In this document: in pieces, positions 1 through 64,000 of the stretch
Layout of the letters: each line of letters opens with the position of its first letter
Position numbering within the stretch: position 1 is the stretch's first letter
IMG/VR virus record: IMGVR_UViG_3300029319_000002
Coordinates: 79,110 to 143,109 of that record
Direction: 5' to 3' (one strand)
DNA length: 64,000 nucleotides
Source: a virus
Notes under the pieces: generated by a model
Told to the model about the DNA's origin: nothing
Database searches by the model: none
Seen by the model: the letters and a program-made list of their open reading frames with translations, nothing else
Made by a program: the position numbers and the translations under genes

Positions 1-3000
1 TGTACTTCCACATATTCTTTTAAAAATGAAATCACTAATTATCCATTTTTAAAGAATGAAATCAATAAAGAATTGTTAGTAGTACAGGATCAAAACAAAT
101 CAATTTTAAAAAATCTTAAAGTAGTTGATGCTGGTAATAATTATAGAGTTGATGATACTGTAGTAGTAGAAAATGATGAAATATTTGGAAAAAATGCTAA
201 GGGATTGATTACTTCAATTAAGGGAGTAGGAATCAACACAATAACTACAGTAAGAACTGGAATATCAACAGTATTTTTTGACATTAGACCCAATTTTGTT
301 AGAGCAATTGTTGAAAAACCACATAACTTTGTTGATAGGGATAATGTTAGGGTTATTATTGCTGGAATTAATACAAGCAATTTTACCTTCCTGAACAATA
401 CTTACCCTATTAATGTAGATAAACCAACAACAACTCTTATAGAATCTATTCCAAACGCTGGAGTAACCACAGAATTAAAAATATCTGATAGTGTTGAATC
501 TCTAGGAATATTTGTAGATGATTTTATTAAAATTGATAATGAGAAAATGAAAGTTCTCAGAGTTGACAATGATTCTAATCAAATTAGAGTTCAAAGAAAT
601 GTTGATGGAACAACGATAGCATCTCATACAGCATTTTCAAACGTAAATATTTTACCATCTACGTTTGATTTTACAACTGGAATTCAAACAAGTATTTTTA
701 CTCAAAAATACAATAAAATTTATTTTAATACATCTAACGTTGGTATAGGATCAACCACAACCACTATGATTGATTTTGTAGGAATACAAACTCAAATAAA
801 AGTGCCATTTAAGAGATTATATGCTCCATCTCATAAATTTGAAACAAATCAAGAAGTGACTTATAATTTTGATACTGTAAATGGGATAGGATTAACTGTA
901 TCGGACACGTCAGATCTATCTCAAACTAGAACTTTGAATAATGGTGATAAATTATTTGTCGTGAAATATGATGATGATTATCTAGGGTTAAGTAGTGAAA
1001 GAGTTCTTCTTGGAGCAGGATATACTGCAATCACATATGATCCGGGATTTTATTTCCCGGTTAGCATGGTTGGAGATCCGTATGATCAATCATTAACTTT
1101 TAATAAATTGCCTGTTGGTGAAGCATCTGAATTACAAACTACAATTGATACTGCAAAGGTTCATGGACTATCTTTGAATGATAAGATCAAATTAAATGTA
1201 AAACCAAATTTCGTAAAAGAATATCAATTATTTTTTGATACAAATTACAATTCATTTAAACTTCCTAATTTATTTGTTAACTCTGGATTTTCTTCTGCAC
1301 AAAATACAATTACATTTAATAATCATGGACTCAAAACAAATGATAGAGTCATTTACACTGAAGAAACGGGAGATTCATTAGGACCAGATTTTGTTGATGG
1401 GGACTTCTATTTTGTTAAAGTATTCTCTGAAAATACTTTCTCTCTAGGTAATACTAAGAATTCTATTTTAAGGGATGATGTTTTAAATATAACTGCAAAT
1501 AGTGGATCCTATTCCCTGTCACCATTAGATCCAAAAATAACTGCGGTTAGAGGATCTAAAGTAAAATTTGTTGGTGTTGCTACTTTACCGGCCTCATTGC
1601 AATTCTTTGATGTAAATGAACCTAAGTTAGGTAAAGATATTAACACTTCATCCTTTAGTTTTACAAACGATAGTATAGAGATTGACACTACAGATTTACC
1701 TTCAGAGATCTTCATTTATCCTAAACAAAATGGATTTTCTCTAGGTAAGTCTGGAGCATCTATAGAAGTAATTGAATCTGTATATAATAATGAGTATAAA
1801 GTAACTGGAATATCTTCTAATACTCAATTTAATATTGAACTTTTTTCTGATCCTTCCATCTTATCATATGGATCAACAAATTCTTCTCTTGAATATAGTA
1901 CAACTTCAAATACTGCTTTGGGTCCTATTAATGACATCAAGATAATTAATCGTGGATCACTATTTTTATTCCCTACAGGCATTGCCACAGTAAAATCCAA
2001 AACTGGAAATAATTCTATTATCAATTATGAACTAGAAAAAAGTGATGAGGGAACAAATGTAACTCGTCTAATAAATTCGATTTATGATTTTACATCTGAT
2101 AAAACATATACATTAAATGCAGATGTTCCTTCAATTGTATCTGTAAGATCTAATAACAAAATCGTAGGAATAAGAGTAACTGATTCTGGTCGTGGATATA
2201 TTGAACCTCCTAAAGTTAAGATTTTGAATCAACCAGATATCTATTCAATATCTAATTTATCTGGAAATTCTGTGGGGTCTGTTAATCTAATTTCAAAGAA
2301 TAATGGAATTCTATCAGATTCTGTTACTGTCTTTGCAGATTTTCATACCAATGGTGTACAAGTCACTAGGGTAACAGTAGAAGCAGATAATACCAGTATT
2401 AATTTATTCATAAAAGAACCAAATAATGGATTTTCTGAATTTCCATTCGCATTAAATGATGAAATCTATGTTGATGGAATTGTAGCAGAATCGGATAGCG
2501 GAACTGGATTTAATTCAAGTGATTATGATTTTAGATTCTTTAAAGTAATTGGAATAACAACAACTCCAGGATCTGCTAATGTAAGATATTCAATTGCAGG
2601 GACAGCACAGACTGCAGGAACTTTTGATTCTCTTAAATCTTATGGTAGAGTAATTAAAAAAGAAGATCTTGCAAAATTTGAAGCCTTGTTAGAGTCTTCA
2701 AATTACACTCCCGGTGAAATTATTACCAGCAATAGTGGATTTTCTGGAAAAATTGCTAATGATGGATGGAACTCTAAAAATAAAATTTTATCCATAATTG
2801 AACAAAATGGTGAATTATCTGTCGGAGATGTATTAACGGGAGCAGAATCTGGTGCAAAATCCATAATTAATTCTACAACCGATTACCAGTCAACTATAGT
2901 TAGAAACTCATTATCAAAAAATGAAATTGATGTCGAAGATGGAATAGGTAATTTAAATGAGGAGGATCAAGTTCTTCCCGATAACTTCTACCATCAATCT

Positions 3001-6000
3001 TTTGCATATGATATTATTTCTGATGTATCTCTAGACAAATGGGAAAGTACGGTAAGTAGTATTAATCATATTTCAGGATTTGAAAAATTCGGAACTTTTG
3101 TTGTAAATAATGACGTTGGTATAGGAGTTAGTTTTGGTGAGGGAAGCGCACAATCTAGTATTGTTGTCGTAAATGAATTAGTTAATCTTAATACAACATA
3201 TCAATTTGATTTAGCAAGTGAAAATATTATAGACACAGGACTATTTTCATTATCCAACGAAATTGCATTTAATTCTAGGAGAATAACAGATAGTATCGAA
3301 GCAAAAACTAATCGTGCTGTACTGATTGATGATATATCACCAAATTTTACAGGTGAGTATGATGCAGATGATGGAGGACAATTTGTTGGTGTAACTTCAT
3401 TTAGACTGACTACTAGTGAAACTGGAATTACTACATCGTTATTCGTCAAATATTTTGATTCTGCTGCAACTACTGTTGTTAGTGTTAGTGATGATAAGAT
3501 TACTATTCCATCTCATAACTTTAGTACAGGTGAACTTCTTGAATATAGTGTAGAAGGTGGAACACTTATTTCTATCGGTTCTACTGATAAAACTCTAGCA
3601 GGAGTTACAACTACTAAATTACCAAGTCAAGTATTTGCTATTAGAATTGATGATGATAATATCAGACTTGCAGGTTTATCATCTGATGCTAAGAGTCAAA
3701 GATATTTTGATATTAGTGCTGTTGGATCTGGATTACAAAAACTTACATCTACAACTCAAAATACTAGATGTATGCTTCTAATTGATGGTATTATTCAGAG
3801 TCCATTATCAACATCAGACATCAGTGCATCTATAGCAGGTTTTGTTACATCTAGTACAGAAACTTCTATTCCTTTAGTTGGAATTACATCTATTAACACT
3901 AATAGTTTGATTCAGATTGAGGATGAAATAATCCGAGTAGATGTTGTGGGGTCTAACACTGTACAGAACTTGCTTACGTACAGTGAGCGTCTTGATGAGT
4001 GGACAGCTGGTAATAATACAACGGTGACTCCTAATGCAGTTACTGCACCTGACGGGACCCGTACCGCTGATCGTGTTTACAACCTAAACGCAGGTTCAAC
4101 TTTTGTAGGTATTGGAACAATCGATATTGGTACTACTTACACAGCTTCTGTGTATGCAAAAGCAGTGACATCTGGGACCAACAATAAGTTTACTTTTAAC
4201 ATAGGTGGGGGTGTAGACAATGCTTCATCTCAGTTCACTACGACTGATGAATGGCAGAGGTTTACTTTTACACATACGCCCACATCAGTGTCAGCTGCGC
4301 CAACTAACAGGCTATATATCAATAACGAAGGTGACGGTTTTGTCTCTGACATCTACGTTTGGGGAGCCCAACTTGAAGAATCTTCAACTGCAAGTAGATA
4401 CATTCAGTCCGTAGAATCTTTTGTTTCCCGTGCATCTACTGCAACGTATGTGGATGATACGACTGGGTTGGTCACTACTGCTGCTGTAGATACTGCACGT
4501 TACGAGGATGGTAAACTGATTCTAGAAGATGCTAGTACGAACTATGCTCTAAATTCTGACTCTGCCCTAGGGAGCACAATAGGATCAACTCTCGTCGCTA
4601 CTACGGAGAATATTGTTTCTCCACGAGGTATTGTTGAGACAGTAAGGAAGATTACAAAGGGTGGAGGACTTAGTGTTTATAGAATAGGTAATGCAAGTGC
4701 TAGTGCCCCTGATGCAGTATATGCAATTAGTTTTTGGGTTAAGATGGCTTCCACCGGTACACCTGGTTTTAATATTGACATTAATGATGTAGCTCCAACA
4801 TCACATCCCGAATTTTCACCCGACCAAACTACTACTGAGTGGAAACGTATTGTTGCAATTGGTGGGTTTAGGGATGATGGTGGTGCAGCTGGGCACAGGT
4901 TCTTCGACATTAACCTCACCGCATCCAACGATGTACCCCTTTACATATGGGGTACTCAGATTGAACAAGCTGAATTTGCAAGTTCTTACATTCCAACCAC
5001 CAGCAGTGCCGTAACCCGTGCTGCGGATGTATCGACCAGCACAACCGGTTCTGCAAGTATTGTTACTGCTGAGAGGGGTGTATTAGGTTCTGTTGCTGGA
5101 GAACATGCTGTAGGTTCTGCTACGACCGTTAGAGAGGGTCAGTATATCATTAGAGATGATGTTGTTTTCTTTGATAGTCCTCCTCTAAGTGGAGTGAATA
5201 CAGTATTTAATTTTGAGCAAACTGGAATTCCCACAAGTTTCTCAAGAATGAGATTTCATGGAAGAGTATTCAGTAGATTAAGTTATGAAAATAATAAAAT
5301 CTTTGACGATATTTCTCAACAGTTTGATGGTACTGAAAGTGTATTTGAATTACTTTCAAATGGAGACTCTACGGAGGATATCTTCTCATCTGCTGCAGGT
5401 ATTTTAACTGGTACAGATGTTAGTAGTGGTGTAATTCTACTGAATAATATTTTCCAAGTTCCAAGTATAGATTATGATCTAGTTGAAAATGTTGGAGTTG
5501 GTGCATCCGTTGAATTTACAGGAACTTCTGCCAAAGAAGATCTTCCTAAAGGTGGTAGAATTTCAGAATTTACTATTGAGAGAGGTGGTGGATATCAACC
5601 CCTCACTAGAGCAAGTGCAATTATTGATACGTCTGCCGGACAATTATCAGGTGGTTCTATTACAGGACTAACATTAGTTGAAAGGGGAAGTGGATATCGT
5701 GAAGATACATTAGTAACGATTCACAATTCAAATCCAGGAACTGGTGCTACAATTCATGCTTTAGTTGGAACTGGAACATACACTGGAAATAGTGTAGGAG
5801 TTCAAACTTTTACCTATGATAATTCAATTGGAATAGCCACAGTAGGAACAAATTCTGCACATGGATTACTGATTGGAGAACTGCCAAACGTAAATCTGAC
5901 AGGTATAATTACTAATATATTCCCAGGTGAAAATAGAATTGAAGCATTTGGAGTATTAGATATTATTGATACTCAAACTTTCATTATAAGTATTGGGACA

Positions 6001-9000
6001 AGTTCTACAAGTTATTCATATTCTAGTGGAGGAAACGTTTCTCCAGGATCTAATGTCGGATTTATAACAGGATTTAGAATTGATAGTGGTGGATCTAATT
6101 ATACCTCAGGAAATAGTCTTCTTCCCATTATTCCATCACCAAAATCATACTCTCAACTATCTTTACAGGGTGGTTCTGGAAGTGGAGCTGTTGGTGATTT
6201 AGTCATCATTGGTGCAGGAGGAACAACCTTTACATTTGAACTTACTGATAGTGGAATTGGATATAGGGAAAATGACGTATTGACTATTTCTGGAATTCCA
6301 ACTTCACCATACTATAGTGGAACTCACACAGATTTTAGTTTAACTGTAGATAGTACACTTAGAGATAAATTCTCCGCATTCACATTTGGTGAGATGCTTT
6401 TATTTGATGATATATCTTCACAGGCAAATGGTGGAAGAGTTTCATTTAGTTTGACAAGAACTGTTGATGGAACTAAGTCCTTAGTAAGTTTAGATGCCGT
6501 AGATGGGGCAACATTTGATATTAGAAATAATTTACTCGTATTTGTCAATGATATTTTACAAATACCTGGAGTTGCTTATAAATTTAATGGCGGAACGAAG
6601 ATTACTTTCACTGAGCCACCAAAAAAAGGATCTAAAATTGCTATCCTATACTATAAGGGATCTGATGAGGATATTATCGAAATTGACATCTTAGAGACTG
6701 TTAAAAAGGGTGATTTACTTAGATTAGATAAGTATGACCCACTTAATCTTGATCAACAAAATCAAAGACGTGTATTTGATATTTTATCATCTGATGTTGC
6801 TGAAACAAATAATTACAGCAATGTTGGACTTGGAACTGATCCAGAATTATTGAGACCGATTGATTGGACTAAACAATCTAGAGATTTAATTATTAACGCT
6901 GAGATAATTTATAAAACAAGACCTGAATTAATTACCAAACCAATACCAAATACTAATATTATTAAATCAATAACAACATCAGATTCGGAGATTTTTGTTG
7001 ATACTGTTAAAAATTTTGAGATAGATTCTTTATCTGAAATTGATAATGATTTATTATTAGTTGATAATAGTTTTGGTCAATATGTTGGTGCATCCGCAAC
7101 AATTACAGTTTCTGAAAAAATTGTTCAAACTATTTCTGTGTCTGCTGGTGGATCTGGATATTATGATGCTCCAAATGTTAGTATATTCAGTCCTGTACCT
7201 CAGGAAAAAATTACTGGAATTGCCTGGGATGGAGATGATAATGTTGGTATTATAACTTACTCTACAGATACCAATATTGGAGTTAATCCTCTAGCAGTGG
7301 AGACCGCTTCTATTGATGCCGGTGTCGTTGTAACTGTTGAAGATGGAAGTTCATTATCAATTAATGGAGTTCAGTTTATTGGCAGAGAGTTTAATTCTAT
7401 CCAATACTCAACATCCGATCAACGATATGTCGTTGTGGGTGATAATGGAATTGTTGGATATAGCACCGTTACTGAAAAAATTAATCACTTAGTTCAACCT
7501 GCAGGATCCGAATTATTCAATGAAAAACTCAACGGAAGTGCTGCTGGTGTCAAAGGATATGGTGAAGTGTATTACATTGTTGGTGATGGTGTTGTTGGAT
7601 TTGCATCTGACATTAAAGGAGTTTATAGTAGAGTTGATACTGCGTTCCCACCTGTTGTTGGAGGTATTGTAGGATCTTCAAATCTCGATCCCAATACTAA
7701 AGTATCATTTACGGATATCAATTTACGTGATATTAAGTATTTTAATACTATTGATAAAGCAGTTGCAGTTGGTGGAACAATCATGGTCAACTCTTTTGCA
7801 GATCCCGGTGAAGATTGGCAAATGGTTAACATTGACAGCACTCTAGGTGGACCTGGAGGACAGTATCTAAATGCAATTGCATATTATAATAGACAGGATG
7901 CCTCTAATCCAGGAGCACCACTTTCTGCGGGATATGTTGCTGTTGGACATACAAATTATATCTTCAAGAGTCATAGTGGAACAAAATGGAATGAAGATGG
8001 AACTTCACTATCCTTCCAAGTTCCTCAATCATCTTTACCATCTCAAGCATTAAATAAAAATTTCCTTGGAGTTGCTGCAAATAATGATGAAATTGTTGTT
8101 GTTGGAACTGAAGGTCTAATTATTAGAGCAACTACTTTGAAATCTAATTCAGATTCCTGGACATATGTTGGAGTAAGTACGACTGAAGATTTTATTGACG
8201 TTGTAAGAACTTCTAATGCTTTTGTTGCTATTTCAACAACCGGAAAAACCTTTACCTCTACTCAAGGAATTACTTGGACAGAACAAAGTTCGGAACTTTA
8301 TGGAATCGGTAAAACAATTAATGATTTACTATATGTTGAAAGTTTGGACAAAGTTGTTGCTGTTGGTGCATCTAGTGGAACTTCTGCCTTGATAGCAGAA
8401 AGTGATAATTCCACTGTAGTTGCAACATTTACTGCTGGAGTTGCCAATGGAATTGTTACTAGTATAACTATTAATAATCCTGGATATGGATATAGTGAAA
8501 CTAATCCCCCAATTATTCAGGTTGCTCCTCCAATTGCTAAATATGAAAATATAGAAAATGTTAAAGTTGAAGGTGATTATGGTATTGTAGTTTCTATTTC
8601 TACAGTAGCAGGAATTAATACTGACATTGGAATTGAATTTCAATTAAAAACTGATCCTTTATTAAATTCTCCTTTGTATGATGCTTTCACTATCACTAGC
8701 AGTGGTATTGAAACTGGATATTACTTTAGCATTACTGATTCCATTTTTGCATCTTCTGAGGAATTTGCTGGTGTAGATGAATCCAATAATAATATTGTTC
8801 TTTCTGATGGACTTGAAAAAATCTATAGAGCATCCTCAGTAATAACTGATACTGTGGTAGGTATAACGACTGTTGTCTCTGACATCAATTTAACTGAGTT
8901 TGCAGACTTAGATTCTGTTATTTCTGCCGTTGGATCTGCATATACTGAATATTCTCATGTTGCTAGGTATAGTTGGGGAAGAATATTTGATTTTGATAGA

Positions 9001-9114
9001 CCAAATCCAAAATCCTATTCAATTAAGGTTGGTTTTGGTTCAGATCATAATAATACTGGGTTATCTTCTAATCCAATTGTTATCAGAAATAAGCAAATAA
9101 AGGAAAATTACTAA
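1..9114 (+). CDS. Giant virion structural protein (baseplate/tail-fibre type), 5' partial
   Basis: The reading frame is open from the first base, so the gene starts upstream; at least 3037 residues are in the window. It is probably a baseplate-attached fibre or wedge-type protein, because it sits directly before gp8, where T4 has gene 7. I see no clear gp7 homology. Most of it is Gly/Ser/Thr/Asn-rich beta-repeat sequence with recurring G-x-GY...P-x-V-x-I segments (for example near nt 5690, 7150 and 8480). Two inserted units stand out: a GC-rich pair of lectin-like modules at nt 3961-5070, and a beta-propeller-like stretch at about nt 7200-8420 with repeated VVVG-x-xG units. The family of very large structural proteins at this site is known in cyanomyoviruses; adhesion is inferred. 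Confidence 0.8.
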   Translation, partial: CTSTYSFKNEITNYPFLKNEINKELLVVQDQNKSILKNLKVVDAGNNYRVDDTVVVENDEIFGKNAKGLITSIKGVGINTITTVRTGISTVFFDIRPNFVRAIVEKPHNFVDRDNVRVIIAGINTSNFTFLNNTYPINVDKPTTTLIESIPNAGVTTELKISDSVESLGIFVDDFIKIDNEKMKVLRVDNDSNQIRVQRNVDGTTIASHTAFSNVNILPSTFDFTTGIQTSIFTQKYNKIYFNTSNVGIGSTTTTMIDFVGIQTQIKVPFKRLYAPSHKFETNQEVTYNFDTVNGIGLTVSDTSDLSQTRTLNNGDKLFVVKYDDDYLGLSSERVLLGAGYTAITYDPGFYFPVSMVGDPYDQSLTFNKLPVGEASELQTTIDTAKVHGLSLNDKIKLNVKPNFVKEYQLFFDTNYNSFKLPNLFVNSGFSSAQNTITFNNHGLKTNDRVIYTEETGDSLGPDFVDGDFYFVKVFSENTFSLGNTKNSILRDDVLNITANSGSYSLSPLDPKITAVRGSKVKFVGVATLPASLQFFDVNEPKLGKDINTSSFSFTNDSIEIDTTDLPSEIFIYPKQNGFSLGKSGASIEVIESVYNNEYKVTGISSNTQFNIELFSDPSILSYGSTNSSLEYSTTSNTALGPINDIKIINRGSLFLFPTGIATVKSKTGNNSIINYELEKSDEGTNVTRLINSIYDFTSDKTYTLNADVPSIVSVRSNNKIVGIRVTDSGRGYIEPPKVKILNQPDIYSISNLSGNSVGSVNLISKNNGILSDSVTVFADFHTNGVQVTRVTVEADNTSINLFIKEPNNGFSEFPFALNDEIYVDGIVAESDSGTGFNSSDYDFRFFKVIGITTTPGSANVRYSIAGTAQTAGTFDSLKSYGRVIKKEDLAKFEALLESSNYTPGEIITSNSGFSGKIANDGWNSKNKILSIIEQNGELSVGDVLTGAESGAKSIINSTTDYQSTIVRNSLSKNEIDVEDGIGNLNEEDQVLPDNFYHQSFAYDIISDVSLDKWESTVSSINHISGFEKFGTFVVNNDVGIGVSFGEGSAQSSIVVVNELVNLNTTYQFDLASENIIDTGLFSLSNEIAFNSRRITDSIEAKTNRAVLIDDISPNFTGEYDADDGGQFVGVTSFRLTTSETGITTSLFVKYFDSAATTVVSVSDDKITIPSHNFSTGELLEYSVEGGTLISIGSTDKTLAGVTTTKLPSQVFAIRIDDDNIRLAGLSSDAKSQRYFDISAVGSGLQKLTSTTQNTRCMLLIDGIIQSPLSTSDISASIAGFVTSSTETSIPLVGITSINTNSLIQIEDEIIRVDVVGSNTVQNLLTYSERLDEWTAGNNTTVTPNAVTAPDGTRTADRVYNLNAGSTFVGIGTIDIGTTYTASVYAKAVTSGTNNKFTFNIGGGVDNASSQFTTTDEWQRFTFTHTPTSVSAAPTNRLYINNEGDGFVSDIYVWGAQLEESSTASRYIQSVESFVSRASTATYVDDTTGLVTTAAVDTARYEDGKLILEDASTNYALNSDSALGSTIGSTLVATTENIVSPRGIVETVRKITKGGGLSVYRIGNASASAPDAVYAISFWVKMASTGTPGFNIDINDVAPTSHPEFSPDQTTTEWKRIVAIGGFRDDGGAAGHRFFDINLTASNDVPLYIWGTQIEQAEFASSYIPTTSSAVTRAADVSTSTTGSASIVTAERGVLGSVAGEHAVGSATTVREGQYIIRDDVVFFDSPPLSGVNTVFNFEQTGIPTSFSRMRFHGRVFSRLSYENNKIFDDISQQFDGTESVFELLSNGDSTEDIFSSAAGILTGTDVSSGVILLNNIFQVPSIDYDLVENVGVGASVEFTGTSAKEDLPKGGRISEFTIERGGGYQPLTRASAIIDTSAGQLSGGSITGLTLVERGSGYREDTLVTIHNSNPGTGATIHALVGTGTYTGNSVGVQTFTYDNSIGIATVGTNSAHGLLIGELPNVNLTGIITNIFPGENRIEAFGVLDIIDTQTFIISIGTSSTSYSYSSGGNVSPGSNVGFITGFRIDSGGSNYTSGNSLLPIIPSPKSYSQLSLQGGSGSGAVGDLVIIGAGGTTFTFELTDSGIGYRENDVLTISGIPTSPYYSGTHTDFSLTVDSTLRDKFSAFTFGEMLLFDDISSQANGGRVSFSLTRTVDGTKSLVSLDAVDGATFDIRNNLLVFVNDILQIPGVAYKFNGGTKITFTEPPKKGSKIAILYYKGSDEDIIEIDILETVKKGDLLRLDKYDPLNLDQQNQRRVFDILSSDVAETNNYSNVGLGTDPELLRPIDWTKQSRDLIINAEIIYKTRPELITKPIPNTNIIKSITTSDSEIFVDTVKNFEIDSLSEIDNDLLLVDNSFGQYVGASATITVSEKIVQTISVSAGGSGYYDAPNVSIFSPVPQEKITGIAWDGDDNVGIITYSTDTNIGVNPLAVETASIDAGVVVTVEDGSSLSINGVQFIGREFNSIQYSTSDQRYVVVGDNGIVGYSTVTEKINHLVQPAGSELFNEKLNGSAAGVKGYGEVYYIVGDGVVGFASDIKGVYSRVDTAFPPVVGGIVGSSNLDPNTKVSFTDINLRDIKYFNTIDKAVAVGGTIMVNSFADPGEDWQMVNIDSTLGGPGGQYLNAIAYYNRQDASNPGAPLSAGYVAVGHTNYIFKSHSGTKWNEDGTSLSFQVPQSSLPSQALNKNFLGVAANNDEIVVVGTEGLIIRATTLKSNSDSWTYVGVSTTEDFIDVVRTSNAFVAISTTGKTFTSTQGITWTEQSSELYGIGKTINDLLYVESLDKVVAVGASSGTSALIAESDNSTVVATFTAGVANGIVTSITINNPGYGYSETNPPIIQVAPPIAKYENIENVKVEGDYGIVVSISTVAGINTDIGIEFQLKTDPLLNSPLYDAFTITSSGIETGYYFSITDSIFASSEEFAGVDESNNNIVLSDGLEKIYRASSVITDTVVGITTVVSDINLTEFADLDSVISAVGSAYTEYSHVARYSWGRIFDFDRPNPKSYSIKVGFGSDHNNTGLSSNPIVIRNKQIKENY
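3961..5070 (+). other. Inserted pair of lectin-like modules in the giant structural protein
   Basis: Within the first giant gene, this stretch encodes two consecutive modules. The first begins NLLTYSERLDEWT, contains APDGTRTADRVY and ends YVWGAQLEESSTASRYI. A linker with SRASTATYVDDTTG and EDASTNYALNS follows. The second module ends LYIWGTQIEQ...SSYIPTTSS.VTRAAD. These phrases recur in tail proteins of many unrelated phages and are probably carbohydrate-binding jelly-roll folds. The DNA is clearly GC-richer than its surroundings (33 of 60 bases are G or C at 4021-4080). Flanking protein resumes in the usual AT-rich style, so acquisition by module exchange is likely. Confidence 0.7.
7200..8420 (+). 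other. Beta-propeller-like domain in the giant structural protein
   Basis: The translated stretch has repeated units of the form (Y/I)VVVG-x-x-G-x-I followed by an S-T-x-W/T segment, for example YVVVGDNGIVGYST, IVVVGTEGLIIRATT, FVAISTTGKTFTSTQGITW and KVVAVGASSGTSALIAES. This alternation is typical of BNR/Ycf48-type photosystem-assembly or sialidase-like beta-propellers. About six blades can be counted by eye. A binding or spacer role in the fibre is inferred; no catalytic residues are evident. Confidence 0.5.
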
Positions 9115-9115
9115 A

Positions 9116-9122
9116 ATAAATA
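9116..9122 (+). promoter_or_regulatory. Late promoter element for gp8
   Basis: ATAAATA (in the context AAATAAATA) overlaps the stop codon of the first giant gene and lies 28 bases before the gp8 start. It resembles the T4 gp55-dependent late promoter TATAAATA. Confidence 0.55.
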
Positions 9123-9150
9123 ATAAAAAAGTCTTGTCACTTCAGAAATA

Positions 9151-10701
9151 ATGCCAGCCCACATAACTGATCAATTTAAAATTATTAATGCGAATAATTT
9201 TGTGGAGTCTGTTAAAAGGACTACAGAAAATTATTATACCTGGTTAGGTTTACCAGATCCAACCAACACCTTAATAGGTGGTGTTTCAAATTGGAATAGT
9301 TCCACTCCAAATCCCATTGATAATTTTAAAAATCAAAATGATTATCATGACACAATGCTTTTCTTTAAGAAAATAACTGAAGGTGATGTAAAAAGAGTTA
9401 TAAGAAGAATTAATTGGGTTTCTGGACAGAAATATGACATGTATAGACATGATATTTCTGTCAATAATTTGACAAATGTAACTAATAGCACAACATTATA
9501 TTCATCTAATTTTTATGTAATGAATTCTGATTTCAGAGTTTATATTTGTTTAAATAATGGCACTAATCCTGAAAATCCAAATGGAAAACCTTCTCTAGAT
9601 GAACCCGTCCATACTGATTTAGAACCAAAATCTGCCGGATCCAGTGGAGATGGATATATTTGGAAATATCTTTACACTATTAGCCCGATTGACATCATTA
9701 AATTCGTTACAAAGCAGTTCATACCGGTTCCTAATAATTGGGGAACTAAAGATACTCAAGAAGTAAAAAATACTTCTATTCGTGGCAGAATTGAAACTGT
9801 TTTAGTTAGTAGTTTTGGTAATAACAATTATACTCCTGGAGTATATTCAAATATTCCTATCAAAGGAGATGGAACAGGAGGATTAGTTAGTATTGTTGTT
9901 GCAAGTAATGGAAAAATTTCTTCAGTTAGTGTAATTAATGGTGGTAATGACTATAGCAGAGGAATAATAAATTTTGATAAAGATAGTGTTCCTAGTTTGA
10001 ACTCCGGAACTGCAGCAACATTTGATGTAATTATTCCACCTAAAGATGGTCATGGAAACAATATCTATAGAGAATTGGGATCAAATAGAGTAATGATTAA
10101 TACGGTGTTTGATAATAATTCATCTGATAATAGTTTGGATTATATTATTGGAAATAATTTTGCAAGAATTGGAATTATCTACAATCCTACAGTAACTTCC
10201 AGTGTTACTAATACAGGAACTGCTCTTGGAGCAATTAAAGTTAAGAGTACGAATGAAAATATACCAATTTCTGATACAACATACAATGTAAATAATGTAA
10301 TTAAACAGTCAGTTTCTACAGGGACAACTGCTGCTGCATATGTTGCATCTTACGATGCAAACAATGGAATCATAAGGTATTATCAACCAGTAGGATTAGC
10401 AAGAAGTGATACTAATTACGAATTAAATAATTTTAAATTTGTTTCTGGTGATCAAAGTGCAATTACAATCACCGGAAATAGTTCAGGAAATTCATTGATT
10501 ATTGATGATTTTACTGGAAGTTCAGTAACTGATCCAAATACTGGTGTAAATGTTCCTTTTGGAACTGAATTTGTAAATGGAATTGCGAAACCTGAAATTC
10601 AACCTAAATATAGCGGTGACATAATCTATATTGATAACAGGGCTTCTGTTCCTAGATCCAACAATCAGAAAGAAGATATCAAAATTGTACTAGAGTTTTA
10701 A
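9151..10701 (+). CDS. gp8: Baseplate wedge subunit gp8
   Basis: This 516-residue protein is the T4 gp8-type baseplate wedge component, which links the wedge to the baseplate periphery. The N-terminus (MPAHITDQFKIINANNFVES, then YYTWLGLPDPT) is typical of cyanophage gp8. SGDGYIWKYLYTI at about residue 170 is another signature of the family. It is longer than T4 gp8 (334 residues); the extra length is in the C-terminal half, which contains a GGNDYSRG-type repeat. It is followed after six bases by the next structural gene, so the two are probably co-transcribed. Confidence 0.85.
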   Translation: MPAHITDQFKIINANNFVESVKRTTENYYTWLGLPDPTNTLIGGVSNWNSSTPNPIDNFKNQNDYHDTMLFFKKITEGDVKRVIRRINWVSGQKYDMYRHDISVNNLTNVTNSTTLYSSNFYVMNSDFRVYICLNNGTNPENPNGKPSLDEPVHTDLEPKSAGSSGDGYIWKYLYTISPIDIIKFVTKQFIPVPNNWGTKDTQEVKNTSIRGRIETVLVSSFGNNNYTPGVYSNIPIKGDGTGGLVSIVVASNGKISSVSVINGGNDYSRGIINFDKDSVPSLNSGTAATFDVIIPPKDGHGNNIYRELGSNRVMINTVFDNNSSDNSLDYIIGNNFARIGIIYNPTVTSSVTNTGTALGAIKVKSTNENIPISDTTYNVNNVIKQSVSTGTTAAAYVASYDANNGIIRYYQPVGLARSDTNYELNNFKFVSGDQSAITITGNSSGNSLIIDDFTGSSVTDPNTGVNVPFGTEFVNGIAKPEIQPKYSGDIIYIDNRASVPRSNNQKEDIKIVLEF

Positions 10702-10707
10702 TAAACA

Positions 10708-13700
10708 ATGTCCGAGACACTCAATCTTAATTCGTTTCCTTACTTTGATGATTTTGACGAATCAAAAAATTACAAGAAAGTTCTGTTTAAACCTGGAGTA
10801 TCAGTTCAGGCTAGAGAGTTAACTACTCTTCAATCTTCTATTCAGAATCAACTTGAGGCATTTTCGGACACGGCATTTTTTGATGGACAGATTGTTGAGG
10901 GTGGAAGTTTAAATTATATTCCAAAACTTGATTATGTTTTATTAGAAGACACTTTTAATGGAATTCCAGTATCTTCTTATATTAATAATTTTAATAATCT
11001 TGTCTTAATTGGTGAATTAACTGGCATACAAGCAAGAGTTATTTCAGTAGTCTCTGCAGAAAAATCTGAAAAAGGAAAAACTACACTATACGTTAAATAT
11101 CTCTCATCCAATTCTACCGATTTTACTGAAAAGACCTTTAGAGATTCAGAACAATTAATAACACAAACATCCGTAAACATTGGGACTACAGTATTCTTTG
11201 AGAATACACCTATGGCAAAGTGTGTCTCTACAAATGCCACTGGATTAGGATCTGCGATTAAATTAAATCCTGGAAAAACATATATTAGAGGATTTTTTGT
11301 AGATTTTGATGAAAAATTACTCATTTTAGATCAGTATGAAACAGAACCCAGCTATAAAGTTGGATTTGAAATAGATGAAAAAATTATAACCTCATTAGAA
11401 GACTCTAGTCTCAACGATAATGCTAGAGGGTTTTCAAATTTTTCTGCACCAGGAGCAGATAGACTCCAAATTTCATGTGAGTTAGGAAAAAAGACGATAG
11501 ATGATTTAGATACTGATACTTTTGTAGAAATATTAAGATTTGAAAATGGAATATTAAAATATAAGAGTCCTGAAAGAAGTTATAATTTTATAGAAGATGA
11601 ATTAGCTAGAAGAACATATGATGAGTCTGGAGATTATATTGTAGATGATTTTGATGTACAGATTGATGAAACTCTTAATGATCTAAAAAATTCAAATGGA
11701 CTTTACTTAGATACTGAAAAAACTTATAAGAATAATGAACCTTCAGAAAGTTTAGTATCTGTTTCTATATCACCCGGAAAGGCATATGTAAGAGGATATG
11801 AGATTGAAAAAATTTCAAATACAATATTTGAAGTAGAGAAAGCAAGGGATTCAAAACTAATTGAAGATTCTACAATTCCAGTCAATTTCGGTAAAAAAGT
11901 TATAGTTAACAACATTAATGGATTACCAAACACTGGAATTACAACTTACTATGCAGAACTCAGAAATAGAAGAAAAGATGGAGATCATTTAAGTGGAAGT
12001 GGAGATATTGTTGGATATGGAAGGATTTATGATAACAAATTGAGGGAGTCTTATAGTAATAATTCTAGTGAGCAAGACCTATATCTTTATGATTTACAAT
12101 TTTTATCTGAAATCACTGTTAGTTCAAATATTGTAAGCTATCAGGTAGGATCTTTATTGGAAGGTAAAAATAGTGGTGCCATTGGATATATTGCAGGAAC
12201 AGATGGACTCGAAACTGATCCTACAGGAGTATCCACGTTTACTGTCTATAGAGTAAGTGGAAACTTTGTTCCCAATGAACCTTATCATATTGATGGTATT
12301 TTAGATGCAAGATTAATTAAAACTGTAACTAACTTTAGTTTTGATGACACTAAATCTATTAAAATGGTTGGATCTGGTGTTACATATACCGCAGACTTGC
12401 TGCTAACAAATGAAACCCAATTAGGTGATTTTGGTAATACTTATAATATAACTGCAAGAACTAGTGAAACTGGCATTTCTACCATTACATCAACTGACAA
12501 TAGATTTACTAGAGTTAGAGTAAATGATATTATTAAATATACTCTCCCCGGAATCTCAACATCTTTTCCCACACTTAATAGAGTTGTTTCTGTAAATACT
12601 GCAGAAAATAAAATTACAGTTTCTCAAGTTGAGGACGTATCTAATTTCTGCGACGGTGATCTTCCTAGTGCAGCTACAACCGTAAATGATTTAGTTATTG
12701 CTAGACCTGGAATGGAGGTGTCTAGTGATCCTGGACTATTTGCAAGCATTCCTGAAGAATTAGTTTCTGATATTGATATTGATTCCTCCATACTTTCTGT
12801 AAGAAAAGAGTATAATGTAAATATTGCAAACTCTTCAGGAACAGTTAATGAGGGTGACCCAAATTTTGCTTTTGTTGGATATGGAATTGATAAGTATATT
12901 CTTATATACTCCGATGGAACAATAGAACCACTAACTAGCCAAAAGATTGTCCTATCAGGAAGTTCTAGGCAACTAGATTTAAAGTCTTTGACAAAGACAA
13001 CCGACACTGGAGCAACTTTGATTGCTACTTTAGATAAAAGAAACTTAACCACAACAGGAAAAACTATTAGAGGTGAAAGTGCCTTTGTCTCTAGATCTAC
13101 TAGCCCAATATCAGGATCTGGTAAAGACACTCTCAATGATGGACTAACACCAGATGTTCAAGGAAAGTATGGAACTAGAGTTCAAGATAGAGATATTTGT
13201 TTAAATCACCCCGATGTGATAAGAGTAAATGCCATATTTGAATCTGAAAATCTTACAGATCCTCTAACACCAACTTTAACTCTTACTAATAACACTTCTT
13301 CACTAATAGAGTCTATTCCTGGTGAAGAAATTGTTGGTGAAAGTTCTGGTGCTGTAGCAAAAGTAGTTGATAATTTACCTCTTCAAACTAATACAACCAC
13401 AAAAGTTAATTTTGTATATTTAAATAGTAAAAGATTTAATATTGATGAAAAAGTAACTTTTAAATCTACTAATATATCTGGAAATATACAATCTTTAACT
13501 TTTGGTAGTAGAGATGTAACTTCCAATTTTAGTTTTGATAGTGGACAAAGAGATGATTATTATGATTTTGGAAAAATTGTAAGAAACAAAACTGGATATG
13601 TTCCAGCAAAGAGACTTTTAGTTATATTTGATAGATATGAATTATCTGCGGGAACAAATAACATTGTAAACTATGATAGCTATGCATTTACTAACTTTGA

Positions 13701-16700
13701 AAATGATATTGTTTCCCATAAAGGAAAAAGAAATACTGATATATTAGATTTTAGACCTAGAGTCGCAGCTTACAATATTAATACTGCTGCATACGGTCCA
13801 TTTCATTTTCAAACTAGGGACTTCTCTAACAACAGTTCTGATATTACAGTTATTGATGATGAGACTATTACATTAAATTACTCATTCTATTTACCAAGAA
13901 TTGATAAAATTTTCTTAGATAAAGAAGGTAATTTTAATTATAAAAAAGGCATTTCTTCCGTATCTCCTCAAGCACCATTCATTGAAAGTAATTCAATGGA
14001 CCTCTTTACATTATACTATCCAGCATACACATTTGATAAGGAGGATATTAATATTGATGAAACTACTCATAAGAGATATACGATGAAAGATCTTAGAAAG
14101 ATTGAGAGTAGAATCGAAAATCTTGAAAGATTTACTACATTATCTTTGTTAGAGTCTGAAATAAACACTTTAAAAGTAGTTGATGATCAAACTGGAGTAG
14201 ATAAATTTAAAACAGGATTCATTGTAGATGGTTTTATTGATGAGAATTCACAGAATACTATCACACCATATAATAATATTTCAATTGATACCAGAATAGG
14301 TGAATTAAGACCAGCAACATATACTACAGCACTGGACTTAATTTGGGGATCAAAATCTTACATTGGTATTGGAACTGTTTCTGATCAAAATATCGATTTA
14401 AATACTGCTGTGGACTTAGAGTCCAACAATTTGAAAAAAACTGGAGATCTAATAACATTAGATTATACAACAACAACTTCTATTGACCAACCCTATGCAA
14501 ATAGCACATTAAAAATTAATGCAACCGGTATTTCTAATTATGTTGGTAATTTGAAACTATATCCATCAACAGATAGTTGGTTTGATCAAAATAATTACAA
14601 AAAAACTACAAATTATCCTGATGATCCTTTCTATTATAAGAAATTATATGCAAAAGATGTAGAGAATAGTAATTTCTTTGAGAATAGATTCCATTCTTGG
14701 AAAGATTTTTGGACGGGTAGAAGTATTATTGAAGATAATAAAGTATATGATGGAAAAATTGATCCATATTTTTGGAAAAAAACCGAAAATCAAAGTTATT
14801 TACCACAAAAATCACCAATTCAAGCAATTACATTAAATTCTGAGGTTGAAACTCAAAATTCTAAGACGGTGGAGAAAAAATTATTTAATAAAAATGTTTC
14901 TCCTTACATGAGAAGAAGAAACTTTAGTTTTAATTGTGATTCCCTCAAACCATCCACAAAATTCTATGCATTTTTAGATAAAATTTCAGTTAAAAATTTA
15001 ATTATACCAAAACTGCTTGAAATTGCCATGATTTCTGGATCATTCTCAGTAGGTGAGGATGTGGTTGGAACAATTTCTTCACAAGACAGTAAGCAATCCA
15101 ATGTAAAAATTAAATTTAGACTTGCTACAACTAATCATAGAGATGGTACATATAATAATCCTGCAGGAATTTATGAAAGAAATCCATATACTGGTGAAAT
15201 TTTACAATCTAATTATTCTCAAACTTCTAGTATTCTGAATATAGATTTGAGTAGTTTGTCCTCTATCACACTTCCAGAATATTATGGATATGTCGTAGCA
15301 AATATGACATTAGTCGGACAGACAAGTGGAGCAAAAGCAACAGTAAAAGAACCTAGATTAGTTAGCAATCAGAATGGATTACTTCAGGCAGCATTTTACA
15401 TTTCCAAATATGAAGATGATAATAAAGTTTTCTTGACTGGAAAGAAAACTTTAAAAATAACTAGTGATGAATTTGATCAAGAATACTCTAGTGATCTTAT
15501 AAGTTTTGCTGAAGTTGTTTTTTCAACATCGGGTCATATTCCCATTTATAAAAATGATATCTTATCAATTCGTAATTCTAATTTTGATAAATTATCAGAT
15601 AAAACTAATACTGCTTCTGGAGATTTTGTTCTAGATGTTTATAGAAATAATGAGTTTACTAAAAATATTCTATTAAATAATGGATTTGCAAATCCATTAG
15701 CACAGTTATTTTCTGTCGATGAACCTTCAGGAATATTTGTAACTTCCATTGACATTTATTTTGCTCAAATTGACAGCAATGTGCCTGTAACTCTTGATAT
15801 AAAGACAGTTAAAAATAGAATTCCAACTTCAATCTCTATTCCCTTTTCTAAAAAAACATTATATCCCAATCAAATAACTTCATCTGCAGATTCGAGTTTG
15901 CCAACTACGTTTGAATTTGATTCTCCAGTATTTTTAGAAGGTGGAAAAATATATTCCATCATGTTAAGTTCTGATTCTGAGTTATATGAAATATATGCTT
16001 CCAACTTTACTAGTGAGTCACTAGATTTCTTAACTTCCTCTGAGGTTAATAAAATATCTTCTGTTGGTGAACTTTATGTTCCTGGTAATGTTACTCAAGT
16101 GAAAAAAGATACTATGAATCTGAAATTTAAACTCAATAAAGCTAAGTTTACTAATAATTCAGGTGCTCTAACATTATACAATCCTAGATTAGATTTTGGT
16201 AATAATCAAAGACCAACATTAACAACAAATCCTTTAGTATCTAAATCTAATAAACAAATTGTTGGACTCAATACACATATTGCTACAGCAGGTATTGCTA
16301 CTTTAGGTTTACAATTAACTCAAAATGATACACAAACAGGATTTATTGTAGATACTTTAGGTATTGTTGGTGTAGGAACAAGTGGACTTACAGTATCTAA
16401 AGTAGGTACAGGTCTAACTCCGACTTCGGGAATTGCAACATATAGTGGGGTTACTTTCACTTCTTTAAGTGGTAAAGGAACAGGATTAACTGGAGATGTA
16501 ACAGTAGATAGTGGTTCTGTAAGTCTAATTAATATTACAAATGGTGGTGAGCAGTTCTCTCTAAATGAAGTTGTTACAGCAACATTAGGAAATACGGGCA
16601 TTGACTTCCAATTCTCTGTTGGAATTAGAACATCTATTTCCTCATTAGTTTTGGATGACATTCAAGGAACATTTAACAGTGTTAATAAATTGATCACTAA

Positions 16701-18108
16701 GAATGTTGCTACTGGAGCAACTACTGAAATGCCCGTAGAAATTATTCCCGATACAATTAGTCAATTTGAAGATGATGAGGATGGATTACACTTCCTTGTT
16801 AACCATAAAAATCATGGACAATATTCTAGAAACACTAATAAAGTTACAATGTCTAATATTGAAAGTGACTTAGCAGTAACAACATTAGCTTCTGATATAA
16901 CTGCTACTTCTACATCATTAACTATTCTTTCAACTGATACTGATTTTGGAAATTTTGAAAATATTGGTATTGGATCAACTAATCTTGGATATATTAAAAT
17001 TGGTGAAGAGATTATTTCTTACGGATCTATTAACGGAAATGATTTGTCAGATTTAGTTAGAGGTGTTGATTCTACAGTTGCCACTTCTCACCCATCCGGT
17101 GATTATATCTCTAAGTATGAAGTCAATGGAGTCTCATTAAGAAGAATGAATAAGAGTTTTGTTCTTAGTGATGTAACAACAAATAAAGTTAATACTGGAA
17201 ATCAGTATTATTTGAAAGTTGATATGACCTCTAATGGAACAAATAGATCCGGAACTGGTGGATATCCCAAACTATTCTTTGAAAATTCAAAAGATATTGG
17301 TGGATCAAAAGTTGAAACAACTCAAAATATAACATTCAACTCAATGACACCAAATATTCAAACTTTTATCCCAAGTTCTTGTAATATAAATGCCAGTGTA
17401 AGGACAGTAACCGGAACTTCTGAAGATGGAGCAGAAACTTCCTATATGGATAAAGGATATGAACCTATTTCTCTAAATCAAACTAATGATTTTAATACCC
17501 CAAGATTGATTGCTTCTAGAATTAATGAAAATGAATACTTAACCAATTTACCTGGAAAAAAATCATTTACATTAAGACTTGATATGTCGTCTGAAGATGA
17601 AAATCTGTCTCCTGTTGTTGATTTAGACAGATGTAGTGTAATTTTTGTTAATAATAGTATTAATAATCCTATTGAAAATTATAAAACTGATCCCAGAGTT
17701 AATTCATTAGATACTGATCCTCATGAAGCAGTTTATATTTCTAAAGTAGTTAATCTCCAAATTCCTTCAAATGGACTTAAAGTAATATTTGATGCGTATA
17801 AACCTTTAGGTACTGATATTAGAGTTCTTCATAGATTAATTGGAACTGAAGAATCTTCCGAGAGATTTACACTATTCCCCGGATATAATAATCTTGACAT
17901 TATTAATAATGTGATTAATGAAAAAGATAATGATGGATCATCGGATTATTTTGTTAATTTTAGTAATACAAATGAATTTAAGGAGCATGAATTTACTATT
18001 CAAAACACAGAATCATTTTCTTCCTATGTAATTAAAATTGTCATGACTTCTACAAATTCATCTATTGTTCCTAAAATTAGGAATTTGCGTGTCATTTCTC
18101 TAACATGA
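10708..18108 (+). CDS. Giant virion structural protein with DUF4815-like region
   Basis: This 2466-residue protein begins MSETLNLNSFPYFDDFDESK followed by KKVLFKPGVSVQARELTTLQS, the N-terminus of the DUF4815-type structural proteins common in cyanomyoviruses. Near residue 1120-1155 a helical segment (YTMKDLRKIESRIENLERFT) is also characteristic. The rest is beta-rich, with embedded G-x-GY repeats near residue 1940. It lies between gp8 and gp13, where T4 has gp9-gp12, so a baseplate or tail-fibre attachment role is inferred. It shares an ATGA overlap with the next small gene. Confidence 0.8.
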   Translation: MSETLNLNSFPYFDDFDESKNYKKVLFKPGVSVQARELTTLQSSIQNQLEAFSDTAFFDGQIVEGGSLNYIPKLDYVLLEDTFNGIPVSSYINNFNNLVLIGELTGIQARVISVVSAEKSEKGKTTLYVKYLSSNSTDFTEKTFRDSEQLITQTSVNIGTTVFFENTPMAKCVSTNATGLGSAIKLNPGKTYIRGFFVDFDEKLLILDQYETEPSYKVGFEIDEKIITSLEDSSLNDNARGFSNFSAPGADRLQISCELGKKTIDDLDTDTFVEILRFENGILKYKSPERSYNFIEDELARRTYDESGDYIVDDFDVQIDETLNDLKNSNGLYLDTEKTYKNNEPSESLVSVSISPGKAYVRGYEIEKISNTIFEVEKARDSKLIEDSTIPVNFGKKVIVNNINGLPNTGITTYYAELRNRRKDGDHLSGSGDIVGYGRIYDNKLRESYSNNSSEQDLYLYDLQFLSEITVSSNIVSYQVGSLLEGKNSGAIGYIAGTDGLETDPTGVSTFTVYRVSGNFVPNEPYHIDGILDARLIKTVTNFSFDDTKSIKMVGSGVTYTADLLLTNETQLGDFGNTYNITARTSETGISTITSTDNRFTRVRVNDIIKYTLPGISTSFPTLNRVVSVNTAENKITVSQVEDVSNFCDGDLPSAATTVNDLVIARPGMEVSSDPGLFASIPEELVSDIDIDSSILSVRKEYNVNIANSSGTVNEGDPNFAFVGYGIDKYILIYSDGTIEPLTSQKIVLSGSSRQLDLKSLTKTTDTGATLIATLDKRNLTTTGKTIRGESAFVSRSTSPISGSGKDTLNDGLTPDVQGKYGTRVQDRDICLNHPDVIRVNAIFESENLTDPLTPTLTLTNNTSSLIESIPGEEIVGESSGAVAKVVDNLPLQTNTTTKVNFVYLNSKRFNIDEKVTFKSTNISGNIQSLTFGSRDVTSNFSFDSGQRDDYYDFGKIVRNKTGYVPAKRLLVIFDRYELSAGTNNIVNYDSYAFTNFENDIVSHKGKRNTDILDFRPRVAAYNINTAAYGPFHFQTRDFSNNSSDITVIDDETITLNYSFYLPRIDKIFLDKEGNFNYKKGISSVSPQAPFIESNSMDLFTLYYPAYTFDKEDINIDETTHKRYTMKDLRKIESRIENLERFTTLSLLESEINTLKVVDDQTGVDKFKTGFIVDGFIDENSQNTITPYNNISIDTRIGELRPATYTTALDLIWGSKSYIGIGTVSDQNIDLNTAVDLESNNLKKTGDLITLDYTTTTSIDQPYANSTLKINATGISNYVGNLKLYPSTDSWFDQNNYKKTTNYPDDPFYYKKLYAKDVENSNFFENRFHSWKDFWTGRSIIEDNKVYDGKIDPYFWKKTENQSYLPQKSPIQAITLNSEVETQNSKTVEKKLFNKNVSPYMRRRNFSFNCDSLKPSTKFYAFLDKISVKNLIIPKLLEIAMISGSFSVGEDVVGTISSQDSKQSNVKIKFRLATTNHRDGTYNNPAGIYERNPYTGEILQSNYSQTSSILNIDLSSLSSITLPEYYGYVVANMTLVGQTSGAKATVKEPRLVSNQNGLLQAAFYISKYEDDNKVFLTGKKTLKITSDEFDQEYSSDLISFAEVVFSTSGHIPIYKNDILSIRNSNFDKLSDKTNTASGDFVLDVYRNNEFTKNILLNNGFANPLAQLFSVDEPSGIFVTSIDIYFAQIDSNVPVTLDIKTVKNRIPTSISIPFSKKTLYPNQITSSADSSLPTTFEFDSPVFLEGGKIYSIMLSSDSELYEIYASNFTSESLDFLTSSEVNKISSVGELYVPGNVTQVKKDTMNLKFKLNKAKFTNNSGALTLYNPRLDFGNNQRPTLTTNPLVSKSNKQIVGLNTHIATAGIATLGLQLTQNDTQTGFIVDTLGIVGVGTSGLTVSKVGTGLTPTSGIATYSGVTFTSLSGKGTGLTGDVTVDSGSVSLINITNGGEQFSLNEVVTATLGNTGIDFQFSVGIRTSISSLVLDDIQGTFNSVNKLITKNVATGATTEMPVEIIPDTISQFEDDEDGLHFLVNHKNHGQYSRNTNKVTMSNIESDLAVTTLASDITATSTSLTILSTDTDFGNFENIGIGSTNLGYIKIGEEIISYGSINGNDLSDLVRGVDSTVATSHPSGDYISKYEVNGVSLRRMNKSFVLSDVTTNKVNTGNQYYLKVDMTSNGTNRSGTGGYPKLFFENSKDIGGSKVETTQNITFNSMTPNIQTFIPSSCNINASVRTVTGTSEDGAETSYMDKGYEPISLNQTNDFNTPRLIASRINENEYLTNLPGKKSFTLRLDMSSEDENLSPVVDLDRCSVIFVNNSINNPIENYKTDPRVNSLDTDPHEAVYISKVVNLQIPSNGLKVIFDAYKPLGTDIRVLHRLIGTEESSERFTLFPGYNNLDIINNVINEKDNDGSSDYFVNFSNTNEFKEHEFTIQNTESFSSYVIKIVMTSTNSSIVPKIRNLRVISLT

Positions 18109-18305
18109 TAAAAGTTGAAGGTCATCCAAATTTGAGGAGAGATCCCTCCTCAAATTCTATAGTTAATGTTGATATTGAATCATATAAAAGGTATAAGGCA
18201 GAATTAAAAAGAGTGAAATCTCAAGAAGAAAGAATACAAAAATTAGAAGATAAACTCGATAATATAACTAACTTATTGACAGATCTTCTAAATAAAAATA
18301 ACTAG
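18105..18305 (+). CDS. Small coiled-coil protein
   Basis: This 66-residue protein overlaps the upstream giant gene by ATGA. The N-terminal part (GHPNLRRDPSSNSIVN) is followed by a charged coiled coil from about residue 27 to the end (RVKSQEERIQKLEDKLDNIT) with heptad-spaced hydrophobics. Small proteins of this kind occur at this place in cyanomyoviruses. Function is unknown; a structural or assembly role is inferred from position only. Confidence 0.65.
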   Translation: MIKVEGHPNLRRDPSSNSIVNVDIESYKRYKAELKRVKSQEERIQKLEDKLDNITNLLTDLLNKNN

Positions 18306-18322
18306 GTAATCTGTAAGTTAAA

Positions 18323-19141
18323 ATGGCAAAACCGTCTACTAGGCAAGGATTAATTGATTATTGTTTGCGTAGATTAGGTGCGCCGGTACTTGAAATTAAT
18401 GTCGATGATGATCAAATTGATGATTTGGTCGATGATGCGTTACAATATTTTCAAGAACGCCATTTTGATGGGGTTCAAAGAGTTTATCTAAAACACCAAA
18501 TAACTTCTACAGAAATTGATCAAGCAAGAAATACTGGAATCACATCAACAGCAACTTCAACTGTTGGTGTAAGTAGTTCATATACTTGGACAGAAGCAGC
18601 AAATTTCATTCAAGTTCCTGATAGTGTTATTGGAGTTGAAAAAGTATTTAAATTTGGAAAATCCACGGTTTCTAGTGGAATGTTTAATATTCAATACCAA
18701 CTTTTTTTGAATGATATTTACTGGTTTGCTTCTACTGAATTACTTTCCTATGCGATGACAAAAAGTAGACTTGAAGACATTGATCATTTATTAACACCAT
18801 CAAATCAAATAAGATTCAATAAGAGACAAAACAGATTATATCTTGACATTGATTGGGCAAATTATAATACAGATGATTTCATTATTTTAGAGTGTTTTAG
18901 GATTCTGAATCCTAATGATTTTACTGCAGTTTACAATGATAGTTTCTTAAAAGAATATTTGACATCATTGATTAAGAAGCAGTGGGGACAAAACTTGATT
19001 AAGTTCCAGGGAGTCAAACTTCCTGGTGGAATTGAACTCAATGGAAGACAAATTTATGATGATGCAATAAGAGAAATTGAAGATATTAAGAGTAGAATGA
19101 GCAGTTATTATGAACTACCACCACTAGATATGATTGGATAA
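18323..19141 (+). CDS. gp13: Neck protein gp13 (head completion)
   Basis: This 272-residue protein matches the T4 gp13 family, which with gp14 forms the neck and allows the filled head to join the tail. Recognisable features are RQGLIDYCLRRLGAPVLEIN at the N-terminus, DDLVDDALQYFQERHFDGV, and the end region KKQWGQNLIKFQGVKLPGG. It is slightly shorter than T4 gp13 (309 residues). The gp14 gene follows after five bases, as in T4. Confidence 0.9.
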   Translation: MAKPSTRQGLIDYCLRRLGAPVLEINVDDDQIDDLVDDALQYFQERHFDGVQRVYLKHQITSTEIDQARNTGITSTATSTVGVSSSYTWTEAANFIQVPDSVIGVEKVFKFGKSTVSSGMFNIQYQLFLNDIYWFASTELLSYAMTKSRLEDIDHLLTPSNQIRFNKRQNRLYLDIDWANYNTDDFIILECFRILNPNDFTAVYNDSFLKEYLTSLIKKQWGQNLIKFQGVKLPGGIELNGRQIYDDAIREIEDIKSRMSSYYELPPLDMIG

Positions 19142-19146
19142 TTATC

Positions 19147-20547
19147 ATGGCATTAAATCCCTTTTTTCAACAAGGTACGACCGCAGAACAAAATTTAATT
19201 CAGAGCTTAATAAATGAGCAACTGAAAATTTATGGTGTTGAAGTCTACTATATTCCCAGAAAGTATATAACCACTAATAATATAATTAGAGAAGTTCTAC
19301 AATCCGATTTTAAAGATGCATATCCCTTAGAGGCATACGTTCAAAACTACGATGGTTTTGATGGAAATCAAGATCTAATGAGTAAATTTGGTGTAAGAGT
19401 CACTGATGAGTTAACTTTAATAATTTCAAAGGAAAGATATGAAAGCTATATTCAACCAGTACTAGAGGGACTTTATAATGCAAATGAGAGTGAATATAAA
19501 CTTTATACCAGACCAAAAGAAGGAGATTTAGTATGGTTTCCATTATCAGATACAATTTTTCAAATCAAATACGTTGAACACGAAAAACCTTTCTACCAAC
19601 TAAAGGAAAATTACGTTTATGAATTAAGATGTGAAATCTTTGAATATGATAATGAAGTTATTGATACTGGAATTACCGATATTGATGATAATGCAGCAGA
19701 TGATGGATATATCCTATCTTTAAATCTTGCTGGAATAGGATCAACAGCAACTGCTATCACCACATTAGTAACTGGTGCCGTTAACAAATTAACTCTTATA
19801 GATAGTGGAATTGGATATACGTCAACACCACCCATAGTTGCAATAACTTCTGCACCTTCTGGTGGAATAGATGCTACTGCAGTTGCAATAACAACTCAAC
19901 TCAGTGGTGGTGATTATGCTGTTGATGAACTCAGAATAATTAATCCTGGTGCAGGTTATACTCAAGCACCGGTAGTTAGATTTATTAGCAATACTGGTTC
20001 TGGTGCGATTGCAACCGCAGGAATAAGCACTCTAAGTTCTATTGGAATTGTAACAGTATCTTCTGGTGGTTCTGAATATACAACTGTCCCAACTGTAACC
20101 ATAAGTGGACCTTCTGTTGGTACGACTGCCACTGGAATTGCTAAGATAGTATCTAATAGTGTAACTCAGATTCAAATAACGAATGCGGGATTTGGATATA
20201 CTGCAACTCCAACAGTTACTATAAGTGATCCAGTATCAATATCTACAGGAGGATATACGTTTAATGAAATTATAACGGGAGCAGACTCCTCCACCACTGC
20301 AAGAGTTAAGAGTTGGGATCCAGATTCCAGAATTCTTAAAGTTGGAATGATTTCTGGTGATTTTACCATTGGGGAAACTATATCTGGTGCTGGTGCAACA
20401 TATGCACTTAAATCAACTGGATCTCAAGTTTCCGGTGCAGCACAAGATTTTGATACCTCTGCAAGTTATGATCAAAATGTATCGATTGAGAGTGAAGCTA
20501 TAAATATAATTGATTTTACAGAAAAAAATCCCTTTGGATCCTTTTAG
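19147..20547 (+). CDS. gp14: Neck protein gp14 with repeat insertion
   Basis: Residues 1 to about 180 (MALNPFFQQGTTAEQNLIQ, then KIYGVEVYYIPRKY) and the C-terminal EKNPFGSF are gp14-like. Between them lies an insertion of roughly 250 residues that T4 gp14 (256 residues) lacks. It contains four tandem units of about 40 residues ending in SGIGYTSTPPIVAI, PGAGYTQAPVVRF, GGSEYTTVPTVTI and AGFGYTATPTVTI. A second module type follows (FTIGETISGAGATYALKS), also seen in the first giant protein. The insertion probably decorates the neck surface. Downstream spacing is four bases. Confidence 0.88.
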   Translation: MALNPFFQQGTTAEQNLIQSLINEQLKIYGVEVYYIPRKYITTNNIIREVLQSDFKDAYPLEAYVQNYDGFDGNQDLMSKFGVRVTDELTLIISKERYESYIQPVLEGLYNANESEYKLYTRPKEGDLVWFPLSDTIFQIKYVEHEKPFYQLKENYVYELRCEIFEYDNEVIDTGITDIDDNAADDGYILSLNLAGIGSTATAITTLVTGAVNKLTLIDSGIGYTSTPPIVAITSAPSGGIDATAVAITTQLSGGDYAVDELRIINPGAGYTQAPVVRFISNTGSGAIATAGISTLSSIGIVTVSSGGSEYTTVPTVTISGPSVGTTATGIAKIVSNSVTQIQITNAGFGYTATPTVTISDPVSISTGGYTFNEIITGADSSTTARVKSWDPDSRILKVGMISGDFTIGETISGAGATYALKSTGSQVSGAAQDFDTSASYDQNVSIESEAINIIDFTEKNPFGSF

Positions 20548-20551
20548 ATAA

Positions 20552-22507
20552 ATGAGTTTTTTAAGAGTCACAAATATACAAGATCTTAATGGTAACAATA
20601 CTGTTGCTATTACAAGTGCTTCTAGTGGAAATCTAATAGTAAAAAAAGAACTACTTGGTGAAAGTGGAGCAAACTTCACTGGAGTGGGTACAATTAATAA
20701 CATTCAGATTGGTGCAGGGATTATAACCGCTACATCTGGAGTTGTTACTTTTTTTGGAGATATAACTCCAACAGACATTAATGTTTCTGGAGCAATGACT
20801 GCTGCAGGAGGATTCACAGGAGATTTAGTCGGTGATGTTACTGGTGATTTAACGGGAAATGTAGTTGGTTTTGGTGTAAGTATTGTTGGTGTTGGTAGTT
20901 TTGGAAGTCTAAGAGTTGCTGAAGGTGGTGAAAACGGAGTAACAATTAATGAGTCTGGAATACTTTTAGATCAACTTGCTGGAATTGTAACTTCACCAAC
21001 CTTTGATGGAAATTTAACTGGAAATGTCACGGGAGATGTTGAAGGAAATATCGTAGGTCAAGGGGCAAGTATTGTAGGTGTTGGAACATTTGGAAGCGTG
21101 TTCATCACCGGAATTGGAATTACTTTAAACGAATCTGGAATTAATGTCCCTACGGGTGTTATTACTGCAACATCTTTCGATGGAAATTTTGTAGGAACTA
21201 TCGATGGTAATGTTACAGGAACTGCGTCATCAGCAACGACACTAATTGATGCTGGAAATATGCTTGGAGGGACTATCAATAATGATAGATTACCTACAAC
21301 AATTATTGCAAATCTTACTGGAACAGCATCAACAGCAACTAACTTGGCAGATGCTGCTAACATCACTACTGGAACTATCAGTGATGCCAGATTACCAGAT
21401 TTAATTACATCTAATATTAATGTAGATTCTGGAATTTCTACTTTTTCCATAGTTGGTATTAGTACATTATCAGTAACCGAAGTTATTACTGGAATTGCTG
21501 ACACTGCTAATAATCTGGCAGATGCTGCCAATATCACTACTGGAACAATTAGTGATGCTAGATTACCTACAGTAATTACTTCAAATATTGATATATCAAC
21601 TGGTGATTCCACATTTAACAATGTAACTGTTGGTGGTAATTTAGTGGCAACTGCAACTACTGCCACCAATCTAGCAAATGGTGCTAATATCACTGACGGA
21701 ACAATTAGTGATGCAAGATTACCTAATACGATCACTTCCAATATCAATGCCACTGATGGATCTTCATCATTTAATGAAATAACTGTTACTACTTTAACAG
21801 TATCAGGAACCTTAACAGGAACTGCCACAACTGCTACTAATTTAGCAGATGCTGCTAATATCATCACTGGAACAATTAGTGATGCAAGATTACCAGCAGT
21901 AATTACTTCAAATATTACTGCACCATCTGGAGCATCAACATTTGATAATTTAACTGTTACTGGTACATTTACTGGAACTGCAACTACCGCAACTACCGCA
22001 ACTAATCTAGCAAATGCTGCCAATATCACTACTGGAACAATTGATGATGCAAGATTACCAGCAGTAATTACTTCAAATATTACCGCACCATCTGGAGCAT
22101 CAACATTTGATGATTTAACTGTTACTGGTACATTAACAGGAACAGCATCATCATTAGCAAATGCTGCTAACATCAATGCTGGAACAGTTGATAATGCTAG
22201 ATTACCTAATACAATCACTTCTAATATTACTGCACCAGATGGAACATCAACATTTGATAGTTTAACTGCCACTAATGTAACCGCCACTAATTTAACAGTA
22301 TCAGGAACCTTAACTGGAACAGCAACAACATTAGCTGATGCTGGTAATATTACTACCGGAACACTTAATGTTAACAGACTACCTGCGACACTTCCTGTGA
22401 ATATTGGCATTGGCACTCAAACACTTTCATTTTCAGTAGCCGATAGCACTCTTACACTTACTGTTGATGGAATAGGATCTACATCATTCACACTCACATC
22501 TGGATAA
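20552..22507 (+). CDS. Repeat-rich fibre-like structural protein between gp14 and gp15
   Basis: This 651-residue protein has no T4 counterpart at this position. After an N-terminal part with GDLVGDVTGDLTGNV-type glycine repeats, it carries about eight copies of a unit around NITTGTISDARLP.VITSNI, separated by 35 to 60 residues. Such low-complexity, regularly spaced beta repeats are typical of trimeric fibre shafts. The C-terminus is short (TLTLTVDGIGSTSFTLTSG). A neck fibre (whisker-like) or host-contact protein is inferred from its place among neck and tail-terminator genes. The opposite strand is also open for more than 1.3 kb, a by-product of the repetitive codons. Confidence 0.7.
   Translation: MSFLRVTNIQDLNGNNTVAITSASSGNLIVKKELLGESGANFTGVGTINNIQIGAGIITATSGVVTFFGDITPTDINVSGAMTAAGGFTGDLVGDVTGDLTGNVVGFGVSIVGVGSFGSLRVAEGGENGVTINESGILLDQLAGIVTSPTFDGNLTGNVTGDVEGNIVGQGASIVGVGTFGSVFITGIGITLNESGINVPTGVITATSFDGNFVGTIDGNVTGTASSATTLIDAGNMLGGTINNDRLPTTIIANLTGTASTATNLADAANITTGTISDARLPDLITSNINVDSGISTFSIVGISTLSVTEVITGIADTANNLADAANITTGTISDARLPTVITSNIDISTGDSTFNNVTVGGNLVATATTATNLANGANITDGTISDARLPNTITSNINATDGSSSFNEITVTTLTVSGTLTGTATTATNLADAANIITGTISDARLPAVITSNITAPSGASTFDNLTVTGTFTGTATTATTATNLANAANITTGTIDDARLPAVITSNITAPSGASTFDDLTVTGTLTGTASSLANAANINAGTVDNARLPNTITSNITAPDGTSTFDSLTATNVTATNLTVSGTLTGTATTLADAGNITTGTLNVNRLPATLPVNIGIGTQTLSFSVADSTLTLTVDGIGSTSFTLTSG
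21250..22400 (+). repeat. Tandem DNA repeats in the fibre-like gene
   Basis: The protein repeats are also DNA repeats. The clearest pair is 21881-21967 and 22046-22132: 87 bases with two differences and a period of 165. Further diverged copies extend on both sides. Repeats this similar are expected to change copy number by recombination. Confidence 0.8.
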
Positions 22508-22511
22508 AATT

Positions 22512-23552
22512 ATGTTAGGAACTTATGCATACCACGAAATTATAAGGAAAACCGTTATTGGTTTTGGTACTATTTTCAATAATATTGAAATTAGGACTAG
22601 AAATAGTGATGGAACTTATGCACAGGTAATGAAAGTACCTTTGGCATATGGTCCAATGGACAAGTTCCTTGCAATGATTGAGCAACAGTCTCAATATAAG
22701 GATAGAATGGCAATCACTCTTCCTAGAATGGCGTTTGAGATGGTTGGATTATCTTATGATCCAACAAGAAAGACTTCAGTAACTCAAACATTCAAGTCTG
22801 GCAATCAAAGTGGTGCTAAAAAAGTATACATGCCAGTTCCTTATAATGTAGATTTCATCTTATCAATTGCTGCAAAGCAGAATGATGATATTCTACAAAT
22901 CGTTGAGCAGATTATTCCTTATTTCCAACCTTCTTTTAATATCACAGTAAACTTAGTTTCTTCTATTGGAGAAAAGAAGGATATTCCTATTGTTCTAAAC
23001 AATATTGGAATGACTACCGACTATGAAGGTAGTTTTAACGATAGATCTACTATTATCTACAATTTATCATTCACTGCAAAGACTTATATCTTTGGTGCTA
23101 TTGCAGAAAATACATCCGGACTTATTAAGAAAGTGGATGTGGATTACTATACCAGCACTCAGAAGTCCGCTAAGAGACAAGTCAGATATTCTGTTACACC
23201 TAGAGCAGTAAAAGACTATGATAGTGATGCAATTACTCAACTTGTAGAAAATATTGACTTAACAGAAACTGTATTGTCACTCAATGATGCATCTACATTC
23301 AGTGCTAAGGATTATATTGCAATCGGAAGTGAAACTATGGAAATTGTCTCCATAACTGGAAATAATATCAAAGTTAAGAGAGGTATTGAGGGAACTGGAC
23401 CACAAGAACATTATACTGGAGATGCTGTCAATGCAATCACTGCTGCAGACGATGCATTGATTGCTTTCGGAGATGATTTTGGGTTCAATGAAACAACTTC
23501 ATTCTTTGAAGATTTTAAAACCTATAGTCCCGTAACTGGTGAGGATGTTTAA
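22512..23552 (+). CDS. gp15: Tail sheath stabiliser / tail terminator gp15
   Basis: This 346-residue protein is of the T4 gp15 type, which caps the tail tube and sheath and binds the neck. It begins MLGTYAYHEIIRKTVIGFGT and contains YGPMDKFLAMIEQQ and ITLPRMAFEMVGLSYDPTRK, all typical of the family. It is longer than T4 gp15 (272 residues), with an added C-terminal region (about 245-320) that includes LNDASTFSAKDYIAIGSETM. The gp16 gene follows after three bases. Confidence 0.9.
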   Translation: MLGTYAYHEIIRKTVIGFGTIFNNIEIRTRNSDGTYAQVMKVPLAYGPMDKFLAMIEQQSQYKDRMAITLPRMAFEMVGLSYDPTRKTSVTQTFKSGNQSGAKKVYMPVPYNVDFILSIAAKQNDDILQIVEQIIPYFQPSFNITVNLVSSIGEKKDIPIVLNNIGMTTDYEGSFNDRSTIIYNLSFTAKTYIFGAIAENTSGLIKKVDVDYYTSTQKSAKRQVRYSVTPRAVKDYDSDAITQLVENIDLTETVLSLNDASTFSAKDYIAIGSETMEIVSITGNNIKVKRGIEGTGPQEHYTGDAVNAITAADDALIAFGDDFGFNETTSFFEDFKTYSPVTGEDV

Positions 23553-23555
23553 CAT

Positions 23556-23990
23556 ATGTCAAAATTTTCTGAAATAGACAATGCTCTTGATATTGATGGT
23601 AAGTTTGTAGAATCGACTGTTCAAAAATTTGAAGATACCAAATTATCAATAGAAAAGTTAAAAAAATCGGATTTAGACACTGACTATGAATATGCAAGAG
23701 GTCAATTATACTCTCTAATTTCTAAAGGTCAAGAATCTATCAATGTAATCATGGAGATTGCACAGGATGGTGGAAGTCCCAGATCATTTGAAGTTGTTGG
23801 ACAGTTAATTAAAATTGTTGCAGATATTACAGATAAGTTGGTTGATATGCAGAAAAAGATGAAAGATATGGAAGAATCTTCTAGTGGACCGAAGAGTGTA
23901 ACTAATAATAATGCACTTTTTGTTGGATCAACAGCAGAACTGCAAAAACTTATAAAGGACGGTCTTCTAAATAATAAGGAGAATTCTTAA
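23556..23990 (+). CDS. gp16: Terminase small subunit gp16
   Basis: This 144-residue, mostly helical protein lies just after gp15, as in T4, and has the cyanophage gp16 pattern DYEYARGQLYSLISKGQESI and SPRSFEVVGQLIKIVADITD. Small terminase subunits form rings that recognise DNA and regulate the large subunit. In T4, gene 17 directly follows and overlaps; here a 528-residue gene is interposed. Confidence 0.85.
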   Translation: MSKFSEIDNALDIDGKFVESTVQKFEDTKLSIEKLKKSDLDTDYEYARGQLYSLISKGQESINVIMEIAQDGGSPRSFEVVGQLIKIVADITDKLVDMQKKMKDMEESSSGPKSVTNNNALFVGSTAELQKLIKDGLLNNKENS

Positions 23991-23995
23991 TTCTA

Positions 23996-25582
23996 ATGGG
24001 TTGGTCAGACAAATATAAAAAAACAATTGACTGTAATAACCCCAAGGGTTTTTCTCAACGTGCTCATTGCCAAGGGAAAAAGAAAAAAGTGAATGAAGAA
24101 AATGCTAAGAGATGTAAAGTAGGTTACTACTATTGCTTTACTGAAAAAAAGTGTAAAAAGATTCCTATCGGATACCATGTAGGTCGTGGTGGATATCTTG
24201 CAAAAGATAATGAAGATAGTTCCAGTGAAGATAATAAGAACGGTAAGAAAAATGGCAATGGATCTAATGGAAACGGTTCTAACGGTAATGGATCTAATGG
24301 TGGCAATGGAGGTGGAATGAGTGAAGAGCTCAATGCTGACGATAAACCATTCGTTAAAAAATTAGTTGGAAAACTAAGAAAGGGTTCTAAAACACACGCA
24401 AAACAAGCAGATGATTTAGAAAAAGCAATGAAAGAGGAGTCAAATCCTCGTATTCCTCGTAAAAAAGGTCAACCATCTAACTCCAAAAAACACTCTGATC
24501 TATATACTGATGAGAACCCCAAGGGAACTATCCATGGACTTGGTTTTAAAGATGTAACAACTGCCAAGGCAAGTGTTACAAAAATAAAAAATTCAAGTCG
24601 ATCCCATGCTCATAAAATCCAAGCAGCAGTTGCTATGGAACAAAGAGCAAGAGAAATGGGAAAAACTGCTGAAGCTGCTGTTTATCGAAAGTTTATAAAT
24701 TCAATGAAAGAAAAAACTAAGAAAATGAACGAAGGCACTCTCCATAAATGGTTCAAGGGGTCCAAATCAAAAGATGGTAAAGGTGGTTGGGTTAATGTCG
24801 TAACAGGAGGAACCTGTGCGAGTGACAAACCTGGAGAGGGAACTCCAAAGTGTGTTTCTTCTGCAAAAAGAGCAAGTATGACAAAAGCAGAAAGACTCTC
24901 TGCTGCTAGAAGAAAGAAAAAAGCAGATCCTGGACAGCAACAAAAGACTGGTGCTGCAAAACCCACATATGTTTCAACTGACCCTAAAAAGAAAATGAAA
25001 GAAGAAGCAATCCTAGAAACTAAAGACAAGAAAGGAAAAGGTAGTGGCAAGAAAGATGCCTGCTATCATAAAGTAAAGTCTCGTTATTCTGTTTGGCCAA
25101 GTGCATATGCATCTGGTGCGTTGGTCAAGTGCCGTAAGGTTGGTGCTGCAAATTGGGGAAACAAATCTGAAGAAGTCGATATTCAGGAGAAGAAAAAGGG
25201 TGGTGCTAAAAAGTGCTGGCCTGGATATAAAAAAGTTGGCACACAAAAATTATTTGGTAAAACTTATAATCGTTGTGTAAAAGCAAGTTATGAAGTTGAT
25301 GGCATGACTTTTAAAAAATTTAGAGAACTTTCGGAAGGAGCTGCCTGGACAAAAAAGTCCGGTAAGAACCCTTCAGGAGGACTAAATGAGAAGGGTCGTA
25401 AATCTTATGAAAGAGAAAATCCAGGATCAGATCTTAAGGCACCCAGCAAAAAAGTTGGCAATAAGAGAAGAGCATCATTCTGTGCAAGAATGAAAGGTAT
25501 GAAGGCAAAACTAACTTCTGCCAAAACTGCTAGAGATCCTGATAGCAGAATTAATAAATCATTGAGAGCTTGGAACTGTTAA
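23996..25582 (+). CDS. Cys/Lys-rich multi-module protein inserted between the terminase genes
   Basis: This 528-residue basic protein looks like a string of small cysteine-containing modules: (1) residues 1-30, CNNPKGFSQRAHCQGKKKK; (2) CKVGYYYCFTEKKC; (3) a Gly/Asn-rich linker; (4) a helix with KLRKGSKTHAKQADDLEKA; (5) a DUF5872-like unit around GGWVNVVTGGTCASDKPGEG; (6) ACYHKVKSRYSVWPSAYASG; (7) KKCWPGYKKVGTQ; (8) a DUF6321-like end with RRASFCARMKGM and a final LRAWNC. Similar modules recur in large phages and giant viruses, but their function is not known to me. DNA or nucleoprotein binding is inferred from charge. Its place between gp16 and gp17 suggests late expression. Family names are from memory. 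Confidence 0.65.
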   Translation: MGWSDKYKKTIDCNNPKGFSQRAHCQGKKKKVNEENAKRCKVGYYYCFTEKKCKKIPIGYHVGRGGYLAKDNEDSSSEDNKNGKKNGNGSNGNGSNGNGSNGGNGGGMSEELNADDKPFVKKLVGKLRKGSKTHAKQADDLEKAMKEESNPRIPRKKGQPSNSKKHSDLYTDENPKGTIHGLGFKDVTTAKASVTKIKNSSRSHAHKIQAAVAMEQRAREMGKTAEAAVYRKFINSMKEKTKKMNEGTLHKWFKGSKSKDGKGGWVNVVTGGTCASDKPGEGTPKCVSSAKRASMTKAERLSAARRKKKADPGQQQKTGAAKPTYVSTDPKKKMKEEAILETKDKKGKGSGKKDACYHKVKSRYSVWPSAYASGALVKCRKVGAANWGNKSEEVDIQEKKKGGAKKCWPGYKKVGTQKLFGKTYNRCVKASYEVDGMTFKKFRELSEGAAWTKKSGKNPSGGLNEKGRKSYERENPGSDLKAPSKKVGNKRRASFCARMKGMKAKLTSAKTARDPDSRINKSLRAWNC

Positions 25583-25588
25583 TAATGT

Positions 25589-27235
25589 ATGTCTGATAAT
25601 GTATATCTTGGTAATCCTAATCTAAAAAAAGCAAATACTACAATTGAGTTTACTCAAGAAGAGATTGCTGAGTTTATTAAGTGTAAACAAGATCCTGTTT
25701 ATTTTGCAAGAAAATATATAAAAATTGTTTCTGTAGATGAAGGACTTGTTCCTTTTAATCTATATAAATTTCAGGAAAAATTAATTAAACGATTTCATAA
25801 AAATCGTTTTAATATTTGTTTGATGCCACGACAGACTGGTAAATCCACTACCGTAGTTTCATACTTATTACATTATGCAGTCTTTAATGATAATGTAAAT
25901 ATTGGTATTCTTGCAAACAAAGCAGCAACTGCAAGGGAATTACTTGGTAGATTGCAGACTGCTTATGAAAATTTGCCAAAATGGATGCAACAGGGTATCC
26001 TGTCATGGAATAAAGGTTCACTGGAGTTAGAAAATGGATCGAAAATACTTGCGGCTTCTACGTCAGCTTCTGCAGTACGGGGTATGTCCTTTAATATTAT
26101 CTTCCTTGACGAATTTGCCTTTATTCCTAACCATATTGCTGACCAGTTCTTTGCCTCTGTTTATCCTACTATTTCGTCTGGTAAGAGCACGAAAGTCATC
26201 ATAGTTTCAACCCCACATGGTATGAATCATTTCTACCGTATGTGGCATGATGCAGAAAGAAAGAAAAATGAATATGTTCCCACTGTTGTTCACTGGAAAG
26301 AGGTTCCAGGTAGAAACGAAGCATGGAAAAAACAAACAATTGCAAACACTTCAGAAGATCAGTTTAGGGTTGAGTTTGAATGCGAGTTTCTAGGATCTGT
26401 TGATACTTTAATCAATCCAAATGTTCTAAGAAATTTAGTATATGAAGATCCAATAAAAAAGAATAAAGGATTAGATGTTTATGAGAATCCTATTCCAGAG
26501 AGAAATTATATTGTAACTGTTGACGTTGCTAGAGGTGTAAGTCATGACTATTCAGCATTTATTGTCTATGATATTACAGATTTTCCATATAAGGTAGTAG
26601 CAAAGTATAAGAATAATACGATTAAACCAATGCTATTTCCCAATATCATTAAAGACATTGCTGTAGCATACAATCAAGCATATGTTTTGACTGAAGTTAA
26701 TGACCTTGGAGATCAAGTTGCATCTATATTATACTTTGACCTTGAATATGAAAATATTTTAATGTGTGCAATGAGAGGTAGGGCAGGACAAATTGTAGGA
26801 TCAGGATTTAGTGGAAAGAAATCTCAACTTGGTGTTCGCATGACTGCTGCAGTTAAGAAGTTAGGTTGTTCAAACTTGAAGACTTTAGTAGAAGACCATA
26901 AACTAATAACAAAAGATTATGACATCATTTCAGAACTAACTACCTTTATTCAAAGGGGCAGATCTTTTGAAGCAGAAGAAGGATGTAATGATGACCTTGC
27001 AATGTGTTTAGTTATTTTTGCTTGGTTGGTTGCTCAGGACTATTTTAAAGAAATGACGAACAACGACGTTCGCAAGAGAATATATGAGGAACAAAAAAAT
27101 CAAATTGAACAAGATATGGCACCTTTTGGATTTATTCAAACTGGACTTGATGAAGAAAGTTTTTTAGATAAAAATGGTGATAGATGGTACACAGATGAAT
27201 ATGGTGATGTTGCTTCGACATGGGAATTATTTTAA
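25589..27235 (+). CDS. gp17: Terminase large subunit gp17
   Basis: This 548-residue protein is the packaging motor and headful nuclease. The Walker A motif RQTGKST is at residues 81-87 and Walker B IIFLDEF at 170-176, followed by the coupling motif VSTPHG near 206-211. The C-terminal RNase H-like nuclease starts with TVDVARG near residue 310 and has its late acidic residues in EEGCNDDLAMCL near 465-475. It is slightly shorter than T4 gp17 (610 residues) and acts with gp16 at the gp20 portal. Confidence 0.95.
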   Translation: MSDNVYLGNPNLKKANTTIEFTQEEIAEFIKCKQDPVYFARKYIKIVSVDEGLVPFNLYKFQEKLIKRFHKNRFNICLMPRQTGKSTTVVSYLLHYAVFNDNVNIGILANKAATARELLGRLQTAYENLPKWMQQGILSWNKGSLELENGSKILAASTSASAVRGMSFNIIFLDEFAFIPNHIADQFFASVYPTISSGKSTKVIIVSTPHGMNHFYRMWHDAERKKNEYVPTVVHWKEVPGRNEAWKKQTIANTSEDQFRVEFECEFLGSVDTLINPNVLRNLVYEDPIKKNKGLDVYENPIPERNYIVTVDVARGVSHDYSAFIVYDITDFPYKVVAKYKNNTIKPMLFPNIIKDIAVAYNQAYVLTEVNDLGDQVASILYFDLEYENILMCAMRGRAGQIVGSGFSGKKSQLGVRMTAAVKKLGCSNLKTLVEDHKLITKDYDIISELTTFIQRGRSFEAEEGCNDDLAMCLVIFAWLVAQDYFKEMTNNDVRKRIYEEQKNQIEQDMAPFGFIQTGLDEESFLDKNGDRWYTDEYGDVASTWELF

Positions 27236-27259
27236 GGTTCTTTTTAAAGAAAGGGTTTT

Positions 27260-27267
27260 GATAAATA
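27260..27267 (+). promoter_or_regulatory. Late promoter element for gp18
   Basis: GATAAATA, one base from the T4 late consensus, lies 37 bases before the gp18 start in an AT-rich gap. A good ribosome site (GAGGGAG) follows just before the ATG. Confidence 0.6.
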
Positions 27268-27304
27268 TTTTTAGACAAAATCTTTTAATAAAAAAGAGGG
27301 AGAC

Positions 27305-29941
27305 ATGGCTCTAAATTTAGGATCACCAGGAGTTTCTGTAAAGGAAATTGATTTAACTCAAGGTGCAATTCAGGGTGTAGTAGATATTACCGGTGCTATT
27401 GCTGGTCCTTTTGAAAGAGGACCAGTAAGTGAGCCCACACCAATTGCATCTGAGAAGGATCTACTCGACATTTTCGGAAATCCATCATCAACCGACAATC
27501 AGTATGAGTACTTCCTGACTGCATCTCAGTATCTTTCCTATGGTGGAAATTTACAAGTAGTTAGAGTTGGTGGTGGAGAGTTAAGTAATGCTAATGCAGC
27601 AGTAGGAGCTGCAGTTACCACTCTATCAATTCAAAATTATGATGACTTTAATGATAATCATGGTGGAGATACTTCTTACTATTATGCAGCCAGAACTCCT
27701 GGATCTTATGCAAATGGTCTAAAGGTCTGTACGATTGATGCCTATGCTGACCAGGTTCTAACTGGAGTTACTACGGCCGGTATTGCTGTTGGTGCGGGTG
27801 TTACGCAAGCAACAACTGCAGAATATGCTGGTACTGATGGAACTCTAAAAAACCTCGATGGATACCACAAAGGTATCGTCATGGGCATCGGAAGCAGTGA
27901 AATTACAGTCAAGTATGTCTCACACGTATCTGCTGGTGGAACTGAAACTAAAGTCGAATATGGTGAAGGAACTGCTTATGAGTTTGTAACTACTTCTGCT
28001 CTAACTGTTTCTGGTGCTACTGGATCTGCTACAACCACTGTTACCGTATCTCAAAGAGCATTTGCAGGTACAACTGATGCTGCACATGGTTCTGGTGTAA
28101 ATGTTAACCTCTTTAACTCTGTTGCCACAACAACAATCGATAATGCGGGTGGAACATCTCTTGCTGCCTCTGGTGCCGGTGCAACTTCATTCTTTGTTGC
28201 CAGTGCAACTGGAATCACAACATTAACCAAACTATTGATTGATAATGAAATTATTGATATCATCAGTGTAAATTCTACTACTAACTTCATCGGAATTGGT
28301 ACTGATGAAGCAGCTGCTCTTGCAAATAGAGGTCAAGTAGGAACAACAACTGCTGCTCACGTTGATGGTTCAACTGTAAGAGTGGTTGATGCCTCTTTCG
28401 TTGCCGGAACCACTGATGGTGCTGTTGCTGCTGGTGATCTATCATTCGGAGTTGTCGGTTCTGCTAGTAGTTTCACCAGTGGAGATATTGCTCAGATTGA
28501 TAGTGAGTTCCTCCTAGTTTCTGGAACTTCCGAAAGCAGCACACTAACTCCTACCGGTAAAAAGAACTGGTATGATGAGCAAAAGTTAGGACTTGCAAAC
28601 GGTGATATTTTCTGGAAGTCTATTGCACCCAAACCTAAAACTTCTGAGTATGCCTCTAGCAGAGGTTCCCGTAATGACCAGATGCATATAGTTGTTGTTG
28701 ATGATGAAGGTGGAGTTTCTGGAAATGCCGGAACCATTCTAGAGAAGCATATCAATCTATCCAAGGCATTTGATGCTACAAGTTCTGCTAGCCTATCTGT
28801 ATATTATAAGGATTATGTCAAGAATAATTCTGGACAAATATATCCAGGTGTCGCAGAAACTGGTTCTGCCACCGGATTTACTGCTGGAGCAGCAAGTCTA
28901 ACTGCCTTAGGTTCTGGTGCCGGTGCCGCAGGACAGAAAGCACAAGACGTTCTTGCATTCCATGCATGTGGTACTAAAACATATGCATTAGAAAATGGAT
29001 ATAATTATTCCGGGACTCTAACTGCTCCTGGATATTCTTGCACACTCGCAAGTATTGTTAGTGGTTATTCTGAGTTTTCTTCGGAAGATATTCCCATTGA
29101 CTTCTTAATCATGGGACCTTCAATGTCTGCAAGTAGAGCAGAGTCACAAGCCAAGGCAAACAAACTCATTACAATTGCTAATGAGAGAAAGGATTGTATG
29201 GCATGTATTTCTCCTCATCGTGGTGATGTTGTTGGTAATGCTAATGGATCTACCGACATCACTAACAAAATTATTCAGTATTATGATGGAATTACTCATA
29301 GTTCTTATGCAGTATTTGATACTGGATATAAGTATACATTCGATAGATTTACAAATTCTTTCGTATATGTACCCACTAGTGGTGATATTGCTGGCATCAT
29401 GGCAAGAACTAATAGCATTAACTTCCCCTGGTACTCACCCGCAGGTGCTGCTAGAGGTGCTCTGAACAATGTTATTAAACTTGCATATAATCCCACTCAA
29501 TTAGAAAGAGATAGATTATATGGTGCTGCAATTAATCCAATCATCACAACTAGAGGACAGGGAACAGTTCTTTTTGGAGATAAAACATCCTTAGGAAAAG
29601 AAGGTTCTGCTTTCAGTAGAATTAACGTTCGTCGTTTATTCCTCACAATCGAAGAATCTATCTCTAGATTCTCCAGATCTACATTATTTGAATTCAACGA
29701 TACTATTACAAGAGCAAACTTTGTAAACATTGTTGAACCATATCTTCGTGATATTCAGGCTAAGAGAGGTATTACCGACTTTAGACTTATTTGTGATGAG
29801 AGCAATAACACACCTGATGTTATTGATAGAAATGAATTTAGAGCAGATATCTTTATTCAACCTGCTAGATCAATCAACTTCATCTCCTTGACATTCGTTG
29901 CCACTGCAACTGGTGCTAGCTTCACTGAGGCTGCTGGTTAA
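27305..29941 (+). CDS. gp18: Tail sheath protein gp18
   Basis: This 878-residue protein has the conserved sheath N-terminus (LGSPGVSVKEIDLT, then GAIAGPFERGPVSEPTPI) and C-terminal domain (FPWYSPAGAARGALNNV, FGDKTSL, INVRRLFLTIEESI). T4 gp18 has 659 residues; the excess is a variable central region (about residues 140-400) rich in Ala/Thr/Gly, probably exposed on the outside of the sheath. It contains repeats such as GATSFFVASATGITTLTKLL. It is followed by two hairpins before gp19. Confidence 0.95.
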   Translation: MALNLGSPGVSVKEIDLTQGAIQGVVDITGAIAGPFERGPVSEPTPIASEKDLLDIFGNPSSTDNQYEYFLTASQYLSYGGNLQVVRVGGGELSNANAAVGAAVTTLSIQNYDDFNDNHGGDTSYYYAARTPGSYANGLKVCTIDAYADQVLTGVTTAGIAVGAGVTQATTAEYAGTDGTLKNLDGYHKGIVMGIGSSEITVKYVSHVSAGGTETKVEYGEGTAYEFVTTSALTVSGATGSATTTVTVSQRAFAGTTDAAHGSGVNVNLFNSVATTTIDNAGGTSLAASGAGATSFFVASATGITTLTKLLIDNEIIDIISVNSTTNFIGIGTDEAAALANRGQVGTTTAAHVDGSTVRVVDASFVAGTTDGAVAAGDLSFGVVGSASSFTSGDIAQIDSEFLLVSGTSESSTLTPTGKKNWYDEQKLGLANGDIFWKSIAPKPKTSEYASSRGSRNDQMHIVVVDDEGGVSGNAGTILEKHINLSKAFDATSSASLSVYYKDYVKNNSGQIYPGVAETGSATGFTAGAASLTALGSGAGAAGQKAQDVLAFHACGTKTYALENGYNYSGTLTAPGYSCTLASIVSGYSEFSSEDIPIDFLIMGPSMSASRAESQAKANKLITIANERKDCMACISPHRGDVVGNANGSTDITNKIIQYYDGITHSSYAVFDTGYKYTFDRFTNSFVYVPTSGDIAGIMARTNSINFPWYSPAGAARGALNNVIKLAYNPTQLERDRLYGAAINPIITTRGQGTVLFGDKTSLGKEGSAFSRINVRRLFLTIEESISRFSRSTLFEFNDTITRANFVNIVEPYLRDIQAKRGITDFRLICDESNNTPDVIDRNEFRADIFIQPARSINFISLTFVATATGASFTEAAG

Positions 29942-29954
29942 TATCGTTAATGAT

Positions 29955-29995
29955 GCCCAGTCATGAGACTGGGCACTTGATTTTGTTAAAATCAA
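29955..29995 (+). promoter_or_regulatory. Tandem hairpins between gp18 and gp19
   Basis: GCCCAGTC/GACTGGGC (29955-29974, loop ATGA) is a perfect 8-bp stem. It is followed at once by TTGATTTT/AAAATCAA (29977-29995, loop GTT). There is no long T-run, so complete termination is unlikely; attenuation or mRNA end protection that sets the sheath-to-tube ratio is possible. Confidence 0.6.
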
Positions 29996-30012
29996 TTAAT
30001 TAGGACAGAACA

Positions 30013-30726
30013 ATGGCATTCAATAAAATTCAAACAAAAGAAAGAACTCTTGATGATTTCAAAGCAAGATTGAAGGGTGGAGGTGTACGCCCCAATCTGT
30101 TTGAGGTTGAATTATATTTCCCAACCCTATCAGATTTTACAGATTTCAACACTGCTAATTCTGAAGCCGAAGAAAATGAAAATAATGATAATGATGAAAA
30201 TGCAGCAGGACAAAACCGTTTAACTGAGGATGTAAGATTCCTTGTTAAGGGTGCTAACCTACCTGCTTCTAACATCTCACCAATCGAAGTTCCATTCCGT
30301 GGTCGTACATTAAAGATTGCTGGAGACAGAACTTTCGATACATGGACAGTTACTGTTATCAATGACACAAACTTCAACATCCGTGATGCTTTTGAAAGAT
30401 GGATGAGTTTCATCTCCAAGCACGATTCCACTGCTGGTACTATTAAACCATCTTCTTACCAAAGAGATGCTTATGTTCACCAGTTAGGAACTCCTGGTGT
30501 AACTCAACCTAGAACAACATATGATGAATCTTCTAGAGCTGATTTAGACTATCAGTCTGATATCCCTAGACTTCGTTCTTACAGATTCTATGGTGTATTC
30601 CCCACCAATATTTCTCCTATTGATCTATCATACGATACAACTGATACTATTGAGGAGTTTACTGTTGAACTACAGGTTCAGTATTGGAAGGCATACTCTG
30701 GTAAGGGCAACCTAAGAGTTGACTGA
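30013..30726 (+). CDS. gp19: Tail tube protein gp19
   Basis: This 237-residue protein follows the sheath gene as in T4. The core is gp19-like: FLVKGANLPASNISPIEVPF, RTLKIAGDRTFDTWTVTVIN, FNIRDAFERWMSFISKH and an end with ELQVQYWKAY. It is longer than T4 gp19 (163 residues), mainly by an acidic insertion at residues 45-70 (EAEENENNDNDENAAGQ). It polymerises on the baseplate to form the inner tube. Confidence 0.93.
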   Translation: MAFNKIQTKERTLDDFKARLKGGGVRPNLFEVELYFPTLSDFTDFNTANSEAEENENNDNDENAAGQNRLTEDVRFLVKGANLPASNISPIEVPFRGRTLKIAGDRTFDTWTVTVINDTNFNIRDAFERWMSFISKHDSTAGTIKPSSYQRDAYVHQLGTPGVTQPRTTYDESSRADLDYQSDIPRLRSYRFYGVFPTNISPIDLSYDTTDTIEEFTVELQVQYWKAYSGKGNLRVD

Positions 30727-30732
30727 TAAATA
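30725..30732 (+). promoter_or_regulatory. Late promoter element for gp20
   Basis: GATAAATA overlaps the gp19 stop codon, 32 bases before the gp20 ATG. A small inverted repeat, GAGTAT/ATACTC (30733-30749), follows in the leader. Confidence 0.55.
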
Positions 30733-30763
30733 GAGTATAACGCATACTCAGTCAAGATATACG

Positions 30764-32401
30764 ATGGCGAATCTTTTTGGTTTTTCTTTTGATGATGAAA
30801 AAAAGAAGGGGAGTGGGAAGTTAGTATCTCCCGTTCCCCCTTCTGACGCTGATGAATCAGACTTTTATGTGCAGAGTGGATTTTATGGTCAGTATCTTGA
30901 CACTGATGGAGTTTATAAAACTGAGTTTGATTTAATTAAAAGATACCGAGAGATGTCACACTATCCTGAGTGTGATTCTGCGGTCGAAGATATTGTGAAT
31001 GAAGCAATCGTTTCCGACACTGATGATTCACCTATTGAAATTGAATTATCAAATCTAAATGCCAGTGATAAATTAAAAGATTTGATTTATGCAGAATTTA
31101 AGAATGTTAAAGAACTTCTAAACTTTGATAGATCGAGTCACGAAATTTTTAGGAATTGGTATATTGATGGAAGAATTCTCTATCATAAAGTCATAGATTT
31201 TAAAAATCCTGAGCAGGGCATTCAAGAGTTGAGACCCATTGATCCTCTTGATATTAGATATGTAAGAAAGAAAAAACAATTAGATCCAAAAACTCAAGTC
31301 ATTCAAAAAACTCTTGCTGGTGCTGGAAGTTTGGATGAACTTGAATCCGAAATTGAAGAATACTATGAGTATACTATTGATAAAGGAAAGCATGGAACTG
31401 GTGTCAAGAAAGTAAAAATTTCAAAGGAAGCAATTACATATTGCACCTCTGGTTTAGTAGATAGAAACAAGAAAACCACTCTATCTTATTTACAAAAAGC
31501 AATCAAAGCATTTAATCAACTTTATATGATTGAAGATAGTCTTGTAATTTATAGACTATCAAGAGCACCAGAACGTAGAATTTTTTACATTGATGTTGGT
31601 AATCTACCTAAAGTAAAGGCAGAACAATATCTACGTGATGTTATGTCACGTTACCGTAATAAGTTGGTATATAATGCCAACACTGGTGAGATTCGTGATG
31701 ATAAAAAATTCATGAGTATGCTAGAAGATTTCTGGCTTCCCCGTCGTGAAGGTGGTCGTGGAACAGAAATCACAACCCTCCCCGGTGGTCAAAACCTTGG
31801 AGAAATTACTGATATTGAATATTTCCAAAAGAAATTATACAGAGCACTAAGTGTTCCCGAATCTAGAATTGCAAATGATGGTGGTTTTAATCTAGGAAGA
31901 TCATCTGAGATCCTTCGTGATGAATTAAAATTCAGCAAATTTGTTTCTAGACTTAGAAAAAGATTCTCTAGATTATTCAATGATCTTCTCAGGACTCAAT
32001 TAATTCTGAAGAATATTGTCACTCCAGAAGACTGGGATAAGATGGTTGAACACATTCAGTATGATTATTTGTATGATAATCATTTCGCAGAATTAAAAAA
32101 TTCTGAACTTTTAAATGAAAGATTAGGGTTACTTACCACTATTGAACCTTATATTGGCAAATATTACTCTAATGATTACGTTAAGAGAAAAGTTCTTCGT
32201 CAAACTGAAGAGGAAATGAAAGAGATACAAGATCAAATTAAAAAAGAAATTGCTGATGGAGAAATTCCTGATCCTAATGCACCTGTTGATGAAATGGGAA
32301 ATCCTATTCCGGAGGGTGAAATGGGTATGATTGGAAAAGTTCCTATGGAACCTGAGATTGATGGTTCCGCAACTGAAGCACCTGAAGGTGGTGAGATATA
32401 A
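30764..32401 (+). CDS. gp20: Portal protein gp20
   Basis: This 545-residue protein is the T4-type portal vertex protein; the dodecamer serves as the packaging channel and head-tail connector. Recognisable parts are DLIKRYREMSHYPECDSAVE near residue 60, LYHKVIDFKNPEQGIQELRP, YRLSRAPERRIFYIDVGNLP near 270, and YFQKKLYRALSVPESRI near 360. Its size is close to T4 gp20 (524 residues). The C-terminal tail is acidic and Pro/Gly-rich. Confidence 0.95.
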   Translation: MANLFGFSFDDEKKKGSGKLVSPVPPSDADESDFYVQSGFYGQYLDTDGVYKTEFDLIKRYREMSHYPECDSAVEDIVNEAIVSDTDDSPIEIELSNLNASDKLKDLIYAEFKNVKELLNFDRSSHEIFRNWYIDGRILYHKVIDFKNPEQGIQELRPIDPLDIRYVRKKKQLDPKTQVIQKTLAGAGSLDELESEIEEYYEYTIDKGKHGTGVKKVKISKEAITYCTSGLVDRNKKTTLSYLQKAIKAFNQLYMIEDSLVIYRLSRAPERRIFYIDVGNLPKVKAEQYLRDVMSRYRNKLVYNANTGEIRDDKKFMSMLEDFWLPRREGGRGTEITTLPGGQNLGEITDIEYFQKKLYRALSVPESRIANDGGFNLGRSSEILRDELKFSKFVSRLRKRFSRLFNDLLRTQLILKNIVTPEDWDKMVEHIQYDYLYDNHFAELKNSELLNERLGLLTTIEPYIGKYYSNDYVKRKVLRQTEEEMKEIQDQIKKEIADGEIPDPNAPVDEMGNPIPEGEMGMIGKVPMEPEIDGSATEAPEGGEI

Positions 32402-32431
32402 ATAACTTTAGTAATTTATTATTAATAAATA
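32397..32431 (+). promoter_or_regulatory. Two late promoter elements after gp20
   Basis: A perfect TATAAATA (32397-32404) overlaps the gp20 stop codon, 27 bases before the next ATG. A second ATAAATA (32425-32431) abuts that ATG and could only serve later genes. Confidence 0.6.
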
Positions 32432-32638
32432 ATGGACCCTAATCTAGTCGATAAGATTATTGCAGGTGACTCTGCAGCAGAAATTTCCGATTACATCAAA
32501 GATGCTCTATTCGGAAAAGCTACAGACAAAATTGATGCATTAAGACCCGAGGTTGCTTCTTCCATTTTCAATTCATCTTTTGATGAAAAAGAAGTTGAAC
32601 CTAATGTAGAACCAGAACAATTAGAGGATCAAGAATAA
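32432..32638 (+). CDS. gp67: Prohead core protein, gp67-like
   Basis: This 68-residue protein lies between the portal and the prohead protease, the position of T4 gene 67. The N-terminal helix region (IAGDSAAEISDYIKDALFGK, then KIDALRPEVASSIF) is followed by an acidic tail (EEKEVEPNVEPEQLEDQE-like), matching the helix-plus-acidic-tail plan of gp67 (80 residues). It probably takes part in the scaffold core with gp22. It overlaps the next gene by one base (TAATG). Confidence 0.65.
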   Translation: MDPNLVDKIIAGDSAAEISDYIKDALFGKATDKIDALRPEVASSIFNSSFDEKEVEPNVEPEQLEDQE

Positions 32639-32916
32639 TGGCACTGGCATCAACAGATTTAACACCAAGTAACTATGTTCTTATTGGAAATAATGTTACC
32701 ACAATAACTTTCCAATGTCAGAGTGCTACTCCTGCTGTAATTAGTATTGCAACTACCAGTGCTGGAATAGCTACATCAACGGACGGTTTTGTTTATAATA
32801 GATTTGAAGGAGAAATGAAAAAGACGGTTACTGAATTGTCACATGATTCTGGTGCCGCATATGTTTATGCAAAAGCACTCACAGGAACTTCTAAGATTGT
32901 ATATGAAGGTGCTTGA
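32638..32916 (+). CDS. Small beta-rich protein of unknown function
   Basis: This 92-residue protein is not recognised. The sequence is Thr/Ser/Val-rich with alternating hydrophobics (NVTTITFQCQSATPAVISIA), suggesting a compact beta domain such as an Ig-like or decoration fold. It is translationally coupled to the gp67-like gene and followed after three bases by the FG-GAP propeller gene. All three are probably transcribed late from the TATAAATA promoter at 32397. Confidence 0.5.
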   Translation: MALASTDLTPSNYVLIGNNVTTITFQCQSATPAVISIATTSAGIATSTDGFVYNRFEGEMKKTVTELSHDSGAAYVYAKALTGTSKIVYEGA

Positions 32917-32919
32917 TTT

Positions 32920-34107
32920 ATGTCACAATATCCATTTTTAGGATTAGGATTTAATTCTTGGACTCAAAAATTTGGTAGAGATGCAGAAGCTGCTGCTCTC
33001 ACATTAGTTGTAGGTGCTAAGTTTCAAGATAATGTAAATGGTACTGATAGAGGAGCAGTATTTATCTTTGATGTGAATGATTTAACTACTTCAACTAAAG
33101 TTATTTGTGAAACAGATACATCAATTTATGATTTCTTTTCTGACTCAGTTGCTATAGGAGATAGCAAAATTCTTGTTGGAATGCCCCAGGCAGATATTAA
33201 TGGATCTGGTTCTGGTGCCGCATATATCTACAACCTAGACGGAACTGGTGAAACTCAATTTCTTGCTTCTGATGGTGCTTCTGGTGATGGTTTTGGGATT
33301 TCAGTTGCTATAGGAAATAGTAAGATAGCTATTGGTGCCAGAGATGAGGATGAGGGTGCCAACAACGGTGGTGCAGTATATGTTTACAACCTAGATGGAA
33401 CTGGTGAGATTAAAATTACTGCTTCTGATGCTGCTAATAGTGATAGTTTCGGATCTGCAGTTGCTATAGGAAATAACAAACTTTATGTTGGTTCACCCCA
33501 GGATGATGACAACGGATCTACTTCTGGTTCAGTATATATCTACAACCTAGACGGAACTGGTGAAGTTAAACTTACTCCTTCTGATGGTCGTTCCTTTGCA
33601 CGTTTTGGTAACGCACTTGCCTTTGGACATGATAAACTTGTAGTTGGAGCATATGCGGATGATCCTGCTGGAAGTCCTCCAGCTGGTGGATCTGTTTATG
33701 TTTATGATGCTGATGGAACAAATGAAGTTAAGATAAGATCATCTGATATTGCTAGCAATGATGATTTTGGACATGCGGTTGCTATCGGAAACAATAAAAT
33801 TGTTGTTGGTGCTCCATCTAATGATGATGATGGATCTGGTTCTGGTTCAGCATATGTTTTCAACCTAGACGGAACTGGTCAGGTTAAGATTACTGCTTCT
33901 GATGCAGCTGCAGATGACAATTTTGGTTCTTCTGTTGCTATCGGTGGTGATAAAATTTATGTTGGTGCAAGATATGAAGATAATGCAAATGGAACTAATT
34001 CTGGTGCATTTTACGTTTATAATCTAGACGGAACTGGTGAAGTTAAAGTTATAAATCCAGAAAACGATAATTATGCTGTATTTGGATGGTCAATGGCATT
34101 AGGATAA
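32920..34107 (+). CDS. Seven-bladed FG-GAP repeat beta-propeller protein
   Basis: This 395-residue protein consists of seven repeats of about 52 residues with the pattern FG..VAIGN.KI.VGA...D..G..SGS.Y.YNLDGTGE; examples are SAVAIGNNKLYVGSPQDDD and HAVAIGNNKIVVGAPSNDDD. Blades 2-7 carry Asp/Asn-rich loops like the calcium-binding loops of integrin FG-GAP propellers. The last FGWSMALG closes the ring with the N-terminal strand. There is no T4 homologue at this site. It is probably a virion-displayed or host-binding protein, inferred from fold and late-gene location. No signal peptide is visible. Confidence 0.7.
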   Translation: MSQYPFLGLGFNSWTQKFGRDAEAAALTLVVGAKFQDNVNGTDRGAVFIFDVNDLTTSTKVICETDTSIYDFFSDSVAIGDSKILVGMPQADINGSGSGAAYIYNLDGTGETQFLASDGASGDGFGISVAIGNSKIAIGARDEDEGANNGGAVYVYNLDGTGEIKITASDAANSDSFGSAVAIGNNKLYVGSPQDDDNGSTSGSVYIYNLDGTGEVKLTPSDGRSFARFGNALAFGHDKLVVGAYADDPAGSPPAGGSVYVYDADGTNEVKIRSSDIASNDDFGHAVAIGNNKIVVGAPSNDDDGSGSGSAYVFNLDGTGQVKITASDAAADDNFGSSVAIGGDKIYVGARYEDNANGTNSGAFYVYNLDGTGEVKVINPENDNYAVFGWSMALG

Positions 34108-34117
34108 ATACACAATT

Positions 34118-34125
34118 TATAAATA
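34118..34125 (+). promoter_or_regulatory. Perfect late promoter TATAAATA (ancestral gp21 promoter)
   Basis: An exact T4 late consensus lies 33 bases before the truncated gp21 start copy at 34151, with an AAAGGACC ribosome site between. A near match (GATAAATA) lies at 34103-34110. By position this was probably the original gp21 promoter; it now drives the vestigial 11-codon reading frame and the 102-residue gene. Confidence 0.65.
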
Positions 34126-34150
34126 ACAAATAAAGGACCAAGTTTTTAAC

Positions 34151-34186
34151 ATGAAACTTATCACAGAAGAAATCGAATCAGTTTAA
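34151..34186 (+). pseudogene. Duplicated 5' end of gp21, stops after 11 codons
   Basis: The first 32 bases (34151-34182) are identical to the first 32 bases of the intact gp21 gene (34537-34568). Here the frame reads MKLITEEIESV and stops at once. It retains a ribosome site and late promoter upstream. It is best read as a scar of insertion of the next gene into the gp21 start region. Confidence 0.85.
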
Positions 34187-34199
34187 GAAAAATATAATT

Positions 34200-34508
34200 A
34201 TGCCAGGACCATTTTTTAGATTTACAGATGAAGCAGAATGGTTAAATGCTGCTCGTGCTGCTGGTTTTATGATTACTGTTACCGATGGAGAAGGTAACGA
34301 AACTGAACAACTACAAGCATATACAGCAAATTATGCTATTGATGTTATTGGAATAATCTGTGAAGGTGGTGAATGGGATGATGAAGGTAACGTAACTGTA
34401 GAACCAACAACATTGAGTGGATGGCATGTTAATTATCTTGGAGACCTTCCAACAGGATGGGAATCTTATGAAGTTACACCAGCAACTCCTCATAGAGTGT
34501 TCGCATAA
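34200..34508 (+). CDS. Small inserted protein ahead of gp21
   Basis: This 102-residue acidic protein has an N-terminal helix (FTDEAEWLNAARAAGFMI), a beta-rich middle with DGEGNETEQ and GGEWDDEGNV, and a C-terminal GWHVNYLGDLPTGWESY ending in TPATPHRVFA. I recall similar small proteins beside structural or fibre genes of other phages, but I cannot assign a function. It sits precisely between a truncated copy and the intact copy of the gp21 start, so it is probably a recent or mobile addition. The GTTTAAG junction lies 18 bases upstream. Confidence 0.65.
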   Translation: MPGPFFRFTDEAEWLNAARAAGFMITVTDGEGNETEQLQAYTANYAIDVIGIICEGGEWDDEGNVTVEPTTLSGWHVNYLGDLPTGWESYEVTPATPHRVFA

Positions 34509-34515
34509 CTAAATA
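34508..34515 (+). promoter_or_regulatory. Late promoter-like element for gp21
   Basis: ACTAAATA overlaps the stop of the inserted gene, 22 bases before the intact gp21 start. CTAAATA is a variant of the late element reported for cyanophages. It is weaker than the displaced TATAAATA at 34118. Confidence 0.4.
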
Positions 34516-34536
34516 CTTATTAAAAGTGTAGATAAA

Positions 34537-34568
34537 ATGAAACTTATCACAGAAGAAATCGAATCAGT
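34537..34568 (+). repeat. Second copy of the 32-bp gp21-start direct repeat
   Basis: Identical to 34151-34182; the repeat period is 386 bases. The first base after the repeat differs (A here, T in the first copy), which fixes its right edge; sequence to the left of the ATG is not shared. Confidence 0.9.
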
Positions 34569-35187
34569 AGAATTTATCGTTGAAGAACGCAACGGTAAGA
34601 AGTCAATGTTTATTGAGGGTATTTTCCTTCAAGGTGATATTGCAAACCGCAACAGAAGAATGTATCCTATGGATACTCTTCGCAAGGAAGTTGCGAGATA
34701 TGATGAAAATTTCGTTCAAAAAGGTCGTGCTTTAGGTGAACTCGGACATCCCGAAGGTCCTACAGTAAACCTAGATCGTGTTTCTCATAAAATTGTTTCC
34801 CTTAAAGAAAGTGGAAGCAACTTTGTCGGAAAGGCAAAACTTCTTGATACACCTATGGGCAATATTGCTAAATCACTAATCGGTGAAGGTGTAAAATTAG
34901 GAGTTTCTTCCAGAGGAATGGGATCACTAAGAGCAACAAAAGAAGGTATCAATGTGGTTGAAAGTGACTTCATGCTTGCAACTGCTGCTGATATTGTTGC
35001 CGATCCTTCCGCTCCAGATGCTTTCGTCGATGGTATTATGGAAGGTAAGGATTGGGTGATGGAAGGTGGTATTATTCGTGAAAAATTAGTCGAAAAGACT
35101 TATAAAGAGATTAATACCTTAGTTGATGAGAGAAGTTTACAAGAAAATAAGTTAAAACTATTTCAAAACTTCCTCTCAAATCTATAA
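34537..35187 (+). CDS. gp21: Prohead core protease gp21
   Basis: This 216-residue serine protease processes the prohead scaffold and gp23. Its likely catalytic segments are GELGHPEGP (His, near residue 71) and LGVSSRGMG (Ser, near 128), as in the herpesvirus-assemblin-like T4 gp21 (212 residues). IANRNRRMYPMDTLRKEVAR is typical of the family. The gene is intact despite the duplicated start region upstream. gp22 and gp23 follow, as in T4. Confidence 0.93.
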   Translation: MKLITEEIESVEFIVEERNGKKSMFIEGIFLQGDIANRNRRMYPMDTLRKEVARYDENFVQKGRALGELGHPEGPTVNLDRVSHKIVSLKESGSNFVGKAKLLDTPMGNIAKSLIGEGVKLGVSSRGMGSLRATKEGINVVESDFMLATAADIVADPSAPDAFVDGIMEGKDWVMEGGIIREKLVEKTYKEINTLVDERSLQENKLKLFQNFLSNL

Positions 35188-35190
35188 TAA

Positions 35191-35198
35191 TATAAATA
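35191..35198 (+). promoter_or_regulatory. Perfect late promoter TATAAATA for gp22/gp23
   Basis: An exact late consensus lies four bases after the gp21 stop and 42 bases before gp22. It probably gives the abundant late transcript for scaffold and major capsid protein. Confidence 0.7.
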
Positions 35199-35239
35199 AA
35201 TTTAGAAAAACTTAGTCGAGAACACACTCGGAGCAAGAA

Positions 35240-36295
35240 ATGTCTATTGGAAACTCTTTACAAGAAATGGAAAACGCAGTTACTAAAAATGCTGCCGCAG
35301 CTGACCCAATGCAAAGTGTACCTACTTCTGTAGTTGCAGGTCAGTCAATTGAAGATCTTGGTGGTCCTACTCCCGAGAACTATAAAACTGATGATGATTC
35401 CGCAAAACTAAAAGATCCAGGTTCCACACTTGCAAAAGTTCGTGATGCCGTTAACAAAGGTGCAAAAGCACCCGATCCTATGAAGACTGTTAACAAAGGT
35501 GTTGCCAAAGAAGAGGTTGAAGAAACTTCTGAAGAGGTGGTTGCCGAATCTGAAGTTGAGGAAGAAGTTGTTTCAGTTGATGAGGATATAACTGCTTTAC
35601 TTTCCGGTGAAGAGTTATCTGAAGAATTCCAAGAGAAAGCTAAGTTAATCTTTGAAGCAGCAATTGCTTCTAAAGTTGCTGAATCCGTAAAACAAATCGA
35701 AGAAAAATATGAGGAGAAACTCGTAGAGGAACTCTCCACATATAAAGAAGAACTCGTAGAAAGAGTTGACTCTTATCTAGAGTACGTCTCCGAGGAGTGG
35801 ATTCAGGAAAACAGAATTGAGATCGAAAAAGGTCTCAAGTCTGAAATGACCGAATCATTCCTTGCTGGAATGAGAGGACTTTTTGAAGAACATTATGTAT
35901 CAATCCCTGAAGATAAGTATGATGTTGTAGAAAATATGGTAGAAAAACTTGATGAAATGGAGTCCAGACTCAATGAGCAGATTGAGAAGAACATTACTCT
36001 AAATCAGAGACTTGGTGAGTCCGTCGCAGATAACATCCTTGCTGATGTTTGCGAAGGTCTTGCTGTTTCTCAGAAAGAGAAAATGGCTTCCCTAGCTGAA
36101 GGTGTTGAGTTTGAAAGTGAAGAAAAGTACCGTGAAAGTTTAAAGACTCTCAAGGAATCATATTTCCCTGCTAAGTCTACTACTGAGGAAACTGAAACTC
36201 CTCAAATGGTTTCTGAGGAAGCATCCTCTGAAGCTCCTGCTGGATCTTCAATGAATGCATATCTCAAAGCACTTCAATTCACCACTAAAAATTAA
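35240..36295 (+). CDS. gp22: Prohead core scaffold gp22
   Basis: This 351-residue, highly acidic, helical protein has the gp22 layout: a disordered N-terminal third rich in Glu/Val (EEVEETSEEVVAESEVEEEV-like), a coiled-coil middle (KQIEEKYEEKLVEELSTYKE), and a C-terminal region with NQRLGESVADNILADVCEGL. It is longer than T4 gp22 (269 residues). It forms the internal scaffold and is degraded by gp21. It lies 12 bases before gp23. Confidence 0.88.
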   Translation: MSIGNSLQEMENAVTKNAAAADPMQSVPTSVVAGQSIEDLGGPTPENYKTDDDSAKLKDPGSTLAKVRDAVNKGAKAPDPMKTVNKGVAKEEVEETSEEVVAESEVEEEVVSVDEDITALLSGEELSEEFQEKAKLIFEAAIASKVAESVKQIEEKYEEKLVEELSTYKEELVERVDSYLEYVSEEWIQENRIEIEKGLKSEMTESFLAGMRGLFEEHYVSIPEDKYDVVENMVEKLDEMESRLNEQIEKNITLNQRLGESVADNILADVCEGLAVSQKEKMASLAEGVEFESEEKYRESLKTLKESYFPAKSTTEETETPQMVSEEASSEAPAGSSMNAYLKALQFTTKN

Positions 36296-36307
36296 TTTCC
36301 TAAGCAA

Positions 36308-37687
36308 ATGCAAGATTCACACATGCTAACGGAAAAGTGGGCTCCCCTTCTTGATTATCAAGGTGCGGAAGCTATCACCGATCCCCACAGACGTGCAGTT
36401 ACTGCACAACTACTAGAGAACCAAGAAAAGTTCCAACAAGAAAGCCGTGCTTTCCAGGAAGGTGGTTCAATGCTTTCTGAAGCACCCACCAATGTAACTG
36501 GTTCTTCAATCGATAATTTCGATCCCGTCTTGATCTCCTTGATCAGACGTTCTATGCCCAACCTCATTGCATATGATGTTGCCGGTGTCCAACCTATGAA
36601 TGGACCTACTGGACTCATCTTTGCGATGCGTGCTCGTTTCAACAGCCAGACTGGTTCTGAAGCACTATTCAACGAAGCAGATTCCGCATTCTCTGCTCAG
36701 GACTCCGGATTTGATGTTACTTCTGGTGACTATACCGGTGGTACTGATGGTGATGCTTCTGTTGGTTTCGGTACAACTGCTCAAACTGGTTCAAACCCCT
36801 CCGTTCTAGGTGCTGCTGGTGGATCTGGCACTTCCTACAACGTTGGTCAGGGTATGAGCACAGCAGATGCTGAAGCTCTAGGAGATACTGGAGACCTCTT
36901 CAACGAGATGGCCTTCAGCATCGAGAAGGTTACTGTAACTGCTAAGTCCAGAGCCCTCAAAGCTGAGTACTCCTTAGAACTAGCACAAGACCTCAAGGCA
37001 ATCCACGGTCTAAGTGCTGAGTCTGAGCTCTCCAACATCCTCTCCTCTGAGATTCTTTCTGAAATCAACAGAGAAGTCGTTCGTACAATCTACAAGGTTG
37101 CACGTCCTGGTGCTCAGGCAAATGTCTCCACTGCTGGTCAGTTTGACCTAGACATCGACAGCAACGGTCGTTGGAGTGTTGAGAAGTTTAAGGGTCTACT
37201 CTTCCAAATCGAAAGAGATGCAAACGCAATCGCACAAGAGACTCGTAGAGGAAAGGGCAATATCATCATCACTTCTGCTGATGTTGCTTCTGCTCTAACC
37301 ATGGCTGGTGTTCTCGACTACACCCCTGCCCTCAATGCTAACCTACAGGTTGATGCTACTGGCAACCTATTTGCTGGTACAATCAACGGTAAGTACAAGG
37401 TATACATCGATCCCTTCGGTTCTGCCGCAGGTGATGCTAACCAGTACTACGTTGTTGGTTACAAGGGTACTAGCCCCTATGATGCTGGTCTCTTCTATTG
37501 CCCCTACGTTCCCCTCCAGATGGTTCGTGCCGTTGGAGAGAACTCCTTCCAGCCCAAGATTGGCTTCAAGACTCGTTACGGTATGGTTGCTAACCCCTTC
37601 GCAGAAGGAACAACAGCTGCCCTCGGTGCTATCAAGGCTAACACCAACCGTTACTACAGACGTGCAATCGTCAAGAACCTCATGTGA
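36308..37687 (+). CDS. gp23: Major capsid protein gp23
   Basis: This 459-residue HK97-fold capsid protein shows the T4 gp23 signatures: LTEKWAPLLD near the start, ENQEKF, SLIRRSMPNLIAYDVAGVQP and NGPTGLIFAMRARF. The likely gp21 cleavage site is MLSE before APTN near residue 60, fitting the family's hydrophobic-x-Glu rule. A second start, Met6 at 36323, is possible; neither has a good ribosome site. The coding sequence is markedly richer in C-ending codons than its neighbours, as expected for the most highly expressed late gene. A strong terminator follows. Confidence 0.96.
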   Translation: MQDSHMLTEKWAPLLDYQGAEAITDPHRRAVTAQLLENQEKFQQESRAFQEGGSMLSEAPTNVTGSSIDNFDPVLISLIRRSMPNLIAYDVAGVQPMNGPTGLIFAMRARFNSQTGSEALFNEADSAFSAQDSGFDVTSGDYTGGTDGDASVGFGTTAQTGSNPSVLGAAGGSGTSYNVGQGMSTADAEALGDTGDLFNEMAFSIEKVTVTAKSRALKAEYSLELAQDLKAIHGLSAESELSNILSSEILSEINREVVRTIYKVARPGAQANVSTAGQFDLDIDSNGRWSVEKFKGLLFQIERDANAIAQETRRGKGNIIITSADVASALTMAGVLDYTPALNANLQVDATGNLFAGTINGKYKVYIDPFGSAAGDANQYYVVGYKGTSPYDAGLFYCPYVPLQMVRAVGENSFQPKIGFKTRYGMVANPFAEGTTAALGAIKANTNRYYRRAIVKNLM

Positions 37688-37731
37688 TTTAAGTGGTTGC
37701 TGCGGAAGCGGTTGCCCCACATGTCCTTACA

Positions 37732-37758
37732 GACCTCCCTCACGGGGGGTCTTTTTTT
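37732..37758 (+). terminator. Rho-independent terminator after gp23
   Basis: An 8-bp stem, GACCTCCC/GGGGGGTC (37732-37751, loop TCAC), with one G-T pair, is followed by seven T. Upstream, GTGG (37693) and CCAC (37717) can pair to extend structure in the 3' leader. Confidence 0.85.
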
Positions 37759-37764
37759 ATGCAA

Positions 37765-37771
37765 ATAAATA
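37765..37771 (+). promoter_or_regulatory. Late promoter element for the gp3-like gene
   Basis: ATAAATA follows directly after the gp23 terminator and lies 21 bases before the next ATG. Confidence 0.5.
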
Positions 37772-37792
37772 ATACGATGAATACTGTCTGAA

Positions 37793-38299
37793 ATGCCCAC
37801 AATAACCGACAATAAAAATTTATTATCACCTATTGGGTTTAAGTTTATCTTGGCACATTCACCAAATGTTGACTTTTTCTCAAACTCTGTTAATATACCA
37901 ACAATAGATCTAGGAACTGCAATTCAACCAACATATCTAAAAGATATTGAAGTTCCTGGTGACAAGTTGCAATATAGTGATTTGGTAATTCAATTTTTGG
38001 TAGATGAAGATATGAAAAATTATCTTGAAATCTACAAGTGGTTAATGGCATTAGGATACCCTGGTACTATCAATCAAACATACGACAAATATAATAGAAC
38101 TTATGGAGATGCAACTCTTCAAATTTTAAGTAGTAATTTCCAAGTTAACGGTCAAATAAATTTTGAAGATTTGTTTCCAGTTTCTTTATCCGGATTACAA
38201 TTTGATGCAACTTCAGGTGATGTTCAATACTTGACAGCAGAGGCAGTTTTCAAGTATAAGATATTTACAGTAACTGACAACAAGAAAGAAACTTATTGA
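37793..38299 (+). CDS. gp3: Tail completion protein, gp3-like
   Basis: This 168-residue protein lies between gp23 and uvsY, where cyanomyoviruses carry the gp3 tail-tube terminator. Size matches T4 gp3 (176 residues). It also has features of the tail-tube fold: VNIPTIDLGTAIQPTYLKDI, DLVIQFLVDEDMKNYLEIYK and a C-terminal strand EAVFKYKIFTVT. A tube-fold protein capping the tube would fit both. Alternative: a gp19 paralogue with another tail role. The stop overlaps the uvsY start (TGATG). Confidence 0.6.
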   Translation: MPTITDNKNLLSPIGFKFILAHSPNVDFFSNSVNIPTIDLGTAIQPTYLKDIEVPGDKLQYSDLVIQFLVDEDMKNYLEIYKWLMALGYPGTINQTYDKYNRTYGDATLQILSSNFQVNGQINFEDLFPVSLSGLQFDATSGDVQYLTAEAVFKYKIFTVTDNKKETY

Positions 38300-38730
38300 T
38301 GATTAATCTTGATGAAATTCAGGATATGTGGAGAAGAGATTCTAAACTAGATCCTGATAACTTACATTTAGAATCTTTAAAGATTCCTGGACTACATTCA
38401 AAATATTATGATCTTTACAATCAACTCAAACTTTTAAGAGTTAAAGCAGAGGCAGAATTTGCCGAAGTAAAACTAGAAAGACATCGTTACTATACTGGCA
38501 AGGCACCACAAGAAACTTATGTTGCTGAACCATTTCCATATAAAGTAAGAGACAAAGAATCTCTAAAACAATATCTTGATGCAGATCCAAAAATGCAAGA
38601 AAAGCATCTTAAGATAAAGTATTATGAGATTATGCTTTCTTTTCTTGAAGAGATTATCAAAACAATTTCTAATAGAACTTACCAAATTAAAAATGCAATT
38701 GAATGGCAAAGATTCATTGCAGGACAGTAA
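38299..38730 (+). CDS. uvsY: Recombination mediator UvsY
   Basis: This 143-residue protein is T4 UvsY-like, loading UvsX recombinase onto gp32-coated single-stranded DNA. It begins MINLDEIQDMWRRDSKLD and has KLERHRYYTGKAPQETY near residue 55 and YEIMLSFLEEIIKTISNRTY near the C-terminus. I take ATG at 38299, overlapping the upstream stop, rather than the TTG three bases earlier. Its length equals the family norm (137 in T4). Confidence 0.92.
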   Translation: MINLDEIQDMWRRDSKLDPDNLHLESLKIPGLHSKYYDLYNQLKLLRVKAEAEFAEVKLERHRYYTGKAPQETYVAEPFPYKVRDKESLKQYLDADPKMQEKHLKIKYYEIMLSFLEEIIKTISNRTYQIKNAIEWQRFIAGQ

Positions 38731-38757
38731 ATAAATACCTGTAGGTGAGATACAGGT
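38731..38757 (+). promoter_or_regulatory. Late promoter overlapping a leader hairpin of uvsW
   Basis: ATAAATA at 38731-38737 shares its last base with the left arm of a hairpin, ACCTGT/ACAGGT (38737-38742 and 38752-38757). The stem ends one base before the uvsW ATG, and the likely ribosome site AGGTGAG is in the loop. A transcript reading in from uvsY would contain the whole hairpin; one starting at the late promoter would lack the left arm. Confidence 0.55.
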
Positions 38758-38758
38758 T

Positions 38759-40216
38759 ATGACAAATTTGGTAATATCGAAGAAAAACGAAGTATTCCTA
38801 CAGGTTGAAGCTGAACCTCACGTTTACTACGAACTTCAAGATCAATTTACTTTTGATGTACCGGGGGCAAAGTTTATGCCTCAATATAGAAGTAAATATT
38901 GGGACGGTAAGATAAGATTATTCAATGTACAGAAGAAAGAAATATATGTGGGATTACTTGACAGAGTAGTCTCATTTTGTCGTAATCATGGATATGATTA
39001 TGAATTTTTAGATAACAAATTCTATGGTCTTCCTTTTGAGCAGAATGAGAATATATCAAGGGAAGGAGTCAAAGATTATATGAACTCAATATGCTCTCAT
39101 ACACCAAGAGAGTATCAAATTGATGGTGTTTATGAAGCATTAAAAAATAATAGAAAATTAGTCATATCACCCACAGCATCTGGTAAGTCATTGATGATTT
39201 ATAGTGTTGTTAGATATTTTGTAGAACGACAGAAAGATGTATTAATTGTAGTTCCAACCACGTCTCTTGTGGAGCAGATGTATAAAGACTTTGAAGATTA
39301 TGGTTGGGATATTGGATCTTATTGTCATAAAATTTATGGTGGAAAAGAAAAGCAATCAGAATCTCAAGTAATTATCACAACCTGGCAATCAATTTATAAG
39401 TTACCTAAAAAATACTTTGAGAGATTTGATGTAGTTGTTGGTGACGAAGCACATCAATTTAAATCAAAGTCTCTCGTCAACATCATGACCAAGTTACACA
39501 ACGCAAAGTATAGATATGGTTTCACAGGTACTTTAGACGGCACACAGACGCATAAATGGGTGTTAGAGGGGTTGTTTGGACCATCATATAAGATTATTGC
39601 TACTAAGGAACTTATTGAAAAGGGATACCTAGCTCAACTAGATATTAAGGTTCTTCTTCTAAAGCATAATCCAAAGAAATTTGAAACTTATGAAGAAGAA
39701 GTGCAGGAGATTATTTCAAATACCAAAAGAAACAACTTCATAAAAAATCTAGCATTAGATCTAAAAGGTAATACTCTTATCTTATATACAAGAGTGGAAT
39801 CACATGGAATGATTATTCATGATTTGATAAATAATAATTGTGATGATAGTAGAAAAATTTTCTTCATCTATGGTGGTGTAGAAACTGAAGAAAGAGAAAG
39901 GGTTCGTCAAATCATCGAATCTGAAAAGGATGCAATCATTATTGCCTCTTATGGAACCTTCAGTACAGGAATTAATATAAAAAATCTACATAACGTTATT
40001 TTTGCGAGTCCAAGTAAGTCTAGAGTAAGAAATCTCCAATCTATTGGACGTGTTCTAAGAAAATCAAATAAAAAATCTTCAGCAACTCTTTATGATATAG
40101 CTGATGATTTTACTCATAATTCTAGAAAAAACTATACATTAAACCATTTGATAGAAAGAGTTAAAACATATATTGAAGAAAACTTCAACTACGAAATTGT
40201 CCAAATCAAAATTTAA
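38759..40216 (+). CDS. uvsW: DNA/RNA helicase UvsW
   Basis: This 485-residue superfamily 2 helicase is like T4 UvsW, which unwinds R-loops and branched DNA and helps shift replication from origins to recombination. The N-terminal domain includes FMPQYRSKYWDGKIRLFNV. Motif I SPTASGKS is near residue 137, motif II GDEAH near 227 and motif VI SIGRVLRKS near 430. It is close in size to T4 UvsW (503 residues). It follows uvsY with a 28-base leader. Confidence 0.94.
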   Translation: MTNLVISKKNEVFLQVEAEPHVYYELQDQFTFDVPGAKFMPQYRSKYWDGKIRLFNVQKKEIYVGLLDRVVSFCRNHGYDYEFLDNKFYGLPFEQNENISREGVKDYMNSICSHTPREYQIDGVYEALKNNRKLVISPTASGKSLMIYSVVRYFVERQKDVLIVVPTTSLVEQMYKDFEDYGWDIGSYCHKIYGGKEKQSESQVIITTWQSIYKLPKKYFERFDVVVGDEAHQFKSKSLVNIMTKLHNAKYRYGFTGTLDGTQTHKWVLEGLFGPSYKIIATKELIEKGYLAQLDIKVLLLKHNPKKFETYEEEVQEIISNTKRNNFIKNLALDLKGNTLILYTRVESHGMIIHDLINNNCDDSRKIFFIYGGVETEERERVRQIIESEKDAIIIASYGTFSTGINIKNLHNVIFASPSKSRVRNLQSIGRVLRKSNKKSSATLYDIADDFTHNSRKNYTLNHLIERVKTYIEENFNYEIVQIKI

Positions 40217-40227
40217 GGAGGAGGATC

Positions 40228-40671
40228 ATGTTAGAAGATACAGAAGAAAATCTTTGTTTTATAAAATTAGTTTCAGGTGAAGAACTAATAGCAATGACAA
40301 GTAAAATAGAGGAAGATGATCTTACGTTAGTAATACTAAATCATCCTTTAGAAATATCAGTTGTTCAACAAAAAGGAAGTAATGTTCCAAAAGGAATTAA
40401 ATTTGATCACTGGTTAAAATTTAGTGATGAATTTGTATTTACTTTAAACTTTGATAAAATTATTACTATCAGTAAAGTAAAAAATACAAATTTGGCATAT
40501 ATGTATAAGAAATTTGTATCCAAATTTGGATGTAAAGATTTAATTCATGGAACACCAGAATCTTCTAATGAAAGAAAAATGAATAAAAATATTGGAATGA
40601 TAGGGACAGTTGAAGAAACTAGAAAAAAATTAGAAAATATATTTAAATCTAAATCAGTATCTTCTATATAA
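40228..40671 (+). CDS. Sm-like (Lsm/Hfq-fold) phage protein 1
   Basis: This 147-residue protein begins with an Sm-like pattern, FIKLVSGEELIAM, followed by an acidic turn and a strand with LNHPLEISV; the middle has FDHWLKFSDEFVFTLNFDKI and then NTNLAYMYKKFVSKFG. The same order of elements is seen in two other proteins of this window (at 54107 and 58325). Sm-like proteins of cyanophage origin have been described structurally (from memory). RNA binding is inferred. A very strong ribosome site (AAGGAGGAGG) precedes the ATG, suggesting high expression. Its C-terminal tail is basic. Confidence 0.6.
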   Translation: MLEDTEENLCFIKLVSGEELIAMTSKIEEDDLTLVILNHPLEISVVQQKGSNVPKGIKFDHWLKFSDEFVFTLNFDKIITISKVKNTNLAYMYKKFVSKFGCKDLIHGTPESSNERKMNKNIGMIGTVEETRKKLENIFKSKSVSSI

Positions 40672-40707
40672 CTTTCTTAACCCTAGCAGAGTTATTCTAT
40701 TGACTAT

Positions 40708-40753
40708 CTTGACATTTGTCAAGCTTGACATATCTAAAATAATTGTTTAAAAT
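40708..40753 (+). promoter_or_regulatory. Sigma70-like promoter with palindromic operator-like site before gp55
   Basis: TTGACA (40725-40730), a 17-base spacer and TAAAAT (40748-40753) form a host-type promoter for gp55. Directly upstream and abutting the -35 is a perfect inverted repeat CTTGACA-TT-TGTCAAG (40708-40723). Thus CTTGACA occurs twice in the same direction 16 bases apart, once inverted. The palindrome could be an operator, or the first copy an alternative -35. Confidence 0.65.
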
Positions 40754-40775
40754 AAACATAAGGATAAAAAATAAA

Positions 40776-41300
40776 ATGAGTAAAAATAGTAATAAAGAGC
40801 ATTATGTAAATAATAAAGATTTTTTGCAGGCACTTGTTGAGTATAAGCAAGAAGTTGAAAATTCTTATGTCCGTAAGTTTGGTTCTCTTCCAGATAAAAA
40901 AGAAAGATCTAGATACTGGGAAGGAAAACCAAAAATTCCAAACTATCTTGGGGATTGTTTTTTAAAGATTGCTACTCACTTGTCATATAAACCAAATTTT
41001 ATCAATTACATGTTCCGTGAAGAAATGATTTCTGATGGAATTGAGAACTGTATTCAGTATGTTGATAATTTTGATCCGAAGAAATCTACTAATGCTTTCT
41101 CATATTTTACTCAGATCATTTACTTTGCATTCTTGAGAAGAATTCAGAAAGAAAAGAGACAATTGGATATTAAGAATAAGATTATGGAAAAATCTGGTTA
41201 CGATGTTGCTTTTGATGTTGACAAAGGCGTCCTTACAGGTTATGATTCAGACTATAACTACATCAAAGAGTCTTTGTACACCAAGGTTAAAAATAAATGA
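40776..41300 (+). CDS. gp55: Late transcription sigma factor gp55
   Basis: This 174-residue protein is the T4 gp55-type sigma factor that directs host RNA polymerase to the TATAAATA-like late promoters, acting with the gp45 clamp. Features are FGSLPDKKERSRYWEGKPKI, YMFREEMISDGIENCIQYV and KSTNAFSYFTQIIYFAFLRR, the sigma region 2-like part. I take ATG at 40776, where MSKNSNKEHY begins and an AAGGA site lies upstream, rather than 11 codons earlier. The stop overlaps gp47 (ATGA). Confidence 0.93.
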   Translation: MSKNSNKEHYVNNKDFLQALVEYKQEVENSYVRKFGSLPDKKERSRYWEGKPKIPNYLGDCFLKIATHLSYKPNFINYMFREEMISDGIENCIQYVDNFDPKKSTNAFSYFTQIIYFAFLRRIQKEKRQLDIKNKIMEKSGYDVAFDVDKGVLTGYDSDYNYIKESLYTKVKNK

Positions 41301-42346
41301 AATGTGGATTTATTACAGATACTCATTACGGTGCTCGAAAAGGATCTCAGATCTTTCATGATTATTTTGAAAAGTTCTACTCTGAAGTATTTTTTCCAAC
41401 TCTAGATGAGCAGGGTATTGATACGGTTGTTCATATGGGAGATGTCTTTGACAACCGTAAAAATATTGACTTCTGGTCACTAAACTGGGCAAAACGTGTA
41501 GTATTTGATCCACTTCAAGAAAGAAATATAAAGACGTATCTCATCGTTGGTAATCATGATGCGTACTATAAGAATACTAATGATATCAATTCCCTACAAT
41601 CTCTTTTAAGAGAGTATGATAATTTGCATTTGATTTCTAAATGTGAGGAAAAAACACTTGGTGACTTAAAAATTCTTTTTATTCCTTGGATTTGCTCTGA
41701 TAATAAAGAAAATACTTTAAATATGATTCGTTCTACAGATGCAGAGATTGGAGTAGGTCATTTAGAATTGAATGGATTCTTAGCGTATCGTGGACATACT
41801 CAGCAGGGAGCACATATGGAAGCAGATATATTTTCTAAATTCAATAAAGTTTTCAGTGGACATTATCATACCCGTAGTGATGATGGTAAAGTTTATTATC
41901 TTGGAAATCCTTATCAAATTTATTGGAATGATGTAGATGATCCTAGAGGATTTCATATTTTTGATACAGAAACTCTTGAGATGAAACCTGTGAATAATCC
42001 TTTCAAGATGTATCATAAAATATACTATGATGATACGGATATCAACTCTTTTAATTTTGATATCTATGAGAATAAAATTGTGAAGATCATAGTTAATAAG
42101 AGGACTAATCTAAAACAATTTGAAATGTTTATTGATAAACTATATCAGTCAGGTATTCATGAATTGAAAGTCGTTGATATGTTTGATGTTTCTGATCTTG
42201 CCTCTGATGATGAGAACGTAGAAAAATCTGAAGATACTCTTACAATCTTGAATGAATATGTTGATCTTTCCGGTGAGGAATATGATAAATCAAAAATTAA
42301 AAATATGATTCAAGAAATTTATAAAAGTGCCTTTGAAGTAGCATGA
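41297..42346 (+). CDS. gp47: Recombination endonuclease subunit gp47 (Mre11/SbcD-like)
   Basis: This 349-residue metallophosphoesterase has its motifs in order: TDTHYG near residue 7, HMGDVFDNR near 46, VGNHDAYY near 84, and FSGHYHTRS near 184. With gp46 it forms the Mre11/Rad50-type complex that processes DNA ends for recombination and host DNA breakdown. Size matches T4 gp47 (339 residues). gp46 is separated from it by one small overlapping gene. Confidence 0.95.
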   Translation: MKCGFITDTHYGARKGSQIFHDYFEKFYSEVFFPTLDEQGIDTVVHMGDVFDNRKNIDFWSLNWAKRVVFDPLQERNIKTYLIVGNHDAYYKNTNDINSLQSLLREYDNLHLISKCEEKTLGDLKILFIPWICSDNKENTLNMIRSTDAEIGVGHLELNGFLAYRGHTQQGAHMEADIFSKFNKVFSGHYHTRSDDGKVYYLGNPYQIYWNDVDDPRGFHIFDTETLEMKPVNNPFKMYHKIYYDDTDINSFNFDIYENKIVKIIVNKRTNLKQFEMFIDKLYQSGIHELKVVDMFDVSDLASDDENVEKSEDTLTILNEYVDLSGEEYDKSKIKNMIQEIYKSAFEVA

Positions 42347-42606
42347 CTTATATCTTATGTCCAGAAGAATATGTAGAAGATGGAGCAGTTTACACTGTAA
42401 CAGGTGAAGATGATTCCGAAATTCTTCTTATATTTGATGAAAAATCTGATGCAGAGAGATATTCTTTATATTTGGAACATTATAATGAACCTCCATATAA
42501 GATAGTTGAAGTTGATAGAGATCTTATAATAGAATTATGTGAGGTTCAAGGATACACGTACTCGATTATTACAAGCAACCACCTAGTTTTACCTGTTGAT
42601 TCATGA
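42343..42606 (+). CDS. DUF3110-like small protein between gp47 and gp46
   Basis: This 87-residue protein overlaps both neighbours by ATGA. The central pattern ILLIFDEKSDAERYSLYLE, then VEVDRDLIIELCEVQGY, matches what I recall of DUF3110, a small family found mainly in cyanobacteria and their phages. Its function is not known. The tight coupling to the nuclease pair suggests co-expression with it. Confidence 0.6.
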   Translation: MTYILCPEEYVEDGAVYTVTGEDDSEILLIFDEKSDAERYSLYLEHYNEPPYKIVEVDRDLIIELCEVQGYTYSIITSNHLVLPVDS

Positions 42607-44315
42607 TTATTTTTGAAAAAATTCGTTGGAAAAATTTCCTATCTACTGGAAATACATTTACTGAAGTTGAGTTGAACAAGGATACTACCACTCTAATTGT
42701 TGGTACAAACGGTGCTGGTAAGTCAACCATTCTTGACGCACTTTGCTTTTCACTTTTCAACAAGTCTTTTCGTAAGATTAATAAGAATCAACTCATTAAC
42801 ACTACAAATGAGAAGGGATGTATTGTTGAAGTTGAGTTTTCTATAGGTAGAAATAAGTATAAGATTATTCGTGGAATGAAACCTAATATTTTTGAAATTA
42901 TCAAAGATGGAGAATCTCTGGATCAATCTTCAAACTCCATTGATCAACAAAAGTATCTTGAACAAACCATTCTAAAACTAAATTATAAATCTTTTACCCA
43001 GATTGTAATTCTAGGATCTTCTAACTTTGTACCATTTATGCAATTAAATCCTCAAAGTCGTAGAGAGGTCATTGAGGATTTACTTGATATTCGTATCTTC
43101 TCACATATGAATATGATTACAAAAGAAAGAATTCGTCAGTGTAAAGAAGATATCAAAGTATGTTCACTCAAGAGAAGTAATCTTGAAGATAAAGTGGAAA
43201 TGCAAAAAAACTTTATCCAAGAAATAGAATCTAAGGGTAAACAAAATATTAGAGATAAGAAAGATAAACTCTCTGTTTTATCTAAGGAGGCATTAGATCT
43301 TATTTCAAAAAATGAAGAAACTTCTAAGAAAGTTGATCATGTAAATTCTGAAATGAAAGAATATTCTAAAGCTACTAAGACCCTTAGGAAAATGGGTGGT
43401 ATCAAAGGAAAATTAGAAACTAAAAAAGAATCAGAATATAGTCAAGTTAATTTTTTCAATAAAAATTCGGTTTGCCCTACATGCACTCAAAATATTGAAG
43501 AGTCATTTCGTGTAAATAAGATTGAAGAGTTAAATGCTTCCATCAAAAAATATGAAGATGGTCTTCAAGATCTGAGTGAAAAAATAAAAGATGAGGAAGA
43601 GAGAGAGCAAAAGTTTCTAAATTTTTCAAAGGAGTTAAACAAACTAACGCATGATATTTCTAAAAACACTGCTAGAATTTGCGGAATCCAAAAGCAATCA
43701 AAAGATTTGGAGCAAGAAATTCAAAGCATTGCCAATTCAATACAGGACAGAAATACTCAGAATGAAATCTTAGATTCGTTAGAAGACTCTCTAGAGAATA
43801 TCACATCTGAAATTTACGACAAGAAAGCAGATTTTGATAACTACGAACTAATTCACAATCTTCTCCGTGATGATGGAGTGAAGACTAAGATTGTGAAGAA
43901 GTATCTTCCTGTTATCAATAAGCAAATTAATCGTTATCTTCAGTTGATGGATTTTTATGTCAACTTTAATCTGGATGAAGAGTTTAAAGAAACCGTCCAG
44001 AGTCCCATTCATGAAGATTTTTCTTACACTTCATTCAGTGAAGGTGAGAAGATGAGAATTGACCTTGCACTTCTGTTTACTTGGAGAGAGATTGCAAAAT
44101 TAAAGAACTCTTCTAGCACCAATCTTTTGATTATGGATGAAGTATTTGATTCCTCCCTAGATACATATGGTACTGATGAATTTATGAAAATTATTAGATA
44201 TGTTGTAAAAGATTCTAATGTTTTTGTAATTTCTCATAAGAGTGAAGTTTTTGATAAATTTGACTCTGTAATCAAGTTTGATAAAGTTAAAGGATTTAGT
44301 TCTATAGTAGAGTGA
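42603..44315 (+). CDS. gp46: Recombination endonuclease subunit gp46 (Rad50/SbcC-like)
   Basis: This 570-residue ABC ATPase has Walker A GTNGAGKS near residue 34, the zinc-hook motif CPTC near 290 flanked by long coiled coils, the ABC signature FSEGEKMRIDLAL near 480, and Walker B LLIMDEVFDS near 508. It pairs with gp47. Its length is close to T4 gp46 (560 residues). Confidence 0.95.
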   Translation: MIIFEKIRWKNFLSTGNTFTEVELNKDTTTLIVGTNGAGKSTILDALCFSLFNKSFRKINKNQLINTTNEKGCIVEVEFSIGRNKYKIIRGMKPNIFEIIKDGESLDQSSNSIDQQKYLEQTILKLNYKSFTQIVILGSSNFVPFMQLNPQSRREVIEDLLDIRIFSHMNMITKERIRQCKEDIKVCSLKRSNLEDKVEMQKNFIQEIESKGKQNIRDKKDKLSVLSKEALDLISKNEETSKKVDHVNSEMKEYSKATKTLRKMGGIKGKLETKKESEYSQVNFFNKNSVCPTCTQNIEESFRVNKIEELNASIKKYEDGLQDLSEKIKDEEEREQKFLNFSKELNKLTHDISKNTARICGIQKQSKDLEQEIQSIANSIQDRNTQNEILDSLEDSLENITSEIYDKKADFDNYELIHNLLRDDGVKTKIVKKYLPVINKQINRYLQLMDFYVNFNLDEEFKETVQSPIHEDFSYTSFSEGEKMRIDLALLFTWREIAKLKNSSSTNLLIMDEVFDSSLDTYGTDEFMKIIRYVVKDSNVFVISHKSEVFDKFDSVIKFDKVKGFSSIVE

Positions 44316-44317
44316 AT

Positions 44318-45019
44318 ATGTTTAATCCAGATTTTGAGGTAATTAAAGTTTTTTCTAAAAAGACCGCAAGAAAAATAGTAGATCATATAAAGAAAGAGGG
44401 TGAGTGGCAAGATGGATTAAAGTCCACTCATGGAATGACAAATGAAACTAAGAATAATTTAGAATTAAAAAATTGTACTGAGTATGCAGAATATATCAGA
44501 CAAAAATTAAAGGGAGTTGACAAATATGAAATGTTTGCCTTGAGAAGTTCTACTACAACTCCAATTATTAGTAAAACTGGTGTTGGTCAATACTATAACC
44601 TACACACTGATGACCCCATAGTTGGTGACATTAGTACCACAACTTTTCTATCAAATCCTTCTGACTATGAAGGTGGAGAATTGTGTATATTCATTGGTGG
44701 TGAAGTTAAAAAATTTAAACTGGATGCTGGTTGGGCAGTAGTTTATAATCGAGGAGTTCCTCATCAAGTTCAAACAGTTACTTCTGGAGAGAGAATTGTT
44801 GCTGTCAATTGGTGTAGAAGTATGATTGGAGACTACTCTAAAAGAGTTAAAGTTAGAAAACTTTTTCATCTCAGAGAGAGATTAAAGCAGGAATTTCCAG
44901 AATTTAAAAAAGATAAATCTCTTTCTATTGAAGAAGGTCTTGATGATCCATGGTGGTTACTACATGATTTGTGTAGTGAGACTATGAATGAATATCGACA
45001 GGACATACGGACCAATTAG
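44318..45019 (+). CDS. 2OG-Fe(II) oxygenase, PKHD-hydroxylase type
   Basis: This 233-residue protein has the iron ligands H96, D98 (YYNLHTDDP) and H149 (GVPHQVQTV), and R159 (SGERIVAVNW) for 2-oxoglutarate. EGGELCIFIGG, before the distal histidine, is typical of PiuC/prolyl-4-hydroxylase-type enzymes. Such oxygenases are common in cyanophages; the substrate is unknown. ATG at 44318 is preferred over an in-frame GTG two codons upstream. It overlaps no gene downstream; a promoter follows. Confidence 0.82.
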   Translation: MFNPDFEVIKVFSKKTARKIVDHIKKEGEWQDGLKSTHGMTNETKNNLELKNCTEYAEYIRQKLKGVDKYEMFALRSSTTTPIISKTGVGQYYNLHTDDPIVGDISTTTFLSNPSDYEGGELCIFIGGEVKKFKLDAGWAVVYNRGVPHQVQTVTSGERIVAVNWCRSMIGDYSKRVKVRKLFHLRERLKQEFPEFKKDKSLSIEEGLDDPWWLLHDLCSETMNEYRQDIRTN

Positions 45020-45038
45020 TAAACTGTCCACTCCACCC

Positions 45039-45066
45039 CTGACTCTGCCCTATTCTGCTCTATACT
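45039..45066 (+). promoter_or_regulatory. Sigma70-like promoter for the peptidase/VWA gene
   Basis: CTGACT (45039-45044), a 16-base spacer and TATACT (45061-45066) lie in the 70-base gap before the gene at 45090. The ribosome site AAGAGGAG lies between. Confidence 0.5.
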
Positions 45067-45089
45067 AAGTGCATACAAGAGGAGTTACC

Positions 45090-47204
45090 ATGTCAGTCAA
45101 CTACGAAATCAAGTCTCAACTTGCTAAACTGCTTGCTACTGAGGATCTTCTGGTAGAGCACAAGAAAGTCGAGACGGCATCTTTCAATGTTGATACTAGG
45201 GTTCTGACACTTCCAATGTGGGATAAGGCATCTAATGGTGTGTATGATCTTCTGGTAGCACATGAAGTTGGTCATGCATTGTTCACTCCAAACATTGATT
45301 GGACAGAAAAGGTGAATATTCCTCCGATGTTTGTGAACATTGTTGAGGATGCTCGTATTGAAAAACTGATGAAACGCAAATACGCTGGTCTTCCTAAAAC
45401 ATTCTATCGTGGTTATAAAGAACTTAATGATGAAGATTTCTTCTCCATCGAAGAGCATGGTGTTGATAAGTATGGTCTTGCAGACAAAGTAAATCTCTAC
45501 TTTAAGATTGGCAATTTTGTTGATATTTCTTTTGATAGTATTGAAGAAACTCATATTGTTAGTTTAATTAGTAATGCAGAAACTTTTGATGAAGTTCTAG
45601 AAGCATCCGAGATTCTTTACAAGTATTGTAAAAATGAAAAAGAAGAACAATCCAAAGTAAAAAATCTTGATGATCATGAGAAAGAACATGGTTCTTCTTC
45701 GGGAGAAACTGAAAACACCGATGACTCAGAATCTGAGCAAGACTCCGATCAAAGTTTCGATCAGGATACTGAAGAGATGGATGAGGATACTACTGATAAA
45801 GAAATGACTGATGCTGAGCAAGAATCAACAACTTCTGATGAACCTGAAGTTGAAACAATGAACTCTCTTGATCAGAAGTTGAAGGATCTCAGTACTCTTG
45901 AGGGTTATGAAACTCAATACCTTGAACTTCCTGAGATTGATCTTGACAACTTCATCATCTCCAACAGTAAAATTCATGGAGAACTTGATGATTTCTTCAA
46001 AACTGGGGAAACTGATTTTGATGATGTTGACGGCAAATATAATGAGTTCAAAAAGTCTGCACAGAAAGAAGTGAACTATCTTGTAAAAGAATTTGAATGC
46101 AAGAAGTCAGCAGATGCCTACGCACGATCTTTTACATCACGCACCGGAGTTCTTGATACATCCAAACTTCATACTTACAAATATAATGAAGACCTTTTCA
46201 AGAAAGTAAATATTGTTCCTGATGGTAAGAATCATGGACTAATCTTCATTATTGATTGGTCTGGATCTATGGGTCATTACATGATGGATACTATCAAACA
46301 ACTTTTTAATCTTGTTTGGTTCTGTCAAAAGGTCAAAATTCCTTTTGATGTTTATGCATTCTCCAATTCATATAAGTGTGTTGAGTATGATGAAGATGGT
46401 AACAGTGTATATCCCAAACAACATCATGATCGTGAGGTAGGTAAGTTTTATGTTCCTGATGATGTTTGTTTGATCAATCTTCTCACTGGTGGATTGAACA
46501 ACAAAAACTTTGAGAAACAGATGCTGAATGTTTGGAGGAATGTATACGCAATGCGTTTTTATGCAGGATTCCAACCTTATCACCGTCTCAGTCTTGGTGG
46601 AACTCCTCTGAATGAGGCATTGGTTTCTTTACATCAGATTATTCCACAATTCAAGAATAGTAATGGAGTACAGAAAGTTCAGTGTATTGTTCTTACTGAT
46701 GGTGAAGGTGGTCACCTGAGGACTTTCAAGAAAGTGAAGTCATACTATGATGGATCTGACGATATTCGTCCTTGGACTATTTCCTATAATTCATATCTAC
46801 GCAATCGTAAAACTGGTTATGTATATAAAGTCCCTGAACGGTTTAACGAGTTCACTGATATGCTATTGACAGATCTTCGACAATCATTCAAAGACACTAA
46901 CTTTATCGGCATTCGTATTCTGAGTGGAACTGATTTTAGTCGAATGAATCGTATCTACAATGTTAACATCGAGGAAAATGGAAGAATTATGAATACTTGG
47001 AAGAAGCAGAAGTCTGCAGTATTTTATAACTCTGGATATCATGCATACTTTATGCTGTCAACAAATGCTCTTCAGAACGAGTCTCAATTTGAAGTTTCTG
47101 ATAATGCAACTAAAGTTCAAATCAAGAATGCATTTCAGAAATCCTTGAAGTCTAAGAAGATGAACAAAAAAATTCTTACTGAGTTCGTAGAGCTTGTTGC
47201 ATGA
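45090..47204 (+). CDS. Metallopeptidase-like / VWA-domain protein (CobT-like)
   Basis: This 704-residue protein has an N-terminal zincin signature HEVGH at residues 58-62 with a downstream NIVEDARIE that could supply the third (Glu) ligand. An acidic low-complexity linker covers about residues 200-260 (EQDSDQSFDQDTEEMDEDTT). The C-terminal VWA domain has the MIDAS motif IIDWSGSMG near residue 389, LGGTPLNEAL near 510 and VLTDGEGG near 533. It is often labelled CobT-like in cyanophages because it accompanies a CobS-like ATPase. The peptidase motif suggests protein remodelling or proteolysis rather than cobalamin synthesis. ATG at 45090 has an AAGAGGAG site. Confidence 0.78.
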   Translation: MSVNYEIKSQLAKLLATEDLLVEHKKVETASFNVDTRVLTLPMWDKASNGVYDLLVAHEVGHALFTPNIDWTEKVNIPPMFVNIVEDARIEKLMKRKYAGLPKTFYRGYKELNDEDFFSIEEHGVDKYGLADKVNLYFKIGNFVDISFDSIEETHIVSLISNAETFDEVLEASEILYKYCKNEKEEQSKVKNLDDHEKEHGSSSGETENTDDSESEQDSDQSFDQDTEEMDEDTTDKEMTDAEQESTTSDEPEVETMNSLDQKLKDLSTLEGYETQYLELPEIDLDNFIISNSKIHGELDDFFKTGETDFDDVDGKYNEFKKSAQKEVNYLVKEFECKKSADAYARSFTSRTGVLDTSKLHTYKYNEDLFKKVNIVPDGKNHGLIFIIDWSGSMGHYMMDTIKQLFNLVWFCQKVKIPFDVYAFSNSYKCVEYDEDGNSVYPKQHHDREVGKFYVPDDVCLINLLTGGLNNKNFEKQMLNVWRNVYAMRFYAGFQPYHRLSLGGTPLNEALVSLHQIIPQFKNSNGVQKVQCIVLTDGEGGHLRTFKKVKSYYDGSDDIRPWTISYNSYLRNRKTGYVYKVPERFNEFTDMLLTDLRQSFKDTNFIGIRILSGTDFSRMNRIYNVNIEENGRIMNTWKKQKSAVFYNSGYHAYFMLSTNALQNESQFEVSDNATKVQIKNAFQKSLKSKKMNKKILTEFVELVA

Positions 47205-47210
47205 TAAATA
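47203..47210 (+). promoter_or_regulatory. Late promoter-like element
   Basis: GATAAATA overlaps the stop of the VWA gene and lies 25 bases before the 53-residue gene at 47236. Confidence 0.45.
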
Positions 47211-47235
47211 TTTGTATAAACATTAAAATGTAACA

Positions 47236-47397
47236 ATGGGAAGATTCGCACATCAGTTTTTGGGGGATGAACCTGCATCTCCCACCGTGGAAGTTTCCGA
47301 AGAAAAGGAACTTTTAACTGAGGTTCCAGAAACTACAGCACCTCTTCTTACAGAAAAACTTAAGAAGAAGAAAGTAATCAAAAAGAAAAGTACTTGA
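47236..47397 (+). CDS. Tiny protein MGRF (53 residues)
   Basis: The frame encodes MGRFAHQFLGDEPASPTVEV, an acidic middle and a basic end (KLKKKKVIKKKST). The N-terminus resembles that of the next tiny gene (MSRFGDLLGG), so the two may be relatives or parts of a split ancestor. It starts 31 bases after the VWA gene. Function unknown. Confidence 0.55.
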   Translation: MGRFAHQFLGDEPASPTVEVSEEKELLTEVPETTAPLLTEKLKKKKVIKKKST

Positions 47398-47407
47398 GGT
47401 GATTTAA

Positions 47408-47581
47408 ATGAGTAGATTCGGTGATTTACTTGGAGGTAAAACCCCAAAAAAAGTTTCTTTTGATGACATGTCAAAAAAAGAACTTGAGGACTATGGTAGA
47501 ACTGTTGGAATTGAGTTGGACCGTAGACACTCTCACAGCAGGTTAGTGCAGGAGTTGCGAGAGCATCTAGACAATCAGTAA
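47408..47581 (+). CDS. Tiny SAP/Rho-N-like helical protein (57 residues)
   Basis: MSRFGDLLGGKTPKKVSFDD is followed by a helix-extended loop-helix (MSKKELEDYGRTVGIELDRR, then LVQELREHL), the pattern of SAP or Rho N-terminal-type nucleic-acid-binding motifs. It lies between the VWA gene and the MoxR ATPase, and a terminator follows immediately. Confidence 0.6.
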   Translation: MSRFGDLLGGKTPKKVSFDDMSKKELEDYGRTVGIELDRRHSHSRLVQELREHLDNQ

Positions 47582-47589
47582 ACTGTCAC

Positions 47590-47618
47590 AGCATCCTCTT
47601 TCGGGGGGTGCTTTTTCT
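47590..47618 (+). terminator. Rho-independent terminator before the MoxR/CobS-like gene
   Basis: A 9-bp stem, AGCATCCTC paired with GGGGGTGCT (47590-47612, two G-T pairs), precedes TTTTTCTT. The -10 of the next promoter begins three bases later. Confidence 0.75.
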
Positions 47619-47626
47619 TGTATAAT
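47619..47626 (+). promoter_or_regulatory. Promoter -10 for the MoxR/CobS-like gene
   Basis: TATAAT (47621-47626) is preceded by TTG; no clear -35 is present. The ATG is 28 bases further on and has no ribosome-binding sequence. Confidence 0.45.
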
Positions 47627-47654
47627 AACTTCAGTTGAAACAAACAACCTAATC

Positions 47655-48746
47655 ATGTCCATGTCTACAGAGTACATTTTGAGTTCTCTTCAAGCACTGT
47701 ACGGCAGCAAGGTAACTTCCGCTGACATTCGTGGTTGGTGCAACATGAATGGCACTACTTACCAAACAGTTTCTAAAAAACTTTCCAACTATAAAGTTGG
47801 TCACGGAAAATGGAATCTTGAGGTAACAAAAGAAACAGTTCAGGAATTGGAAGTATCGTATAATTCTCCTGCGGCACTGCCTGCGATTGAACAAAACCTT
47901 ATTCCTCAGAAAGATGATACCTTCGTCCAGTTTGGTAATTTCAGTGATATTAAAAAAATTATTAAATCCGGTCTATTCTATCCAACGTTCATTACAGGAC
48001 TCTCTGGCAACGGTAAAACGTTCTCTGTTGAACAAGCGTGTGCCCAACTCGGACGGGAACTCATCCGTGTAAACATTACTATTGAAACTGATGAAGATGA
48101 TCTTATTGGTGGTTTCCGCCTTGTTGATGGTGCAACCGTCTGGCACAATGGCCCAGTCATTGAAGCACTCGAACGAGGATCTATTCTGCTCCTTGACGAG
48201 ATCGACCTTGCCTCTAATAAAATTCTCTGTCTCCAATCTATCCTTGAAGGAAATGGAGTCTTCCTTAAGAAGATCGGTAAGTTTGTTCGACCAAGTGCAG
48301 GTTTCAATGTTATCGCAACCGCAAACACTAAAGGTAAAGGTTCAGACGATGGACGATTCATTGGAACTAACGTGCTCAATGAAGCGTTCCTTGAACGATT
48401 CCCTGTAACCTTTGAGCAAAATTATCCTAGTCCTGCTACTGAGCAAAAGATTCTTGAAGGTGTAGCAAAGAGTCTCAACGTAGTTGCTCCTGACTTTTGT
48501 AAAAGACTGGTTGATTGGGGTGACATTATCCGCAAAACTTTCTATGATGGTGGTGTTGATGAAGTTATTTCTACCCGTCGTCTTGTTCACATTATTCGTG
48601 CTTACAGCATCTTTGGAAACAAGATGAAAGCTATTGATATCTGTACGGCACGTTTCGATGATGAAACGAAGCAATCCTTCATTGAACTTTATGATGCTGT
48701 TGATGCAGATGTTGACATGAATGTTGCACAACCAGAACAAAACTGA
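47655..48746 (+). CDS. cobS: MoxR-type AAA+ ATPase (CobS-like)
   Basis: This 363-residue protein is the cyanophage gene usually named cobS. An N-terminal helical domain (SADIRGWCNMNGTTYQTVSK) precedes the AAA+ core with Walker A GLSGNGKTFS near residue 115, DDLIGGF near 152 and Walker B ILLLDEIDLAS near 177; NEAFLERFPV near 250 fits sensor/arginine-finger regions. MoxR ATPases work with VWA partners, here probably the protein at 45090. True cobaltochelatase CobS activity is not demonstrated by the sequence. Confidence 0.88.
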   Translation: MSMSTEYILSSLQALYGSKVTSADIRGWCNMNGTTYQTVSKKLSNYKVGHGKWNLEVTKETVQELEVSYNSPAALPAIEQNLIPQKDDTFVQFGNFSDIKKIIKSGLFYPTFITGLSGNGKTFSVEQACAQLGRELIRVNITIETDEDDLIGGFRLVDGATVWHNGPVIEALERGSILLLDEIDLASNKILCLQSILEGNGVFLKKIGKFVRPSAGFNVIATANTKGKGSDDGRFIGTNVLNEAFLERFPVTFEQNYPSPATEQKILEGVAKSLNVVAPDFCKRLVDWGDIIRKTFYDGGVDEVISTRRLVHIIRAYSIFGNKMKAIDICTARFDDETKQSFIELYDAVDADVDMNVAQPEQN

Positions 48747-48752
48747 TATAAT

Positions 48753-49193
48753 ATGACTAATTCTTGGTCTTTACTATTTGACGAACTGAACATGAATCAT
48801 TCTACTGCTTATTTTGAATATGATCGCAATGATCCTGAACGTGAAAATCCATTTCCCGATGAAATCAATTTGAATTTAGATTCTCTCACTAATAATGGAT
48901 TCTGGAAGTATGAAGAAGATCTCACGATGAAAGAGATTCGTGAGTATCTTTCTTCTACTTACAATGCACATTATACTTCTAAAGACTCTAAGACCCAAAC
49001 TCTTGATCTAATTGAGAGTATTGGTGATGCAGAACCATTTTGTCGTTCTAATGCAATTAAGTATCTTTCCCGTTTTGGCAAAAAGGGTGGAAAGTCTAAA
49101 CAAGATATTCTAAAAGCAATTCACTATTGCGTTCTACTTTATCATTTCTCTGGACTACATAATAAAAACATTGATAAGTATGAAACCTTCTGA
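48753..49193 (+). CDS. DUF3310-like protein
   Basis: This 146-residue protein has a C-terminal segment TLDLIESIGDAEPFCRSNAI, KYLSRFGKKGGKSKQDILKA and HYCVLLYHF, the core of the DUF3310 (SaV-like) family widespread in phages. The family has been linked loosely to nucleotide metabolism; its reaction is not established. The N-terminal half is acidic and not recognised. It overlaps the start of the methyltransferase gene by 14 bases. Confidence 0.72.
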   Translation: MTNSWSLLFDELNMNHSTAYFEYDRNDPERENPFPDEINLNLDSLTNNGFWKYEEDLTMKEIREYLSSTYNAHYTSKDSKTQTLDLIESIGDAEPFCRSNAIKYLSRFGKKGGKSKQDILKAIHYCVLLYHFSGLHNKNIDKYETF

Positions 49194-49875
49194 GGAACGC
49201 ATTTCTCCTGAATACTTAAAAACCCAGGAAGAAATGCATGTTGGATTGCATAAAACAATGCAATATGGATCTATTGCACATACAATTTTTCCTAGATTGA
49301 TTGAACCTATGGTTCGTGGTTCTAAATCAAAATCTGTATTTGATTATGGTTGTGGAAAGCAGTTTTTAAAAAAACCTCTGAAGGAAATGGGAGTTGAATA
49401 TGCAGGATATGATCCTGCAATTAAAAAATACTCTACTCTCAATCTTTCCAAACAATATGATATGGTTCTCTGTGTGGATGTAATGGAACATGTTGAGGAG
49501 GAGTACCATGATATTGTTTTGCAGGATATTGCTAAACTTGCTAAAGAGTATATTTTATTGACGATTACTCCTACAGAGGCAAAGAAAGTCTTATCTGATG
49601 GTAGAAATGCACATATTTGTATTGCTGGTCCTAGTTATTGGTTGCCAAAAATTTGTAAGTATTTTGAGCCTGTTCAAGTAGCAAATATTATTGATGGACT
49701 TTCTGGTTTTTATGTAATGTGTCGTAGAAAGAAAATGAAAACTATAATCAATAAAATAGGAACTAACTGGGATGGTTCTTTTGAAAAAACTCAGAAAGGA
49801 CTAAAAACAATCGGACTAACAAATGAGCACATGAGAGAGTTAATAAATTCAGATAAGGTCTTGAAATCAAACTAA
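49180..49875 (+). CDS. Class I SAM-dependent methyltransferase
   Basis: This 231-residue protein has the Rossmann-type motif I VFDYGCGKQFL near residue 50, motif II acidic YAGYDPAIKKY, and motif IV-like VLCVDVMEHVEEE near 92. LLTITPTEAKKVL follows. The substrate cannot be told; DNA-methyltransferase motifs (DPPY/NPPY) are absent, so a small-molecule or protein target is likely. I use ATG at 49180 rather than the TTG three codons earlier. Confidence 0.75.
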   Translation: MKPSEERISPEYLKTQEEMHVGLHKTMQYGSIAHTIFPRLIEPMVRGSKSKSVFDYGCGKQFLKKPLKEMGVEYAGYDPAIKKYSTLNLSKQYDMVLCVDVMEHVEEEYHDIVLQDIAKLAKEYILLTITPTEAKKVLSDGRNAHICIAGPSYWLPKICKYFEPVQVANIIDGLSGFYVMCRRKKMKTIINKIGTNWDGSFEKTQKGLKTIGLTNEHMRELINSDKVLKSN

Positions 49876-49888
49876 TACATGCTATAAT
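49861..49888 (+). promoter_or_regulatory. Extended -10 promoter for gp45
   Basis: TTGAAA (49861-49866), a 16-base spacer and TATAAT (49883-49888) with an upstream TGC give a strong host-type promoter. Transcription would start about 15 bases before the gp45 ATG, so the leader is very short. Confidence 0.7.
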
Positions 49889-49900
49889 TAAAACGAAACT

Positions 49901-49914
49901 GACTAAATCATGAA
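49901..49914 (+). promoter_or_regulatory. Candidate RegA operator at the gp45 start
   Basis: GACTAAATCATGAA surrounds the gp45 start codon. The gp44 start has AACTAAATTATGAA. T4 RegA is known to bind AU-rich start regions of genes 44 and 45, and this phage encodes RegA at 55568. Confidence 0.45.
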
Positions 49915-50575
49915 ACTATCTACTGAAACTATTTCACTCCTTAAAAACTTCTCTACCATCAATCAGTCTATTTTCATCAAAGGTGGTAATGAACTTCGCA
50001 CTATCTCTGTGATGAAGAATATCTACGCAGCTGCAGAGATTCAGGAAGAATTTCCCAGGGATTTTGCAATCTATGATTTGAATGCATTTCTAAATGCAAT
50101 CTCTTTGCATAGTTCTCCAGATCTAGACTTTACTAATGAACAATGTTTGACTTGGAATGAGTCTAACAGTTCTGGCACTTGGTATTACGCAGATCCATCT
50201 GTAATTGTTTCTCCTCCTGAAAAAGAAATTGAACTTCCCTCCCAAGATGTATGCTTTGTTTATACTTCTTCTGTTCATGAGAAACTAATGAAGGCAGCAT
50301 CTGTTTATCAGGTCAGTGATCTCTCTTGCATCGGTGCAGATGGAAAGATCATGATGAAGGTTCGTGACAAGAAGAATGACTCTTCTAACTACTTTACTGA
50401 GGTTGTCGGTGAAACTGATGATGAGTTTTGTTTCAACTTCAAGGTTGAGAATATGAAACTTCTCTCTGGTAGTTATGATGTGGTAGTGTCACGGAAACTA
50501 CTTGCAGAGTTTACCCGCAAGTCTGGAAACCTTAAGTATTTTGTTGCACTTGAACCCGATTCAACTTATGCCTGA
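49910..50575 (+). CDS. gp45: Sliding clamp gp45
   Basis: This 221-residue protein is the T4 gp45-type trimeric DNA clamp, serving as polymerase processivity factor and as the mobile activator of late transcription with gp55. It begins MKLSTETISLLKNFSTINQS and includes GGNELRTISVMKNIYAAAEI and YDLNAFLNAISL. Its size equals T4 gp45 (228 residues). Its clamp-loader genes, gp44 and gp62, lie downstream. Confidence 0.94.
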   Translation: MKLSTETISLLKNFSTINQSIFIKGGNELRTISVMKNIYAAAEIQEEFPRDFAIYDLNAFLNAISLHSSPDLDFTNEQCLTWNESNSSGTWYYADPSVIVSPPEKEIELPSQDVCFVYTSSVHEKLMKAASVYQVSDLSCIGADGKIMMKVRDKKNDSSNYFTEVVGETDDEFCFNFKVENMKLLSGSYDVVVSRKLLAEFTRKSGNLKYFVALEPDSTYA

Positions 50576-50898
50576 TGGAACCAGATCCTTACATTCAGTT
50601 TCTTGAAAATTGGATACCTGGAATAGGTGAAGATACTAAACTCCATGATCAACTTCACATTCATTTTGGTCTTGGGTTTAGTGTCAATGATGAGGCGAGA
50701 TTGCTGGGATTTCAATTAGGACATCATCCTGCTGGAAGTTTCTTTCATGTTATTGTATTTTCTATCATGAGTCTTACGATATATCCAAAAAACTATCGTA
50801 ACTCTTGGAAGGATGTGACAGATTTTTATCAGGCATATTTAATTGGAAAATATTGGCAATCTGTGTCATACTGGTTTATACCGAGGACAATTCTATGA
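50575..50898 (+). CDS. Unknown 107-residue protein
   Basis: It overlaps gp45 by one base and speD by ATGA, so it is part of a translationally coupled run. It is histidine-rich (KLHDQLHIHFGLGF, FQLGHHPAGSFFHV) with one hydrophobic stretch (VIVFSIMSLTIY) and aromatic C-terminal residues (YLIGKYWQSVSYWF). I do not recognise a family; a metal-binding helical protein is possible. Confidence 0.55.
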   Translation: MEPDPYIQFLENWIPGIGEDTKLHDQLHIHFGLGFSVNDEARLLGFQLGHHPAGSFFHVIVFSIMSLTIYPKNYRNSWKDVTDFYQAYLIGKYWQSVSYWFIPRTIL

Positions 50899-51230
50899 CG
50901 CATATTTTATTCACACTAAAGGGTTGTCCATATGGACTTTTAGATGATGAGGCACATATTCGTAATGTTCTTGCGAATGCTGCTCAATTATCTGAAAGTA
51001 CATTACTTGGTATTCAATCCCATAAGTTTCAACCCCAAGGAGTCACTGCTGTCGCACTCCTTGCAGAGTCTCATATTTCTATCCATACCTGGCCAGAGAA
51101 TGGTGTAGCAGTGTGTGATGTATTTACTTGTGGTGATCATACAAGTCCCAGATCTGCTGCTACTTACATGTATGAAGCAACTGGTGCAACTGACATTGAA
51201 TCTGAAATTATCAAAAGATCTTTATCATGA
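50895..51230 (+). CDS. speD: S-adenosylmethionine decarboxylase proenzyme SpeD
   Basis: This 111-residue enzyme makes decarboxylated SAM for spermidine synthesis. The self-cleavage site LLAESHISIHTWPE places the pyruvoyl-forming serine at S59 with catalytic H64 and C79, spaced as in Thermotoga AdoMetDC (S63, H68, C83). speD is a known auxiliary gene of cyanophages. Polyamines could help DNA condensation or packaging; that role is inferred. ATG at 50895, overlapping the upstream stop, gives the normal prokaryotic length. Confidence 0.92.
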   Translation: MTHILFTLKGCPYGLLDDEAHIRNVLANAAQLSESTLLGIQSHKFQPQGVTAVALLAESHISIHTWPENGVAVCDVFTCGDHTSPRSAATYMYEATGATDIESEIIKRSLS

Positions 51231-51754
51231 ACATCTTTGTAACTTGTCAAGATCCTATTGAATCTGCAAGGGTTCTCCCTGATAAGCACATTGTCAAAAT
51301 GCCTCTTGAGTGTTGTCAGATGTTGGCAATCATTTATTCAAAATGGTATTACGATTGGGGCACTATTAATAAAAAAGATGGTACTCCATACAAAACTAGA
51401 AAGGGTGCTTTTCGTAATCATCCTTGCACTGTATGGGCAGCAAAGAATCACTACAATACTGCATGGTTAATTCAACATGGATGTGCTCTTGCAGTAGAAT
51501 ATAGGCATAGATATGGTAAGGATCATTCCTGTGAAAAAACTCTCTTTGAAGCAAAACGAACCTTTCAACGAGAAACAAAAAAAGCAATAACTTGCCATAC
51601 CATGGCTGATAACTTTGCCCGTGCAATGCCCGATGAGTTTAAATTTAACACAAGCATCGACACTTTTACTGCTTACAAGAATTACATTAGCAGCAAACTT
51701 TGGGTTGCATCTAATTATCTTCGTGACGAATCCAGAAAACCAAATTGGCTATGA
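51227..51754 (+). CDS. Conserved phage protein with DKH/NHPC motifs
   Basis: This 175-residue protein starts within the speD stop (ATGA). It carries LPDKHIVKMPLECCQML near residue 18, FRNHPCTVWAAKNHYNTAWL near 62, YRHRYGKDH near 92 and DNFARAMPDEF near 128. I recall this set of motifs from a widespread phage family sometimes labelled pyrimidine-dimer glycosylase-like, but it does not resemble T4 DenV by eye. The conserved His, Lys and Cys residues suggest an enzyme. Confidence 0.6.
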   Translation: MNIFVTCQDPIESARVLPDKHIVKMPLECCQMLAIIYSKWYYDWGTINKKDGTPYKTRKGAFRNHPCTVWAAKNHYNTAWLIQHGCALAVEYRHRYGKDHSCEKTLFEAKRTFQRETKKAITCHTMADNFARAMPDEFKFNTSIDTFTAYKNYISSKLWVASNYLRDESRKPNWL

Positions 51755-51978
51755 CGTATGATCCTCAGGTTAATGATTATGTAAAATGGAATAATCATGA
51801 AGGATGGATATATTACAAGGATGAAGAGTATCTTACTATTGAACTTGGAACTAACCCAAAAACTGATGATCTAGTTCCAATGCATAAAAAGCATCACATC
51901 CTTTTAGTATGTTATAATTATCTCTGGCATGAACTTGAGTATGTCAAAAAAAGAAAATCCAAGCACGATACCCCTTGA
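51751..51978 (+). CDS. Small beta-barrel-like protein
   Basis: This 75-residue protein overlaps the previous stop (ATGA). VNDYVKWNNHEGWIYYKDEE followed by LTIELGTNPK and KKHHILLVCYNYLWHEL suggests a small SH3-like barrel and a short helix. Its function is unknown. The last 38 bases overlap the next tiny gene in another frame. Confidence 0.55.
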   Translation: MTYDPQVNDYVKWNNHEGWIYYKDEEYLTIELGTNPKTDDLVPMHKKHHILLVCYNYLWHELEYVKKRKSKHDTP

Positions 51979-52093
51979 ATTAATTCCAATACTATTGTCA
52001 CTTCTCTTTGCAGCTGCTATAATAGTATTGGGATATTTTCATGGAAATATGAATGTCGGAGCAGTCTGGCACAACCTGCACAACTTTAACTAA
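51941..52093 (+). CDS. Tiny one-helix membrane protein (50 residues)
   Basis: MSKKENPSTIPLELIPILLS continues into a clear transmembrane helix (LLFAAAIIVLGYF) and a short tail ending WHNLHNFN. It overlaps the upstream gene and ends three bases before the gp44 start; the stop codon is part of the AACTAAATTATG motif at gp44. Confidence 0.55.
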   Translation: MSKKENPSTIPLELIPILLSLLFAAAIIVLGYFHGNMNVGAVWHNLHNFN

Positions 52094-52101
52094 ATTATGA
52101 A
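52088..52101 (+). promoter_or_regulatory. Candidate RegA operator at the gp44 start
   Basis: AACTAAATTATGAA covers the gp44 start codon and matches the gp45 site in 12 of 14 positions. AAATTATG is, from memory, also found at the T4 gene 44 RegA site. Confidence 0.5.
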
Positions 52102-53044
52102 TAACACTGACTTTCTTTGGGTTGAAAAATACCGTCCTCAGACAATTGAAGACTGTATTCTTCCTGATGATATCAAGAAGACATTTCAGGATTTTCTAGA
52201 TGCTGGAGAGATTCCTAATCTCTTGCTCTCTGGTCCTCCTGGAATTGGCAAAACTACTATTGCAAAAGCACTCTGTAATGAACTAGGGGCAGACTATTAT
52301 GTCATCAATGGATCCGATGAAGGACGATTTTTGGACACGGTTAGAAACCAAGCAAAGAACTTTGCTTCGACCGTATCACTTCAAGCGTCTTCTAAACACA
52401 AAGTCATCATCATTGATGAGGCAGATAACACAGGGAACGATGTACAACTCCTCCTACGGGCAAATATTGAGGCATTTTATAACAATTGCCGATTCATCTT
52501 CACCTGCAACTACAAAAACAAAATCATCGAACCACTTCACTCCCGATGTGCCGTCGTTGATTTTGCCACAACCTCAAAGGATCGACCACGTATCGCAGCA
52601 TCCTTCTTCAAAAGACTCCAGCAAATCTTGGATGCAGAAGGTGTTAAATTTGATAACAAGGTCTTGGTAGAACTCGTTAATAAGCACTTTCCTGACTTCA
52701 GGAGAGTTCTTAATGAGTGTCAACGGTATTCTGTTGGTGGAAGCATTGACAGTGCCATTCTTGCCTCTTTCAGTGATGTATCAGTAAATGAACTTATCAA
52801 CCATCTCAAAGATAAAAACTACGCTGAGGTCCGAAAGTGGGTCGTTAATAACCTGGACAATGATCCTAATCTGGTTCTTCGTCGTGTTTACGATGCTCTT
52901 GCGAGTGCCGTGGATGGTCCTTCTCTTGCTGCTGCTGTGCTCATTATTGCTAAATATCAGTACCAAATTGCCTTCGTAGCAGACCAAGAAATTAATCTGC
53001 TCGCAGCATTAACTGAAATCATGGTGGAGTGTGAATTCAAATGA
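52097..53044 (+). CDS. gp44: Clamp loader large subunit gp44
   Basis: This 315-residue AAA+ ATPase has Walker A SGPPGIGKTT near residue 45, Walker B VIIIDEADN near 105 and the SRC motif HSRCAVVDF near 151. With gp62 it loads gp45. Its size matches T4 gp44 (319 residues). Its 3' end is the left copy of a 24-bp repeat that flanks the HNH gene, and it overlaps that gene by ATGA. Confidence 0.95.
   Translation: MNNTDFLWVEKYRPQTIEDCILPDDIKKTFQDFLDAGEIPNLLLSGPPGIGKTTIAKALCNELGADYYVINGSDEGRFLDTVRNQAKNFASTVSLQASSKHKVIIIDEADNTGNDVQLLLRANIEAFYNNCRFIFTCNYKNKIIEPLHSRCAVVDFATTSKDRPRIAASFFKRLQQILDAEGVKFDNKVLVELVNKHFPDFRRVLNECQRYSVGGSIDSAILASFSDVSVNELINHLKDKNYAEVRKWVVNNLDNDPNLVLRRVYDALASAVDGPSLAAAVLIIAKYQYQIAFVADQEINLLAALTEIMVECEFK
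53021..53044 (+). repeat. Left copy of repeat flanking the HNH gene
   Basis: The last 24 bases of gp44 match 53711-53734 at 22 positions; the shared core is TGAATTCAAATGA. In both copies the final ATG opens the next gene. Confidence 0.85.
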
Positions 53045-53724
53045 TAAATATTTTTGGAGAAGAAGAGTTTAAACAAATTGTTAGATTTGGAGTAGAAATT
53101 CCTAATTACTTTATATCAAAAGACGGTAGAGTTTATAGTAAAAAAAGTAATATAATTAGAAAACCTACCATTAGAGAAAGGAATGGAAGGGTGGATCATG
53201 TTAGAATCTCTATTCCTATTTCAGAAGGATTACTTCCTAATGGTTATGATTATAGAAAATTTGGATCTGGGAAGAATGTGTATGAACTTCCAACCACAGT
53301 TCATAGAGCTGTGATGGAAACTTGGAGACCCATTGATGAATATCCTCCAGATAGATTAAAAGATGATTGGGATAATGCTCCAGAATCATTTAAACAATGG
53401 GTAAGAGAAACAGCTTTCATTGATCATATTGATGATGATCCAACAAATAATCATGTAGATAATTTACGTTGGGTAACACCTAGAGAAAATTCTGCTTATA
53501 TTAAACATAAGTTTGATGAAAAAAGAAAAAAAGAAAAGGATACTGAAGAATATGATGAAGAAAGAATGAAAAAAAGGAGGGATGCAAGTAGAAGTTATTA
53601 TCATCGAGTACAAAAATTTAAACCTCAAACAGAAAAAGAAAAAGCAAGGAAAAGACGATGGTATGAAAAAAATAGAGATAGAATTTTATTAGAACAAAAA
53701 ACCAAAAGAAATGATGGAGTATGA
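53041..53724 (+). CDS. HNH homing-type endonuclease
   Basis: This 227-residue protein has a NUMOD4-like start (IPNYFISKDGRVYSKKSN), VHRAVMETW near residue 87 and the HNH core IDHIDDDPTNNHVDNLRWVT with PREN at residues 127-150. The C-terminal 75 residues are Lys/Arg-rich and probably bind DNA. It is more AT-rich than gp44. It sits between gp44 and the following genes with duplicated junctions, as expected for a free-standing homing endonuclease like T4 Seg/Mob. The catalytic His129 is present, so it may be active. Confidence 0.85.
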   Translation: MINIFGEEEFKQIVRFGVEIPNYFISKDGRVYSKKSNIIRKPTIRERNGRVDHVRISIPISEGLLPNGYDYRKFGSGKNVYELPTTVHRAVMETWRPIDEYPPDRLKDDWDNAPESFKQWVRETAFIDHIDDDPTNNHVDNLRWVTPRENSAYIKHKFDEKRKKEKDTEEYDEERMKKRRDASRSYYHRVQKFKPQTEKEKARKRRWYEKNRDRILLEQKTKRNDGV

Positions 53725-53734
53725 ATTCAAATGA
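53711..53734 (+). repeat. Right copy of repeat flanking the HNH gene
   Basis: It covers the last 14 bases of the HNH gene and the start of the next gene. Differences from 53021-53044 are at the 4th and 11th bases (G to A in both). The period is 690 bases. Confidence 0.85.
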
Positions 53735-53913
53735 CTGAAGAAGAATTAGAACGTGAACGATATATTGATGATGATTATAATGTTATAAATCATTATTATC
53801 GTGCCAAATATTGGCATCCTGACATCCCATTCTTCCTCCAAGATGAAAATGGAGATACATATGAATTTGGATGGAAACTTATTTACCAATACATTGAGAA
53901 GTTAAATGACTAA
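53731..53913 (+). CDS. Small acidic protein (60 residues)
   Basis: MTEEELERERYIDDDYNVIN followed by YYRAKYWHPDIPFFLQDENG. It is not recognised. Before the HNH insertion its ATG would have overlapped the gp44 stop, so it is the original gp44 neighbour. It overlaps the next gene by eight bases. Confidence 0.5.
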   Translation: MTEEELERERYIDDDYNVINHYYRAKYWHPDIPFFLQDENGDTYEFGWKLIYQYIEKLND

Positions 53914-54106
53914 AACGAATCCTAGGCAAAAGAAGTCCAGAACTTATTACTACTTCTGGTCTTTTATGGCACTTACTGTATTCTTTGGACAACTTTATGT
54001 TGGATATGGATACCGACTCATGCATGGAAGTATGCTAGACTTGATGGATAAAGTTGATGGAGTTCTTCTCCACAAAAATGAAATACCCGATAGAGGATTA
54101 CTTTAA
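53906..54106 (+). CDS. Small one-helix membrane protein (66 residues)
   Basis: The basic N-terminus (TKTNPRQKKSRT) precedes a hydrophobic aromatic helix (YYYFWSFMALTVFFGQLYVG) and a soluble C-terminal helix (LDLMDKVDGVLLHKNE). The positive-inside rule suggests a cytoplasmic N-terminus. Function unknown. The next gene starts immediately after its stop. Confidence 0.5.
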   Translation: MTKTNPRQKKSRTYYYFWSFMALTVFFGQLYVGYGYRLMHGSMLDLMDKVDGVLLHKNEIPDRGLL

Positions 54107-54400
54107 ATGATTGACATAAAATTATTTCGTATTAGCACTGGTGAAGAAATTGTTGCAGAGTTAGTTTCTGAAACTGATGAAACTATTACTGTACAGAATG
54201 CACTTGTAGTTCTTCCTACTAATAATGGTGTTGGATTTGCTCCATGGGCAACTATAATTGATCCTGATGAACCAGAGATTACTTTATCCAAAAAATTTGT
54301 TGTTTATGTAGTAAAGGTTCAGGAGAGTGTGCGTCAAAAGTATAATCAAATGTTTGGCAGTAAGTTAGTAACTCCTGAAGAAAAGAAACTGATACTATGA
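54107..54400 (+). CDS. Sm-like (Lsm/Hfq-fold) phage protein 2
   Basis: This 97-residue protein begins DIKLFRISTGEEIVAELVSE followed by ITVQNALVVLP, an Sm1-like strand pattern. A loop with GFAPWATIIDPDEPEITLSK and a C-terminal helix (ESVRQKYNQMFG) follow. The layout matches the proteins at 40228 and 58325. An RNA-binding ring is inferred. It overlaps the downstream oxygenase by ATGA. Confidence 0.6.
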   Translation: MIDIKLFRISTGEEIVAELVSETDETITVQNALVVLPTNNGVGFAPWATIIDPDEPEITLSKKFVVYVVKVQESVRQKYNQMFGSKLVTPEEKKLIL

Positions 54401-54903
54401 TTAAATATGGGGACAATTTTTTAACTAAGATTGAACTTGAATCTTTAAAAAAAGTAATGCCTGAATTGACTTATGTTCTAGAACATTATTCATGTGAATG
54501 TGCTGATGCTTTACATAATTTTCAGTTTGTTCATTATATTATAAAAAATGGTAAAGTCGTTTCCCCACATTTTCCACTATTCAAAGATCTTTTTTTAGAC
54601 AAGTTGGATAGTAAAATATGTCAGAGGATGAGAGTATGTGTAACTGCTAATACTCCTGTAGTTATGGAAAACGGATATCATAAAGACTGGTATGATTCAA
54701 GAGAAAATGATACAATGAATGCTGCTATTTTTTACTTTAATACTTGTGATGGTTACACTGCGATCAAAACAAAAAAGGGTAAAATTAAAAAAATAAAATC
54801 GGTAGAAAATAGGATTGGCATTTTTCCTGCACACTGGTTACACACAGGGACAACCACAACTAATACTCCAATCAGAAGTATATTGAATATTGTATATCAA
54901 TAA
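54397..54903 (+). CDS. 2OG-Fe(II) oxygenase-like protein
   Basis: This 168-residue protein has a likely HxD pair H95/D97 (NGYHKDWYD), a distal histidine in FPAHWLHTGTT (H146 or H149) and R160 (PIRSILNIVY). AAIFYFNTCDGYT lies between, as in phage-type prolyl-4-hydroxylase folds. It is short and lacks a conventional N-terminal domain. Substrate unknown. It is the second oxygenase in the window and differs from the first in its motifs. Confidence 0.7.
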   Translation: MIKYGDNFLTKIELESLKKVMPELTYVLEHYSCECADALHNFQFVHYIIKNGKVVSPHFPLFKDLFLDKLDSKICQRMRVCVTANTPVVMENGYHKDWYDSRENDTMNAAIFYFNTCDGYTAIKTKKGKIKKIKSVENRIGIFPAHWLHTGTTTTNTPIRSILNIVYQ

Positions 54904-54906
54904 ATA
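54899..54906 (+). promoter_or_regulatory. Late promoter element before the secreted protein
   Basis: AATAAATA overlaps the stop of the oxygenase gene and lies 24 bases before the ATG at 54931. Confidence 0.45.
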
Positions 54907-54930
54907 TCATCACTGTTATTTTTAATTATC

Positions 54931-55200
54931 ATGAAATCCTTAGCACTTGCAATCGCATCATTGTTGATTGCTGCTCCAGCAATGGCACATCCTAGATCTC
55001 CTAGAACTAACTGGACTTATTCTTATCCAGAAAAAGATGTAATGGTTAGGAGGGATTGGAGACGTTGTGAGAAAATTAAATACATTACCAAATATGATAA
55101 GCATGGATGGTATACTGAAAGAAAGGTGACTCCACTGAGATCCTGCTGGAAGCATAGCCATCATCATCGTAAACCTCAAGTTAAAGTGATTATTAAATAA
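54931..55200 (+). CDS. Small secreted/periplasmic basic protein
   Basis: This 89-residue protein has a classical signal peptide, MKSLALAIASLLIAAPAMA, with cleavage after Ala19. The mature part is basic and His/Trp-rich (RRDWRRCEKIKYI, SCWKHSHHHRK) with two cysteines about 25 residues apart that could form a disulfide. It has its own late promoter. An envelope role during late infection is inferred. It touches the gp62 start by one base. Confidence 0.65.
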   Translation: MKSLALAIASLLIAAPAMAHPRSPRTNWTYSYPEKDVMVRRDWRRCEKIKYITKYDKHGWYTERKVTPLRSCWKHSHHHRKPQVKVIIK

Positions 55201-55571
55201 TGGAACTTAAAGACTGGTTGAATTCGATCAACTTTACCAAGGAAGATCTTTCGGAGGATATCAAACAATATGCTCCCTTCGTAATTAATAAATGTATGTC
55301 TGGTCACATCGATACTGTGATGTATGCAAATGAGATGAATATGGCACATCATCTCAGTAAGGACATGCAATATCAGTTTTTTATAAATATCGTTAGGAAA
55401 CGGAAACGGTTTGCACCTTGGCTCCGTAAAAACAGTATCGAAGATATTTCTGTAGTACAAAAATATTATGGGTATAGTTTTGAAAAAGCACAACAAGCAC
55501 TCAAGATCCTTTCAAAAGAACAAATTGATTACATAAAGAAAAAGTTTGACCTTGGGGGTAAAAGTAAATGA
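55200..55571 (+). CDS. gp62: Clamp loader small subunit gp62
   Basis: This 123-residue protein lies directly before regA, as in T4. YAPFVINKCMSGHIDTVMYA, NEMNMAHHLSKDMQYQFF and RKRKRFAPWLRK are characteristic. It is shorter than T4 gp62 (187 residues), as usual in cyanophages. It forms the 4:1 clamp loader with gp44, from which it is separated here by six inserted or accessory genes. It overlaps regA by ATGA. Confidence 0.9.
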   Translation: MELKDWLNSINFTKEDLSEDIKQYAPFVINKCMSGHIDTVMYANEMNMAHHLSKDMQYQFFINIVRKRKRFAPWLRKNSIEDISVVQKYYGYSFEKAQQALKILSKEQIDYIKKKFDLGGKSK

Positions 55572-55999
55572 TCACAAAGGAACCTGAAGTGAATTGGACA
55601 CCTGACCAAATGGTTGAGATTGTCCTGAATGAACCAGATGATTTTTTAAAGGTTCGTGAGACACTTACTCGTATCGGAGTTGCTTCTAGAAAAGAGAAGA
55701 AACTCTACCAGTCTTGTCATATTCTCCATAAACAGGGACGATATTTTATCGTTCACTTTAAAGAGTTGTTTGCACTTGATGGAAAGTATGCAAATATAAC
55801 TCAGAATGATGTTCAACGAAGAAACAGAATTATCCACCTCTTAGCAGATTGGGGACTTATTGAAGTTAAGACTCCAGATTCTGTAACTGATATTGCTCCA
55901 TTGAATCAAATCAAAGTTATCTCATTTAAAGATAAGAGTGATTGGACACTTGAAGCAAAATATAACATTGGTAAGAAAAAGAACACTCCTGATGAATAA
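55568..55999 (+). CDS. regA: Translational repressor RegA
   Basis: This 143-residue protein matches T4 RegA (122 residues): ETLTRIGVASRKEKKLYQSC, HILHKQGRYFIVHFKELFAL and RRNRIIHLLADWGLIE. RegA binds AU-rich start regions of early mRNAs, including genes 44 and 45 in T4. Candidate sites here are at the gp45 and gp44 starts. It closes the 45-44-62-regA run and is followed by a terminator. Confidence 0.93.
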   Translation: MITKEPEVNWTPDQMVEIVLNEPDDFLKVRETLTRIGVASRKEKKLYQSCHILHKQGRYFIVHFKELFALDGKYANITQNDVQRRNRIIHLLADWGLIEVKTPDSVTDIAPLNQIKVISFKDKSDWTLEAKYNIGKKKNTPDE

Positions 56000-56002
56000 A
56001 TA
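55996..56002 (+). promoter_or_regulatory. Late promoter-like element after regA
   Basis: ATAAATA overlaps the regA stop. It is followed by TTTCGT seven to fourteen bases on, a context shared with the element at 57942. The terminator at 56056 lies about 50 bases downstream, so any late transcript from here would be very short. Confidence 0.35.
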
Positions 56003-56055
56003 GTTTCGTGCCCATTTCGTGCGGCACACGCTACAAAGGGAATATACGCTACACT

Positions 56056-56090
56056 GACCCCTTGACAGGGGTCTTTTTTTATGATATTAT
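56056..56090 (+). terminator. Terminator whose loop is the -35 of the next promoter
   Basis: The stem GACCCC/GGGGTC (56056-56061 and 56068-56073) is followed by seven T. The six-base loop is exactly TTGACA (56062-56067). A 17-base spacer then leads to TATTAT (56085-56090), a good -10. Termination of the regA operon and initiation of the next transcript thus share the same DNA. Confidence 0.75.
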
Positions 56091-56167
56091 TTTCATATCG
56101 ACCACAACCCATAAACACGGTCGATAGTTCAAAAAACTTAAATTTAGCAAAAACACAGGAGGCTAAA

Positions 56168-57325
56168 ATGTCATTTAAGGAATTACTTCGTGTCTACGAA
56201 TGTTATGAAAACAAAGTAGATGAGAAGACAAAAGAGTATTTACAAGGTTTTGGAACCGTAGATAACGCTCCAGAGGGTCTTCCTTTAATGGAAGACGTAG
56301 TTGAAAAGTACAACTCTGGGGAAATTGCTGAGGGATCCACCGTCATATGTTCTGGTAGAGTTGGTGATCTCTGGAGTGATCCTACTTACAATCGTATTGA
56401 TGAACTTCGATATGGTAATCAGAAACGTCACATTGAAAATCGTAAGGGATTCTCGCATGACGCAGCGGATACTCTGTCTGCATATTGCCGACCCGAACTG
56501 AGGGTAGTATTGACTAAGGGAAACAACCGTGCATCTAAGAGATATGCTTGTGGACGTAACCCTGAAGACAGAGTTGTTATCTCTCTGAAGCTTCATCGTA
56601 AAAACATCTCATATGCAGAGATGATTCGTATTGAATCTCTTGATCATAATACAGATTGTAACTATCGCACCAATCAAAGTGGTGATGATAAATTTAAATC
56701 TGCTTATTATGCAAATGAAACTTGGGCAGTAGAGTTGTTTGAGTATCTTAAACCATTCAACATCGGTATTGCTGGAACTCTTGATGGTGCTGAATTTGTA
56801 TGCCCATCACACACTTATATGACCACAGCAAGGAAACTTGCTGGAGAAGAATACACTTCAAAGTATCTTACTGCATTTACCAAGTGGAAGTGTGCTAAAG
56901 AGGTGCAAGGAAATGCAACTGTTGCGGGTTCTCTTTTCCTGAAAACCTTTCATGAGTATATTGATTGGATTGATAAAAAGAATCAAATTGATTCTTTCTC
57001 TTTGATGATGAAGTGGTATTTTATTGATTATGGTCCCACCCATCAATTAGTGAACCCAAAAGCAAGAAGTCTGAAACAATCTGATATTGTTGAGGGTAAT
57101 GGTATCATTAAAGGAAATGAACCATTTGTTGCTCGTTTTGTAAATCTCTATAATAGTTTTTGTGATCGGGAATCTTCTTATGGTCGAATGGTCATCAAGG
57201 GAACTCACAAAACTGCTATTCCATTTGAGGGTTCTGATAGCACTGCTTGGAATAAATTTCTTGCAGGAGCTGCCCCGATAATGAAACCAGTATTGGGACA
57301 ACTTGCCGAGAACAAGTTTTTCTGA
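56168..57325 (+). CDS. Conserved protein with possible ParB/Srx-like core
   Basis: This 385-residue protein starts at ATG 56168 behind a strong AGGAGG site. LPLMEDVVEKYNSGEIAEGS near residue 38 and ELRVVLTKGNNRASKRYACG near 115 followed by RVVISLKLH resemble the GxxR-type ParB/sulfiredoxin fold, but I cannot confirm it. The C-terminal half (MTTARKLAGEEYTSKYLTAF, FLKTFHEYIDWIDKK) is helical. No T4 homologue is recognised. It has its own promoter and terminator, so it is an independent early or middle unit. Confidence 0.6.
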   Translation: MSFKELLRVYECYENKVDEKTKEYLQGFGTVDNAPEGLPLMEDVVEKYNSGEIAEGSTVICSGRVGDLWSDPTYNRIDELRYGNQKRHIENRKGFSHDAADTLSAYCRPELRVVLTKGNNRASKRYACGRNPEDRVVISLKLHRKNISYAEMIRIESLDHNTDCNYRTNQSGDDKFKSAYYANETWAVELFEYLKPFNIGIAGTLDGAEFVCPSHTYMTTARKLAGEEYTSKYLTAFTKWKCAKEVQGNATVAGSLFLKTFHEYIDWIDKKNQIDSFSLMMKWYFIDYGPTHQLVNPKARSLKQSDIVEGNGIIKGNEPFVARFVNLYNSFCDRESSYGRMVIKGTHKTAIPFEGSDSTAWNKFLAGAAPIMKPVLGQLAENKFF

Positions 57326-57342
57326 TAACCGAATAAAAATGT

Positions 57343-57366
57343 AGGGGTGGCAACACCCCCTTTTTT
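57343..57366 (+). terminator. Rho-independent terminator
   Basis: GGGGTG/CACCCC (57344-57349 and 57354-57359, loop GCAA, a stable tetraloop) is followed by C and six T. Confidence 0.85.
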
Positions 57367-57382
57367 ATGACTTGTGCTAATA

Positions 57383-57388
57383 TATAAT
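57383..57388 (+). promoter_or_regulatory. Promoter -10 for hsp20
   Basis: TATAAT lies 56 bases before the hsp20 ATG, shortly after the terminator. No clear -35 is seen at the expected distance. A ribosome site AAGGAGAAG lies before the ATG. Confidence 0.45.
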
Positions 57389-57444
57389 TATGGTTGCCTT
57401 CGGGGACCACACAATCAAATCTTGCTTTTAAAGGAGAAGTACAA

Positions 57445-57882
57445 ATGCCAATGGACATCACCAGGTATAATGCCGCCAATGTGAATCAGTTGTTTGATCG
57501 CATAAATAGAAACAGTATCGGTATGGATGAATACTTTGATCGTCTGTTTACACTGCACGAAACGACATCAAACTATCCACCATACAACCTAGTTACAGTC
57601 AGCAATGTCGAATCTAGACTGGAACTAGCACTTGCTGGATTCAAAAAGAAACAAGTAAATGTCTACACACAAGACGGTAAACTCTTTGTCGAAGGACAAA
57701 GGGAAGATGGAGAAACCGAAACAGAATACGTCCATCGAGGAGTGGCTCAAAGATCTTTCGTTAGATCATGGACCCTCAGTGACGAAACGGAAGTTAGATC
57801 AGTTAGCTTTGAGGATGGGCTTCTAAGCATTATTCTGGGTAAAATAGTTCCAGAAGCACATAAGAGGAAGGACTGGTTCTGA
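57445..57882 (+). CDS. hsp20: Small heat-shock protein Hsp20
   Basis: This 145-residue protein has the alpha-crystallin domain: NLVTVSNVESRLELALAGFK near residue 45, VNVYTQDGKLFVEGQRE near 70, and VRSWTLSDETEVRSVSFEDG with LLSIILGKIVPE near 115-135. HRGVAQRSFVRSWTL is typical of the family. Hsp20 is a conserved gene of T4-like cyanophages, thought to hold phage or host proteins during infection. ATG at 57445 follows a strong AAGGAGAAG site; an upstream in-frame start is not needed. Confidence 0.92.
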   Translation: MPMDITRYNAANVNQLFDRINRNSIGMDEYFDRLFTLHETTSNYPPYNLVTVSNVESRLELALAGFKKKQVNVYTQDGKLFVEGQREDGETETEYVHRGVAQRSFVRSWTLSDETEVRSVSFEDGLLSIILGKIVPEAHKRKDWF

Positions 57883-57917
57883 TTTCCTGACTAAATTATG
57901 CCGCCGTTGCTACAAAA

Positions 57918-57948
57918 GTGTATCATAGTGATACATAATTGATAAATA
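57918..57948 (+). promoter_or_regulatory. Hairpin and late promoter before a tiny gene
   Basis: TGTATCA/TGATACA (57919-57935, loop TAG) is a perfect 7-bp stem. GATAAATA (57941-57948) follows six bases later and lies 25 bases before the 27-residue gene, which has a GGAGGA ribosome site. Confidence 0.5.
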
Positions 57949-57973
57949 ATTTCGTACTTATGGAGGACGACTT

Positions 57974-58057
57974 ATGAATCTTACAGCCGCCACTCTTACA
58001 ATTGGGACCGCAATGACTCTTTTTTTCAATGGGGTCCTTGGGAGCGCATTCCCCTAA
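57974..58057 (+). CDS. Tiny membrane peptide (27 residues)
   Basis: MNLTAATLTIGTAMTLFFNG followed by VLGSAFP. It is one short hydrophobic helix. Support comes from a good ribosome site (GGAGGA, seven bases before the ATG) and a late promoter. It is not recognised. Confidence 0.4.
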   Translation: MNLTAATLTIGTAMTLFFNGVLGSAFP

Positions 58058-58099
58058 TGGTCCCCCTAGTATAGAGACCTTTTATTTTACGACACTATA

Positions 58100-58201
58100 A
58101 TGGCACTATTCGCACTCTTCTCAGCACTTACCGCAACAGCAATTTTAGCATACAAACTAACACCAAAATCAGAAGAAGAAGAATTATTTCTTCCTTATTG
58201 A
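58100..58201 (+). CDS. Tiny membrane peptide (33 residues)
   Basis: MALFALFSALTATAILAYKL is a single hydrophobic helix followed by an acidic tail (TPKSEEEELFLPY). The layout is that of small inner-membrane peptides. There is no ribosome site; a TATAAT overlaps the ATG. Coding status is moderate. Confidence 0.4.
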   Translation: MALFALFSALTATAILAYKLTPKSEEEELFLPY

Positions 58202-58230
58202 ATAAATAAAACTGAATATCGTCGCTGCAC

Positions 58231-58270
58231 GGGGGAGACTGGCAAAATCCAGTCATCCCCCCATTTTTTT
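58231..58270 (+). terminator. Rho-independent terminator
   Basis: GGGGGAGACTGG pairs with CCAGTC-A-TCCCCC (58231-58242 and 58249-58261, one bulged A), followed by A and seven T. The -35 of the next promoter starts four bases later. Confidence 0.88.
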
Positions 58271-58273
58271 GTA

Positions 58274-58302
58274 TTGACAACAATGACTTCCTAAATTATA
58301 AT
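58274..58302 (+). promoter_or_regulatory. Consensus sigma70 promoter for the Sm-like/gp43 unit
   Basis: TTGACA (58274-58279), a 17-base spacer and TATAAT (58297-58302) match the bacterial consensus exactly. The first gene starts 22 bases after the -10, leaving a leader of about 16 bases without a ribosome site. Confidence 0.85.
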
Positions 58303-58324
58303 GTAATCATACATTATACTTACT

Positions 58325-58597
58325 ATGGTACAAGTTATACTTTTGAAAAATGACGTTGTACTAATTTCTGAGATTGAAGAAGTTGGTGCAGATATTGGTG
58401 AACCGGATTGTCTTTTGAAGAATCCATACCAAATTTTGGGAAAACATGAGACGGATGCTCCACCTGAAGACCGGTTTGTAAAGTGGATGGATGAGTACAC
58501 TGACTCTGGAAAATTCATGCTAAGATCAGATGATGTTCTGACCTTTATGGAACCGAACAGCAAACTGGTTGATCACTACAAAACCCTTACGAAATGA
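58325..58597 (+). CDS. Sm-like (Lsm/Hfq-fold) phage protein 3
   Basis: This 90-residue protein begins VQVILLKNDVVLISEIEEVG with LLKNPYQIL as the next strand, then RFVKWMDEYTDSGKFMLRSD and NSKLVDHYKTL. The order of elements matches the Sm-like proteins at 40228 and 54107. It is transcribed first from a consensus promoter and its stop overlaps the gp43 start (ATGA), so it may influence polymerase expression as well as bind RNA; both roles are inferred. Confidence 0.62.
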   Translation: MVQVILLKNDVVLISEIEEVGADIGEPDCLLKNPYQILGKHETDAPPEDRFVKWMDEYTDSGKFMLRSDDVLTFMEPNSKLVDHYKTLTK

Positions 58598-61101
58598 GTC
58601 AGAGATTTTATACTAACGTCCAAATGGTCGGCAATCAAATGCTGGTCCGTGGTTATGAGAACGGTAGAACGTTCATTAATCGTGAAAACTTTCAACCAAC
58701 ATTGTATGTTCCATCAAAGAAAAAAAGTAAGTATAAAACTCTCTCCGGTGATCCTGTAGAACCTGTAAAACCAGGATCAATTAAAGAAACCCGTGATTTC
58801 ATCAAGAAGTATGATGGACTTGACGGGTTTGAAATCTTTGGTCAAGAAAAATTTATATATCAATATATCTCTGATATGTATCCTGAGGATAATATTGAGT
58901 TCGATATGTCCAAGATTGATGTAATTACAATTGATATTGAGGTTGCATCTGAGCAAGGATTCCCTGATATTTTCAGTGTTGCAGAGGAGATTCTGCTAAT
59001 TACTATTCAGAATTACAATACAAAAGATATTATTACTTGGGCTTGTCGTGGTCCTTTCAATAATAAGCAGAGTAATGTAAAGTATCGTCAGTTTTCTGAT
59101 GAGAAGACGATGCTTAATGATTTCATTCACTGGTGGATGGAACATACTCCTGACGTTGTGACGGGATGGAATTGTGAAGGATATGATATTCCTTATATTG
59201 TCCGTCGTATGGATCGTGTTCTTGGTGAAAAGTTGATGAGAAGACTATCACCATGGGGTCTTGTTACTGAACGTGAAGATGAGTTTCAAGGCAGAAAAAC
59301 TATTAATTGTGATATTGGTGGTGTTGCTGTACTGGACTATATGCGACTGTATAAATGGAGTCCTGGCACACCCAATCAAGAATCGTTTCGACTTGATTAT
59401 ATTGCACAGCAAGAACTTGGTCAGCAAAAGTTAGACCACAGTGAGTTCGATACATTCAAGGATTTTTACACTCACGGTTGGCAGAAATTTGTTGAATACA
59501 ACATAATTGACGTGGAATTGGTTGACAAATTTGAAGATAAACTTAAATTAATTGAACTTGCCCTCACTATGGCCTATGATGCTAAAGTGAACTATCAGGA
59601 TATTTTCTTCCAAGTTCGACTATGGGATTGTATTATTTACAACGATCTCAAGAAACGTAATATCGTTATTCCTCCCAAAAAGGGCAGTAAGAAAAATGAA
59701 AAGTATGCAGGAGCCTACGTTAAAGAACCGATTCCGGGAAAGTATGATTGGGTTGTCAGTTTTGACCTCAATAGCCTTTATCCTCACCTTATCATGCAAT
59801 ATAATATCTCTCCAGAAACCCTCTTGGAAGAGCGGCATCCAACAGCCACAGTTGACAAAATACTTGCTGAACAAGTGACTTTTGAAATGTATAAAGATTA
59901 TGCTGTTTGTGCCAATGGTGCAATGTACCGCAAGGATCATCAAGGGTTTTTGCCTGAACTAATGCAAAAATACTACAATCAACGTGTAGTATTCAAGAAG
60001 AGAATGATTGCCGCCAAGAAAGAATACCAAAAGACACCAACAAAGGCACTTGAAAAAGAGATTGCCCGTTGTAATAATATTCAGATGGCAAAGAAGATTT
60101 CTCTAAACTCTGCTTATGGTGCTATTGGTAATCAATACTTCAGGTATTACAAACTAGCAAACGCAGAAGCAATTACTTTATCTGGGCAAGTTTCAATTCG
60201 TTGGATTGAAATGAAAATGAATCAGTATCTAAATAAACTATTGCAAACGGGGGAGGTTGATTATGTCATCGCTAGCGATACCGACTCAATCTATCTTAAT
60301 CTTGGACCTCTTGTTGATAAATTTTTTGCTAATCAGTCTGGCGATAAAGCAAAGATTGTTGGAATACTTGATAAGATCTGTGAAGACAAGTTGGAACCAT
60401 TCATCGAACAATCTTATCAGGATCTTGCGGATTATGTTTCGGCGTATGAACAGAAAATGAGTATGAAACGTGAGAATATTGCGGATCGTGGCATTTGGAC
60501 TGCTAAGAAACGTTATATTCTCAACGTATGGGATAGTGAAGGTGTTCGTTATGAAGAACCTAAATTGAAGATTATGGGTATCGAAGCAGTTAAGTCTTCT
60601 ACTCCTGCTCCTTGTCGTACAAAGATTAAGGAAGCACTCAAACTCACAATGAGTGGCACTGAAGATGAAATGATTGACTTTATTGCTGACTTCCGCAAAG
60701 AGTTCAAAAAACTTCCACCTGAAGATATTGCTTTTCCTCGTTCAGTGAGTAATGTAACAAAGTATAAGAGTGTGAACTCTATCTATGATAAGGGAACTCC
60801 TATTCATGCACGGGGAGCACTACTATTCAATCATCACATCAAACGGTTGGGATTGGAAAATAAATATTCACCTATTCAGAATGGTGAGAAGATTAAGTTC
60901 TGTTATCTTAAGATTCCAAATCCTATTCATGAAAATGTGATCTCATTCATCAACACATTCCCTGTGGAAAGTGAACTACAGAAGTTCATTGATCATGATC
61001 TTCAGTTTGAGAAAAGTTTCTTGGACCCCTTGAAAATTATTCTGGGTGTTATAAACTGGCAAGTGGAAAAGCAATCTAGTTTGGAGAGTTTCTTTGCATG
61101 A
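58594..61101 (+). CDS. gp43: DNA polymerase gp43 (family B)
   Basis: This 835-residue replicative polymerase has exonuclease motif DVITIDIEVAS near residue 113 (D and E catalytic), GWNCEGYDIPY near 193, polymerase motif A FDLNSLYPHLIMQYN near 392, motif B KKISLNSAYGAIGNQYFRYY near 505 and motif C ASDTDSIYLN near 560. The C-terminus KQSSLESFFA is a likely clamp-binding peptide for gp45. It is slightly shorter than T4 gp43 (898 residues), as usual in cyanophages. Confidence 0.97.
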   Translation: MSQRFYTNVQMVGNQMLVRGYENGRTFINRENFQPTLYVPSKKKSKYKTLSGDPVEPVKPGSIKETRDFIKKYDGLDGFEIFGQEKFIYQYISDMYPEDNIEFDMSKIDVITIDIEVASEQGFPDIFSVAEEILLITIQNYNTKDIITWACRGPFNNKQSNVKYRQFSDEKTMLNDFIHWWMEHTPDVVTGWNCEGYDIPYIVRRMDRVLGEKLMRRLSPWGLVTEREDEFQGRKTINCDIGGVAVLDYMRLYKWSPGTPNQESFRLDYIAQQELGQQKLDHSEFDTFKDFYTHGWQKFVEYNIIDVELVDKFEDKLKLIELALTMAYDAKVNYQDIFFQVRLWDCIIYNDLKKRNIVIPPKKGSKKNEKYAGAYVKEPIPGKYDWVVSFDLNSLYPHLIMQYNISPETLLEERHPTATVDKILAEQVTFEMYKDYAVCANGAMYRKDHQGFLPELMQKYYNQRVVFKKRMIAAKKEYQKTPTKALEKEIARCNNIQMAKKISLNSAYGAIGNQYFRYYKLANAEAITLSGQVSIRWIEMKMNQYLNKLLQTGEVDYVIASDTDSIYLNLGPLVDKFFANQSGDKAKIVGILDKICEDKLEPFIEQSYQDLADYVSAYEQKMSMKRENIADRGIWTAKKRYILNVWDSEGVRYEEPKLKIMGIEAVKSSTPAPCRTKIKEALKLTMSGTEDEMIDFIADFRKEFKKLPPEDIAFPRSVSNVTKYKSVNSIYDKGTPIHARGALLFNHHIKRLGLENKYSPIQNGEKIKFCYLKIPNPIHENVISFINTFPVESELQKFIDHDLQFEKSFLDPLKIILGVINWQVEKQSSLESFFA

Positions 61102-61247
61102 TATACTTTGTAAGGCAAGTTATGCAAACTCCATGGTGCTTAGGTGTCATGGGGTTCATGCTTGTATTCGTTCCCATACTTGGTATGTGGGCAGTTCATA
61201 AATATGGTTGGCAACATTGGGAACCATTTGATGGCAATGGAAAATGA
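61098..61247 (+). CDS. Small membrane protein (49 residues)
   Basis: It starts within the gp43 stop (ATGA): MIYFVRQVMQTPWCLGVMGF, then a hydrophobic stretch (MLVFVPILGMWAV) and a soluble tail (KYGWQHWEPFDGNGK). One transmembrane helix is predicted by eye. Function unknown. Confidence 0.55.
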   Translation: MIYFVRQVMQTPWCLGVMGFMLVFVPILGMWAVHKYGWQHWEPFDGNGK

Positions 61248-61392
61248 AGATCTAAAAAAAGTTTGGCAGGAAATGGAGGAGATTGAACCCCTTACTCCAA
61301 TCCCTTCAAAAAATAATGCCCAAGATATAATTAAAGCAAAGGTAATGTTTGACTCTGATCCTCCATCTAAACCTTTGTCCAAGTGGAGATGA
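61237..61392 (+). CDS. Small acidic protein (51 residues)
   Basis: MENEDLKKVWQEMEEIEPLT followed by a C-terminal KVMFDSDPPSKPLSKWR. An ATG two codons earlier (61231) is equally possible. It overlaps both neighbours slightly (ATGA type). Not recognised. Confidence 0.5.
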   Translation: MENEDLKKVWQEMEEIEPLTPIPSKNNAQDIIKAKVMFDSDPPSKPLSKWR

Positions 61393-61610
61393 ACTTAATC
61401 CTAAGACCACTTGATAATGTAAATGATCCTGTCTGGAGTGTAATCATTAGTATTATTATTCTCTTAATTGGAGTCGCTTACGTCATTTACTATATACTAA
61501 GTATTGATGAGCAAGAATCCAATGGGAGCAATGATGCCACCGAACAGGAAGAGTTGTTACAACTTCCGAGTGATCGAGATCAACAGAGTCCTGGACGGGG
61601 ACACGATTGA
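61389..61610 (+). CDS. Small membrane protein (73 residues)
   Basis: A single strong transmembrane helix (VWSVIISIIILLIGVAYVIY) at residues 16-38 is followed by a polar, Gln/Glu-rich tail. The tail overlaps the nuclease gene by about 80 to 100 bases, so either the nuclease start is later or the tail is not essential. Confidence 0.5.
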   Translation: MNLILRPLDNVNDPVWSVIISIIILLIGVAYVIYYILSIDEQESNGSNDATEQEELLQLPSDRDQQSPGRGHD

Positions 61611-61980
61611 TGTTACAATTGATCTAGGATTTGATCTTTATAAAAAAGAGAGAGTTAGAGTCGCAGGAGTAGATACTCCGGAGAAAAGAACGAGAGACCT
61701 AGAGGAGAAAGCCCTTGGAATCGACGCAACAAACTGGCTCAAAGAAAAACTGGAAGGTGCGGTGGCTGGTGATGATGATCTTGTTATCCGTACTGAACTT
61801 GTCGGGGGTGTTGGCAAATATGGTCGTCTTCTTGGCTGGTTATACATTGGGGACGGAGACGTGTCTCTTAACGAAGCAATGATCGAAGAAGGTTATGCTT
61901 GGGCATATGATGGTGGAACCAAGAAAAAAGATTTTGAAGAACTCAGAGAAATTCGTAGAGAGTATGGAACCCTTGTTTAA
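61507..61980 (+). CDS. Staphylococcal-nuclease-like endonuclease
   Basis: This 157-residue thermonuclease-fold protein shows VLDGDTIDVTIDL near residue 28, RVRVAGVDTPEKRT near 50 (catalytic Arg/Asp region), LVGGVGKYGRLLGWLYI near 98 and AMIEEGYAWAYDGG near 125, all typical of SNase enzymes including the catalytic R-D-E/R set. ATG at 61531 (MMPPNRK) is an alternative start that would shorten the overlap. There is no signal peptide, so it acts inside the cell, perhaps degrading host DNA or RNA. SNase genes are common in cyanophages. Confidence 0.85.
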   Translation: MSKNPMGAMMPPNRKSCYNFRVIEINRVLDGDTIDVTIDLGFDLYKKERVRVAGVDTPEKRTRDLEEKALGIDATNWLKEKLEGAVAGDDDLVIRTELVGGVGKYGRLLGWLYIGDGDVSLNEAMIEEGYAWAYDGGTKKKDFEELREIRREYGTLV

Positions 61981-62149
61981 TTTTGAACTAACAATGGATG
62001 ATTATACAATCATCCTTAATGCACTTCATTATTATAAAAATATTGAAAAGAAAGGAAACTTTCAGCAATATGATGAAAGAAGAATTAATAAACTGAGGGA
62101 TAAGATGGCATACCAGATGATCCCTAGTCAGTTTAGTAATAGACTTTAG
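61964..62149 (+). CDS. Small helical protein (61 residues)
   Basis: MEPLFNFELTMDDYTIILNA followed by HYYKNIEKKGNFQQYDERRI and NKLRDKMAYQMIP. It overlaps the nuclease gene by 17 bases. Two amphipathic helices are likely. Not recognised. Confidence 0.5.
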   Translation: MEPLFNFELTMDDYTIILNALHYYKNIEKKGNFQQYDERRINKLRDKMAYQMIPSQFSNRL

Positions 62150-62159
62150 TTGGATCTTG

Positions 62160-62168
62160 TGGTATGAT
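62160..62168 (+). promoter_or_regulatory. Possible extended -10 promoter for uvsX
   Basis: TGGTATGAT fits an extended -10 (TG-N-TATGAT); no convincing -35 is visible. uvsX starts 37 bases downstream with a GCGGAG ribosome site. Confidence 0.4.
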
Positions 62169-62205
62169 ATCTGGGATGAAACTGAAAATTTATGCGGAGT
62201 AATTT

Positions 62206-63258
62206 ATGGATTTTTTGAAAGACATCATCAAAGAGGTGGGGGATGAATATGCACAACTCGCATCCGATATTGACGAAACTGAAAGTTATGTTGACACTGG
62301 TTCGTACATTTTTAATGGACTTGTTTCAGGGTCTATACTTGGTGGTGTATCTGGGAATAAGATTACTGCCATTGCTGGTGAGTCTAGTACTGGAAAAACT
62401 TTTTTCTCACTTGCTGTCGTCAAGAACTTCCTTAATAATAATCCTGATGGTATGTGCATATATTTTGACACTGAAGCCGCTGTTAACAAGTCTCTTCTCG
62501 CAGATAGGGGTTTAGATTTAAAGAGAACTGTTGTCATGAATGTTGTTACTGTTGAAGAATTTCGCAGTAAAGCATTAAAAACTGTTGATCGTTATCTGAA
62601 AGATCCTATTGAGGACCGCAAACCTTTGATGTTTGTCCTAGATTCTTTGGGGATGCTTTCCACTGAGAAAGAAATTACAGATGCCCTGAACGACAAGCAA
62701 GTTCGTGACATGACAAAATCACAACTGATTAAAGGTGCTTTCAGGATGTTGACATTAAAGTTGGGACAGGCTAATATACCTATGATAGTCACTAATCATA
62801 CTTACGATGTCATTGGTTCTTATGTCCCTACAAAAGAAATGGGTGGAGGTAGTGGACTCAAGTATGCTGCATCTACAATCATCTATCTCAGCAAGAAGAA
62901 AGAGAAAGATGGAACAACAATCGTCGGCAACATTATCAAAGCTAAGACTGCTAAGTCACGTCTGAGCAAGGAGAATAAAGATGTGGAAATTCGTCTGTAT
63001 TACGATGATCGTGGTCTTGATCGATATTATGGTCTTCTTGAGCTTGGTGAGATTGGCGGACTTTGGAAAAACGTTGCTGGTCGATATGAGATGAATGGCA
63101 AGAAAGTCTATGCCAAGGCAATCTACAAAGAACCTGAAAAATACTTCACTGATGAGGTATTAGAACAACTTGATCAAATTGCAAAAGTAGAATTTAGTTA
63201 TGGTAATGGAAACATCGGAACGAGTGGAGATGATGATTCTGCAGAATCTGATCTATAA
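62206..63258 (+). CDS. uvsX: Recombinase UvsX (RecA-like)
   Basis: This 350-residue RecA-family recombinase has Walker A GESSTGKT near residue 58, CIYFDTEAAV near 84, Walker B LMFVLDSLGML near 140, and the loop region VTNHTYDVIGSYVPTKEMGG near 195-215. It forms filaments on single-stranded DNA with the help of UvsY and gp32. Size matches T4 UvsX (391 residues) less a shorter C-terminus. The gp41 gene starts inside its 3' end. Confidence 0.95.
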   Translation: MDFLKDIIKEVGDEYAQLASDIDETESYVDTGSYIFNGLVSGSILGGVSGNKITAIAGESSTGKTFFSLAVVKNFLNNNPDGMCIYFDTEAAVNKSLLADRGLDLKRTVVMNVVTVEEFRSKALKTVDRYLKDPIEDRKPLMFVLDSLGMLSTEKEITDALNDKQVRDMTKSQLIKGAFRMLTLKLGQANIPMIVTNHTYDVIGSYVPTKEMGGGSGLKYAASTIIYLSKKKEKDGTTIVGNIIKAKTAKSRLSKENKDVEIRLYYDDRGLDRYYGLLELGEIGGLWKNVAGRYEMNGKKVYAKAIYKEPEKYFTDEVLEQLDQIAKVEFSYGNGNIGTSGDDDSAESDL

Positions 63259-64000
63259 TGAAGATTATTGTAGAAAATCTCTACCATTTATTCGCAATGA
63301 TTACTTTGATGACTTCAATGAAAAAATAGTCTTCGAGACTATTTCTGAATTTATTATTGAATATGACACGTTACCTACTAAAGAGATCTTATCTATTGAA
63401 GTTGAGAAACGTCGTGATGTAACAGAAGATCAGTTCCGAGAACTGGCACAAAAGATTTCAGATCTTTCTGAAAAGAATGTAGACTATCAATGGTTGATTA
63501 ATACTACAGAAAAGTGGTGTAAAGACCGTGCTATTTACTTGGCATTGATGGAGTCTATTCAGATTGCGGATGGAAGTGACAGTAAAAAACTGCCAGATTC
63601 TATTCCTTCAATTTTATCTGACGCTCTATCAGTATCATTTGACAATAACATTGGACACGATTACTTACAGGACTACGAAGCACGATATGAAACGTATCAC
63701 CGCAAGGAAGACAAGATCGAATTTGATCTTGATTACTTTAACAAAATCACAAAAGGTGGGCTCCCTAACAAAACTCTTAATATCGCTCTTGCTGGTACGG
63801 GTGTCGGCAAGTCTCTATTCATGTGCCATGTGGCTAGCTCCGTCTTGCTCCAAGGACGGAACGTTCTGTACATTACAATGGAAATGGCAGAAGAGAAAAT
63901 TGCTGAACGAATTGACGCAAACCTACTGAACGTAAATATTCAGGATATTTGTGATCTTCCGAAGACTATGTTTGACAGGAAAGTCACAAATTTGTCTAAG
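63233..64000 (+). CDS. gp41: Replicative helicase gp41 (DnaB-like), 3' partial
   Basis: The frame opens at ATG 63233, inside uvsX (26-base overlap), and runs out of the window with 256 codons visible. It begins MILQNLIYNEDYCRKSLPFI, like the T4 gp41 N-terminus, and has the Walker A motif AGTGVGKSLF near residue 188, followed by VLYITMEMAEEKIAERI, the typical DnaB/gp41 motif 1a region. gp41 unwinds DNA at the fork with the gp61 primase. An ATG at 63258 is in a different frame and stops soon. Confidence 0.9.
   Translation, partial: MILQNLIYNEDYCRKSLPFIRNDYFDDFNEKIVFETISEFIIEYDTLPTKEILSIEVEKRRDVTEDQFRELAQKISDLSEKNVDYQWLINTTEKWCKDRAIYLALMESIQIADGSDSKKLPDSIPSILSDALSVSFDNNIGHDYLQDYEARYETYHRKEDKIEFDLDYFNKITKGGLPNKTLNIALAGTGVGKSLFMCHVASSVLLQGRNVLYITMEMAEEKIAERIDANLLNVNIQDICDLPKTMFDRKVTNLSK

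Follow-up and report, generated by a model that had tools for sequence, protein, structure and literature searches.

The window, by which we mean the whole 64,000-nucleotide (nt) stretch of marine virus DNA that was analyzed, contains a variable interval bounded by two genes on the plus strand: gp20, which encodes the portal (positions 30764 to 32401) and forms the left edge of the interval, and gp21, which encodes the head maturation protease (34537 to 35187). The portal gene was recognized from the list of open reading frames (ORFs), aligns by blastn to the related contigs L037 to L044, and matches portal genes annotated in named phages. In the same list, gp21 is an intact frame of 216 amino acids (aa), assigned to phrog_207 and to the Pfam family Peptidase_S77 (E value of 4.1e-33). 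After gp20 come a small 68-aa gene of unknown function (32432 to 32638; phrog_14164/2088), whose family is present in most relatives, then a 92-aa gene (32638 to 32916), and then a gene for a 395-aa adhesin that resembles FG-GAP beta-propellers (32920 to 34107; PF14312, E value of 1.2e-84). A 2OG-Fe(II) oxygenase-like gene lies further along the window (44318 to 45019). The DNA between 24000 and 48000 is similar to 322 phage records whose names are nearly all those of Synechococcus phages, cyanophages, or Prochlorococcus phages, and, judged from these similar records, the host is likely a cyanobacterium.

Between the adhesin gene and the body of gp21, the beginning of gp21 occurs twice. Direct comparison within the window shows that positions 34151 to 34182 (copy 1) and 34537 to 34568 (copy 2) are identical at 32 of 32 bases with a spacing of 386 nt, the match becoming 35 of 36 when begun 4 bases further upstream. 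Copy 1, read in frame, gives an 11-codon stub of gp21 (MKLITEEIESV) closed by a TAA stop (34151 to 34186), and copy 2 opens the intact protease. An AT-rich joint (34183 to 34202) follows copy 1 and includes the ATG of a 102-aa gene (34200 to 34508; phrog_18574). Ahead of copy 1 lie the late-promoter-like motif TATAAATA (34118 to 34125) and AAAGGA, a stretch resembling a ribosome site (34132 to 34137); ahead of copy 2, and 28 nt before the real gp21 start, lies a second late-promoter-like motif, CTAAATA (34509 to 34515). All of these features are on the plus strand. They agree with the original prediction in the 32-base duplication and its spacing, the arrested upstream copy and the intact downstream one, the 102-residue gene between them, and the placement of TATAAATA and the ribosome site before the upstream copy; the CTAAATA motif and the FG-GAP gene go beyond what it had described.

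Among the 12 pairs of exact direct repeats of at least 20 nt in the 64-kb window, the gp21-start repeat ranks second in length. The remaining 11 pairs are confined to two repeat-rich genes, the FG-GAP gene and one at 21522 to 22314, where internal direct repeats of up to 39 bases recur at spacings of 165 to 498 within a 651-aa ORF that has no Pfam match at an E value of 0.001.

Leaders and predicted expression

A T4-like late promoter would be expected to show a TATAAATA-like motif some 30 nt ahead of a late gene. Both TATAAATA at 34118 and CTAAATA at 34509 are well placed before their starts, and the totals of these motifs over the window are not above chance: TATAAATA occurs 5 times, with 7.1 expected, and CTAAATA occurs 7 times, always on the plus strand, with 17.6 expected. 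Neither is enriched window-wide, leaving position as what backs a promoter role. Three of the seven CTAAATA motifs lie 28 to 35 nt before an ORF, where simple arithmetic gives about 0.4 expected. A CTAAATA stands at -29 of a 528-aa ORF (23996 to 25582) that follows a gene of a DNA-packaging family and has a domain match (DUF6321) limited to its C-terminal 71 residues.

By its placement, the TATAAATA leader would head a transcript of the stub, the 102-aa gene, and then gp21, and CTAAATA would transcribe gp21 alone. The stop codon of the stub is 13 nt from the ATG of the 102-aa gene, a spacing that permits re-start, and the 102-aa gene would probably be read by termination and re-start after the stub. 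The original prediction that the late promoter of gp21 had been ceded to the newcomer is not supported, as gp21 has a CTAAATA leader of its own, which also stands before gp21 in other phages. A search of positions 32000 to 36500 against Rfam gave no RNA element match at gathering score. Among four stretches that were folded, a weak hairpin was found in the right leader only (z of -1.78, with 14 of 200 shuffles as good); the left leader had a z of 0.36.

gp21 loci and their genes in related phages

We sampled relatives of gp21 as the best 80 loci from each of two scans, which had yielded 547 and at least 598 confirmed candidates. Combined with the other loci collected, they gave 183 sequences with gp21 (the window and its own record, L116, included), among them 150 distinct ones, of which 144 have at least 420 nt upstream. 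A second gp21 start, defined by at least 24 of 32 bases or by a peptide pattern (so that a more diverged remnant would escape), is absent from the other 143 distinct loci with this much upstream DNA and present only in L116, which is the window's own. The next-best match in the sample reaches 23 of 32 bases and lies 1812 nt upstream, in L087; the named phage examined for a double start was S-SKS1. Among viral contigs, nothing matched a degenerate pattern made from the stub and its stop codon TAA, and a literature search by titles and abstract openings, which covers some wordings and not every one, returned no paper describing this double gp21 start.

In 122 of the 144 loci, an upstream frame of at least 70 codons ends within 5 nt of gp21 and the late-promoter motif is absent. 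These abutting frames have 70 to 110 codons in 76 loci and are longer in 46, and in each of nine loci that were rechecked, the upstream gene and gp21 overlap by 1 nt. Twelve of the 144 loci, including that of the window, have a late-promoter-like motif between about -28 and -40 of gp21, and these 12, and no others, have a gene upstream that is related to the 102-aa or the 92-aa gene. They exhibit two arrangements, which we term units B and C; the leader of each directly precedes a complete gp21 in other phages.

(i) Unit B, which corresponds to the left side of the window, has the order 92-aa gene, adhesin with a PFLGLGF head, TATAAATA, and gp21. It is complete in L163, which contains a relative of the 92-aa gene (2616 to 2894; 58% identity), a 248-aa protein with the PFLGLGF head (from 2900), TATAAATA at -32, and an intact gp21. 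The adhesin is missing from two near-identical contigs, L043 and L044, in which the left-type leader, with TATAAATA and an identical AAAGGA, stands directly before intact gp21; in L043, a 93-aa relative of the 92-aa gene (51 of 93 aligned residues) directly precedes this leader. L043 and L044 thus provide the single-copy state that the original prediction had anticipated among relatives, and relative to L043, the FG-GAP gene of the window (32920 to 34107) is extra. An exact 28-base pattern from the left leader matches (28 of 28) only L043 and L044 among viral contigs, and positions 34117 to 34182 align to L043 ungapped, with 92.4% identity over 66 nt. Among 140 distinct leaders, the left leader is closest to that of L043 (as L123; 39 of 43 bases), then to L163 (32 of 43), and then to L194 (30). 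Even in L043, the nearest B leader, 4 of the 32 repeat bases differ from the window, which requires a left parent more similar to the window than all of the B phages seen. No contig examined has the order of FG-GAP gene, TATAAATA leader, and full gp21, so that the exact left parent is one that we infer.

(ii) Unit C, which corresponds to the right side, has the order fiber gene, 102-aa family gene, CTAAATA, and gp21 (L014 and others). The right leader matches at 25 or 26 of 28 bases in eight distinct viral loci, each of which has the 102-aa gene, and the next best among the 140 distinct leaders match at 21. This next-best group includes the leader of L012, a 102-aa locus in which AATAAATA replaces CTAAATA. 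The Llyrvirus isolate S-SKS1 has a C-type leader (26 of 28 identical) and also shares the 92-aa gene and the adhesin head with the window (81 of 92 aligned residues are identical in the 92-aa gene), but its gp20-gp21 interval has no gp21 stub, a different adhesin body, and an adhesin in the place of the 102-aa gene. Behind this 353-aa adhesin, S-SKS1 retains CGCATAACTAAATA (L208, 5991 to 6036), which resembles the last codons of the 102-aa gene and suggests an exchange that ended inside that gene.

The 102-aa gene lies directly before gp21 in 13 of 35 loci of its family, some of which are near-duplicates. Elsewhere, a fiber gene ends close to its start: of the 34 family loci surveyed, 22 have a frame of 150 aa or longer whose end lies between -4 and +5 nt from the start of the 102-aa family gene, 10 more have a frame of 42 to 71 codons ending at most 40 nt away, and 2 are not clear-cut (the survey of 34 excludes the cut-off loci L022, L023, L024, and L035 and adds three named phages). 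All four of the fiber partners that were scanned match phrog_5939, a tail protein. In the window, no fiber gene precedes the 102-aa gene, and its product begins with MPGPFF, where most close relatives have about 10 additional residues. From gene position only, we think it probable that the 102-aa protein serves a tail fiber as a small partner or chaperone and has here been orphaned from that fiber.

The 102-aa protein has no sequence match to PDB chains at an E value of 0.1, and its predicted structure (a fair model, with a pLDDT of 81.5 and a pTM of 0.66) has no PDB fold match at 0.001; a match to tail fiber chaperones of the Tfa or gp38 kind was found neither in Pfam nor by PDB sequence or fold. 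In a set of viral proteins, the model matched two uncharacterized phage proteins at an E value of 0.001 or better, and a single-protein query of bacterial genomes gave no close relatives. Compared with eight relatives, the gene has dN below dS each time (0.14 to 0.32 versus 0.24 to 1.94), most weakly against L008 (0.18 to 0.24), and most of this history predates the joint. The window gene has no firm placement in the family tree, and that tree names no donor for it.

The FG-GAP protein upstream looks chimeric from its alignments. Residues of about 3 to 21 resemble the heads of the 353-aa protein of S-SKS1 and the 248-aa protein of L163 from the same locus, and residues 24 to 395 are 72.7% identical to an S-TIM5 virion protein with a different head. 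At a second locus, before ThyX in S-TIM5 and S-TIM54, an FG-GAP gene and a pair consisting of a fiber gene and a 102-aa family gene replace each other, with common DNA resuming at the stop codons (95.6% identity over 1051 nt; L209 4657 to 6804 and L125 1679 to 6022). Because the FG-GAP gene and the fiber pair interchange, and because no fiber gene precedes the 102-aa gene of the window, the FG-GAP protein is probably not its partner.

Origin of the double start

Read from left to right, the window matches unit B as far as codon 11 of gp21 and, beyond the 20-nt joint, matches unit C, which it enters at roughly codon 11 of the 102-aa gene. Either side of the joint can be traced without a break into a known natural arrangement: the left leader and gp21 start are as in L043 and L163, and the right side is as in L014 and others. 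We consider it likely that the double start arose as a scar when two natural gp20-gp21 units of T4-like cyanophages recombined imprecisely, through a non-homologous joint. In such an event, a left DNA end, either incoming or broken, would have reached 32 nt into gp21 and been fused to DNA of the right unit a short way past the start of the 102-aa gene. The fusion would have cost the fiber gene and some 10 codons of the 102-aa gene, and the 11-codon stub would be its residue. The protease itself would survive because the right unit supplied a putative promoter of its own and a full gp21. This is probably a young mosaic scar and not a new mechanism.

For the joint itself (34183 to 34202), a pattern of ATAATTATG plus the start of the family motif was without a match among viral contigs. 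We set aside a templated filler as its origin: the best nearby match is 16 of 18, a value attained by 2% of 150 like stretches for the 18-mer and by 8% for the 20-mer.

The relative age of the two halves bears on which of them is the newcomer. The gp21 of L036 differs from that of the window at 43 of 648 nt, and L036 starts 19 nt before this gene; those 19 nt are the last part of the right leader, with 18 of 19 as in unit C. The presence of C-type leader nucleotides in L036 suggests that the C leader and this gp21 are the older combination and that the B piece and the stub came later. From this comparison with L036, a contig too short for proof, we infer that the half with the C leader and gp21 is probably older and the upstream half with the FG-GAP gene, TATAAATA, and stub newer. 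It is more likely, on this reading of the alignments, that the newer piece is the upstream FG-GAP unit than the 102-aa gene, which would invert the roles assigned by the original prediction. Its proposal of an insertion that rebuilt the 5' end of gp21 is upheld insofar as single-copy relatives exist and is not supported as to the 102-aa gene being a self-contained newcomer between duplicated targets: this gene stands directly before gp21 in 13 of 35 family loci, and the nine of these that are distinct and extend far enough upstream lack a second gp21 start. A joint of two gp21-linked units accounts for the duplication better than a gene rebuilding its target does.

A direct insertion, the model of the original prediction extended by homologous pairing, would require a 386-bp piece, consisting of the 102-aa gene and the CTAAATA leader, to enter an L043-like site with TATAAATA before gp21, its right side pairing through the gp21 start and its left side being joined 32 nt further in, which would duplicate 32 nt. 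L043 and L044 supply the single-copy state for such an event, perfect copies fit a duplication within a single genome, and the gp21 genes of the window and of unit C (L001 and S-SKS1) share their first 23 bases except one, a similarity sufficient for the right exchange to fall at the start codon. We nonetheless regard this route as unlikely: it requires two exchanges at one site; 18 of 19 C-type leader nucleotides are already present in L036, whose gp21 differs at 43 of 648 nt, so that this half seems older than the identical repeat; and a neutral stub as old as the split from L036 would carry about 5.5 changes (by arithmetic, at a dS of 0.34). For a stub of that age, the same arithmetic puts the chance of zero changes at about 0.004 if neutral and at about 0.35 at the pace of gp21.

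The perfect repeat is compatible with a recent event or with selection. Under selection, the double start might be retained as functional, translation of the stub behind its leader giving access to the orphaned 102-aa gene and the two 32-bp copies allowing a population to switch, by deletion, between states with and without the 102-aa fiber partner, always restoring an intact gp21 under either promoter; we hold this to be improbable.

As a further alternative, the assembly may have merged co-occurring B- and C-type strains through the gp21 start common to both. The record, of the IMG/VR kind, is a viral contig 196,048 bases long, and both leader types exist in nature, but a false path through the shared 32-mer should yield B-gp21 or C-gp21, with one start each, and would account neither for the 20-nt joint nor for the loss of the fiber gene. 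By this reasoning, an artifact is very improbable.

A tiny mobile element might also have transposed or integrated site-specifically, with the perfect direct repeats on both flanks of the segment as target-site duplications or att cores. This is scarcely credible, given that the sole gene in the segment, the 102-aa gene, has no recombinase match, that the inverted repeats in 34090 to 34620 amount to one chance-like 10-nt pair, that the nine distinct 102-aa/gp21 loci with sufficient upstream DNA have no second gp21 start, and that the segment carries a normal gp21 leader. No feature found is indicative of a mobile element. A free-standing homing endonuclease was also rejected, there being no such domain in the 15 window ORFs scanned with Pfam.

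Comparison with known systems

Mosaic joints in phages are usually blurred. Here, the start of a core gene was left as a label that reveals both parental arrangements, where they were cut, and in what order the events probably occurred. The locus also suggests that cyanophages swap adhesin and fiber units, each with its own promoter-like leader for gp21, in the gp20-gp21 interval, and it prompts a general search, ahead of variable genes, for stubs of the adjoining core gene.

Three described systems invite comparison. The PeSL cassettes of T4-like phages are described as mobile regulatory elements, with an early promoter and a stem-loop, situated between genes (PMC4503421). As in the window, short repeated regulatory DNA beside genes could serve there as a point of exchange. 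Unlike these cassettes as described, the window has late-type motifs and a weak hairpin in the right leader only (z of -1.78), and with folding z values of 0.36 and -1.78 we rejected a PeSL identity for its repeats. Pam3 gp25 and Mu Tfa are presented as small tail fiber chaperones thought to help the fiber (PMC9608196). The 102-aa family likewise follows a fiber gene, its function being suggested by position only, and its member in the window differs from these proteins in having no PDB match by sequence (E value of 0.1) or by fold (E value of 0.001).

The third comparison concerns the joint itself. In an experimental account of mosaicism in temperate phages, illegitimate recombination is given as much less frequent than relaxed homologous recombination (PMC3945230); if illegitimate joints are as rare as that account indicates, the scar in the window would be one of the rarer kind. 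In T4-related phages, mosaic joints are attributed to illegitimate recombination (PMC2993671), and the joints described there resemble the window in that they have no mobile-element signatures, leave the core gene functional, and exchange modules beside core genes. The window is unlike those joints, as described, in that it has kept a readable 32-nt piece of a core gene, which allows both parental units and the positions of the cuts to be identified.

Follow-up and report, generated by a model that had tools for sequence, protein, structure and literature searches.

Gene order and repeat behind gp44

The window analysed here, a stretch of 64,000 nucleotides, comes from a 196-kb T4-like virus record in which gp44, gp62 and RegA are recognisable, and among annotated phages it most closely matches those of Synechococcus and Prochlorococcus. 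Between the clamp-loader genes gp44 and gp62, a free-standing HNH endonuclease gene lies between two copies of a short repeat. The features of this interval, together with one open reading frame near gp21, are as follows:

52097..53044, + strand: gp44, clamp-loader AAA+ subunit, 315 aa, the host gene of the junction (Pfam AAA 3e-19, Gp44_lid 8e-16; hundreds of gp44 matches)
53021..53044, + strand: upstream copy of the 24-nt repeat, forming the 3' end of gp44, with J as its final 19 nt (53026-53044) (repeat search; position weight model edge at GGAG)
53041..53724, + strand: inserted free-standing HNH endonuclease gene, 227 aa (ORF; Pfam HNH_3 3.5e-9; PHROG HNH endonuclease 1.6e-16; I-HmuI fold match)
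53422..53490, + strand: HNH catalytic core, codons 128-150, DHIDDDPTNNHVDNLRWVTPREN (H129, D131, N136, N137, N141, W144 and N150 invariant in 16 relatives)
53711..53734, + strand: downstream copy of the 24-nt repeat, with the J copy as its final 19 nt (53716-53734) (repeat search; at least 43 distinct copies in relatives)
53731..53913, + strand: next gene, 60 aa, no assigned function (joined directly to gp44 in >35 empty loci)
55200..55571, + strand: gp62, clamp-loader partner and far boundary of the variable gp44-gp62 interval (Pfam Phage_clamp_A 4e-11)
34200-34508: 102-aa ORF before gp21 (PHROG 18574, no assigned function, non-nuclease)

The preliminary description had reported that the last 24 bases of gp44 recur at the end of the HNH gene, and a repeat search confirmed this, with 22 of the 24 bases identical between 53021-53044 (ATGGTGGAGTGTGAATTCAAATGA) and 53711-53734 (ATGATGGAGTATGAATTCAAATGA) at a spacing of 690. 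Given the base composition of the window, 2e-6 matches of this quality are expected by chance in 64 kb and 7e-8 in 2 kb. It had also been claimed that a stop/start overlap is kept on both sides of the insert. This holds for the left side, where the HNH start overlaps the gp44 TGA (ATGA at 53041-53044), but not for the right side, because the HNH gene stops within the second copy (TGA, 53722-53724), 6 nt short of the ATG of the next gene (53731). The right-hand copy supplies the HNH stop as well as the GGAG and ATG of the next gene, the latter out of the HNH frame.

If the HNH gene was inserted, HNH-free relatives would be expected to carry the junction once, a check that the preliminary description had proposed. 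Among the contigs found with the 60-aa next gene, gp44 adjoined this gene via one ATGA junction in more than 35, each with a single copy. The closest gp44 relatives of the window (loci gathered for comparison carry L numbers) were L116 (95.8% identity), whose site holds another HNH gene together with a J copy, and L155/L156 (~94%), which are empty and belong to the single-copy loci. A near-isogenic pair of filled and empty sites, L140/L149, was 82 to 97% identical in gp44 per 100-column bin (mostly 93 to 97%) and 89 to 100% identical in the right flank. Since the empty relatives join gp44 to the same next gene with one copy, the reading of the locus as an insertion with a duplicated junction stands.

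The Pfam HNH_3 match of the inserted protein was above the cut-off, and the core motif DH.D....NN...NL.WV....N was invariant across 16 aligned members of the window-HNH family. The predicted structure (pLDDT 84) had a sole significant fold match in the PDB, I-HmuI (E 1e-4), while a PDB sequence search with the protein found no relative. The two have the fold match in common; the host gene and the phage differ.

The joint J and the genes in front of its copies

The common unit of the junction copies was a 19-nt sequence, termed J (GGAGTGTGAATTCAAATGA), which ends gp44 and shows wobble variation among loci. It contains GGAG, stop codons in two frames and the ATGA that ends gp44 and opens the next gene. 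Using a degenerate J pattern, we found 218 occurrences in the gathered loci. Of these, 169 mark the gp44 end and 40 follow gp44 at distances of up to 4 kb; the remaining 9 comprised 4 copies on contigs without a gp44 3' end (L129, L147 twice and L239) and 5 occurrences that would fit the end of gp44 itself close to the edge of a contig. The J pattern scan by which part of the loci had been found disallowed G two bases before GGAG, and its counts are lower bounds. The extra copies collected numbered at least 43 distinct ones, whose detection needed the full 19-mer, so that shorter copies, perhaps one in L074, would be missed. In the gathered loci, mostly chosen near gp44, J was confined to the gp44 3' end and the sequence following gp44, and with 0 matches outside the gp44 region of such loci, a role of J as a general cyanophage ribosome site was not supported.

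When the 43 copies were scored with a position weight model of gp44 ends, the scores turned from strongly negative to strongly positive exactly at GGAG, and the same edge was seen when only the 17 copies were considered whose loci had been gathered independently of that J pattern scan. The copies were near-perfect and did not fade gradually, as 32 sites had no mismatch, 7 had one and 1 had two, after which only background was reached. The upstream frame stopped in or just past J in 34 of the 43 copies (gp44 frame, 15; +1 frame, 14; third frame, 5), indicating that J often ends the insert and at the same time provides GGAG and ATG for the next gene, whose translation it presumably drives. An explanation at the protein level, in which insert C termini are conserved as ECEFK, was ruled out, since J is read in all three frames. 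In several phages, e.g., L227, L237, and L280, gp62 directly overlaps J at the gp44 end. J-flanked inserts were also present in two cultured phages, DSL-LC03 and S-8S53.

In two loci, a second J was observed with essentially no insert, directly behind gp44 in L255 (2963-2981) and 17 nt behind it in L145, and in both the own end of gp44 had lost its ATGA. These double joints look like the meeting point of two gp44 lineages or the footprint of a deletion.

The genes in front of the J copies encoded HNH_3 proteins in the window, L007, L116/L013, L138, L100, L213, and L216, and a protein of the Pfam HNH family in L306. Endonuclease VII inserts were found in L005 and L215 and, by resemblance, in L301. 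PD-(D/E)XK inserts were assigned by Pfam in L004 and L218 (both below the curated cut-off) and in L219, while the inserts of L243 and L246/L302 were PD-(D/E)XK-like by motif only. The L287 insert was GIY-YIG-like, with a weak PHROG match to homing endonucleases. No nuclease match was obtained in any library for L271 (a 2OG oxygenase), L309 (a metalloprotease-like ORF), L064, L298, and the MKK family. MKK proteins (~127 aa) are encoded before J in L192, L197, L198, L201 and, by resemblance, L295; they had no Pfam or PHROG match, and the structure model (pLDDT 62) was too poor to classify them. MKK genes were also observed directly behind gp44, at L192 1251-1634, L194, and L196-L202.

Pfam nuclease families accounted for 11 of 24 J-flanked inserts compared to 4 among 89 next genes lacking a J copy (Fisher, 3.5e-6), a test that is approximate because the first set was trimmed by hand and the second covers 89 of 107 distinct proteins. 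Across these sequences, which come from T4-like phages and chiefly from marine cyanophages, J copies recur behind many mobile nuclease genes that are unrelated to one another, and the HNH gene of the window is one clear example.

Other genes were seen behind gp44 among the 89 next genes scanned. Three encoded a DruA-like protein of 370 to 383 aa (PF14236; L039, L060, and L049), a close relative of which is encoded behind the J copy in S-8S53 (L005 4313-5464). Ten encoded a Cpn10 (GroES-like) chaperonin, which is often found directly behind gp44 in more distant T4-like contigs; by reading the sequences, example loci were L204, L209, L214, L240, L248, L259, L267, L276, and L316.

Mobility of the inserts and direction of duplication

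In every pair compared, dS was lower for the insert than for gp44, with values of 0.28 versus 1.58 for L192/L194, 0.05 versus 1.31 for L201/L199 (MKK), and 0.10 versus 1.02 for L246/L302. The L013/L116 inserts had a dS of 0.087 with gp44 saturated, as it was in four pairs altogether, and some of the gp44 stretches in these comparisons were short (38 and 51 codons). MKK-J units preceded four differing genes and HNH-J units two. Furthermore, the window and L116 carry different HNH genes despite their 95.8% identity in gp44 and 94 to 98% identity in the right flank. The low insert dS, the varied next genes and the window/L116 comparison together indicate that the inserts move between gp44 backgrounds, and by the dS measure they are much younger than the gp44 they adjoin. 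The window gene combines an HNH_3 domain with invariant H and N residues and an I-HmuI fold, a position between conserved genes that is empty in L155/L156 and the other single-junction loci, and mobility between host-gene backgrounds (insert dS 0.40 versus gp44 dS 2.30 for window/L007). These properties point to a mobile, free-standing gene of the homing-endonuclease type, with putative cleavage activity.

A comparison of L213 with L223 showed that the downstream J of L213 keeps the native GAGTTCCAATGA while the J at its gp44 end differs, which fits a foreign upstream and a native downstream copy. The reverse was found in L005, L116, and L197, where the upstream J was native-like and the downstream J differed, and there is therefore no single direction of duplication. 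Derivation of each copy from its own gp44 was also considered and not retained, own and copied J alleles being only weakly correlated (P 0.07-0.21). Over the last 50 nt of the window gp44, identity to the closest relatives drops to 80 to 82%, with a cluster of mismatches from -46 to -34 (P 1.4e-4 and 4e-3, for a region picked after looking). This cluster could be a conversion tract; most other pairs tested were without one.

Relatives of the window HNH protein were also encoded behind uvsX (L016, L018, L021, and SynMITS9220M01) and behind the AdoMet (S-adenosylmethionine) decarboxylase-like gene speD (L022 and L026), with an ATGA overlap but no duplicated junction. The gene at L323 2001-2531 belongs to this group of relatives, likewise with the overlap and without a copy. 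In L008 and L087, members of the family even lay behind gp44 without a copy. These cases rule out the duplication as an automatic result of insertion by this HNH family, for which a copy is evidently not required; the copy therefore belongs to the gp44 joint rather than to the enzyme.

A second small gene in the window with a duplicated core-gene junction had been taken to suggest one shared mechanism. The second case does exist, as 34147-34182 and 34533-34568 are identical at 35 of 36 positions and flank the 102-aa ORF before gp21, the prohead protease gene. Here, the first 33 nt of gp21 plus flanking bases are duplicated upstream of the ORF. The leftover is the 5' end of the downstream gene and not the 3' end of the upstream gene, the opposite of the gp44 geometry, and neither the copy nor the ORF was found in any of 80 gp21 relatives (0/80). 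For these reasons, a common mechanism for the two cases was not supported.

Possible origins of the joint and relation to known systems

We consider it fairly probable that the HNH gene of the window is mobile and occupies a recurrently used insertion joint, with the 19-bp J serving both as a short homology and as a stop/start adaptor. The hot spot would be the gp44 downstream junction, centred on J and occupied by many mobile genes. A nuclease would break the empty gp44 allele, the left end would be repaired from the donor through gp44 homology, bringing the insert in, and the right side would be joined at J, through J-J pairing or where the DNA is broken immediately before J. Recombinants in which J precedes the next gene would survive because J supplies a ribosome site and start as well as the end of the insert, and the non-nuclease inserts would either be passengers or have the same cassette design. 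Several observations count against this explanation, namely the J-flanked inserts without a nuclease match (MKK, the 2OG oxygenase, L064, and L298), the double J of L255/L145, the weak correlation between own and copied J alleles, the mixed direction of duplication and the copy-free HNH cases. The sharp GGAG edge, too, could come from time and selection on the ribosome site.

The left edge of the copies at GGAG, and their being either near-perfect or absent, would indeed be accommodated if ragged illegitimate recombination behind gp44 had occurred and selection had kept J for its function only, the nucleases having no part in making the duplication. The HNH family behind uvsX and speD without a copy agrees with this, as does the known translational coupling of the T4 clamp-loader pair, given in the review PMC2988022 (citing Torgov 1998). 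However, selection of this kind leaves unexplained why nucleases are enriched, why close homologues of an insert have arrived repeatedly next to divergent gp44 genes and why longer gp44 remnants are absent, and we regard it as rather unlikely. We find it improbable that an element brought a replacement gp44 3' end with its nuclease, entered just upstream of J and pushed the native J downstream. While the native allele GAGTTCCAATGA in the downstream J of L213, a like layout in Glomus and Allomyces (PMC3630166) and the -46 to -34 mismatches in the window gp44 would fit such a displacement, L005, L116, and L197 are reversed, and the mismatches, a region selected post hoc, stop short of J on its upstream side. 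Although the loci come largely from metagenome contigs, chance or an assembly artefact can for practical purposes be set aside, given 2e-6 expected matches in the window and at least 43 distinct copies, and is refuted by the cultured phages DSL-LC03 and S-8S53.

Returning to the insertion joint, its nearest precedents are T4-like intronless homing (PMC2988022) and fungal mitochondrial C-terminal duplications (PMC3630166). According to PMC2988022, the free-standing homing endonuclease genes mobA-E and segA-G of T4-like phages move by intronless homing; like the inserts described here, these HNH or GIY-YIG genes lie between core genes and are optional among relatives, and the start of mobE overlaps the upstream stop (UAAUGA). 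Unlike in the passages of that review considered here, a host-gene 3' end is copied behind each insert here, and many unrelated nuclease families share one joint. In the mobile ORFs of Allomyces and Glomus mitochondria (atp6, atp9, cox2, and nad3), the host 3' end is duplicated behind the nuclease gene (PMC3630166), as seen in the window from the 22/24 repeat and the empty sites. A longer C-terminal part is replaced there, whereas the copy described here is 19 to 24 nt long, does not amount to a sizeable portion of the host's C-terminal coding sequence, carries the start of the next gene and lies behind unrelated nuclease families. Some J-flanked inserts share the Endonuclease VII motif with F-CphI and related cyanophage homing endonucleases (PMC6083498); F-CphI, however, targets psbA, and the window gene is of the HNH_3 type. 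Nucleases have also been found to mark boundaries of genetic exchange between phages (PMC10448857), a likeness to the present case, although the passages considered describe no joint of the J kind.

A literature search, with most subscription papers outside its reach, found no paper pointing to the gp44 J joint. PeSL regulatory cassettes reportedly mediate modular shuffling in T4-type phages. PeSLs are promoter/stem-loop units; they resemble J as short shared regulatory sequences acting as gene-shuffling sites, whereas J is the 3' end of a coding sequence and contains GGAG, a stop and a start.

More tentatively, and with some doubt, J may be a dedicated joint through which the gp44-gp62 interval of marine T4-like phages works as an integron-like cassette site, and several unrelated homing-nuclease folds may have converged on it; MKK, with its insert dS of 0.05 against a gp44 dS of 1.31, may then be a further, undescribed class of mobile nuclease. 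If this were true, any gene joined to J would gain a stop in two of three frames and hand the next gene a ribosome site and start.

Free-standing homing endonucleases are known to be mobile, and the joint links this mobility to a precise and repeated junction sequence; it also suggests a route by which genes may enter an essential replication operon without silencing the next gene. Because dozens of natural filled and empty alleles exist, insertion next to essential genes becomes testable. J would also serve as a simple sequence tag for finding new mobile families, such as MKK, in marine phages.
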